NCBI GenBank assembly: GCA_023512135.1
Contig: JAIMAG010000022.1
Location: 1-33,803 of the forward strand
Length of the DNA: 33,803 nt
Direction of reading: 5' to 3'
DNA from: Terriglobia bacterium
GTDB taxonomy: Bacteria > Acidobacteriota > Terriglobia > Acidiferrales > UBA7541
Made by a program: the position numbers and the translations under genes. Under the pieces are notes generated by a model, which ran no database searches, was not told where the DNA came from, and saw only the letters and a program-made list of their open reading frames with translations. Shown here one piece after another: positions 1-33,803 of the stretch. Every line of letters begins with the position of its first letter. Within the stretch, counting starts at the first letter, position 1.

Positions 1-1676
1 AGACGGGCGGCCCGCAGACCGGCCTGCTCGATCAGGTTGTCCCCGTCCTGATAGGCCTGCGGCCGCGCTGCGGGGGCTGCGGTGGTCAGCAACTCGCTGG
101 CACGGGCAAAGGCCTCGCTCAGCACGCGCAGTGCAGAAGCGCGTACCTGCGCGGCCAGCACCGGGGCACCCTCGGTGTCAAGCGTGGCCAGGTAGTTGGC
201 GCTGGCCGCCACGATGAAGGCGTTGCGCTCGAGCTGCGTGGCATCCATCTGCCAGAGGTCGTCGTAGTTGGAGTGAATCAGCTCGTCGGGCCAGTTCGTC
301 AGTGTGACGCCCGGGATGCCGATGATGACATCGTTGAAAGCATGGTGGTCGGTGTTGCCAAAGTACGGAACGAACTCTGCCCCGTAGCGTTCGCGCGTGC
401 CGTTCAGCGCCAGGATCGGCCGGCTGAAGGGCTGCGGCGTGCCGGCCTGTCCGGCGGAAAGATATGCAGTGTTGCCGCGCATGACCAGCTCGGCGACGCT
501 GCTCACCACGGTTTCCAGAAAGCTGGCGCGGGAATGGGGCAGCCGGGTGATGTGCTGGATGCGCGAGCCGATGGATTGCTTTGCACCCACCATGTCCTGG
601 TTGATGTTCACGAGCAGGGCGCGACGCTGTTCGGGATAGGTAGCGAAATAGGCGTACTGCGAGGCGAACTCGTTTACCCACCAGAAACGCACATCGCGCA
701 CCGGGCGCGGCAGGCGACCCTCGCGAATCAACCGGGTCCAGGCACGGGCAATTTCCAGCAGATTGGCACAGCCGCTGTTGTCGTCGTTGGCGGAGTATTT
801 TTCTTCCTGGGCGTGCGCTGTGAGCACAATCTGCTGATTGCGGTATTTCGTCCCGCGGATCCAGCCTTCGACGATCCAGTTCTTCGGCTCCGGATGGAAT
901 TCCGCATCCACCTCGGCGCGCAGAACAATTTTCTCGCCCTCCAGGGTGCCTTCCCCGGCCGCACCCGGAATCGCTGCCGGAGCGGTCCGGCGCGCCAGCC
1001 GCTGTTTCAGCTCCAGGCCCATCCGGTAACTGATGGAAAAGGCAAACGTGTTCTGCTTGCCGGCCGGCGGGTTCGGGCTGATGCCAATATAGGCGACCTG
1101 GTCGGGGTAATCCAACCCGCGCTGGGCATTGTAGTAGACCACACCCAGCGCGCCGCGTTCCCAAACGGCTTCGCGCATCGCCGCGGAAGCGGAACCGGAC
1201 ACCAGCACGATCTTGCCCCGGACATCTTTGCCTGCATAGTCGGCGTCGCTGGTGCCGGCGCCGACGTCGACCAGTTCTCCTTCCCAGGTGCCGCTGCGAC
1301 TGTAGTTGGCAATGGCCACCGGCACATCGGCATGACTGGTCAGCCGGCGCCGCTCCGGCTGGAGCATCCACAACTCCGCCGACTTCACCGTCCAGGCCGT
1401 GCCGCGATAGGGCAGATGGTCAATCAGGCGCACATCCTCCAGGCCGGCCTCGCGCGCCTTCTGCAGAATCCAGCGCATCTTTTCCTGAAAACCGCGCGAG
1501 CCGCCGTTCGGGCTGTGGTAGAGCGTCAGGTGACGCAGGTGCTCGAAGCTGCGGTCACCGGAAAGTTCGGCATTCCACAGTTCGAACACCTCCCGGGGCA
1601 CAAACGGAGACTCCTGGGCCAGCGCACCCGACGCCAGCGCCAGCAGGATCAAAAGCCGCAAACTGGTTGCACGCAT
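1..1676 (-). CDS. Secreted M28-family zinc metallopeptidase (3' end off the window)
   Basis: The reading frame starts at ATG 1676 behind a GGGAGAA ribosome site and runs off the left edge, so the C-terminus is missing (558 codons present). Residues 1-20 are a signal peptide ending ALA before QES, so it is exported. Residues ~117-215 resemble a PA-type insert, followed by the M28 catalytic core. Zinc-site residues are visible: His288 in TAHAQEE, the Asp pair 298/299 in ANDDNSG, Glu336 in WWVNEF, then NQDMVG and NTDHHAF further on. The first motif is H-x-Q, not the classic H-x-D. I recall H-x-Q-E variants among other M28 proteins, so this is probably a subfamily feature and not decay. Likely role is aminopeptidase or carboxypeptidase digestion of peptides in the periplasm or outside the cell. 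The substrate cannot be read from sequence. Divergent from the PilZ gene. Confidence 0.88.
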   Translation of the reverse strand, partial: MRATSLRLLILLALASGALAQESPFVPREVFELWNAELSGDRSFEHLRHLTLYHSPNGGSRGFQEKMRWILQKAREAGLEDVRLIDHLPYRGTAWTVKSAELWMLQPERRRLTSHADVPVAIANYSRSGTWEGELVDVGAGTSDADYAGKDVRGKIVLVSGSASAAMREAVWERGALGVVYYNAQRGLDYPDQVAYIGISPNPPAGKQNTFAFSISYRMGLELKQRLARRTAPAAIPGAAGEGTLEGEKIVLRAEVDAEFHPEPKNWIVEGWIRGTKYRNQQIVLTAHAQEEKYSANDDNSGCANLLEIARAWTRLIREGRLPRPVRDVRFWWVNEFASQYAYFATYPEQRRALLVNINQDMVGAKQSIGSRIQHITRLPHSRASFLETVVSSVAELVMRGNTAYLSAGQAGTPQPFSRPILALNGTRERYGAEFVPYFGNTDHHAFNDVIIGIPGVTLTNWPDELIHSNYDDLWQMDATQLERNAFIVAASANYLATLDTEGAPVLAAQVRASALRVLSEAFARASELLTTAAPAARPQAYQDGDNLIEQAGLRAAR

Positions 1677-1813
1677 CGAAGGTTCTCCCTGTCGAAAATC
1701 GAGCGCACATCATAGCAGATTCACCACATCCGCCGTCAGGACGGATTGACTTGCCTGCAGGTCAAGCCGCAAATTGGAGTGCGGCTTCGCTCTCGCTCCG
1801 AGGTGCAAGCGGA

Positions 1814-2158
1814 ATGGGCTCCCAGGGGCCACTGAACGAAAGAAGGCGCGGTGAACGCGTCTTGATCCGCATCCCGGTGACGGTACGAGTCCAGGGATCG
1901 AGCGAGATCCCCATGGAAGACACCGAAACGGTCGTGGTCAGCCAGTACGGTGCCCTGCTGAAATTCTCTCGCCGCCTGCCGCCGGGCACACCGCTGGAGA
2001 TCAAAAACCGCTTCAGCAACCGTGTGGAAAAATTCCGCGTGGTCTGGTCCGGGGAAACCGCGCGCGACGGCCGCTATGACCTAGGAGTGGAAATCCTGAA
2101 CCCGGAAAGCGATTTCTGGGGCATCCGGTTCCCTGCCAAAGAACACAACCGCAGCTAG
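1814..2158 (+). CDS. PilZ domain protein
   Basis: A 114-residue single-domain protein. I start it at ATG 1814, preceded by GAGGTG at good spacing. The frame stays open upstream to 1667, but that part is unlike PilZ and overlaps the divergent peptidase start. PilZ proteins bind cyclic di-GMP through an RxxxR motif and a [D/N]xSxxG motif. Here R11-x-x-x-R15 is present at the N-terminus, and the second motif appears as V-V-S43-Q-Y-G46, so the Asp/Asn is replaced by Val. The rest (GTPLEIKN, VVWSGE, YDLGVEIL) fits the PilZ beta-barrel. Binding of c-di-GMP is therefore plausible but not assured. It may act as an adaptor controlling motility, secretion or surface polymer. Stand-alone gene with no partner domain. 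Confidence 0.8.
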   Translation: MGSQGPLNERRRGERVLIRIPVTVRVQGSSEIPMEDTETVVVSQYGALLKFSRRLPPGTPLEIKNRFSNRVEKFRVVWSGETARDGRYDLGVEILNPESDFWGIRFPAKEHNRS

Positions 2159-2289
2159 CCGCCGGCGAGGGCCGCTCGTCGAACCGGCTGCGCATCCACC
2201 GCGGCGGCCGCATGTTATAATCGGTTCAAGCTGGCTCGAAGGCGAACCGTTGCCGGAGAGAACACGCCGCCCGACGGGGGTAAGCCGAC

Positions 2290-2574
2290 ATGCACATCGA
2301 ATGGACACCGCTGACCATACTCTCGATCGTCTGGGGAGTGGTGACGGCCGGTCTGATTGCCCTCTGGATGTACCGCAGCATCCTGGAAAATCGAGAGGAG
2401 GATCAGCTCTTCCTGGACCGCGCTGAAGAACACATTGCGCGCGAACAACGGGAACTCGTCGCGCGCATCGAAAAGCTGGGGCGCCCGATTGCGGTGCTGG
2501 GTATTCTGTCCGGGGCGCTGTTGCTGGTCATGGCCGGTCTGTGGGTGTATGAAGGCCTGACCCAGGCCGGTTAG
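2290..2574 (+). CDS. Small two-helix membrane protein, unknown function
   Basis: A 94-residue protein with one hydrophobic helix at about residues 8-27 and a second at about 68-87. They are joined by a charged, Glu/Arg-rich, helical segment (about 28-65) that could form a short coiled coil facing the cytoplasm. I do not recognise a family. The start ATG 2290 follows a GGGGG run. Its stop codon TAG overlaps the stop codon TAA of the convergent gene on the other strand (sequence TTAG at 2571-2574), so the two genes end head to tail with no room for a terminator. Coding is supported by the amphipathic pattern and by the absence of a better frame on either strand. Confidence 0.6.
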
Positions 2575-3095
2575 TTCGGTTCTGCCGGCTGCGCATCGGC
2601 AGCAGGATTCACCACCAGGGAGGTGTGATTGTGCACGATGCGCCAGCCATCTTTTTGCCGCTCCAGAATCAAGGTCGTGTGTCCCCGCGAAGAGGCGGGC
2701 TGCTGGTCCACCAGGCCCTGAAACTCCCACTGGTAGGTGGCCCAGGCCAGGTCTCCTTTGATGCGCAGCACGGTGTTCCGACGGTCGAGCCGCACGCTCT
2801 GCATGCGCTGCCGCTGGGCCTGGTAGGCCTTCCAATAATTCTCCCAACCCAGCAAAGGAGGTTCGTACGCCCCGCTGACGACGGTGACGTCGTCGGCATA
2901 GTATTTTCGCAGCAATTGCTGGTCGCCAATCTGCCAGCCCGCCAGCATCTCACTGATCGCCAGATCCACCTGCTGCTCGACGGGCAGTGGAAGGGGTTCG
3001 GGCTGGTTCCCGCGCCGTGGACGTTGCGCTCCGACGGCGGCACTCACCAGCAGCACCAGGACAACGATGAGGATTATCCTGCGATGTATTTGCAT
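2571..3095 (-). CDS. Secreted SnoaL/DUF4440-like (NTF2-fold) protein
   Basis: A 174-residue protein starting at ATG 3095, which follows an almost ideal AAGGAGG ribosome site; the open frame further upstream should be ignored. Residues 1-23 form a signal peptide (charged MQIHRR, hydrophobic core, VGA-Q cleavage). The mature part looks like the NTF2-like fold of DUF4440/SnoaL proteins: an N-terminal helix (MLAGWQIGD), the [11 protein letters not shown] strand typical of the family, a W-rich middle, and a C-terminal [12 protein letters not shown] strand that is close to a family hallmark. Members include ketosteroid-isomerase-like enzymes and many non-enzymatic binders, so the ligand is unknown. 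It is exported, presumably to the periplasm. Confidence 0.75.
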
Positions 3096-3201
3096 CCTGC
3101 CTCCTTCTCTGCGCAGCCTGCAGCCGCATCCGCAGCGCAGCATATCATCTTCCCGCCTCGCGCCAGTCCACAAGGCCAGGGTCGTACTCTCTTGCCACTC
3201 T

Positions 3202-4233
3202 CTACGACGGGGGATCCGCCGGAGTGTCGCGCAGAAATGCGGCGCACTGCTCGGGCAAGGTCGTATTGATAAACATGCCGGAACCCAGCTCGAACCCGGC
3301 CATGCGCGTCATCCGGGGAATGATCCCCGCATACCAGTGAAAATACTTCAGTCCGCTGGCTTCCCGGGGCGGCGCGCGCAGGGTGAGGTTGTAGTCCGGG
3401 TCGTCGAGCCCGAAATAGAGCTTCCGCAGCACCAGCCGGAGCAGGCGCGCAAAATCGGCTAATTCCTCAGGTCTGGTTTCGAGGAAGCTGGCGATGTGTC
3501 GCCGCGGAAAAATCCAGAGATGGAACGGCGTGAGCGCGGCGTAGGGCACGAACGCCACGAAATGTTCGGACTGCGCCACCAGGCGTTCCCGGTCCTGCAG
3601 CTCCTGGCGCATGACACTGCAATTCAGGCATTCCCCGGTTTCGTCATAAAAGCGCAAGGCATTTTCCATCCGGCCCCGCACCTGAGGCGGCATAATCGGC
3701 GTGCCCACAATCTGGGCGTGCGGGTGTTCGAGCGAGGTGCCGGCGCGCTCGCCGTGGTTGCGGAACAGCGTGGCATGCGCGATGCGCGGGTCGCGGGTGA
3801 TGGCATCATAGCGCTGGTAGTAGGCCTGCGCGACCAGCTCGATTTCTGACTCGCTGAGCAGTGCCAGGGTGCGGTTGTGCTCCGGCGTTTCGATGATGAC
3901 CTCGTGGAGGCCCGCACCGCTGACGCGGCGTTTCAGCCCCTCGGTGCTGCGAAACAGCTCCGCCTGCGCGTCGAGTGCGGGGAACTTGTTCGGCACCACG
4001 CGCACCTGCCAGTCGCTTGCGGGCACGCCCGGTCTTGGCGCGGCGCGACGCGGGATGCGAAACAGCTCGGGCGGGGTCTGCTGCTCGTTGCCCGGACAGA
4101 ATGGACAGGTGGCCACGTGGGCGGGAAGCTGCGCACGGGCGGTGTGGGGCGCGAAGTCCTCGGGACGCTTGGCGCGCTCGGTGGCGATGATCACCCACTC
4201 ACCGGTCACGAAGTTGTAGCGCAGCTCTGGCAT
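3202..4233 (-). CDS. galT: Galactose-1-phosphate uridylyltransferase
   Basis: A 343-residue enzyme of the Leloir pathway. It transfers UMP between UDP-glucose and galactose-1-phosphate through a covalent uridylyl-histidine. The active-site motif is clear: H170-P-H172-A-Q in the context GTSLEHPHAQI, with His172 as the expected nucleophile. A zinc-binding pair, Cys43 and Cys46 (CPFCPG), lies in the N-terminal part, and NHGERAG precedes the active site as in class I GalT. The length is normal for the family. ATG 4233 lies just 3 nt after the TGA of the TPR gene, so it is the last gene of a three-gene operon and probably translationally coupled. No galK or galE is in the window. Confidence 0.93.
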   Translation of the reverse strand: MPELRYNFVTGEWVIIATERAKRPEDFAPHTARAQLPAHVATCPFCPGNEQQTPPELFRIPRRAAPRPGVPASDWQVRVVPNKFPALDAQAELFRSTEGLKRRVSGAGLHEVIIETPEHNRTLALLSESEIELVAQAYYQRYDAITRDPRIAHATLFRNHGERAGTSLEHPHAQIVGTPIMPPQVRGRMENALRFYDETGECLNCSVMRQELQDRERLVAQSEHFVAFVPYAALTPFHLWIFPRRHIASFLETRPEELADFARLLRLVLRKLYFGLDDPDYNLTLRAPPREASGLKYFHWYAGIIPRMTRMAGFELGSGMFINTTLPEQCAAFLRDTPADPPS

Positions 4234-4236
4234 CGC

Positions 4237-5277
4237 TCACCGCCTGTTCTGCTCGCCCCACGCATGGAACCCCGGGAGCGCAGTCGGTATGCTGCCTCCA
4301 CGGCGCACCGCGGCGGCAGGCGACGGCGCGCCTGCTGACCACTGGGCGAGCAGAGTCTCAGCCAAGGTCACCATCCGCTGCGCGCAGTTCGGGTCGGCTT
4401 CGCGCAGCGAATCCGCCAGCGCCCGCGCGCGGAGCAGCTCGCTGCGGGCCTCCTGCTGACGACCGGCGTGCGCGTACAGGTCAGCCAGCATCAGCCGAAA
4501 CAGGGCGTTCTGCGCGTACTGCCGCACGAGCGGTTCCATCAGCTCGATGGCCCGGGCGTACTGCTGGTCATAGTTCCGCAGATTCTTGGCCAGGTAGAAT
4601 CGCGCTTCCGTCGCGGTCAGCTTCCCTTCCGAGGCGGCAATCTCCAGTTGCCGGATGCCTTCCTGCTTGTTGCCCCCGGGGATGCCGAGAAGAAACCGGA
4701 GCACTTTGACGATGGGCGAAAGCGTATCCACGAAATAGTTGTACAGCCCCAGGCCCATCTGCGCGTCGGCGAGCTGCGGGTCAAGCTGCAGGGCGCGACG
4801 GAAATGCTCGCGGGCGCGAACCCCGGCCCGGGCCGTCTCGAGCCGTTCGCCGTGCAGGCCCAGCAGGCGCGCGCGCAGCGCCCAGCCCATCCCGGCGTAC
4901 AGATGCATTTCTGCAGAGTCGGCACGGCGCAGTTCGGCCTCTGCCAGCTCCACTGCCCGGTCCACGAGTGCGAAATAGATTCGGTCTTCCGGCTGTGCGG
5001 GCCGCTGCCAGGCGTCTACGGTGCCCCATCGAAACTCACAACTCGCACAGTAGGTCTTCCACCACAGCGCGTTCGCTTCCAGCAGGTAGCCGAGCGGACT
5101 TTCCGGCTCCCGGCTCTGCAGCCGGCGGAAAAACGCCACCGCGCGATCCGTTCTGCCGCTGTAGAGCTGCTCCTGTCCGAAGAGAGCGTCCGCGGGCAGA
5201 TTCAGGTTGTCTGCACGGTCCGCTGCCGGAAAGGCCAGACCGAACAGCAGGGCGAACCAGAAACACCTGCGGAGCAT
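4237..5277 (-). CDS. Exported TPR-repeat protein
   Basis: A 346-residue protein. I start it at ATG 5277, 2 nt after the TGA of the upstream membrane-protein gene and 9 nt after a GGAG. The open frame continues upstream only as a shadow of that gene. Residues 1-22 look like a signal peptide (MLRR, hydrophobic core, FPAADRA). The rest is helical with TPR-type pairs, for example AREHFRRALQLDPQLADAQ, ARAIELMEPLVRQYAQNALF and LMLADLYAHAGRQQEARSEL. A Trp/Cys-containing segment (WWKTYCASCEFRWG) near residue 75 is unusual. TPRs mediate protein-protein contacts, so this is probably a periplasmic scaffold. The partner is unknown; the coupled polytopic membrane protein is the obvious candidate. Confidence 0.78.
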   Translation of the reverse strand: MLRRCFWFALLFGLAFPAADRADNLNLPADALFGQEQLYSGRTDRAVAFFRRLQSREPESPLGYLLEANALWWKTYCASCEFRWGTVDAWQRPAQPEDRIYFALVDRAVELAEAELRRADSAEMHLYAGMGWALRARLLGLHGERLETARAGVRAREHFRRALQLDPQLADAQMGLGLYNYFVDTLSPIVKVLRFLLGIPGGNKQEGIRQLEIAASEGKLTATEARFYLAKNLRNYDQQYARAIELMEPLVRQYAQNALFRLMLADLYAHAGRQQEARSELLRARALADSLREADPNCAQRMVTLAETLLAQWSAGAPSPAAAVRRGGSIPTALPGFHAWGEQNRR

Positions 5278-5279
5278 CT

Positions 5280-6182
5280 TCAGCGACTCCGATGCCAGCC
5301 GAAGCAGCCGGCTACGAACCCGTACAGGACGTAACATTCCAGCGCAAACGGCAGAAATCCCAGATATCCGGGAGCGGGCATGGCAAAAATCTTCCACTGC
5401 TGGAACATCGGGAAGATGTATTCCCAACGCGCCGCCGCCCACCAGTTCCAGAATTCCCACAACCAGCCGCACAGCCAGCCTGCCGCCAGCAGGGCGTAGA
5501 GCTGATCGCGGCGGCCGGCGGCCAGCTCGCCCAGCAGCGAAGGCCAGCCGCGATGAAAATTGATCGGGTCGAGCAGCAGAACAAACCCGATCCAGACCAG
5601 AGCAAACAGATACGCGCTGACGGATTTGGGCACCAGCAACGGAATCAGCAGACACGCAGCGCCGGCCGCAACCATCCCGCGCCGCGCTCCCGGCGAAAAG
5701 TGGATTGGCTTTGCGGGCCGGGCAAACCAGCCCAGCGCACGAAACAGATCCGCGGTGAGAAAGATGGCCGGGAAAATCGTGGCGAACGACCACGCATACC
5801 CGAACCATCGCGCGGCCAGATTTTCGGGCAGCCCGACGTAGCGCCAGTTTTCCAGCCGCAGATTGTACGCTTCGAAGATCAGCCACAGCGGCAGCGAAAG
5901 TGCGGCCACGCGGGCGAATTCTCCCGCCCGTACCGTGAGCCACGAGCGACCCTGCACGGCGAAGAGGGCCGCGTCCACAACCAGCAGATAGCAGGACCAG
6001 GCCAGCGGAGTGAAATACGTGGCCACCGGCTCGATGCCACGGAACTTCAGCAGCTCGGCGCAACCCAGCGCCACCAGCCCCAGCCACCCGTACAGCGGCA
6101 ATGAGAATCGCCGCTTGCGGAGCCATTCGGCAACCACAATCGTTACGGTGGCGGCGGTGATGGCTACCCCCAGCTTCACCAT
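5280..6182 (-). CDS. Polytopic inner-membrane protein, unknown function
   Basis: A 300-residue, very hydrophobic, Trp-rich protein with roughly eight to nine predicted membrane spans (for example about residues 5-19, 31-47, 55-78, 87-104, 128-148, 166-185, 190-207, 226-246 and 275-292). A striking polar stretch, FEAYNLRLENWRYVG, follows span four, and WLWEFWNWW lies in the C-terminal third. I cannot assign a family. First gene of a compact operon: its TGA is followed after 2 nt by the ATG of the TPR gene, then galT. ATG 6182 is the only reasonable start, but no good ribosome site precedes it, so the exact start is uncertain. Divergent from the APC permease with 96 nt between. Confidence 0.72.
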   Translation of the reverse strand: MVKLGVAITAATVTIVVAEWLRKRRFSLPLYGWLGLVALGCAELLKFRGIEPVATYFTPLAWSCYLLVVDAALFAVQGRSWLTVRAGEFARVAALSLPLWLIFEAYNLRLENWRYVGLPENLAARWFGYAWSFATIFPAIFLTADLFRALGWFARPAKPIHFSPGARRGMVAAGAACLLIPLLVPKSVSAYLFALVWIGFVLLLDPINFHRGWPSLLGELAAGRRDQLYALLAAGWLCGWLWEFWNWWAAARWEYIFPMFQQWKIFAMPAPGYLGFLPFALECYVLYGFVAGCFGWHRSR

Positions 6183-6278
6183 AGCCGGTGATGTTAGCAG
6201 GATTTTTCTGCGGGAAGCGTGGGGTATTTGCTATGCTTCGGCTTCCTTGCGAGCACAGCCAGCCGACGGCGGCAAACC

Positions 6279-7667
6279 ATGAGCGCACCGGCCAACCAGC
6301 AACTCGAGCGCGGCCTGGGGCTGAAAGAAGCCACCGCGCTGAACATGATCGACATGGTCGGCATCGGCCCGTTCATCACCATTCCCCTGGTGATCGGCTA
6401 CATGGGCGGGCCGCAATCGCTGCTGGCGTGGGTGGCCGGGGCCGCGCTGTCGCTGGTGGATGGCTTGATTTGGGCGGAGCTGGGTGCGGCGATGCCGCAG
6501 GCCGGGGGCAGCTACGTTTTTCTGCGCGAATCCTACGGCCCGGCGCGCTGGGGACGGCTGATGTCGTTCCTGTTCATCTGGCAGACGCTGATCCAAGCGC
6601 CTCTGGTGATGGCTTCAGCAGCGATCGGCTTTGCGCAGTATCTCACCTACCTGGTGCCGCTCGGCGTCTACGAGAAAAAGGCCGTCTCCGGTGCGCTCAT
6701 CCTTTTCCTGATTTTTCTGCTGTACCGGCGAATTACCACCATCGGACGCATCAGCCTGGTGCTGTGGGTCGGCGTGGTGGCCACGATTCTGTGGCTGATC
6801 GTCGGCGGCGTGACCCACTTCGACCCCGCGCTGGCGTTCACCTATCCGGAAGGGGCCTGGGAGCTGAACTGGGCATTCTGGGTTGGTCTGGGGGCTGCCA
6901 CCGTAAAAACCATGTACACCTATCTGGGCTACTACAACGTCTGCCACCTGGGCGCAGAAATTCGCGATCCGGAACGGAACATCCCGCGGGCCATTTTCAT
7001 CTCCATCCTGGGCATCGCGGTACTCTACCTGGCGATGCAGACGGCGATTCTGGGCGTGGTGCCCTGGCAAGAGGGCATGCAGTCGGAGTTCATCGTCAGC
7101 CTGTTCGTCGAACGCATCTACGGCTCCACGGCCGCCAAGGTCGCCACCGCCATGATCCTCTGGATCGCCTTTGGTTCGCTGTTCTCGCTCACCCTGGGGT
7201 ACTCGCGCATCCCCTATGCCGCCGCGGTGGACGGACAGTTCTTTTCCGTCTTCGGCCGTGTCCACCCGACCAAGCACTTCCCGCACGTCTCGTTGCTGTG
7301 GCTGGGCGCCGTGGCCTTCGTCTTCAGCCTGCTGTTTCGCCTGAGCGAGGTCATCAGTGCGATTCTGGCCATGCGCATCCTGGTGCAGTTTGTCGGTGGA
7401 GCCCTGGGGCTGGTCGTGCTCCGGCGGCGCTGGCCAGCGGAGCGTTTCCCGTACCGCATGCCGCTGTATCCCCTGCCGGTGATCGTCGTGGTGGTCGCGT
7501 GGCTGGCCATTCTGCTCTCGACGGGTTCTCTCGAAGTATTCGGCATCCGCGTGCACCTGGCCCTGGCCGGATTCGGTATAATGGTGCTCGGCACAATCGT
7601 ATTTCTGCTGCGTGCACGAAACGCGGGAGAATGGCCCTTTGACAAAACCGCGGCCGGCAAAACCTAG
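6279..7667 (+). CDS. APC-family amino acid permease
   Basis: A 462-residue secondary transporter of the inner membrane with about 12 spans. The start is set at ATG 6279 (MSAPANQQLE); the frame extends 20 codons upstream but without homology-like content. The N-terminal segment GLKEATALNMIDMVGIGPFI is the APC signature around the broken first helix, with the G-x-G-P motif that binds the substrate alpha-amino/carboxyl group in this fold. APC members import or exchange amino acids or polyamines, driven by H+ or Na+. The specific substrate cannot be read. It is followed after 18 nt by the PIG-L deacetylase on the same strand, so the two may be cotranscribed. Confidence 0.85.
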   Translation: MSAPANQQLERGLGLKEATALNMIDMVGIGPFITIPLVIGYMGGPQSLLAWVAGAALSLVDGLIWAELGAAMPQAGGSYVFLRESYGPARWGRLMSFLFIWQTLIQAPLVMASAAIGFAQYLTYLVPLGVYEKKAVSGALILFLIFLLYRRITTIGRISLVLWVGVVATILWLIVGGVTHFDPALAFTYPEGAWELNWAFWVGLGAATVKTMYTYLGYYNVCHLGAEIRDPERNIPRAIFISILGIAVLYLAMQTAILGVVPWQEGMQSEFIVSLFVERIYGSTAAKVATAMILWIAFGSLFSLTLGYSRIPYAAAVDGQFFSVFGRVHPTKHFPHVSLLWLGAVAFVFSLLFRLSEVISAILAMRILVQFVGGALGLVVLRRRWPAERFPYRMPLYPLPVIVVVVAWLAILLSTGSLEVFGIRVHLALAGFGIMVLGTIVFLLRARNAGEWPFDKTAAGKT

Positions 7668-7685
7668 CCGACCGCTCATTCGCCT

Positions 7686-10226
7686 ATGAACAGATTTTTC
7701 CACCCGGTTTCCGCGAACCAGAAAAAGCCCACCACGAGAAAACATCTGTGGCGTTTGCCGGCCGGAGTGTTGCTGGCCGCCTGGCTGGCTGCGGGGCCCT
7801 TCCCGGCCCGGACGGAAAGCGCCGATGTGCCAGCGAACGGCTTCAGTGTCGCCGATGTGGTGGAAGCGATCCAGCGTGCGCGAAATCCTGCACGCGTCCT
7901 GTATGTGATTGCCCATCCGGACGACGAAGGCGGCTCGGTGGGTCTGCTGGCTTATCTCTCCCGCCACCTGGGCGCAGAGGTGGCTCTGCTGTCCATCACC
8001 CGGGGCGAAGGCGGGCAGAATGCCATCGGCCCGGAACACGGCGCGCGGCTGGCCGTGCTGCGCACCGCGGAACTGGAATCGGCAACCCGCTTCTATGGCA
8101 CGCGCCTGTTTTTCACCCGGGCAGCAGACTTCGGCTTTTCGAAATCCGCGGAAGAGACCCTGCGCGTCTGGGGCGAGCCGGTGGTGGAAGACATGAAGCA
8201 GGTCTTCCGCACCTTCCGACCCCACTATGTGATCAACAACTGGGCTGGAGTGCGCACCGGCCACGGCCACCATGTGGCCGCCGGACTGCTCGTGCCACGC
8301 GTGCTCGAAGCGCTGCGCCGCGAAGAAGACCCGTTCTGGCAGCGAACGGTGCTGCTCGATGTTGCCCGTGGTGGGGGAGAGGGCGTGCGCGTCCCCTCGG
8401 ACACGATTTCGCCGCTGCGAGGCAGGTCTTACAACGAAATCGGACTGGATGGTTTCGTCCAGCATCGCACGCAGGGGATCGTCGGCTTTCGCGGTGCGCC
8501 GTTCCTCCGCGGCACACGCCTGCTGGTGCCGGAACCAGGACGCACGCTGACCGTCGCAGACTTCGTCATGTCCCTGGCCGATCTGGGCGCGGGGCTGCCT
8601 TCTCTGACTTCCGGTCTGCAGCAAGTGGAGCAGGCGCTGGCCTCAGCACAGACTGCCGCGCTGCGGCTGGACTGGACGGCAGCGACGCGGCATCTTGCCG
8701 AAGCCGGCCGGATCTGCGCCGGGCTCGCCAGCCAACTCGACGGGCAGCACGACGCGTCCTCCCGCAGCACGCGCGACGAAATTCACCGAGTCCAGGCGAA
8801 GATTCAGCAGGCACTGGTGCAGGCGACGGCGCTGCAAATCTATGCCGCGGCGGACCGGAGCGACATCGTGGCCGGCGAATCGTTTCGCGTCGAGTTGAGC
8901 TGGCAGCACCGTGCCGACACCGGATCGGTGCGGTCTGCAACGCTGCATTTGCCTGCGGGTTGGCAGATTGCCGGCCGGGAAACACAGGGAAACAGCGTGC
9001 GCTTCACCGTGGCCGTACCCGATGGCGCGATGCCGCAGGAGCTGCCCGATGCGTGGATGCATCCCTGGCCGGAGCCGCTGGTGCAGGCACGCGTGGTCCT
9101 GGAAGTGGATGGATACGAATCGGCTGCCGAAGTGCCTGTGGTCTACAACCGGCTCAGCTCAACACGTGCGGAGGAGGTTCCACTGCGGCTGGTGCCGGCC
9201 GTTGTGCTTTCGCTCGAGCCCAAACAATTTGTCGTACCCCGGTCGGAAGCTCCACCGCAGCTTCGCATTCTTGCCCGGGTTCGGCAGTACGCTACTGCAC
9301 CGGCGGAAACGGTTGTCTCGCTGGCCGCGCCTGCAGGGTGGACGGTGTCGGCTCCGGTCCGGCTGCGCTCGGAAGAACCCGGAGACCACCTGGTGCAATT
9401 CACGATCGAGCCACCGGCACAACTGGCTCCGGGCAGCTACACGTTGCAGGCCGTTGCGGAACGCGCCGGCAAACGCTTCGCTAGCTCGCTGGAGCCGCTG
9501 CCTTCGTTCCCCACCTATCTGTGGAGCGAACCCAGCCATGTGTCGGTGCGCGTGTTCGACCTTGCGATTCCTGCCGGGCTGCGCATCGGCTACGTCGCCG
9601 CGGCGAATGACCCGCTCCCGGATGCGCTGCGGCAGGTCGGTGCAGAAGTGACTCTGCTCGACGAGGTCGCCCTGGCTTTCGGCGACCTGAGCCGGTTCGA
9701 CGCGATCAGCGTGGGCATCCGCGCCTACGAGCTGCGGGCTGACCTGGCCCGGGCTAACGAACGCCTGCTTGACTACGTCCGCGCCGGGGGCACCCTGGTG
9801 GTGCAGTACCAGCGCGATTCCACCTGGAACCAGCTCCAGCCGGCGCCCTATCCGGCCGAGGTCGGCTCGAGCGAGGGTACCGTGCGCGCGCGGGTGACCG
9901 ACGAGACCTCTCCTGTGCGCTTTCTCCTGCCCGACCATCCGGTGCTCACGTTCCCCAACCGAATCACGGCCATGGACTTCGAAGGTTGGGTGCAGGAACG
10001 CGGACTGTACTTCTGGGGACGTTTCGATGCGCGCTACGAAGCGCCCCTGGCCCTGCACGACCCGGGCGAAGCCGAAACCACCGGCAGCCTGGTGTGCGGC
10101 CGCTACGGCCGGGGCATGTATATCTACACGGGCCTGGCGTTTTTCCGACAGTTGCCCGAAGGTGTCCCGGGCGCATGGCGGTTGTTCGTCAATCTGCTGA
10201 GTCAATCCCGAAATCCAGCCCGTTGA
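7686..10226 (+). CDS. Secreted PIG-L/LmbE-family deacetylase, large multidomain
   Basis: An 846-residue protein. The N-terminus has a long charged region, then a hydrophobic core (about residues 24-38) consistent with a signal peptide. The PIG-L zinc site is present: H77-P-D-D-E81 and a downstream GHGHH (H193-H196). PIG-L enzymes remove N-acetyl groups from amino sugars or related conjugates. Behind the catalytic domain (to about residue 300) come a helical linker, then two beta-rich regions (about 380-620) resembling carbohydrate- or NEW3-like beta-sandwiches. The C-terminal domain (about 640-840) has the pattern of a class I glutamine-amidotransferase-like fold (RIGYVAAANDPLPDAL, YVRAGGTLVVQYQ). 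No catalytic triad is evident there. It probably acts on glycans or glycoconjugates outside the inner membrane; substrate unknown. Confidence 0.85.
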   Translation: MNRFFHPVSANQKKPTTRKHLWRLPAGVLLAAWLAAGPFPARTESADVPANGFSVADVVEAIQRARNPARVLYVIAHPDDEGGSVGLLAYLSRHLGAEVALLSITRGEGGQNAIGPEHGARLAVLRTAELESATRFYGTRLFFTRAADFGFSKSAEETLRVWGEPVVEDMKQVFRTFRPHYVINNWAGVRTGHGHHVAAGLLVPRVLEALRREEDPFWQRTVLLDVARGGGEGVRVPSDTISPLRGRSYNEIGLDGFVQHRTQGIVGFRGAPFLRGTRLLVPEPGRTLTVADFVMSLADLGAGLPSLTSGLQQVEQALASAQTAALRLDWTAATRHLAEAGRICAGLASQLDGQHDASSRSTRDEIHRVQAKIQQALVQATALQIYAAADRSDIVAGESFRVELSWQHRADTGSVRSATLHLPAGWQIAGRETQGNSVRFTVAVPDGAMPQELPDAWMHPWPEPLVQARVVLEVDGYESAAEVPVVYNRLSSTRAEEVPLRLVPAVVLSLEPKQFVVPRSEAPPQLRILARVRQYATAPAETVVSLAAPAGWTVSAPVRLRSEEPGDHLVQFTIEPPAQLAPGSYTLQAVAERAGKRFASSLEPLPSFPTYLWSEPSHVSVRVFDLAIPAGLRIGYVAAANDPLPDALRQVGAEVTLLDEVALAFGDLSRFDAISVGIRAYELRADLARANERLLDYVRAGGTLVVQYQRDSTWNQLQPAPYPAEVGSSEGTVRARVTDETSPVRFLLPDHPVLTFPNRITAMDFEGWVQERGLYFWGRFDARYEAPLALHDPGEAETTGSLVCGRYGRGMYIYTGLAFFRQLPEGVPGAWRLFVNLLSQSRNPAR

Positions 10227-10243
10227 CGGAGGGTTGCGGCCGG

Positions 10244-11203
10244 CTAAGCCAGCGAGGCCTGCGCGGCGGCTTCCTGTTCGTGGGCATGATAAGAGGAGCG
10301 CACCAGCGGCCCGGACTCGACGTGGCGGAAACCCATGGCCAGGCCCATCCGCTTGTACTCAGCAAATTCTTCCGGCGGAACGAAGCGCACCACGGGCAGG
10401 TGCTCGCGGGTGGGCTGCAGATACTGTCCGAGGGTCAGGATGTCCACGCCGCAGGCGCGCAGGTCCTCCATGGTCGCCCGCACTTCGTCCGGTGTCTCTC
10501 CCAGCCCCAGCATCAGGCCGGATTTCGTGGGCATGGTCGGAGCCATCTGCTTGGCCCGTTGCAGCAGCTCCAGCGAGCGCTGGTAGTGAGCGCCTTTGCG
10601 CACCCGGCGGTAGAGTCGCGGCACCGTCTCGGTGTTGTGGTTGAGCACATCCGGCCGCGCGCGCACCACAGTTTCCAGCGCCGACCAGACACCGCGAAAA
10701 TCGGGAATAAGCACTTCCACCTTGCAACCGGCGATGCGCCGGCGGATTTCCTGAATCGTCCGGGCAAAAATTTCCGCACCGCCATCGGGCTGGTCATCGC
10801 GATTCACCGACGTGACCACCACGTAGCGCAATCCCATGCGCGCAGCCGCTTCGGCGACGCGCCGCGGCTCATCCGGGTCCGGGGGACCGAGCGGACGGCC
10901 GGAAGGTACCGCGCAGAATCCGCAGGCACGCGTGCAGATGTTGCCCAGAATCATGAAGGTGGCCGTGCGATGTTCCCAGCACTCGCCCTGATTCGGACAG
11001 CGCGCCGATTCGCACACCGTGTGCAGGTTGTAGGTGCGCATGATGCGCTTCAGTTCCTGATAGTTCGGGCCCGAGCCGATACGCACTTTCAGCCACGGCG
11101 GCTTCGGGGCAGGGAGCCTGGTTTCCAGTGCAGGCCCGTCGAATGGTGCACACGTCGGCGGCGCCGCCGGAGGATTGTTCAGGATGTGAAACGGCGAGCC
11201 CAT
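10244..11203 (-). CDS. lipA: Lipoyl synthase
   Basis: A 319-residue radical-SAM enzyme that inserts two sulfurs into protein-bound octanoyl groups to make the lipoyl cofactor of 2-oxoacid dehydrogenases and glycine cleavage. Both iron-sulfur sites are visible. The auxiliary cluster is C64-x4-C69-x5-C75 ([12 protein letters not shown]), and the radical-SAM cluster is C90-x3-C94-x2-C97 (CTRACGFC). The C-terminal RSSY motif is in place (LVRSSYHA). The N-terminal ~35 residues are Pro-rich and poorly conserved. ATG 11203 is the only start compatible with the Cys motifs, though no strong ribosome site precedes it. No lipB is in the window. The gene ends convergently with the PIG-L gene. Confidence 0.96.
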
Positions 11204-11383
11204 ATGCGCGAAACTGCTATTCTACGCTACCAGCAAACACGTCGCCAGTCACCGGCTGGCTGCTCTTTCCAGCCGACTAGGTTTGAGATTCTGCTGCTGC
11301 GGCAGGCACCCTGTCCGTGCTAAAAGCCAGTGCTTCAGCTTGGGCAAGCAGAGGTGCGTGCGTTCGCTGCACGACACAGCGCA
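11204..11383. other. Intergenic region with a hairpin upstream of lipA
   Basis: 180 nt between the dehydrogenase stop and lipA. It holds an inverted repeat, CGGCTGG (11253-11259) and CCAGCCG (11269-11275), with a 9-nt loop. There is no T-run on either side, so it is not a clear intrinsic terminator. It could be a leader hairpin or pause site for lipA. I see no other gene here. Confidence 0.3.
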
Positions 11384-12295
11384 CTAGGTATCGCCGACCG
11401 AGCCGGTCGGGCGCTCGCCCGCCGTTGCCGTCCTTTCCCAGAAGCGAGCCACGGCGCAGTAGTCCACGTCTTCGCGGACCAGCCCTTTGGCCGCCGAGTA
11501 GGTTTCTCGCGCTGCGGCCGTTGCAGGCAACGGCAGCCCCAGCTGGCCGGCCAGCTCGAGCGCCAGGCTGAGGTCTTTGTGCATCAGGCGCAGCGGAAAG
11601 CTGGGGGCAAAGTTGCGCTGGAGCATCAGCGGCCCTTTGATGTCCAGGACCGGCGCCCGCGCCATGCTCGCGGCCAGCACTTCCAGCAAGCGCTCTGCAG
11701 ACACGCCAGCGGCAGACACCAGCGCGAGCGCTTCGGCCAGCGCCTGCACCTGCAAAGCCAGAATTGCGTTCATCGCCAGCTTCACGGTTTGTCCGGCGCC
11801 GTGCGGGCCGAGCAGAAACCAGCGCTTGCCCATCGCTGCCAGCACCGGCTCGACGCGTCGCAGGACTTCCGCCTTGCCGCCCACCATGAAGACCAGCTCG
11901 CCTTTTTCGGCTCCCCAGGTGCCCCCGGTAACTGGAGCGTCCAGAAAATCGGCGCCGCGGGCGGCGCAGGCCTCCGCAGCACGGCGAGCCAGTGCCGGGG
12001 ACACCGTGCTCGAATCCACCAGCACGCTGCCCGGACGCAGGCCGGTCACGGCGCCCATCTCTCCCCAAAGCACCTGTTCGAGTGCCGGCGGATCGCTGAC
12101 GATGGTGATCACCACGTCGGATCCTGCGGCGACCTCTCGGGGCGAGTCCGCCCAGCGCGCGCCGGCGCGCAGCACTTCATCGGCTCGTGTGCGGGTGCGG
12201 TTCCAGACCGTGACCGCAAAGCCCGCCCGCAGCAGATTCAGCGCCATCGGCTTGCCCATCAGTCCGAGTCCAATCAGTCCCACGGGCATTTTCAT
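11384..12295 (-). CDS. NAD(P)-dependent beta-hydroxyacid dehydrogenase (HIBADH family)
   Basis: A 303-residue oxidoreductase. The Rossmann GxGxxG lies at residues 9-14 (GLGLMG). The substrate-binding VDSSTVSP is at 93-100, DAPVTGG at 119-125, and the catalytic Lys is K172 in GQTVKLAMN. After the second strand the sequence is VWNRT. This Asn-Arg-Thr is typical of members that prefer NADPH, such as glyoxylate/succinic-semialdehyde reductases, and not the NAD-dependent 3-hydroxyisobutyrate enzymes, so a reductase of small aldehydes is my inference. Starts at ATG 12295. No pathway partner is adjacent, so the substrate remains open (3-hydroxyisobutyrate, tartronate semialdehyde, glyoxylate, succinic semialdehyde). 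Confidence 0.85.
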   Translation of the reverse strand: MKMPVGLIGLGLMGKPMALNLLRAGFAVTVWNRTRTRADEVLRAGARWADSPREVAAGSDVVITIVSDPPALEQVLWGEMGAVTGLRPGSVLVDSSTVSPALARRAAEACAARGADFLDAPVTGGTWGAEKGELVFMVGGKAEVLRRVEPVLAAMGKRWFLLGPHGAGQTVKLAMNAILALQVQALAEALALVSAAGVSAERLLEVLAASMARAPVLDIKGPLMLQRNFAPSFPLRLMHKDLSLALELAGQLGLPLPATAAARETYSAAKGLVREDVDYCAVARFWERTATAGERPTGSVGDT

Positions 12296-12363
12296 GCCAC
12301 TCCTCCCGCACGTGCAGCACGCTGCATCTTACCCTGTTCTGTCAAAACGAGGGAAAACCGGGC

Positions 12364-12678
12364 TTACGTTTCCTGAGGACGCCTTCTCAGGCTCTTCCGG
12401 TCGAGAAGACCGGAATCTGCCAGCGTGGAACGTTGTTCCCGGGCTGAATCGGCTGCCGGTGCCGACGCCTGCGGCGGCACTTCTCCGATTTCGACGATGT
12501 AGGGATAGGGAATCTCCCAGCGAAAACTCTGCACGCGGCCGCGACTTTCGAAATGCTCTTCGAGAAAAATAGATTTTCCCGAATCGGCGGCCAGAATCCC
12601 CGTAGCTGGCAAATAGATATCGCCGGCGCGGTACTGCACCTGCACACGTTTGCCCACCAGCGCGGCGTAGCGAGCCAT
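12364..12678 (-). CDS. Small conserved-looking cytoplasmic protein
   Basis: A 104-residue protein starting at ATG 12678. The first ~65 residues look like a compact beta-rich domain (VGKRVQVQYRAG, IYLPATGILAADSG, IFLEEHFESRG, FRWEIPYPYIVEI). The C-terminal ~35 residues are low-complexity and charged. The pattern strand-Gly-strand with IFLEEH suggests a small barrel, perhaps RNA- or ligand-binding. I have an impression that similar proteins are common in Acidobacteriota, but I cannot name a family. No membrane segment or signal peptide. It lies between the zinc-ribbon gene and the dehydrogenase in the same orientation. Confidence 0.6.
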   Translation of the reverse strand: MARYAALVGKRVQVQYRAGDIYLPATGILAADSGKSIFLEEHFESRGRVQSFRWEIPYPYIVEIGEVPPQASAPAADSAREQRSTLADSGLLDRKSLRRRPQET

Positions 12679-12778
12679 TAGTCAAAGTGTGGGCTTCGCA
12701 GCCGCCGGCGGGCAATAGTACCGATGGCCCAGTCCTCGGAGGAGGTCGAAGCAGAAACGAAAGGTCCGAAACAACCGT

Positions 12779-13135
12779 TCAGGAATGGTGGTCGTGGCTG
12801 TGGGCCGCCTCGGCAACCGCAGGCGCCGGTGCTTCTTCCGCCTTCAACACCAGGTCGCCGACCAGGATGGTCACGAGCGGGCTCACCAGACTGAACACCA
12901 GAAACGATAACAGCAGGGGAAGAACCCAGCCGGGAAATTCATCCTGTGCCGCGGGTGCGGCAAGCCATCCAGCCAGCGCGCCGGCGGCCAATCCGACGGT
13001 GGTGGCCAGATAGCGATTGGCGAGGGAAAGCTCCAAGTAGGCGTTGCACCCCGGACAGTGCAGGCCATCACTGAAGGCGGCCAGCCAGCCGGCCGGAATT
13101 TTGGTCCCGCATTGCGGACATTGTCTTGCGGCCAT
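12779..13135 (-). CDS. Zinc-ribbon membrane protein with His-rich tail
   Basis: A 118-residue protein. I choose ATG 13135 because GAGG stands 7 nt before it; a GTG two codons upstream would touch the same GAGG and is less likely. The N-terminus is a zinc ribbon with C6-P-Q-C9 and C27-P-G-C30. Two membrane spans follow (about residues 40-58 and 68-90), then an Ala/Pro/Glu linker and a terminal HSHDHHS. The His tail could bind metal. The overall architecture (cytoplasmic zinc ribbon, two helices) occurs in many uncharacterised proteins. Function unknown. Confidence 0.65.
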   Translation of the reverse strand: MAARQCPQCGTKIPAGWLAAFSDGLHCPGCNAYLELSLANRYLATTVGLAAGALAGWLAAPAAQDEFPGWVLPLLLSFLVFSLVSPLVTILVGDLVLKAEEAPAPAVAEAAHSHDHHS

Positions 13136-13212
13136 CGTCACACCTCACCGAGACACGCGCACGGACGGGTAAAGATAAACGAATTCCTCCCGACAGAAAA
13201 GTCGGTGTGCAT

Positions 13213-15693
13213 TCAGCGGCCGGGGTCGCGACGTGGCCGCGTCTTGGGCCGCCTCCCCGCGGCGGTCACCAGAGAGAACTCCGTGCGCATCTGGAAATAG
13301 TCGATGCGGTCAGCACGAACGCGCACACGGTCACCCAGCCGGAACACAGCCTGGCGTCGCTGGGTGACGATGGCGTGGTCGCGCTCCCGGTAGAAACACC
13401 GTTCTCCCACGGCCTCTTCGATGGCCGGCATGGGCACCAGGCCTTCGACAAAAACGTCCAGCAGCTCGACGAACATGCCGAAGCGCTGCACGGCGATCAC
13501 CAGGGCATCGAACTCTTCCCCCAGCCGCTGCTCCATGTAGCGCGCCGCTTTCCATTCCATCAGCTCGCGTTCGGCGGCATCGGCGCGGCGCTCGGCTTCC
13601 GAAGATTCTGCCGCAATTTCTTCGAGCTCGACCGGTCGATACGGACCGAGCGGCGTTTCTCCGCCGCGGGCCCCGGGATGGGCCAGTGCCCACTTCAGGA
13701 TGCGATGCACGATCAGATCCGGATAGCGACGAATCGGCGAGGTGAAGTGCGTGTAATGGTCGAACGCCAGTGCGAAATGCCCGAGCGGCTCGGCCGCGTA
13801 GCGCGCCTGCTTCAGTGAGCGAAGCATGAGGTAGGAGAGAATCCGTTCTTCTGGCTTCCCGGCAATTTTTTCTACCAGTCGCTGATAGTGGCGAGGGCTG
13901 ATCTTCACTTCGTCCGGGGAGGCGATGGCCACGGTCATGGGGCGCGCGCGGCTGCCGCGTTGCGGACCGCGCACGGTGCCGTGACGCACCGTCCGGCGGC
14001 GCTCGACCAGGTCTGCCACGCCCAGCGAGTAGCCGAAGGCTGCCGCCAGCTCTTCGAACTCGAGCAGCTTCTGCGGCTCGGGCTTTTCGTGTACGCGATG
14101 GAGCGAGGCAATGCCGCGGTCGTGCAGGTATCGCGCCACTGTTTCGTTCGCGGCCAGCATGAACTCCTCGATGATCCGGTGGGCGATGTTTCGCTCGCTG
14201 CGCACAATCCGCACCATGCGACCCAGCTCGTCGAATTCGATCACGGGCTCGGGCAGATCGAAATCGATCGAACCCAGCGCCGCACGCCGCCGGTACAGAC
14301 ACAAGGCCAGTTCGCGCATCAGCGCGAACTGCTCGACCAGCGGTGCATACCGCCTGCGCATCTCCGGGTCGCCTTCCAGCACGCGATTCACGTTCGTGTA
14401 GGTCATGCGCTCGGCGGAGCGGATCACGCCGGGAACGAATCGCGCGCGCATCACCCGGCCCTGCCCATCGATCTCCATCAGCACGCTCATCACCAGACGG
14501 TCCACCTGCGGAAGAAGCGAACAGATGCCGCTGGAAAGCTCTTCCGGCAGCATCGGCACAGCGCGGTCCGGGAAATAGACCGACGTGCCGCGCAGGCGGG
14601 CTTCGCGGTCGAGCGCCGAGCCGCGGGCGACGTAGTGAGCGACGTCGGCGATGTGCACCTGCAATTGATAGCCCCCAGCGGGACGCCGTTCGACGTATAC
14701 CGCGTCGTCGAAATCCTTGGCGGTTTCCCCGTCGATGGTGACGATCGGCAGATGGCGGAAATCTTCGCGGCTCTCCAGATCCTGCGGGCGCACCTGCTGC
14801 GGAACCCGGCGCGCGGCCTCCCGGACTTCCTCAGGGAATACGAAGGGCAGGTGGTGCTTGCGGATGATGATTTCGACGTCCACGCCGAAGGCGTCGCGAT
14901 CACCCAGAATTTCCACGACGCGTCCGGCGGCCGGCACACCGCCGCGCGGATAGCGGGTAAGCTCGACGTTGACTACTTTGTTTTCCAGCTCCGGCAGCCG
15001 CAGCCGCGGCGGTGGTTCCCCCGGTTTCCACCCGAACCGGCGGCGCAGGGCTTCGGTCAGTTCCGCGCCGGGAGGAATGAGGATCTCCTGCCGGATGCGC
15101 GTGTCGAACGGAATGACGTAGTTGCCGCGCGGCCCGTAGCGGAACTCGCCGACGATCGTCGGATGCGCGCGACTGAGCACACGCAGGATGCTGCCTTCGG
15201 CACGACCGTCGGGGGCACGGCGCGTGACGCGCGCTTCGACGCGGTCTCCGTGCATGGCATCGCCCATCGCCGGTGGCGGAATGAACAGATCTCCATCCAC
15301 GCCGGCAACGGGACGGTCCGGAACGACAAAGCCGTATCCATCGCGATGCGCCACCAGCCGCCCGGTCACGACCGCGTGTGCCTGTGCAGGGTGTTCGCGC
15401 TCACGAGGCGAGGGATGGGAAGCACGGGCGGCTGGGCTGCGCGATCTCCGGGTATCGGAAGATTTCCCCGCACCGGACGCGGCAACGGCGCGGGAGCCCA
15501 CAAGAGAGTAACGCCCGTGCCGTTCGACGATGGCACCGTCGCGCAGCAGCCGCTTCAGCGCTTTTTTCAGCTCTTGACGGCTCCGGGGAGGCAGGTCCAG
15601 CGCCACCGCCAGCTCGCGAAGGCTGCGCGGCTGATCGCTGCGCGCCAACTCAGCGAGTATGTCTTCTGCGGCGGGTTGTCGGCGTTTGGCCAT
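13213..15693 (-). CDS. rnr: Ribonuclease R
   Basis: An 826-residue 3'-5' exoribonuclease of the RNB family that degrades structured RNA. The start is ATG 15693 (MAKRRQPAAED); the open frame upstream is a shadow. Domains in order: an N-terminal winged helix (about 5-68), a basic, Ser/Arg-rich linker (70-105), cold-shock-type OB domains (about 108-270), the RNB catalytic core with D321-GETAK-D327-FDD330 (Mg ligands), the HFTSPIRRYPDLIVHR motif, and a C-terminal S1 domain (FGMFVELLDVFVEGLV), ending in a basic tail. About 30 basic residues are inserted after GYSLGVADL, inside the RNB domain. Second to queE in gene order, with a 116-nt gap. Confidence 0.95.
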   Translation of the reverse strand: MAKRRQPAAEDILAELARSDQPRSLRELAVALDLPPRSRQELKKALKRLLRDGAIVERHGRYSLVGSRAVAASGAGKSSDTRRSRSPAARASHPSPREREHPAQAHAVVTGRLVAHRDGYGFVVPDRPVAGVDGDLFIPPPAMGDAMHGDRVEARVTRRAPDGRAEGSILRVLSRAHPTIVGEFRYGPRGNYVIPFDTRIRQEILIPPGAELTEALRRRFGWKPGEPPPRLRLPELENKVVNVELTRYPRGGVPAAGRVVEILGDRDAFGVDVEIIIRKHHLPFVFPEEVREAARRVPQQVRPQDLESREDFRHLPIVTIDGETAKDFDDAVYVERRPAGGYQLQVHIADVAHYVARGSALDREARLRGTSVYFPDRAVPMLPEELSSGICSLLPQVDRLVMSVLMEIDGQGRVMRARFVPGVIRSAERMTYTNVNRVLEGDPEMRRRYAPLVEQFALMRELALCLYRRRAALGSIDFDLPEPVIEFDELGRMVRIVRSERNIAHRIIEEFMLAANETVARYLHDRGIASLHRVHEKPEPQKLLEFEELAAAFGYSLGVADLVERRRTVRHGTVRGPQRGSRARPMTVAIASPDEVKISPRHYQRLVEKIAGKPEERILSYLMLRSLKQARYAAEPLGHFALAFDHYTHFTSPIRRYPDLIVHRILKWALAHPGARGGETPLGPYRPVELEEIAAESSEAERRADAAERELMEWKAARYMEQRLGEEFDALVIAVQRFGMFVELLDVFVEGLVPMPAIEEAVGERCFYRERDHAIVTQRRQAVFRLGDRVRVRADRIDYFQMRTEFSLVTAAGRRPKTRPRRDPGR

Positions 15694-15809
15694 CAAACCA
15701 GTGCGGGGGGCCGCTCGAGGCCGCGTCCACGCGTGTCGTTCTTCCGGCTCGTAACGTTGTACCGACCTGCGAGTTCTACTGGAGCAATCGGCATGACGGC
15801 GCTCGATGG

Positions 15810-16493
15810 CTACACGCCTTTCGTGGCCGGGTGCCAGATGAACTTGTGGAGCTGCAAGCCCAGGCGGACGGGAAGCGCATCGGCCAGGATCCATTCCGCC
15901 AGCAGGCGCGGCTCCAGACCCGGCCACTGCCCCTCGGGATCGGCGAACACCGGCGAGAAAATCACCTGCGCGACGCGCTCAGCCAACCGATGTGTCCGGG
16001 TGAACTCGCGTGCAAATTCGTAGTCGCGGCGGCTGGCGATGACAAATTTCACCTCGTCGTTGCGGGTGAGCGCTTCCAGGTTGCTCATCCGGAATGTGTC
16101 CCCCTCGCCCGAGTCGGGACATTTGACGTCCACGATTTTGATCACCGCGGGAGGCAGGCGAGCGATGTCCCGCTCGCCGCTGGTTTCGACCAGCACCGTG
16201 TAGCCGGCAGCAAGCAGCCGTTCGATCAGCGGATAGATTTCCTGTTGCAGCAGGGGTTCCCCGCCGGTCAGCTCCACCAGCCGGATCGGTTCGCACGCAC
16301 CGGCCGGCCGCGCCAGCGATTCCACGCGCTCGAAAACTTCCTCGACGGTCAGCTTCGAGCCACCGTAGAAGGCGTAGGCCGTGTCGCACCAGACACACCG
16401 CAGATTGCAGCCGGTCAGCCGGACAAAAATGCACGGCAGCCCGGCGCGCGTGCCTTCGCCCTGGATGGATTTGAAAATCTCCGTAACCTGCAT
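15810..16493 (-). CDS. queE: 7-carboxy-7-deazaguanine synthase
   Basis: A 227-residue radical-SAM enzyme that ring-contracts 6-carboxytetrahydropterin to 7-carboxy-7-deazaguanine in the preQ0/queuosine pathway. The SAM-cluster motif is C29-x3-C33-x2-C36 (CNLRCVWCD), shorter than some QueE variants. EIFKSIQGEGTRAG at the N-terminus and ELTGGEPLLQ are hallmarks of the family. I use ATG 16493; an in-frame TTG three codons upstream (16502) is possible, but neither has a strong ribosome site. It lies just downstream of queD, separated by a 58-codon ORF, so substrate supply and use are encoded together. queC and queF are not in the window. Confidence 0.95.
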   Translation of the reverse strand: MQVTEIFKSIQGEGTRAGLPCIFVRLTGCNLRCVWCDTAYAFYGGSKLTVEEVFERVESLARPAGACEPIRLVELTGGEPLLQQEIYPLIERLLAAGYTVLVETSGERDIARLPPAVIKIVDVKCPDSGEGDTFRMSNLEALTRNDEVKFVIASRRDYEFAREFTRTHRLAERVAQVIFSPVFADPEGQWPGLEPRLLAEWILADALPVRLGLQLHKFIWHPATKGV

Positions 16494-16512
16494 CGTTGCC
16501 AATGTGCCCAGC

Positions 16513-16689
16513 TTACCTGGGACGATTTGCGGTGGCCCGGCGCTGTTTGCGCCAGACCAAGAGGGCTACCGCTGCACCGATGGCCAGCACGCCGGCCAGC
16601 CGTTCCAGTGGCGGCCGCAGCCCGAACGCGTAATACACACTGCCCACGGCGGCTGCGGGCACGAAAATCATCAGCAGGGCGCGGAGCAT
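16513..16689 (-). CDS. 58-residue membrane protein between queD and queE
   Basis: Translating the 195 nt between queD and queE gives a clean ORF from ATG 16689 to TAA 16513. It has two hydrophobic helices (about residues 4-23 and 31-47), a short polar turn with Arg-Pro-Pro between, and a strongly basic C-terminus (WRKQRRATANRPR). This fits a small inner-membrane protein with both ends in the cytoplasm by the positive-inside rule. It begins 9 nt after the queD stop and ends 19 nt before the queE start, so it is very likely in the same transcript. Family unknown. Coding is inferred from spacing and amphipathic layout only. Confidence 0.55.
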   Translation of the reverse strand: MLRALLMIFVPAAAVGSVYYAFGLRPPLERLAGVLAIGAAVALLVWRKQRRATANRPR

Positions 16690-16698
16690 ACCGACTCC

Positions 16699-17088
16699 CT
16701 ACCGGGCCGGCGGGGAAGGACGATACGTGGCTGCCGTGGTGTCTGTTTCCCAGACGGTGACACTGGCGATGCGCACGCCGTTTTCAACCCCGGGCAGCTG
16801 CGCGGCGGCCTGTTCGTAGAAATACTTGGCGAGATTTTCTGCCGAAGGATTCACCGAGTCGAAGGGCGGGAATTCGTTCAGGAAGCGGTGGTCGAGGGCC
16901 CGGATCACCTGCTGGATCACGCGCTTCAGATGAACAAAATCATAGAGCAGGCCCACGCCATCGAGGGTTTCCCCCTCCAGGGTCACGCGGACACGGTAGT
17001 TGTGTCCGTGCACGTTCTCGCACTTGCCCTTGTATCCGCGCAGGGCATGACCGGCAGCAAAGCTTTCTTCGACAAAAATCTCGAACAT
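16699..17088 (-). CDS. queD: 6-carboxytetrahydropterin synthase
   Basis: A 129-residue enzyme that converts 7,8-dihydroneopterin triphosphate to 6-carboxy-5,6,7,8-tetrahydropterin, the step before QueE. The start is ATG 17088 (MFEIFVEESF); the open frame upstream overlaps the helicase stop and is not family-like. Zinc ligands are H14 (FAAGHALRG), H27 and H29 (NVHGHNY), and the catalytic Cys is C23 (KGKCENV). ALDHRFLNE and VWETDTT complete the family pattern. The length is normal. Follows the helicase gene after 46 nt and precedes a tiny membrane ORF and queE on the same strand. Confidence 0.94.
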   Translation of the reverse strand: MFEIFVEESFAAGHALRGYKGKCENVHGHNYRVRVTLEGETLDGVGLLYDFVHLKRVIQQVIRALDHRFLNEFPPFDSVNPSAENLAKYFYEQAAAQLPGVENGVRIASVTVWETDTTAATYRPSPPAR

Positions 17089-17134
17089 AGGATGTTCCGA
17101 CGGTTTTCCCAGCCGCTGCGCTGCTGGCGCCGCT

Positions 17135-19333
17135 TCACTGCATTGTATCACAACGGGGCGTGCGGGCTTTCCGCGATGCACGTTTCCGGGCAGCCGGCTG
17201 GCGTTCTGTGCGTTGCTCCGCGCCGCGCATGAAGCGGGCGACCTCGTCCAGGCTCTGCGTCCGTGCGTATTCGGGCAGGGACTCGAAAAACAGCCGGCCG
17301 TAGGGCATGCGCACGATGCGCGTATCGAGCAGAGCCAGCACGCCCCGGTCGCTGCGCGAGCGGATCAACCGGCCAAACCCCTGTTTGAGCGCAATCACCG
17401 CTTCCGGGACCTGGTATTCGGCAAACGCATTGCGTCCCTCTTCGCTCAGCGCGCGCACCCGTGCCGCGACGACCGGATCGGTGGGCACGGCAAACGGCAG
17501 CCGGTCCACACAGACGCAGCTCAGCGCTGCTCCGGGCACGTCCACGCCCTGCCAGAACGTGGCCGTGGCAAACAGCACGGCCCCGGCGGTGTTCTTGAAG
17601 CGCTCGAGCAGCACGGAGCGCGGCGCCGTGCCCTGCAACAGCAGCGGAAAGGGAACCAGGGTTTTTACCTGCTCGTACACTTCCCGCATCTGGCTGTAGG
17701 ACGTGAACAGGCAAAAGGCGCGGCCGCGCGTGATCTCCAGCAGCCGGGCAATTTCCCGTGCGGCGTGCGGGACAAACGCCGGCTCGCGCACGTCGGGCAT
17801 TTCGGGCGGGATGTAGAGCAGCGCCTGGCGGTTGTAATCGAACTCGTGCGGGAGCACGCACTCGATCGCGGCGTCGATTCCCAGCCGCTGCTTCAGGTAG
17901 TCAAAACGGCCGCCAACAGCCAGCGTAGCCGACGTGAGCACTACGGTGTCAAAGGCGGCGAACAACCGCTCGCGCAGAATGCCGCTCACGTCGATCGGCG
18001 TCGCAGCCAGAAACACGCCCCGGTTGCGGCGCTCGAACCAGTAGACATAGTTTTTCTCCTGACTTTCCAGCAGGAAAGCCAGCTCCTGGCGCAGCTCCAT
18101 CGCCCGCCGCGCGATCCGGAGAACCTCCTCCGGCTTGTTTGTCAGGGCGGCGATTTCCGTTTCCAAGGCGCGGATGGCCTGCACGAATTCCTCGTAGGTC
18201 TCGGCATTGCGCTCCAGAAACGCCTCGCGTTCAGCCGGCTCGAACGGAAAGCGGCCCTCGCGCGTCGGAAACAGCTCGAAAAAGCTGCGCGCGCGTTCGC
18301 GCAGTTGCTGCACCCGCCGGAGCAGCGCCGGCGTGCCGCTGCCGGTCAGCCGCAGGGCGTGGTCGGCGTCGCGGGCCAGCTCCTCGAAGCGGTAGTTGGA
18401 AATCTGCCGGCCGAAGTACTCGCTGGCTACATCTTCGATTTCGTGCGCTTCGTCGAACACCACTGCGGCATAGTCGGGCAGAATGGAGCCGAACTCATCG
18501 GCCCGAATCGCCAGGTCGGCGAAAAACAGATGGTGGTTCACGATGACAAGGTCGGCTTCGTGGGCGCGCTGGTGCATCCAGGTGATGAAGCAGCGCTGAA
18601 ACTCCGGGCATTTCTGGCCGGTGCAGGTGTCGCGGCGTGCGTCCAGCCGGGACCAGAGCTCGCTGTCATCGGGCAGAAACGTCAACTCGGCGCGATCGCC
18701 GGTTTCCGTCAGCTTCTCCCACGCGCAAATCTGGCGGAACCAATCCACCTCGTCGAGGCCTTTCAGCACCGGCTGCCCTTCCATCCACCGCACCTTCTGA
18801 CGACAGAGGAAATTTCCGCGCCCCTTCATGACGGCAACTTTCAAATCCGGGGCGAAATGTTTCTGCAGAAACGGAATGTCTTTCGTGAACAGTTGCTCCT
18901 GCAGCGATTTGGTCGCCGTGGACACCACCACCCGACGTCCGCTGCGGATTGCCGGAATCAGGTAACTGAGAGTTTTGCCCGTTCCAGTGCCGGCTTCCAC
19001 AATCACATGGCGCTTTTCGCGGAAGGCGCGCTCAACCAGCTCCGCCATCTCCAGTTGCGACGGGCGGAATTCATAGGCGGGATGTGCGCGCTCGAGCAGG
19101 CCACCCGGACCGAAAATGTCACGCAGGGTCGGAACCGCGCTGCGCGGATGCTTGATGGCCGGAACACAGTCGCGGCCCTCTTCGTCGGCAGCGAGCACCC
19201 GGGGCGGCACCAAAGCGGGCTCTGAGCGGTCCGCCGGTGCGGCAGGCCCGGGACGCTCTTCGTCACGCCAGGACGCGTGCGGAGCAGCGCCGCTTCGTCG
19301 CGAGGGTGCGTTGGAGCCTCGGCGTGCCACCAT
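17135..19333 (-). CDS. DinG/YoaA-type Fe-S DNA helicase
   Basis: A 732-residue superfamily 2 (XPD-like) ATP-dependent 5'-3' helicase for DNA repair or R-loop/lesion processing. Motif I is EAGTGTGKT (113-121), and the DEAH box is at 294-297 (VVFDEAHEIED). The four iron-sulfur Cys are C177, C237, C242 and C248, and motif VI is QGFGRLIRSRSDRG. The ATG at 19333 gives a ~70-residue Arg/Pro/Ala-rich N-terminus that is probably disordered. A later start cannot be excluded, but no Met occurs before residue 96. I cannot tell dinG from yoaA orthologues, so no symbol is given. First in a run with queD and queE, though functional linkage is not implied. Confidence 0.93.
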   Translation of the reverse strand: MVARRGSNAPSRRSGAAPHASWRDEERPGPAAPADRSEPALVPPRVLAADEEGRDCVPAIKHPRSAVPTLRDIFGPGGLLERAHPAYEFRPSQLEMAELVERAFREKRHVIVEAGTGTGKTLSYLIPAIRSGRRVVVSTATKSLQEQLFTKDIPFLQKHFAPDLKVAVMKGRGNFLCRQKVRWMEGQPVLKGLDEVDWFRQICAWEKLTETGDRAELTFLPDDSELWSRLDARRDTCTGQKCPEFQRCFITWMHQRAHEADLVIVNHHLFFADLAIRADEFGSILPDYAAVVFDEAHEIEDVASEYFGRQISNYRFEELARDADHALRLTGSGTPALLRRVQQLRERARSFFELFPTREGRFPFEPAEREAFLERNAETYEEFVQAIRALETEIAALTNKPEEVLRIARRAMELRQELAFLLESQEKNYVYWFERRNRGVFLAATPIDVSGILRERLFAAFDTVVLTSATLAVGGRFDYLKQRLGIDAAIECVLPHEFDYNRQALLYIPPEMPDVREPAFVPHAAREIARLLEITRGRAFCLFTSYSQMREVYEQVKTLVPFPLLLQGTAPRSVLLERFKNTAGAVLFATATFWQGVDVPGAALSCVCVDRLPFAVPTDPVVAARVRALSEEGRNAFAEYQVPEAVIALKQGFGRLIRSRSDRGVLALLDTRIVRMPYGRLFFESLPEYARTQSLDEVARFMRGAEQRTERQPAARKRASRKARTPRCDTMQ

Positions 19334-19430
19334 GGCGGCTGCTACGATACCACAGTCGCCCGCCGGAACTCGTTCCGGGCGCCCCAGCTACTGCCCCCCG
19401 GGCAAGCGGCCCCGGCCGCCGAAGCGAACC

Positions 19431-20444
19431 TCACGGGAGGGCGCCGGGTGGGAAGAAACACATCGGCAGCTCCCGTGCGGTCCGCAGACCCGCGGGAGCA
19501 GCCAGGATGGCCGGGATGCAGTTCACCACGACCGCGGCCGTCGCCACGTCCCCGTGGGTGCCGCCCGGGATGGTCAAGCGGATGTCGGGCTCGCCGCGCA
19601 GCTCAATCGCATCGCAGGACTCTTTCGCGCCCACATACATTTTCAATTCCAGGTGCACCAGTTCTTTGCCGTTGCCCAGACCGCGGGCGATCTGATGCAC
19701 GCCGGCGGCCTGCCCGGGCTCGACGGTGAGAAATTCTGTGGTGACGCGTTCTTCCGCCACCACCGGCTCGATGCTCTCCGTGATGTCTTCGACGGGCAAC
19801 CCCAGCCCGTCCGCCACCATAGCGACCGATTCCGGCAGGCCCTGATGCTTGATGACGCCAGCGGCAACTTTTTCGCGAAACTCCTCCAGCGAAAGCCCCG
19901 CGCCGATTTTTTTCTGCAAGGGCAGTCGGCGCCGGGAAGCATCCACGATGCGCAGCGCCCGCGCTGCGTCCACGCGCTGGGAGACGGTGGCCAGGGTCAG
20001 CACGAGCTTGTCCATCACAAAACCCGGGTTCACGCCGGTGCCGACCAGCGCCACCCCCCACTCCTTCGCTTCTGCATCCAATCGCTTGCTGAGCTCGGGG
20101 TATTTGCGGAATGGGTAGGCCAGCTCCTCGCAGGTCGAGATTACACACGAGCCGGCTTCGATGCACTCCAGCAACTGGCCAGCGACATCTTTCAGAATCG
20201 ATGACGTCGAATGAATCACCACATCGGCATTGCGACCGAGCACCGGCCCGGCTTCGGCAGAAACCGGAATGCCCCACGGGGCATCCGGCGCGCCCACGAG
20301 TTCGCCCAGGTCGCGGCCGGCCTTTTCGGGATCGCGGTCAATAGCCCCGATGATCTCCAGGGCCTGCTTTTCCCGCATCAGCCGGACAATTCCCGCACCG
20401 ATGGGTCCCACGCCGTACTGCACAACTCGAATCTTCTTCCGCAC
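19431..20444 (-). CDS. 2,4-diaminopentanoate-dehydrogenase-like / DapB-like oxidoreductase
   Basis: A 337-residue NAD(P)-dependent enzyme. The start is GTG 20444, chosen because GAGGTG sits 7 nt upstream; the frame runs further up only to a TTG without support. The Rossmann motif is GVGPIG (11-16) in RVVQYGVGPIGAGI. The N-terminal half resembles dihydrodipicolinate reductase. The whole length and features such as STCEELAYPF and GTGVNPGFVMD match the family that contains 2,4-diaminopentanoate dehydrogenase of ornithine fermentation. True lysine-pathway DapB is shorter (about 270 residues), so this is probably not dapB. The native substrate is likely an amino acid or amine, but no ornithine-pathway neighbours are present. 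Confidence 0.8.
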   Translation of the reverse strand: MRKKIRVVQYGVGPIGAGIVRLMREKQALEIIGAIDRDPEKAGRDLGELVGAPDAPWGIPVSAEAGPVLGRNADVVIHSTSSILKDVAGQLLECIEAGSCVISTCEELAYPFRKYPELSKRLDAEAKEWGVALVGTGVNPGFVMDKLVLTLATVSQRVDAARALRIVDASRRRLPLQKKIGAGLSLEEFREKVAAGVIKHQGLPESVAMVADGLGLPVEDITESIEPVVAEERVTTEFLTVEPGQAAGVHQIARGLGNGKELVHLELKMYVGAKESCDAIELRGEPDIRLTIPGGTHGDVATAAVVVNCIPAILAAPAGLRTARELPMCFFPPGALP

Positions 20445-20607
20445 TGTTCTGCACCTCGCTTCCCTGCGGGCGCGCCCGCCGGTACATCTGCACGAAGTGC
20501 TGCGAATACCACAAAGCCGGGCGTGCTTCAACTACTTCGGAGCCGGAGCGGCGACGGTTGCCGATGTTTTGCGCCCGCGGGATAATTTCGCCGGCGCTCC
20601 CCGTACG

Positions 20608-21585
20608 ATGAGCTGCTGGCCCCGGCTGCGAAGCCTGCTCTTTCTCGTGCCGCTCGGCACGCTGGCCGGTGCGTATGCCTGGATTGGATGGGCCACCGGC
20701 GATGCCTGGCCCTGGCAGCGCGGTGTGCACGAAGACGGCCAGCGCACGCTGCTGAACACCGTCTTCTACTTCGAACACGCTCTGCGCGAGTTGCCCCTCG
20801 ACGCAATGCTCGCCTGGGCAGTGGCTGCTGCCGCTGCCTACTTCTATCCGCAGATCCGCCTCGACACAAGCGCACGAAGCGCGTGGTTGCGGCTGTCCGC
20901 TGTCGTCTCGGCTCTGCTGCTCGCCGGGATCGTGGCCGGCACCTGGGTGACGGCCGGCGCAAACGCCGTAGCGCAAAATCTGGCGCAGATGCCTACGCGC
21001 CCGGGCGCAGCGCTGGCCTGGGGAGCGCACTGGCGCTACCACATTCTGGAACGGCTGGCGCTGCTGCTGGCGTCCTTCGCACTGCTGGGCCTGCTCGCAA
21101 ACGGCAGACAGCGGAGCAGCAGGAAAGCGCTCGCGTTGTATCTCGGCAGTCTGGCTGGATTTGTCCTGCTGACGTTTTCGTTTGGGCTGACCCGGGAGCC
21201 TTTCGCGGACAGCCGATACCTGGGCCACCAGGCCCGCGAACTGTTTACCCATGGACTCGTCACTTTCCCGCTGGCTGTCGGAGCCTGCCTAACTCTGGCC
21301 AGGGGTGTTCCGGCTTCCTCCGCGGGCAGAAGAACAGGGACGATGCGATCCATCTGGCTGGCCTGCACCGCAACGGGCTTGCTGGGGACGTATGTGAGCC
21401 TCGGCGCGCTGCTGACTGGCGCGTCGCAGCAGACCCAGACGCACGAGCTCCACCGCCTCGTGGCGGCCCACGTGTTCGAACACACGCTCGGCTACGTACT
21501 GGTTGCGGCGTGGTCGGCCTGTTTCTACCTCTGGTGGGCGGAGCCCAAAGACCCGGCAGCCGCTGCTCCTCGTAACGCCCCCTAG
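20608..21585 (+). CDS. Polytopic membrane protein with many His residues, unknown function
   Basis: A 325-residue integral membrane protein with about eight spans, starting at ATG 20608 (MSCWPRLRSLL). Histidines cluster near helix ends: HEDGQRTLL, YFEHALREL, GAHWRYHILERL, YLGHQARELFTHG and THELHRLVAAHVFEHTLGY. This suggests metal or haem coordination, or a proton pathway, but that is inference. I do not recognise the family by name, though the WPWxRxVHEDGxRTLL opening feels familiar from Acidobacteriota hypotheticals. Divergent from the preceding dehydrogenase across a 163-nt region and followed by a likely intrinsic terminator. No ribosome site is obvious before the start. Confidence 0.7.
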   Translation: MSCWPRLRSLLFLVPLGTLAGAYAWIGWATGDAWPWQRGVHEDGQRTLLNTVFYFEHALRELPLDAMLAWAVAAAAAYFYPQIRLDTSARSAWLRLSAVVSALLLAGIVAGTWVTAGANAVAQNLAQMPTRPGAALAWGAHWRYHILERLALLLASFALLGLLANGRQRSSRKALALYLGSLAGFVLLTFSFGLTREPFADSRYLGHQARELFTHGLVTFPLAVGACLTLARGVPASSAGRRTGTMRSIWLACTATGLLGTYVSLGALLTGASQQTQTHELHRLVAAHVFEHTLGYVLVAAWSACFYLWWAEPKDPAAAAPRNAP

Positions 21586-21615
21586 CTCTTCATGGAGAAA
21601 TGAGCGGCAAAAGGA

Positions 21616-21648
21616 AAGCGAAGACGTGCTTTTCGCTTGATTTTTCTT
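21616..21648 (+). terminator. Likely intrinsic terminator after the polytopic protein gene
   Basis: AAGCGAA (21616-21622) pairs with TTCGCTT (21632-21638), extended inward by a G-T and an A-T pair, leaving a 5-nt loop. ATTTTTCTTT follows. It lies 30 nt after the stop at 21585 in a markedly AT-rich stretch. Confidence 0.55.
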
Positions 21649-21663
21649 TACCGGTCGTATATT
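21637..21663 (+). promoter_or_regulatory. Weak candidate sigma70-type promoter for the glycosyltransferase operon
   Basis: TTGATT (21637-21642) and TATATT (21658-21663) with a 15-nt spacer, shorter than the ideal 17. They fall in an AT-rich stretch (about 21600-21700) that stands out from the GC-rich surroundings. The -35 overlaps the terminator stem. The start codon served is ATG 21800, so the leader would be about 130 nt. Confidence 0.25.
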
Positions 21664-21799
21664 TACAGCGCCGTTATTTTCCAAAAAAAAGTTAACTTCA
21701 CAGAGTAAGTGATCTCCCGACTTGCTGCTGTTTGATCGTGTCGCAACCCAACCTGTCGGCCGCGGCAACCGCAAGCGGGCGCTTCGAGGAGTGCGAACG

Positions 21800-22720
21800 A
21801 TGGCCCCGATGGCTATGCCAGAACTCACGATCAGTCAACAGGGCGCGGTTCAGAAGCGAACACCGGTTTCGATCATCCTCCCCGCCTATAACGAAGAAGC
21901 CGCTGTGGCCGCCCAGGTGCGCCGTATCCAGCACGTGATGGAAAAACACGGCTGGCCGTACGAGCTGATCGTGGTGGACGATGGCTCCACCGATCGCACC
22001 TGGGAAGAAATTCGCCGCCTGGATGTACGCTGCTTGCGCCTTTCCGAGAACCGTGGCTACGGGGCCGCGCTGAAAACGGGCATCGCCATCGCCGAGAACG
22101 AACTGCTGGTCATGATCGATGCCGATGGCACCTATCCTGCCGAGGCGATTCCGGAGATGCTCACCCGGGCCGGTGAGTATGACATGGTGGTCGGCGCCCG
22201 CACCGGCAGCAGGGTGCACCCATCCCGCTGGCGCCAGCCGGCGCGGTGGCTGCTCCGGCGGGTAGCGGGTCTTCTGACCGGACAGAACATTCCGGACTTG
22301 AATTCCGGTCTCCGCGTGTTGCGCAAATCCATCGTGCGGGAATTCTGGCACTTGCTCCCGTCGGGCTTCTCCTTCACGACCACGATCACCCTCGCCATGC
22401 TTTGCAACAACTACTCCGTGCACTACCACCCGGTGGACTACTACCGGCGCACCGGACGATCGAAGATCCGCCCCGGCCACCTCTGGGATTTTCTCCTGCT
22501 CATCCTGCGCACGGTTGTGTTTTTCCGTCCCCTGCGCGTGTTCGTGCCGCTGGGTGGGATTCTGTTTTTCGCCGGGGTTGCGAAACTTTTGGCCGATCTG
22601 TACTGGCAGAGTTCTTCCGAAGTAGCGGCGCTGAGCATTCTGGCGGCGATCGTCATCTGGGCGGTCGGACTGCTGGCCGACCAGATCGCGCGCCTCGGCG
22701 TGCTGTCCAGGTCCTCGTGA
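21800..22720 (+). CDS. Family 2 glycosyltransferase, dolichol-phosphate-mannose-synthase-like
   Basis: A 306-residue GT-A enzyme that moves a sugar from a nucleotide donor, typically to a polyprenyl phosphate. The start is ATG 21800, with GAGGAG 8 nt upstream. Motifs: SIILPAYNEE at 24-33, VVDDGSTDRTW (DDGS 60-63), metal-binding D107-A-D109, and NSGLRV. Two hydrophobic C-terminal helices (about residues 245-262 and 272-295) anchor it in the membrane, as in many DPM1-like bacterial homologues. Its stop TGA overlaps the GTG start of the next gene by 4 nt (GTGA), so the two are translationally coupled and probably work together in surface polysaccharide or glycolipid synthesis. The acceptor and sugar are not readable. 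Confidence 0.9.
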   Translation: MAPMAMPELTISQQGAVQKRTPVSIILPAYNEEAAVAAQVRRIQHVMEKHGWPYELIVVDDGSTDRTWEEIRRLDVRCLRLSENRGYGAALKTGIAIAENELLVMIDADGTYPAEAIPEMLTRAGEYDMVVGARTGSRVHPSRWRQPARWLLRRVAGLLTGQNIPDLNSGLRVLRKSIVREFWHLLPSGFSFTTTITLAMLCNNYSVHYHPVDYYRRTGRSKIRPGHLWDFLLLILRTVVFFRPLRVFVPLGGILFFAGVAKLLADLYWQSSSEVAALSILAAIVIWAVGLLADQIARLGVLSRSS

Positions 22721-24156
22721 ACGAGTGCACAGCCCAAGCGGGACTTGCTTTTCCGCACGTGGTGATTCTGGGCGCGGGTCCGGCCGGGCTTGCTGCGGCC
22801 TGGCGATTGGCGCGGCGCGGCACGCTGCGTGTCACCGTGCTGGAGCAGCGGGAAGAGGTCGGCGGCTATGCCGGCAGCTTCACCCTGGAAGGCTGCCGCG
22901 TCGATTATGGCAGCCATCGTCTGCATCCCGCGACCCCGCGAGAAATCCTCGAGGATCTCCGTTCCCTGCTGGGCGCCGACCTGCTCCGCAGGCCGCGGCA
23001 TGGGCGCATTCGTCTGCAGGGACGCTGGATTCATTTCCCGCTGCAGCCGCTCGACCTGCTGACCCATCTGCCGCCGCAGTTCCTGCTGGGTGTTGCCGCC
23101 GACGCCGTGTGCAAGCCCTTCCGCACTTCGACCGACTCCCACAGCTTCGCCGGCGTGCTGGAACGTGGCCTGGGACGCACAATCTGCCGGGAGTTTTATT
23201 TTCCCTATGCGGAAAAGCTCTGGGGGTTTCCGCCCACCGAGCTGGCCGCGACCCAGGCGCGGCGGCGCATCTCCGGCGATTCTCTGGGAAAGCTCGCTCG
23301 CAAACTGCAGGCGGCCTTCACGCGAAACGGGCAGGGCCGATCCTTCTACTATCCCCGCCGGGGCTACGGACAGATCAGCGAAGCACTGGCAGAGGCGGCG
23401 CGCGCTGCCAGGGCGGAAATTTGCCTGGGCGCAGAGGTCACCGCCCTGCTCTGCGCCGGGCCGCGCGTGCGTGCCGTGCAGTTCCGCCGGCATGGCAGCA
23501 CACACCGCGTGCCGGCGGACGCAGTGCTTTCCACGCTGCCCGTCCAGCGGCTGGTCGAGCGCATCGAGCCGCCAGCACCGGAGAACGTGCGCGGTGCCGC
23601 CGCACAACTGCAGTTCCGCGGCCTGCTTCTCATCTACCTGGTGCTGGCTCAGGATCGCTTCAGCGAATTCGACGCGCACTATTTCCCGGAACCGGCGATG
23701 CCTCTTTCGCGACTGTCGGAGCCGAAAAATTACAGTGGCGCGAGCGAGCCGCGCGGGCGGACCGTGCTCTGCGCCGAGCTGCCCGCCGACCCCGGGCAAC
23801 CCTACTGGCAGATGAGCGATGCGGAGCTCGGCCATGCCGTCTGCGCCTGGGTTGCGGGTGTCGGCTTGCCCGTGGCGGCGCCCGTGCTCGGCGTCGTCAC
23901 CCGGCGATTGCGCTGCGCCTATCCGGTCTATCGCCGCGGCTATGAGGAACATTTCGCGGTCCTCGACCACTGGCTCGCTCAGATGGAAAACCTGCTCACG
24001 TTCGGACGCCAGGGACTGTTCGTGCACGACAACACCCACCACGCGCTCATCATGGCCTACGCCGCCGCGGAGTGCGTCAGCGAGCGGGGCGAGCTGGACC
24101 ACACCGCATGGCGCGCGCATCGCCGCAGGTTCGAAGCACACGTGGTCGAAGACTAG
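22717..24156 (+). CDS. FAD-dependent NAD(P)-binding protein, UDP-galactopyranose-mutase/amine-oxidase-like
   Basis: A 479-residue flavoprotein starting at GTG 22717, inside the stop of the glycosyltransferase gene (GTGA overlap). The dinucleotide-binding motif GAGPAG (19-24) is followed by EQREEVGGYAG, the usual FAD-ribose Glu with a GG motif. Next come YGSHRLHPATPREI and FPYAEKLWGFPPTEL, as in proteins close to UDP-galactopyranose mutase and protoporphyrinogen-oxidase-like amine oxidases. The C-terminus GLFVHDNTHHALIMAY resembles the family's second FAD-contact region. It probably modifies a sugar or polyprenyl-linked intermediate made with the coupled glycosyltransferase. It is longer than typical Glf (about 370), so I do not call it glf. 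Confidence 0.82.
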   Translation: MNECTAQAGLAFPHVVILGAGPAGLAAAWRLARRGTLRVTVLEQREEVGGYAGSFTLEGCRVDYGSHRLHPATPREILEDLRSLLGADLLRRPRHGRIRLQGRWIHFPLQPLDLLTHLPPQFLLGVAADAVCKPFRTSTDSHSFAGVLERGLGRTICREFYFPYAEKLWGFPPTELAATQARRRISGDSLGKLARKLQAAFTRNGQGRSFYYPRRGYGQISEALAEAARAARAEICLGAEVTALLCAGPRVRAVQFRRHGSTHRVPADAVLSTLPVQRLVERIEPPAPENVRGAAAQLQFRGLLLIYLVLAQDRFSEFDAHYFPEPAMPLSRLSEPKNYSGASEPRGRTVLCAELPADPGQPYWQMSDAELGHAVCAWVAGVGLPVAAPVLGVVTRRLRCAYPVYRRGYEEHFAVLDHWLAQMENLLTFGRQGLFVHDNTHHALIMAYAAAECVSERGELDHTAWRAHRRRFEAHVVED

Positions 24157-24204
24157 CCCGGCCCGCAACGAACAGAGCTGCCGCCAGGCGCCGGTGCAGC
24201 GCAG

Positions 24205-24630
24205 TCAGAACCGCGCACCCGTTGCCCAGCCGAACCTTCTCCAACGCTCACTCGGACGAAACACCGACCCGTCTGAAAGCAGGAAACGCTCGGCCAGCCG
24301 CAGTGGGTTGATGGCGTAGTAGAAGCGCAACGGCTGCCGGACCACCGGCAGCGGGGCCCGCAGCTTGACTCCGCTGGAGGCGCGCAGCGTCCCGTTTTTT
24401 CCCTCGCAACAGCTCCGGTGCCCGCCCGCCCAACCAGCCGGGCAGCAGTCAGCTCGAGCCGACATCGAAAAAACGCAACGACGCTGCTGCTTCGGTTCCA
24501 GCGCGGCAGCGGCACGTGGTATTCGGCACTGGCGGCAACGAGTATATTGGCACCGGCAGGGACTGCCCGGAACGATTGCCCTTCGGCTCCGGCGGGTCGG
24601 CGAACAGCCACTTATTCAGGTGTTGCTCCA
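24205..24630 (-). pseudogene. Decayed C-terminal fragment of a BamA/Omp85-type outer-membrane barrel
   Basis: No single frame is open, but three minus-strand frames join into a recognisable barrel end. The pieces are: GANILVAASAEYHVPLPRWN (to about 24468); then FFDVGSS, which meets an in-frame TGA at 24449, followed past the stop by GWLGGRAPELLRG; then NGTLRASSGVKLRAPLPVV, LRFYYAINPLRLAERF and RPSERWRRFGWATGARF, ending at the stop 24205. The gain of strand-like segments and a terminal Phe is the signature of outer-membrane barrels. Frame changes coincide with runs of six A/T (24395-24400 and 24468-24473) and one more near 24565. The N-terminal POTRA part is absent upstream. Sequencing error at the homopolymers is possible but does not explain the stop or the missing 5' part. 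Confidence 0.6.
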
Positions 24631-24871
24631 CTTGCGCCAGCGCGAGTCCGGCCATACGCGCCCGCCTTCAGCGGGCAGGCCGGAGTATGCAGACACCTCC
24701 AGGTGTGCGTCAATTGTCTTGGTAAACAGGACAGGCGAGCAGCGAGTCACAAAATGGTTCTTGGCCCGTTGACGGTTAAACTGCTAGCTGGCAGTGCTGA
24801 GTTGTGGGTTGGTACCTTCGTGTTGGCCATGATGCGGAAAGGAGCGAATCACACAAAAAGACCCTATTGGC
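24631..24871. other. Non-coding stretch with two inverted repeats, next to the barrel relic
   Basis: Between the relic and the PIN-like gene I find no convincing gene. Two short inverted repeats occur: GCCCGC-CTTCA-GCGGGC near 24660-24676, and the near-perfect palindrome ACACCTCCAGGTGT (24693-24706). The second could be an operator or hairpin. GC content falls from here towards the PIN-like gene. Confidence 0.35.
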
Positions 24872-26776
24872 CTATGTGAACAGCTTGCGTAGTTTTACTT
24901 CTGTGTACCTGGCCAGCCGAGTTTCTGTGCGTCGGGCCATAGCATTAACCGTTGTCCCGTCAAAGAGTCCGACGAGGCCAATCGTCAGAAGGACTAGCTG
25001 CGAGAAGAACAAGACTAAAGTACCCCAAGAACACCGTGTGGCGAAAAAGTCGGAAACGCCGGGCAAAGTGCTGTAAGTTCCGAGTACCAGCAAGATCATC
25101 AGACTCACATAAAAGACCTTGACGACCGCAGCCGCGAGTTGCCGCGCAGTACCACTAATCTTCAAGTCTCTCGTTCGCAACTCCTCCTCCACCTTTTTCC
25201 TTTCGTCTTTTTCATGCTGTATTTTGGCTGCTTCCTCAGCCTTTATTCGCGCCTTGACCCTTTCCAAGATCTCATGAACGGTCCCCTCCGCAAAGGCATC
25301 GGGATCGCCAAAAGTGAGCTCCATCAAAATCGACTGAGAATCTAAAGTGCTTCGGAGCAAGTAGTAGTCGTCTGCTGTAATGGTACCTTGCGCCTGCAAC
25401 TTTGCGACTTCGGCCAGATATTTCTTCCACAATTCCTCGGGCGGTTCCATCGCAGCATACGCGTTAGCAATAATGTGCTTGCGAGGGAGATCGGGGGCTG
25501 TCATGGGCTTCTTCAGCCACATGATGTTCGTTAAATGATGATCAGTTATGGCTATCGGGACCGTGGACTGCAATTGGTAATCCTTGAAAAACTCAGCTGC
25601 CGCTGAGACCAAAGCGCCGTTTGGCGTTACGAATAAGGCAGCACATTCCTCAAGTCGCCAGTACTCGCGCCCCTGGCGCAGCCTGTAGATCGCAGAAAGT
25701 GAGTCAACGTCGCGTTTTCGGGCCGCCTCATTATGGTAGGTAATGTGTTTTTCTAACAGCTCGTCCAGTAAAGCCTCATCTATCTGGTGGGCTGAGTCGT
25801 AGGCGGGCTTCTCGCGCACCTTTATGCGCAGTTCACCTATTTGCTTTTCGAGTTTGGCCATAGCCAACGCAACATCGCTTGACGTCCACCCGTGTGAAAG
25901 CAGAAATCGGCCCACATCGCCGTACAGGTCGCCTGAATCAGCGCGACGGAGTGCCCTGCTACATGCGTCGAGAATGCCGTATACTTCCTCAATTGTGTGA
26001 CGGAAGCAATATAGGTTCGCGCCTGCTTCGTGCAGAAGATCCAATAGATCTTTGCACGGAGCCTGGTAGTGAGTCCCGCAAAGGCCTAGAGCATTCAGAA
26101 TGAATTTGGTGTCGAAGAATATCATCGTTCGCCGGAAGTTGCGCTTAACCTCAGAGAGGTCAGGGAACACGAGCGTGTTTGCTAAGAGATGGCCTTTCAC
26201 AATTGTTTCCAGATACTTGAACCTGCTCGGGTTTGAATGGTGGAGATGCCGAGCAAAGGCATTTACTAGGAAAACTGCGTTCCGCACGGACCGCCCAATT
26301 GGAGGAATGGGCGTGCCTTCTGCGGCAGCGGCCAGAATCTCAAGATCATGTTCCTTGAGATAGAGAAGCAAAGCGTCCTCGGCCTCCTGTTCAGTCCATT
26401 CGACGCCGTACTTTGTTCTACAGAACTCTATCAAGCTCTGGACAGTCGCATTGTGCTCTTGCAAAACACGGTTTCGTGTTGCCTGCACATTCAGCTTTTC
26501 AAGGGCCGTAGGGTTGGGAACATACGCTTTGTGTTCCACTCGGATGAACCTCTTCCGTGTCAACCGAGTCAGGATGACTTTGAGAGAGTTTACTGGCACT
26601 CTCAATCCAAACTCTCTGAGGACTCCTCCTTGGACCTCGCTCAGCGATATGACCGGCTGACCGGACGCGCGGATTACTTCAGCAACCAGAGGCGCAAAAT
26701 TCTCGACGTAGTCCTTGCCAAAGGTGTCCCAATTAACTTTGAGTATCGCGAGGCTTGTTATGGCGATCCGGCTCAT
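24872..26776 (-). CDS. Membrane-anchored PIN-like nuclease with N-terminal winged-helix-like domain
   Basis: A 634-residue protein starting at ATG 26776. Residues ~25-90 look like a winged helix (SLSEVQGGVLREFGLRV, SLKVILTRLTRKRFIRVE). Residues ~217-400 carry a PIN-like core: D222 in MIFFDTKFILNAL, E263/E264 in HTIEEVYGIL, D356/D358 in KRDVDSLSAI, and FVTPNGALVSAA where a last acidic residue is replaced by Asn386. A helical DHHLTNIMWLKKP segment, a Lys/Glu coiled coil (about 500-540) and two C-terminal spans (about 551-571 and 585-606) follow. PIN proteins are Mg-dependent RNases, often toxins. Base composition is plainly lower in GC than the flanks, suggesting transfer. I recall similar hypothetical proteins but no characterised member. 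No antitoxin-like partner gene is beside it. Confidence 0.75.
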   Translation of the reverse strand: MSRIAITSLAILKVNWDTFGKDYVENFAPLVAEVIRASGQPVISLSEVQGGVLREFGLRVPVNSLKVILTRLTRKRFIRVEHKAYVPNPTALEKLNVQATRNRVLQEHNATVQSLIEFCRTKYGVEWTEQEAEDALLLYLKEHDLEILAAAAEGTPIPPIGRSVRNAVFLVNAFARHLHHSNPSRFKYLETIVKGHLLANTLVFPDLSEVKRNFRRTMIFFDTKFILNALGLCGTHYQAPCKDLLDLLHEAGANLYCFRHTIEEVYGILDACSRALRRADSGDLYGDVGRFLLSHGWTSSDVALAMAKLEKQIGELRIKVREKPAYDSAHQIDEALLDELLEKHITYHNEAARKRDVDSLSAIYRLRQGREYWRLEECAALFVTPNGALVSAAAEFFKDYQLQSTVPIAITDHHLTNIMWLKKPMTAPDLPRKHIIANAYAAMEPPEELWKKYLAEVAKLQAQGTITADDYYLLRSTLDSQSILMELTFGDPDAFAEGTVHEILERVKARIKAEEAAKIQHEKDERKKVEEELRTRDLKISGTARQLAAAVVKVFYVSLMILLVLGTYSTLPGVSDFFATRCSWGTLVLFFSQLVLLTIGLVGLFDGTTVNAMARRTETRLARYTEVKLRKLFT

Positions 26777-26820
26777 CGAGGGACGCCCCGATTCCCATGT
26801 GCTCAGTGCTGGGTATATTA

Positions 26821-26826
26821 ATTATA
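26821..26826 (-). promoter_or_regulatory. Perfect -10 box upstream of the PIN-like gene
   Basis: On the minus strand the sequence reads TATAAT exactly, 45 nt before ATG 26776, within an AT-rich run. The best -35 (TTCGCA, 4 of 6 matches) would need a 19-nt spacer, so the -35 is weak. A strong -10 with a poor -35 is consistent with low or activated expression. Confidence 0.45.
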
Positions 26827-27066
26827 TCTGGAGTAAACCCGGAATTGCGAACGCGGCGTCCTCTCGGTACAAATGCCTCGGCATCTTGGCCAAGGTCCCG
26901 GTAGATGGCCGGGGCGACGATGTGTTGCAGAGCGAAGAGCCCGGCGTGGCAGTACGGGATCAGTCCAAGGCTTCGTTCCGGCTGCAGGTCTTCAAGTATA
27001 GCGCCCTCTTGCAACGGGTTGCACAATCCGGGCTGGCCCAGTGGCGACCAGAATGTGCCCTCAGAA
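26827..27066. other. Stretch without a recognisable gene upstream of the PIN-like gene
   Basis: A minus-strand open frame crosses this region (27116 to 26733), but it overlaps both neighbours, has no ribosome site, and its product resembles nothing I know. I leave it unassigned. The region marks the return from the lower-GC islet to the GC-rich background, at roughly 26870-26900. Confidence 0.3.
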
Positions 27067-27477
27067 TCAGAGATGCAGACGCGAGCGGAACTGGGGCGGC
27101 AGCGGGGGACATACATCTGCCGGCCTGCGGAACAGCCGGTTGCGGATCCGCGCTATTTGATCGTAGATGGCGTCTCGAAGTCGCACCGGCACCCTCTCGA
27201 GCACCCGCGCCAGCAGACGCCATCCGCCGCCCAGCTCGCGCAGCACAGCCACTACCGCCGCCGAACGATAGAACAGCTCTCCGCTGGGAGTGCGCAGCAC
27301 CAGGCTTTCCGGCAACCGGGAACGGAGCTCGGGCGGGATCAACTCGGCAAACCGCTGTCCCCCGAGCGGAGCAAAGTGAAAGCATTCCCGACGATCCCGC
27401 CGGACGACAAACTCTACGAAACTGTGACACACGCCGCAGTTCCCGTCATAGAAAACGAACTGGGGCTCGGCTGTCAT
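27067..27477 (-). CDS. DCC-family (DUF393) thiol-disulfide oxidoreductase-like protein
   Basis: A 136-residue protein whose N-terminus VFYDGNCGVCHSFVEFV carries the DGxCxxC motif that names this thioredoxin-like family. The two Cys in C-G-V-C are the likely redox pair. The start is ATG 27477, preceded by GAGG 5 nt away. An alternative GTG at 27507 overlaps the antiporter stop by 4 nt (GTGA) and would add ten residues. Either way it is directly downstream of the antiporter and cotranscribed. Family function is poorly known. No signal peptide, so cytoplasmic or membrane-peripheral. Confidence 0.82.
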   Translation of the reverse strand: MTAEPQFVFYDGNCGVCHSFVEFVVRRDRRECFHFAPLGGQRFAELIPPELRSRLPESLVLRTPSGELFYRSAAVVAVLRELGGGWRLLARVLERVPVRLRDAIYDQIARIRNRLFRRPADVCPPLPPQFRSRLHL

Positions 27478-27503
27478 CGGAACCTCGCGGACCGTGCTGC
27501 GGT

Positions 27504-29522
27504 TCACTCTCCACGGGCAGCGTCCGTACGTTCTGCCACCGTGCCGGCAGGCGGCGCCGACAAGATGTCGTAGGCAGCCTGGAGCTGCCGACGGGAACCG
27601 ATCAGGATGAGCTGGTCACCCTCCTGAATGCGAAACTCCCCGGGCGGATTGTGAACCACCTGCGGGTCGCGGATCACGGCGAGGACATTCACACCGGTGC
27701 GCTGCCGCAGCTCCAATTGCCGCAGCTCGGTGCCGACCAGGGGCGAACCGGGCAGCACGATGAACAGCTCGATGTCCACCTCCGGGAGCAAATGGGCCAG
27801 GTGACGCAGCGGCTGGCCCGGAATCGGCAGGATGCGCACCATGTCGTAGTCTTCCGCGCGGAGGCGGCCGATCAGCTCGGCCACCGCTTCGCGCGGCATG
27901 CCGTAGAGCCGCAACACCCGCACCGCGATTTCCATCCACGCTTCCAGCTCTTCGGCAATCACATCGGTGGCGCCGGCCTGGCGCAGCTCGCGGGCGTCTT
28001 CGATCCGCTTGATGCGAGCGATGATGTGCAGGTCGGGATTGCGCAGTCGCGCGTGGGAAATGGCACGGGCCAGCACCGAAGGATCGCTGATCGCAAAGAC
28101 AATGGCGCGCGCGTGATCGGCGCCGGCTGCTTTCAGAATTTGCGGGTTGCTGGCATCGCCGAAGTAGATCGGCTCGCCTTCGGCGCGGGCCTGCCGCACC
28201 AGGCGGGGATTCATTTCGATGATCACGTACGGAAGATGGTATTCGCGCAGCAGCCGGGCCATGCGCCGGCCGTTCAACCCGTAGCCGCAGAGGATCACAT
28301 GATCGCGCAACCGTTCCGTCGTCTCGTCGGGGGCCAGACGGCTGCGGCGGCGCTCGCCCTTCTGCCCGAGCCATTGCGCCACCCGCGGGCCGGCCGCGAT
28401 GAATCCCGGCGTAACCATCATGGTCAGCACCGCGGCCGCCAGAAAGATCTGATAGCGTTCGGTAGAGATCAGACCCAGCCGAAACCCTTCGCTCAACAGA
28501 ACGAAGCTGAACTCACCCACCTGCGCCAGCGCCAGGCTCACCAGCGCCGCCATGCGCAGCGGGAATCCCAGCACCGCAATTGAGGCCCCGCCCAGCAGCA
28601 ACTTGCCCAGCAGAATCGCCGCAACGACCGCGGCCAACACTCCAGCGTGCGCGACAACGAACCGCAGATCAATCAGCATCCCGACGGAGATGAAAAACAG
28701 GCTGGTCAAGCCATCCCGAAAAGGCAGGATTTCGGCCATGATCTGATGGCCGTACTCCGATTCCGACAGGACGATCCCCGCCAGAAACGCGCCCAGCGCC
28801 AGCGACAACCCGAACTGCGTCGCTCCCCAGGCGGTGCCCAGCGCAAAAAAGATGGACGCAATGACAAACAGTTCGCGACTACGCACCAGAACGATCGCCC
28901 GCAGCAGCGGCGGAAACAGATATCGCGCCAGCAACAGGATCGCGCTCACGATCAGCAGCGACTTCCCCAGCGCCGCCAGAACCCTCAGCGCCTGGCCACC
29001 CTCCGGAGCCGCCAGCGTGGGCAGCAGAGCCATCATCGGCACCACGCACAGATCCTGAAACAACTGGATACCCAGCACGGCACGGCCGTGCAGCGTGTCG
29101 AGCTCACCGCGATCGTGCAGAACCTTCAGCACGACGGCGGTGCTGCTGATGGCAACCAGAAACCCCCAGAAGAACGCTTCCCGGATGGCGAATCCCAGCC
29201 ACAACAGCAGTCCGGCCGTCGCCAGCACGGCCGCGATCAACTGCACGCTGCCGGCCGCCAGGGCCAGTTGCTGCATGCGAGCCAGCTTCTTCAGCGAAAG
29301 CTCCAGCCCGATGGTGAACAGCAGCAAAGCCACGCCGACCTGAGCCAGCAGCTCGACGGCCTGGGTATCGGAAATCAGTCGCAGAGCGTACGGCCCGGCC
29401 AGCACGCCAGTGATCAGGTAGCCGATCATCGTGGGCTGTTTCGCCTTCCGCAGCAGGAAGGCGATGGCCATGGCCATGCCATAGAGCACGATCAAGTCGC
29501 GAAGGATGCCGCTTTGTTCCAT
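27504..29522 (-). CDS. CPA2-family monovalent cation/proton antiporter, KefB/KefC-like
   Basis: A 672-residue protein starting at ATG 29522 (MEQSGILRD). The first ~380 residues are about 12-13 membrane spans with the GIQLFQD motif (the QD pair of Kef-type channels) and GVALLLFTIGLELS, typical of CPA2 exchangers. Next is a TrkA-N/RCK nucleotide-binding domain with GYGLNG at 413-418 and YFGDASNPQIL, and a C-terminal TrkA-C domain (LVGTELRQLELRQRTGVNV). Such proteins exchange K+ or Na+ for H+ and are gated by NAD(H), nucleotides or glutathione adducts through the RCK part. I cannot separate KefB, KefC and the generic K+/H+ class. The downstream DCC gene is translationally close. Confidence 0.9.
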   Translation of the reverse strand: MEQSGILRDLIVLYGMAMAIAFLLRKAKQPTMIGYLITGVLAGPYALRLISDTQAVELLAQVGVALLLFTIGLELSLKKLARMQQLALAAGSVQLIAAVLATAGLLLWLGFAIREAFFWGFLVAISSTAVVLKVLHDRGELDTLHGRAVLGIQLFQDLCVVPMMALLPTLAAPEGGQALRVLAALGKSLLIVSAILLLARYLFPPLLRAIVLVRSRELFVIASIFFALGTAWGATQFGLSLALGAFLAGIVLSESEYGHQIMAEILPFRDGLTSLFFISVGMLIDLRFVVAHAGVLAAVVAAILLGKLLLGGASIAVLGFPLRMAALVSLALAQVGEFSFVLLSEGFRLGLISTERYQIFLAAAVLTMMVTPGFIAAGPRVAQWLGQKGERRRSRLAPDETTERLRDHVILCGYGLNGRRMARLLREYHLPYVIIEMNPRLVRQARAEGEPIYFGDASNPQILKAAGADHARAIVFAISDPSVLARAISHARLRNPDLHIIARIKRIEDARELRQAGATDVIAEELEAWMEIAVRVLRLYGMPREAVAELIGRLRAEDYDMVRILPIPGQPLRHLAHLLPEVDIELFIVLPGSPLVGTELRQLELRQRTGVNVLAVIRDPQVVHNPPGEFRIQEGDQLILIGSRRQLQAAYDILSAPPAGTVAERTDAARGE

Positions 29523-29633
29523 ATGCCGGGGCGCGCAGCGATTGTACCGCAACGCCGCCGCGAGTCGGCCAACTGGGTGCTCGGCAAGCTGGGCATTCTC
29601 CGGCAAAATAGCAGGCGAGGGCAGGGGGCTCGG

Positions 29634-30374
29634 ATGGCCACGCTGGATTTTTCACAATTCCGCGTCCTGACGTTCGATTGCTACGGCACCCTGGTTGACT
29701 GGGAGCGGGGCATCGCGCGAGTGCTGCAGCGCTGGGCGCGGCGCCACGGGCTCGCGCTGGAAGACGACGAGCTGCTGGAAGCCTTCGCCGCCAGCGAAGC
29801 ACGGCAGGAGCAACAGGCGGAGTTTCGTCTCTACCCGGACGTGCTCCGCGCCGTGCATCACGAAATCGGCCAGCGGTTCGGCCGGCCGGTCCTCAGGGAA
29901 GACGCCGACGCCCTGGCCGAATCGGTGGGCGAATGGCCGCCGTTTGCCGATACCACAGAGGCCCTGCGACGCCTGCAGCGCCGCTACCGGCTGATGGTCG
30001 TCTCCAATGTGGATCGTGCTTCGTTTTCCCGCACGCAGCAGCAGCTCGGCATCGTGTTCGACGCCGTGGTCACTGCGGAAGCGGTCCGCGCCTACAAGCC
30101 GGACCGGCGCATGTTCGAGCGGGCGCTGGAATCTGCCGCCGCACTCGGCGCGACGGCCGACCAGGTGCTGCACGTGGCCCAGAGCCTGTACCACGACATC
30201 GTCCCCGCCAAAGCCCTGGGGCTGGCCACGGTGTGGGTGAATCGTCGCGCCGGCAAATCCGGCTGGGGCGCAACCCGACCGCCCGACCGCTCTGTGTCAC
30301 CGGACCTGGAAGTGCGCTCCCTAGCCGAGCTCGCCGAACTGGCCACCGGAGCCGGTCCCCGAGCAGTTCCCTGA
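29634..30374 (+). CDS. Haloacid dehalogenase type II family hydrolase
   Basis: A 246-residue HAD-superfamily hydrolase starting at ATG 29634, with a G-rich ribosome site (AGGGGG) just upstream. Motif I is D15-C-Y-G-T (LTFDCYGTLVDWE). The Tyr-Gly form is typical of L-2-haloacid dehalogenase type II relatives, where Asp15 is the nucleophile. Motif II is VVSNVDR, motif III is the Lys in AYKPDRRMF, and the last motif is HVAQSLYHDIVPA. A true dehalogenase would have further halide-binding residues that I cannot confirm, so phosphatase activity is just as likely. Divergent from the antiporter and convergent with the LolA-like gene. Confidence 0.85.
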   Translation: MATLDFSQFRVLTFDCYGTLVDWERGIARVLQRWARRHGLALEDDELLEAFAASEARQEQQAEFRLYPDVLRAVHHEIGQRFGRPVLREDADALAESVGEWPPFADTTEALRRLQRRYRLMVVSNVDRASFSRTQQQLGIVFDAVVTAEAVRAYKPDRRMFERALESAAALGATADQVLHVAQSLYHDIVPAKALGLATVWVNRRAGKSGWGATRPPDRSVSPDLEVRSLAELAELATGAGPRAVP

Positions 30375-30410
30375 GCAAACGGTTTGCGCAGCGGTAAAAC
30401 CGACGTGCGG

Positions 30411-31148
30411 TCAATGCGGGACGCGGGTGGCGTTGCGGGGCCAGCGCGGGCGAAACTGACTGTCCGGAATGCGTGCGTTGCGCACCACACTGCTGTACCG
30501 GATCTCGAAATAATCTCCGGAGCCGGTTTCGAAAAACTTCTGCTGCACGGGCAGCCAGGTGGCCTGATCAATCCACAGGTGAATTTTTGCAATCTGGTTG
30601 CGAATCGCTTCGGCCCTGGGAGTCAGCTCGAGCCAGACAACGCGCTTGCCATCCATCGTTTGCTCGCCGAGCAGCGTGATCCGATAGCCTTTTTTCAGCT
30701 CGTTGCCGCCGGTGCCGAACCCGAGCAGCAGGAACTGATCCACCAGGGCGCGGTGCTTGCTGAGGTCGTATTCATCCACGCGGTTCGTGCGCGGATGGAA
30801 AACGAACAACTGGTCGCCCCGGCGCAGAACGGTACGCGCGGCTGGATGCGTGATTTCGATCAGCATCCTGGCGTCGCGGCGGACGTAGATCTGTCCGGAC
30901 TCGGTGGAACGATCGTCCACCACCGTGGTGACCTTCGTGCGCTCGATTTGGGCCACCAGACTCTCAAACCGCTCGGCTTCGCGGTCGAGCTGCTGCAGAA
31001 TTTCGTCCAGGGTCCATTGGCTGCGTTGTGGCCCATCGGCCCCGGCGGGCAGCGAACAGAACAGGCCGAGCAAGCCGCACAGCAGGGCCATGCGGGTGCC
31101 GCACCGAGCGAACAGTTTGGTGCCGTCCTGCCTGCCCGAAGAACGCAA
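30411..31148 (-). CDS. LolA-like outer-membrane lipoprotein carrier protein
   Basis: A 245-residue exported protein. I start it at TTG 31148, because GGAGGGG stands 7 nt before it and this start supplies a basic n-region (MRSSGRQDGTKLFARCGTR) ahead of the hydrophobic core. An internal ATG at 31091 lacks both. Signal cleavage is likely near LPAGA-DG. The mature part fits the LolA/LolB-type half-barrel that ferries lipoproteins: DEILQQLDREAERFESL, VTTVVDDRSTESGQIYV, MLIEITHPA, GDQLFVFHPRTNRVDEYDL. Last gene of a minus-strand run with an ABC ATPase and permease, which supports a Lol-type role, though sequence alone does not prove it. Confidence 0.75.
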   Translation of the reverse strand: MRSSGRQDGTKLFARCGTRMALLCGLLGLFCSLPAGADGPQRSQWTLDEILQQLDREAERFESLVAQIERTKVTTVVDDRSTESGQIYVRRDARMLIEITHPAARTVLRRGDQLFVFHPRTNRVDEYDLSKHRALVDQFLLLGFGTGGNELKKGYRITLLGEQTMDGKRVVWLELTPRAEAIRNQIAKIHLWIDQATWLPVQQKFFETGSGDYFEIRYSSVVRNARIPDSQFRPRWPRNATRVPH

Positions 31149-31271
31149 CTCAGCCCCTCCGAGGCACAGTGAGCGCGTCGCATGCTATCACACGGTTAGG
31201 ATGTGCGAGGGAACATTGCCGTTGGTTGCTGGCCGAGAGTTTCCAATTCAGTCGCCTGCCGTCCACCCGGC

Positions 31272-31664
31272 CTACGGACGGATCCGGACTTCGTAATACA
31301 CCACCTGGCCCTCGCCGTCGCGGATGGCCTGGATTTCCTCCAGAGCAAAGGGGCGGTGAGCCAGCTCCTGCGCGTGGCGGCGGAGCAGCTCGCGGATGTC
31401 CCGCTCCAGCTCCGGCGTGCGGACTGCCACGGCCAGCGCGGTGGCCGGGATGCGGTAGGTGAGAGTTCCGTCGGCACCTTCGGCGACCAGTTCGGGGCCC
31501 GAGGCGCCGGGCAGGATACCGGTGCGGGGCCGGTCGTGAAAGCAGCCGCGTGGCACCAGCAGCACGAACAGCACGATGACCAGAACCATCAAGTCGTAGG
31601 GCCACGAGCCGCGCTCGTAGGACCAGAACAGAGTGTTCTTCAGAATGCTCCAGGCGCGGCGCAT
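31272..31664 (-). CDS. Small single-span membrane protein, unknown function
   Basis: A 130-residue protein starting at ATG 31664, 2 nt after the stop of the ABC ATPase gene, so it is coupled to it. Residues 1-22 are mostly amphipathic with aromatic residues (LFWSYERGSWPYD), followed by one clear membrane span (about residues 25-39, LMVLVIVLFVLLVP). The remainder is a soluble domain with a leucine-rich acidic helix (TPELERDIRELLRRHAQEL) and a C-terminal YYEVRIRP strand. Topology suggests a short cytoplasmic N-terminus with the domain in the periplasm. No family recognised. Its place between LolD-like and LolA-like genes suggests an accessory role in the same system. Confidence 0.65.
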   Translation of the reverse strand: MRRAWSILKNTLFWSYERGSWPYDLMVLVIVLFVLLVPRGCFHDRPRTGILPGASGPELVAEGADGTLTYRIPATALAVAVRTPELERDIRELLRRHAQELAHRPFALEEIQAIRDGEGQVVYYEVRIRP

Positions 31665-31666
31665 CG

Positions 31667-32350
31667 TTAATCGGCCGGGATACCGTCTACCATCACGCCG
31701 TCGCGCATATGAACGACCCGGCTGGCGTAGGCGGCGGCTTCCGGGTTGTGCGTGATCATCACGATGGTCTGACCCAATTCGCGGTTCAACTGACGCAGCA
31801 TGCCCAGGACGATCTCCGAGTTGCGCGTATCCAGATTGCCGGTCGGTTCATCGGCCAGCAGGAGCTTCGGTTCGTGGATGACGGCGCGCGCCAGCGCCAC
31901 TCGCTGCTGCTCCCCGCCGGAAAGCTCTGCGGGCCGGTGATGCAGGCGCTCGGTGAGGCCCAGCATGCGGGTGATCGTCGCAAAGCGATGCGGATCGAAT
32001 CCGTTGCCGTGGATGTGCTGGGCGATGGCGATGTTGCCCCGGGCAGTCAGCGTGGGAAGCAGATTGAATCGCTGGAAGACGAAACCGATCTTGTGTCGCC
32101 GCAGGCGCGTGCGTTCGGCATCACTCAGGGTGGCCAGGTCGTTGCCGTCCACCAGCACGCGCCCGCGCGTGGGCTGCGTGAGTCCGCCCATCACATAAAG
32201 CAGCGTCGATTTGCCGCATCCGGACGGGCCCATCACCGTCACGAACTCGCCCGGATAGACCTCGAAATTGACGCCCCGCAGGGCAGGCACCTCGACCTTG
32301 CTCGAGCGGTAGACCTTCCACAGGTTCTCTGTTTTCAAAATTGGTTCCAA
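31667..32350 (-). CDS. ABC transporter ATP-binding protein, LolD/MacB type
   Basis: A 227-residue ATPase. It starts at TTG 32350: GGAGG lies 6 nt upstream and no ATG occurs before the conserved core. Motifs: Walker [10 protein letters not shown] (41-49), Q-loop [10 protein letters not shown] (Gln93), signature LSGGEQQR (143-150), Walker B LLLADEPT (163-170), and the switch His in MITHNPE. The size and the FNLLPTLT and ADEPTGNLD segments are characteristic of the LolD/MacB/FtsE class, which powers FtsX-fold permeases and not solute importers. The permease gene lies directly upstream with an 83-nt gap. Confidence 0.92.
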
Positions 32351-32433
32351 CCACTTCCTCCAGAGGGAGCCCCGCCACAGGAAGCCGCCGTATTCTATCG
32401 CCGAACTCCACAGCCTGCCAGCGCAACGGCCGG

Positions 32434-33534
32434 CTACTCATAGGCCAGAGCCCGGATCGGGTCGCGACGGCTGGCCAGCCAGGTCGGATAGGCGGCGCCC
32501 GCAAGACCTGCTCCCAAAGCGATCGCCGCGGCTCGCAGCAACCACTCGTGTGTAATCTGGACCGACAGAGTGGGAAACAGGCCGGTGAGCACTGCCCTGG
32601 CCAGATAGCTGAACCCGACTCCGACCAGAATTCCCGCAGCGCACAGCAGCGCACTTTCCGCCAGAAAGATCCTCGCAATGTAGGCTTTCGAGGCCCCCAG
32701 AGATTTCAGCACGCCAATTTCGCGCGTGCGCTCGAGTGTGGTCGTGTACATGGAGAGCAGGATCACCAGGAAACCGATCACGATTGCAAGCGCAATCATC
32801 GAGCGATGGAAGGCGTCCAGACCGGGCAGGCTCGAGGTGGTCATCATCGACAGCAGGTCTTTCAGCGGCCGGATTTCATATCGGGGGAACAGCGCACGGA
32901 GCTGCTCGATCACCCGCGGGGTCTGCTCCGCGCGAGCGCACTTGATGAAGAACAGGGAGGCTTTGTCCGCGGCGCCGAACATTTGCTGCAGCGTCCGGAT
33001 GGGAACGAACAGTCGGGCGCCCTTGCCGTGCTCGACCACGCCGACCACGGTGAAGTCGTGGTCGAACAGCCGCAGGGTGTCGCCGGCGCGGAGCTTGCGG
33101 GCCGCCGCATACCAATCGTCCACCAGCACTTCGTAGCCCTCCCGCAGCTCGCGTCCCTCGTGCAGCACGAATCCCCCGGAAACCGCGCGAAAACTCTCCG
33201 GCTCGATGCCGTACACCACATCCAGTCCGCCCGAGGTGCTCGACTGCAGCAGCACCGGCGCCACCGCCCGAACGCCCTCGATGGTCATCAGCCGGTCGCG
33301 AATGCGGACGGGCATGGGGGCGCTGCTGAAGGCAAGAAACACAGAGGACGACGGTGGCTGCAGCATGATGTCGGCGCCGATGCCCTCGATGCGCTTGGCG
33401 GTTTCCTGGAGCATGCCGGTGGTCAGCCCGACCATGACCACCACCAGCGCCACCTCCACCCCCACCGCCAGCACACTGATCAGCGTGCGCAGTTTGCGGT
33501 GAAACAGATTGCGGACAATCAGCTGCGCGATCAT
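32434..33534 (-). CDS. ABC transporter permease of the FtsX/MacB/LolC type
   Basis: A 366-residue membrane subunit starting at ATG 33534, overlapping the stop of the upstream gene by 4 nt (ATGA). The layout is that of FtsX-fold mechanotransmission permeases: one N-terminal span (about residues 15-38), a large periplasmic domain (about 39-240, MacB-PCD-like), then three C-terminal spans, with the [15 protein letters not shown] coupling motif before the second of these and [11 protein letters not shown] at the end. Such proteins with LolD-type ATPases release lipoproteins from the inner membrane, export peptides, or expel small molecules. No second permease gene is visible, so it probably works as a homodimer. 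Confidence 0.88.
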
Positions 33535-33803
33535 CGTCCCGCTCCATCCCCGGAATCTCCCACGCGCACCAGCTCGGTGCCCGGCGGCTGCTCGAGCCGG
33601 AAGCGCTCGGCCGCGATCGCTTCGTTCAATCGCAGCCGATTCAGTCGAAGAGTCAGCTGGTAGTCTTCCCGGGGCCGCTCGAGCCGAATCCAGTGAGGAA
33701 ACCGCACCCCCGCCACCGCGCGCCACTCGGCATAGCGGATATCGGCCAGCCGCCGGCCCGCAGCACCGAAATGCTGCAGCCGGACCAGAGACAGATCGGT
33801 CCG
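33531..33803 (-). CDS. C-terminal part of a LolA/DUF4292-like (lipo)protein (5' end off the window)
   Basis: The frame enters from the right edge and stops at 33531, giving the last 90 residues. The pattern ends with HWIRLERPREDYQLTLRLNR, LNEAIAAERFRLEQPPGTE and LVRVGDSGDG. This resembles the end of DUF4292/LolA-LolB-like beta half-barrels (strand, then RF-L-PPGTE-V). Its TGA overlaps the permease ATG (ATGA). If the missing N-terminus carries a lipobox, this would be a lipoprotein anchored in a membrane, perhaps a receptor or acceptor in the same export system. Partial, so the call is tentative. Confidence 0.5.
   Translation of the reverse strand, partial: RTDLSLVRLQHFGAAGRRLADIRYAEWRAVAGVRFPHWIRLERPREDYQLTLRLNRLRLNEAIAAERFRLEQPPGTELVRVGDSGDGAGR

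Follow-up and report, generated by a model that had tools for sequence, protein, structure and literature searches.

PIN domains are the classical toxins of toxin-antitoxin pairs, as in VapC. PrrC is a ribonuclease embedded in the EcoprrI operon, where it is held by the restriction-modification (R-M) complex until T4 infection (PMC3874165). DS-3 (DefensePredictor) is a single-protein PIN defence system that works without an antitoxin and needs its catalytic residues (PMC13092281). The fun(Z) locus of P2 has been singled out as defence-enriched (PMC9519451).

Here we analysed a window of 33,803 nucleotides, the whole stretch of a Terriglobia contig, in which the original prediction had picked out one gene as a membrane-anchored PIN-like protein and candidate toxin or defence effector. 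The family to which the gene belongs combines one architecture and a PIN fold with a D/E/D plus T-x-N site, a mobile and patchy distribution and no conserved partner, and its copies repeatedly lie within or next to loci for restriction-modification, CBASS and prophage exclusion. Because its relatives recur in known antiviral gene clusters, prophages and plasmids, the window protein is probably an antiviral protein new among bacteria, acting with no antitoxin as partner. The reading we prefer, with moderate confidence, is a one-gene, horizontally mobile anti-phage effector, namely a latent PIN-family ribonuclease tethered at the cytoplasmic membrane whose own regulatory region replaces an antitoxin. 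PIN defence effectors are already known; no description of the family, its architecture or the hsd-operon position was found in the literature searched (open-licence papers only). The gene and its parts are laid out as follows.

24872..26776, minus strand: whole gene, 634-aa winged-helix/PIN/coiled-coil/2-TM protein (open reading frame and homologues)
About 24750..26850, no strand: low-GC tract consisting of the single gene and its AT-rich upstream region, a probable single-gene acquisition (GC profile; end of same-genus homology at 24286)
26498..26776, minus strand: winged-helix domain with MarR/MntR-like fold, residues 1-93 (AlphaFold model; VIA-align Z about 8-9 over 17-111)
26168..26488, minus strand: helical linker/regulatory region, residues 97-203, with conserved G195-x-x-L198 motif (model, alignment)
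25502..26137, minus strand: PIN domain, residues 214-425, VapC the best structural match (model, VIA-align; weak Pfam PIN_3 in two homologues)
26111..26113, minus strand: D222, PIN acidic residue 1, motif FFDTK, invariant (alignment)
25985..25987, minus strand: E264, second PIN acid (HTIEEV), the same residue throughout clade 1 (alignment)
25730..25945, minus strand: helical insertion inside the PIN domain, residues 278-349, poorly conserved (model, alignment)
25709..25711, minus strand: D356, third PIN acid (RDVDSL), the same residue throughout clade 1 and lost from clade 2 (alignment)
25619..25627, minus strand: T384-P-N386, motif VTxN, the fourth PIN position in its T-x-N variant, unchanged throughout clade 1 (alignment; PMC4229260)
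25142..25288, minus strand: long charged helix/coiled coil running to the membrane, residues 497-545 (model, with helix 497-568; charge counts)
25082..25138, minus strand: TM span 1, residues 547-565 (hydropathy)
24962..25018, minus strand: TM span 2, residues 587-605 (hydropathy)
24875..24958, minus strand: basic C-terminal tail, residues 607-634, 7 K/R and 2 D/E, predicted cytoplasmic (charge; positive-inside rule)

The open reading frame at 24872-26776 (minus strand) is intact, starts with ATG, encodes 634 aa and is present in one copy in its own genome. The GC content of the gene is 51.7%, against 64.8% in the left flank and 65.6% in the right flank, and its GC3 is 58.6%, against 79-81% in the adjoining genes for a FAD-dependent enzyme and a KefB-type antiporter. 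By sequence reading, the left neighbours are a glycosyltransferase and the FAD enzyme, and the right ones a DUF393-like protein and the antiporter. Homology between the window and a same-genus genome ends at 24286, just beyond the FAD gene, and that genome yielded no counterpart of the PIN gene. The empty site is bounded on the left only, as the same-genus contig ends soon beyond this point; the same assembly contains no close match to the right-flank antiporter, and no convincing insertion-site marks (repeats, tRNA) were seen at the window locus. The gene was probably transferred horizontally, probably as a single-gene acquisition. Hydropathy peaks are found close to the C-terminus of nearly all homologues, and the basic tail suggests that both protein ends are cytoplasmic. 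GC profile, model, structural alignment and hydropathy thus agree with the original prediction of one low-GC gene encoding a winged helix, a PIN-like part, a charged coiled coil and two membrane spans.

We built an AlphaFold2 model from an alignment with 11 homologues (mean pLDDT 80.8, pTM 0.71) and discarded a single-sequence model (pLDDT 40). The best structural match found by VIA-align is Rickettsia felis VapC (Z 10.8, 133 of 133 residues, model residues 217-413, rmsd 3.1), followed by other VapCs, a Pyrobaculum PIN protein and protein-only RNase P. The PIN-like part proposed earlier is thus PIN-like in predicted fold: it is an alpha/beta domain with acidic residues clustered as in VapC, and the strand order of the model places D222, E264, D356 and T384/N386 at the expected strand ends. 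Residues 17-111 match the winged helices of MarR, MntR and PadR (Z about 8-9). Foldseek gave no match in the PDB at E <= 0.001, the hits being mostly spurious; against viral models a phage protein annotated 'PIN like domain' ranked first (probability 1.00, E 0.015), which is merely consistent with the assignment.

The PIN domain is only weakly detectable by sequence, because no Pfam PIN model reaches its cut-off for the protein; sub-threshold PIN_3 matches cover the motif I to II region of two homologues (E 3e-4 and 6e-4). No Pfam, NCBIfam or PADLOC model covers the window protein. PADLOC-DB 2.0.0 gave 0 matches for it and only weak or marginal ones for ten relatives (best E 3e-4), PHROG gave none, and profile and single-sequence searches of PDB sequences returned no true relative.

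Conservation within the main clade (clade 1, 15 sequences) is concentrated on the putative active site. Eleven columns are invariant (M1, P29, G195, D222, F258, E264, D356, R367, T384, N386 and W420), and five of them belong to the PIN site, where D222, E264 and D356 supply PIN acids one to three and T384-x-N386 takes the fourth position. Mean conservation is highest in the two PIN halves (0.34 and 0.37) and lowest in the TM spans and tail (about 0.20). The original prediction had named D222, E263/E264 and D356/D358 as candidate catalytic residues; D222, E264 and D356 are indeed invariant in clade 1, while E263 and D358 are not conserved and were ruled out. It had also read the last acidic position as Asn and doubted activity for that reason. 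The Asn is there: all 15 clade-1 sequences carry T-x-N (N386) in place of S/T-x-D, which makes it a family feature and not decay. The doubt is partly eased, because NTHi VapC1 and many proteobacterial VapCs also carry T-x-N; there the Asn is required, and the acid comes from a Glu three residues on (PMC4229260). No acid is conserved at +3 after the N386 position in the family. With Asn at the fourth position and this acid missing, catalytic activity is plausible and not assured.

The tblastn searches (E down to 2e-76) returned full-length homologues with about 20-33% identity, both plasmid-borne and from genomes in several phyla, and therefore the window gene is not a chance observation. The plasmid copies, at 22-33% identity, come from Sporosarcina, Hymenobacter, Enterococcus faecium, Arthrobacter, Pantoea and Klebsiella, with a truncated one in Listeria; further copies are in two Escherichia coli prophages, Kluyvera, Salinibius and other genomes. 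Members occur in Bacillota, Bacteroidota, Actinomycetota, Pseudomonadota and the phylum of the window. The distribution of the family is patchy: it was found in 3 of 60 relatives and in about 1% of the genomes sampled per group. The tallies, each of which includes the centre genome and some weak matches, are 4/61 in the search of relatives (own genome included), 3/396 in the phylum sample, 5/399 in the class sample, and 5/345 and 4/369 in two proteobacterial samples. No homologue was found by tblastn in 50,697 phage records, nor in scans of viral contigs. The window gene is lower in GC than the DNA around it, and so is the homologue at each of the eight loci that were checked.

In a tree of 19 rows, copies group regardless of host phylum: the window copy pairs weakly with the Hymenobacter plasmid copy, and the Klebsiella plasmid copy is close to one from an E. 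coli prophage. A second, more distant clade is well supported and keeps the architecture (clade 2; L043:8156-10033, L044:8835-10718, L046:237-2123 and L047:871-2781). Its members keep D222 (with E264 or Asp at the second position) and the membrane spans, and have lost D356 and mostly N386, so the clade 2 PIN domain may not cut RNA, judging from its residues. Copies in genomes G002 (L003/L034) and G047 (L004/L032) and on the Listeria plasmid (L012) are broken, truncated or altered, and the E. faecium plasmid copy (L008) has an altered C-terminus with IS16 behind the gene. These copies suggest rapid loss, which fits a dispensable, costly or conditionally useful gene with fast turnover. Near the broken G047 copy, L032:6257-9736 encodes a 1159-aa protein with no PADLOC match.

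The original prediction would have been refuted by homologues at fixed housekeeping loci with no enrichment near defence genes. The homologues share no fixed housekeeping locus: they lie on plasmids, occupy moron sites of prophages, and are found next to or within restriction and CBASS operons. Two copies are embedded in type I R-M operons. The Salinibius locus (L028) runs HsdM, HsdS, PIN gene, HsdR, and a locus from the class of the window (L030/G056) runs HsdM, a small open reading frame, a protein with an HsdS part, PIN gene, HsdR, with junctions of one to a few bases in the latter; at both loci the junctions overlap or abut. The two embedded copies belong to separate parts of the tree. The Salinibius and G056 genomes contain 2 and 5 HSDR_N matches, respectively, and the window genome contains none anywhere. 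If genes occur about once per kb, a random gene would directly precede an hsdR with a chance near 0.001. Seeing this twice in about 13 loci is therefore unlikely to be chance, by a rough estimate of order 1e-4 that ignores a shared preference for islands. By sequence reading, the HsdS protein of the G056 operon (L030:7113-9136) has an N-terminal nucleotidyltransferase-like stretch, and the small open reading frame before it resembles a HEPN/MNT partner, an extra toxin-antitoxin-like module in the operon. The Salinibius operon is followed downstream (L028:15197-16934) by genes for a YgjP-like metallopeptidase and for a trypsin-like protease that has a SEC-C motif, the latter matching the PADLOC candidate PDC-S45 (E 5.5e-117).

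Other copies lie next to different mobile or defence genes. The Hymenobacter plasmid copy and a type III R-M pair are divergently oriented; an ATPase and a TIR protein follow at greater distance, and the other flank carries CHAT genes. The Sporosarcina plasmid copy is followed by a recombinase and then a CBASS operon (cyclase, E1-E2, JAB, SAVED/endonuclease parts), and several plasmid copies adjoin recombinases. In E. coli FDAARGOS_1337 the gene lies in a P2-like prophage between FI and G, opposite in orientation to the late genes; in P2 this site holds fun(Z), described with the words 'cloned gene blocks growth of T5'. The copy in E. coli MEI7BO1-21 is a moron in a P2-like prophage remnant. 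In the clade 2 loci, an XRE-type repressor adjoins in a prophage-like stretch (L043), an integrase adjoins with HsdR about 11 kb away (L044), and a C5 methyltransferase adjoins (L047/L051). The window, Kluyvera, G208 and G1319 copies are solitary among ordinary genes. A single-chain design that makes an antitoxin unnecessary had been proposed from the window alone, and the compared loci agree with it: no conserved partner gene was found across them. A downstream open reading frame was considered as an antitoxin and rejected, as the small frames in three loci are mutually unrelated and the other loci have none.

Taken as an anti-phage effector, the protein might work as follows. The C-terminal two-span hairpin would hold the PIN ribonuclease at the inner face of the cytoplasmic membrane, and intramolecular contacts would keep it off, with the winged helix and the helical region as the obvious candidates in stand-alone copies. 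Copies embedded in a type I R-M operon may instead be held off by the R-M complex, as PrrC is. Infection would relieve the inhibition, and the PIN domain would then cut RNA near the membrane, perhaps tRNA or rRNA by analogy with VapC. Such cutting would stop translation and abort the infection. The solitary copies (window, Kluyvera, G208, G1319), the losses in clade 2, the Asn at the fourth position with no conserved acid three residues on, the absence of a Foldseek match at E <= 0.001 and the lack of a homologue in phage records count against this explanation. A more specific proposal is that the family is a second, independently evolved guard of the PrrC type: membrane-tethered PIN nucleases between hsdS and hsdR would be unleashed when a phage inhibits restriction, stand-alone versions would sense infection themselves, and anchoring would control when or where RNA is cut. 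We offer this only tentatively.

The most serious alternative places the toxic activity in the membrane spans, which would oligomerise via the coiled coil and kill, while the PIN domain and winged helix serve as a sensor or gate that binds RNA or a nucleotide without cutting it. Because clade 2 has lost part of the active site, D356 and N386, and kept the spans, and also because a distant relative fuses a PIN-like domain to an MCU-type channel domain, membrane damage retains some probability as the real effector. The pattern of constraint in clade 1 points the other way: mean conservation is lowest in the TM spans and tail (about 0.20) and reaches 0.34-0.37 in the PIN halves, the PIN site being the most conserved part. 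The window protein itself has no MCU domain match; we consider this explanation unlikely.

The many plasmid copies, several beside recombinases, and the classical role of PIN domains as toxin-antitoxin toxins (VapC) would suit a selfish toxin that plasmids and prophages use for addiction or stability, with defence only secondary. No conserved partner was found (the downstream frames in three loci are unrelated and other loci lack them), and the insertions inside hsd operons and at fun(Z) are left unexplained; we consider this reading improbable. A winged helix, PIN domain and membrane anchor could also form a membrane RNA-decay factor of the host, akin to RNase E/Y in RNA processing or regulation, and N386 could mean an inactive protein, that is, a catalytically dead DNA-binding regulator. 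A gene present in about 1% of sampled genomes and 3 of 60 relatives, with atypical GC, mobile loci and no conserved context, hardly fits either role, and this last reading is already disfavoured, with a very small probability.

If the protein is indeed a defence effector, it offers a simple single-gene system for how an antitoxin-less PIN ribonuclease is held off, and a route to why such a ribonuclease is tied to the membrane and whether type I restriction enzymes are guarded as by PrrC. A single chain that unites a regulatory winged helix with a PIN nuclease and a membrane hairpin lies outside the Pfam, NCBIfam and PADLOC libraries, yet the family turns up again and again in independent defence settings. 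Its copies in E. coli prophages, among them the P2-prophage homologue WP_204691543.1, make the family testable in laboratory strains.

Compared with P2 fun(Z), the E. coli homologue lies in the identical place, with FI and G on either side, and points the same way; kinship with Fun(Z) was considered and rejected, as the two have no sequence relation (BLASTP E 3.4). An MCU-like channel, that is, PF04678 with a DIME-like filter, is absent from the window protein, which has no PF04678 match, and occurs only in the distant relative. This 745-aa protein (L017, or L035:8745-10982, from genome G068 of the phylum of the window) has a PIN-like domain fused to a C-terminal MCU-type channel domain (PF04678, E 7.9e-19) in which WNVMEPW forms a DIME-like motif, and by reading its PIN-like domain has all four acidic positions (FIDTN, PPTLDE, EHDII, TVDYR). 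DS-3 resembles the window protein as a single-gene PIN protein without an antitoxin and gives a precedent for the mechanism. By description only, and in the part of that report at hand, DS-3 differs in having its PIN domain split between the N- and C-terminus, with no membrane anchor mentioned there (PMC13092281).

The window protein shares the PIN fold (best structural match, Z 10.8) and the D/E/D acids with VapC, and the T-x-N variant with the VapCs of R. felis, S. flexneri and NTHi; those VapCs carry a Glu after T-x-N that the window protein lacks. VapC comprises one domain of about 130 aa and is encoded next to VapB, whereas the window protein has 634 aa, with a winged helix, a coiled coil and a membrane hairpin, and its family has no adjacent cognate antitoxin gene. 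PrrC consists of an N-terminal ABC-type ATPase and a C-terminal anticodon-nuclease domain, in place of which the window protein, with no Pfam match to an ABC-type ATPase, has a winged helix, a PIN domain and a membrane anchor. The PrrC gene lies in an R-M operon; the window copy and those at most other loci have no such position, and the window copy has no adjoining R-M genes. The likeness to PrrC/EcoprrI (type IC R-M) is found at two independent loci, L028 and L030, where an RNase-type gene occupies the gap between hsdS and hsdR inside a type I R-M operon, and the other copies of the family stand alone, as RloC does relative to PrrC.
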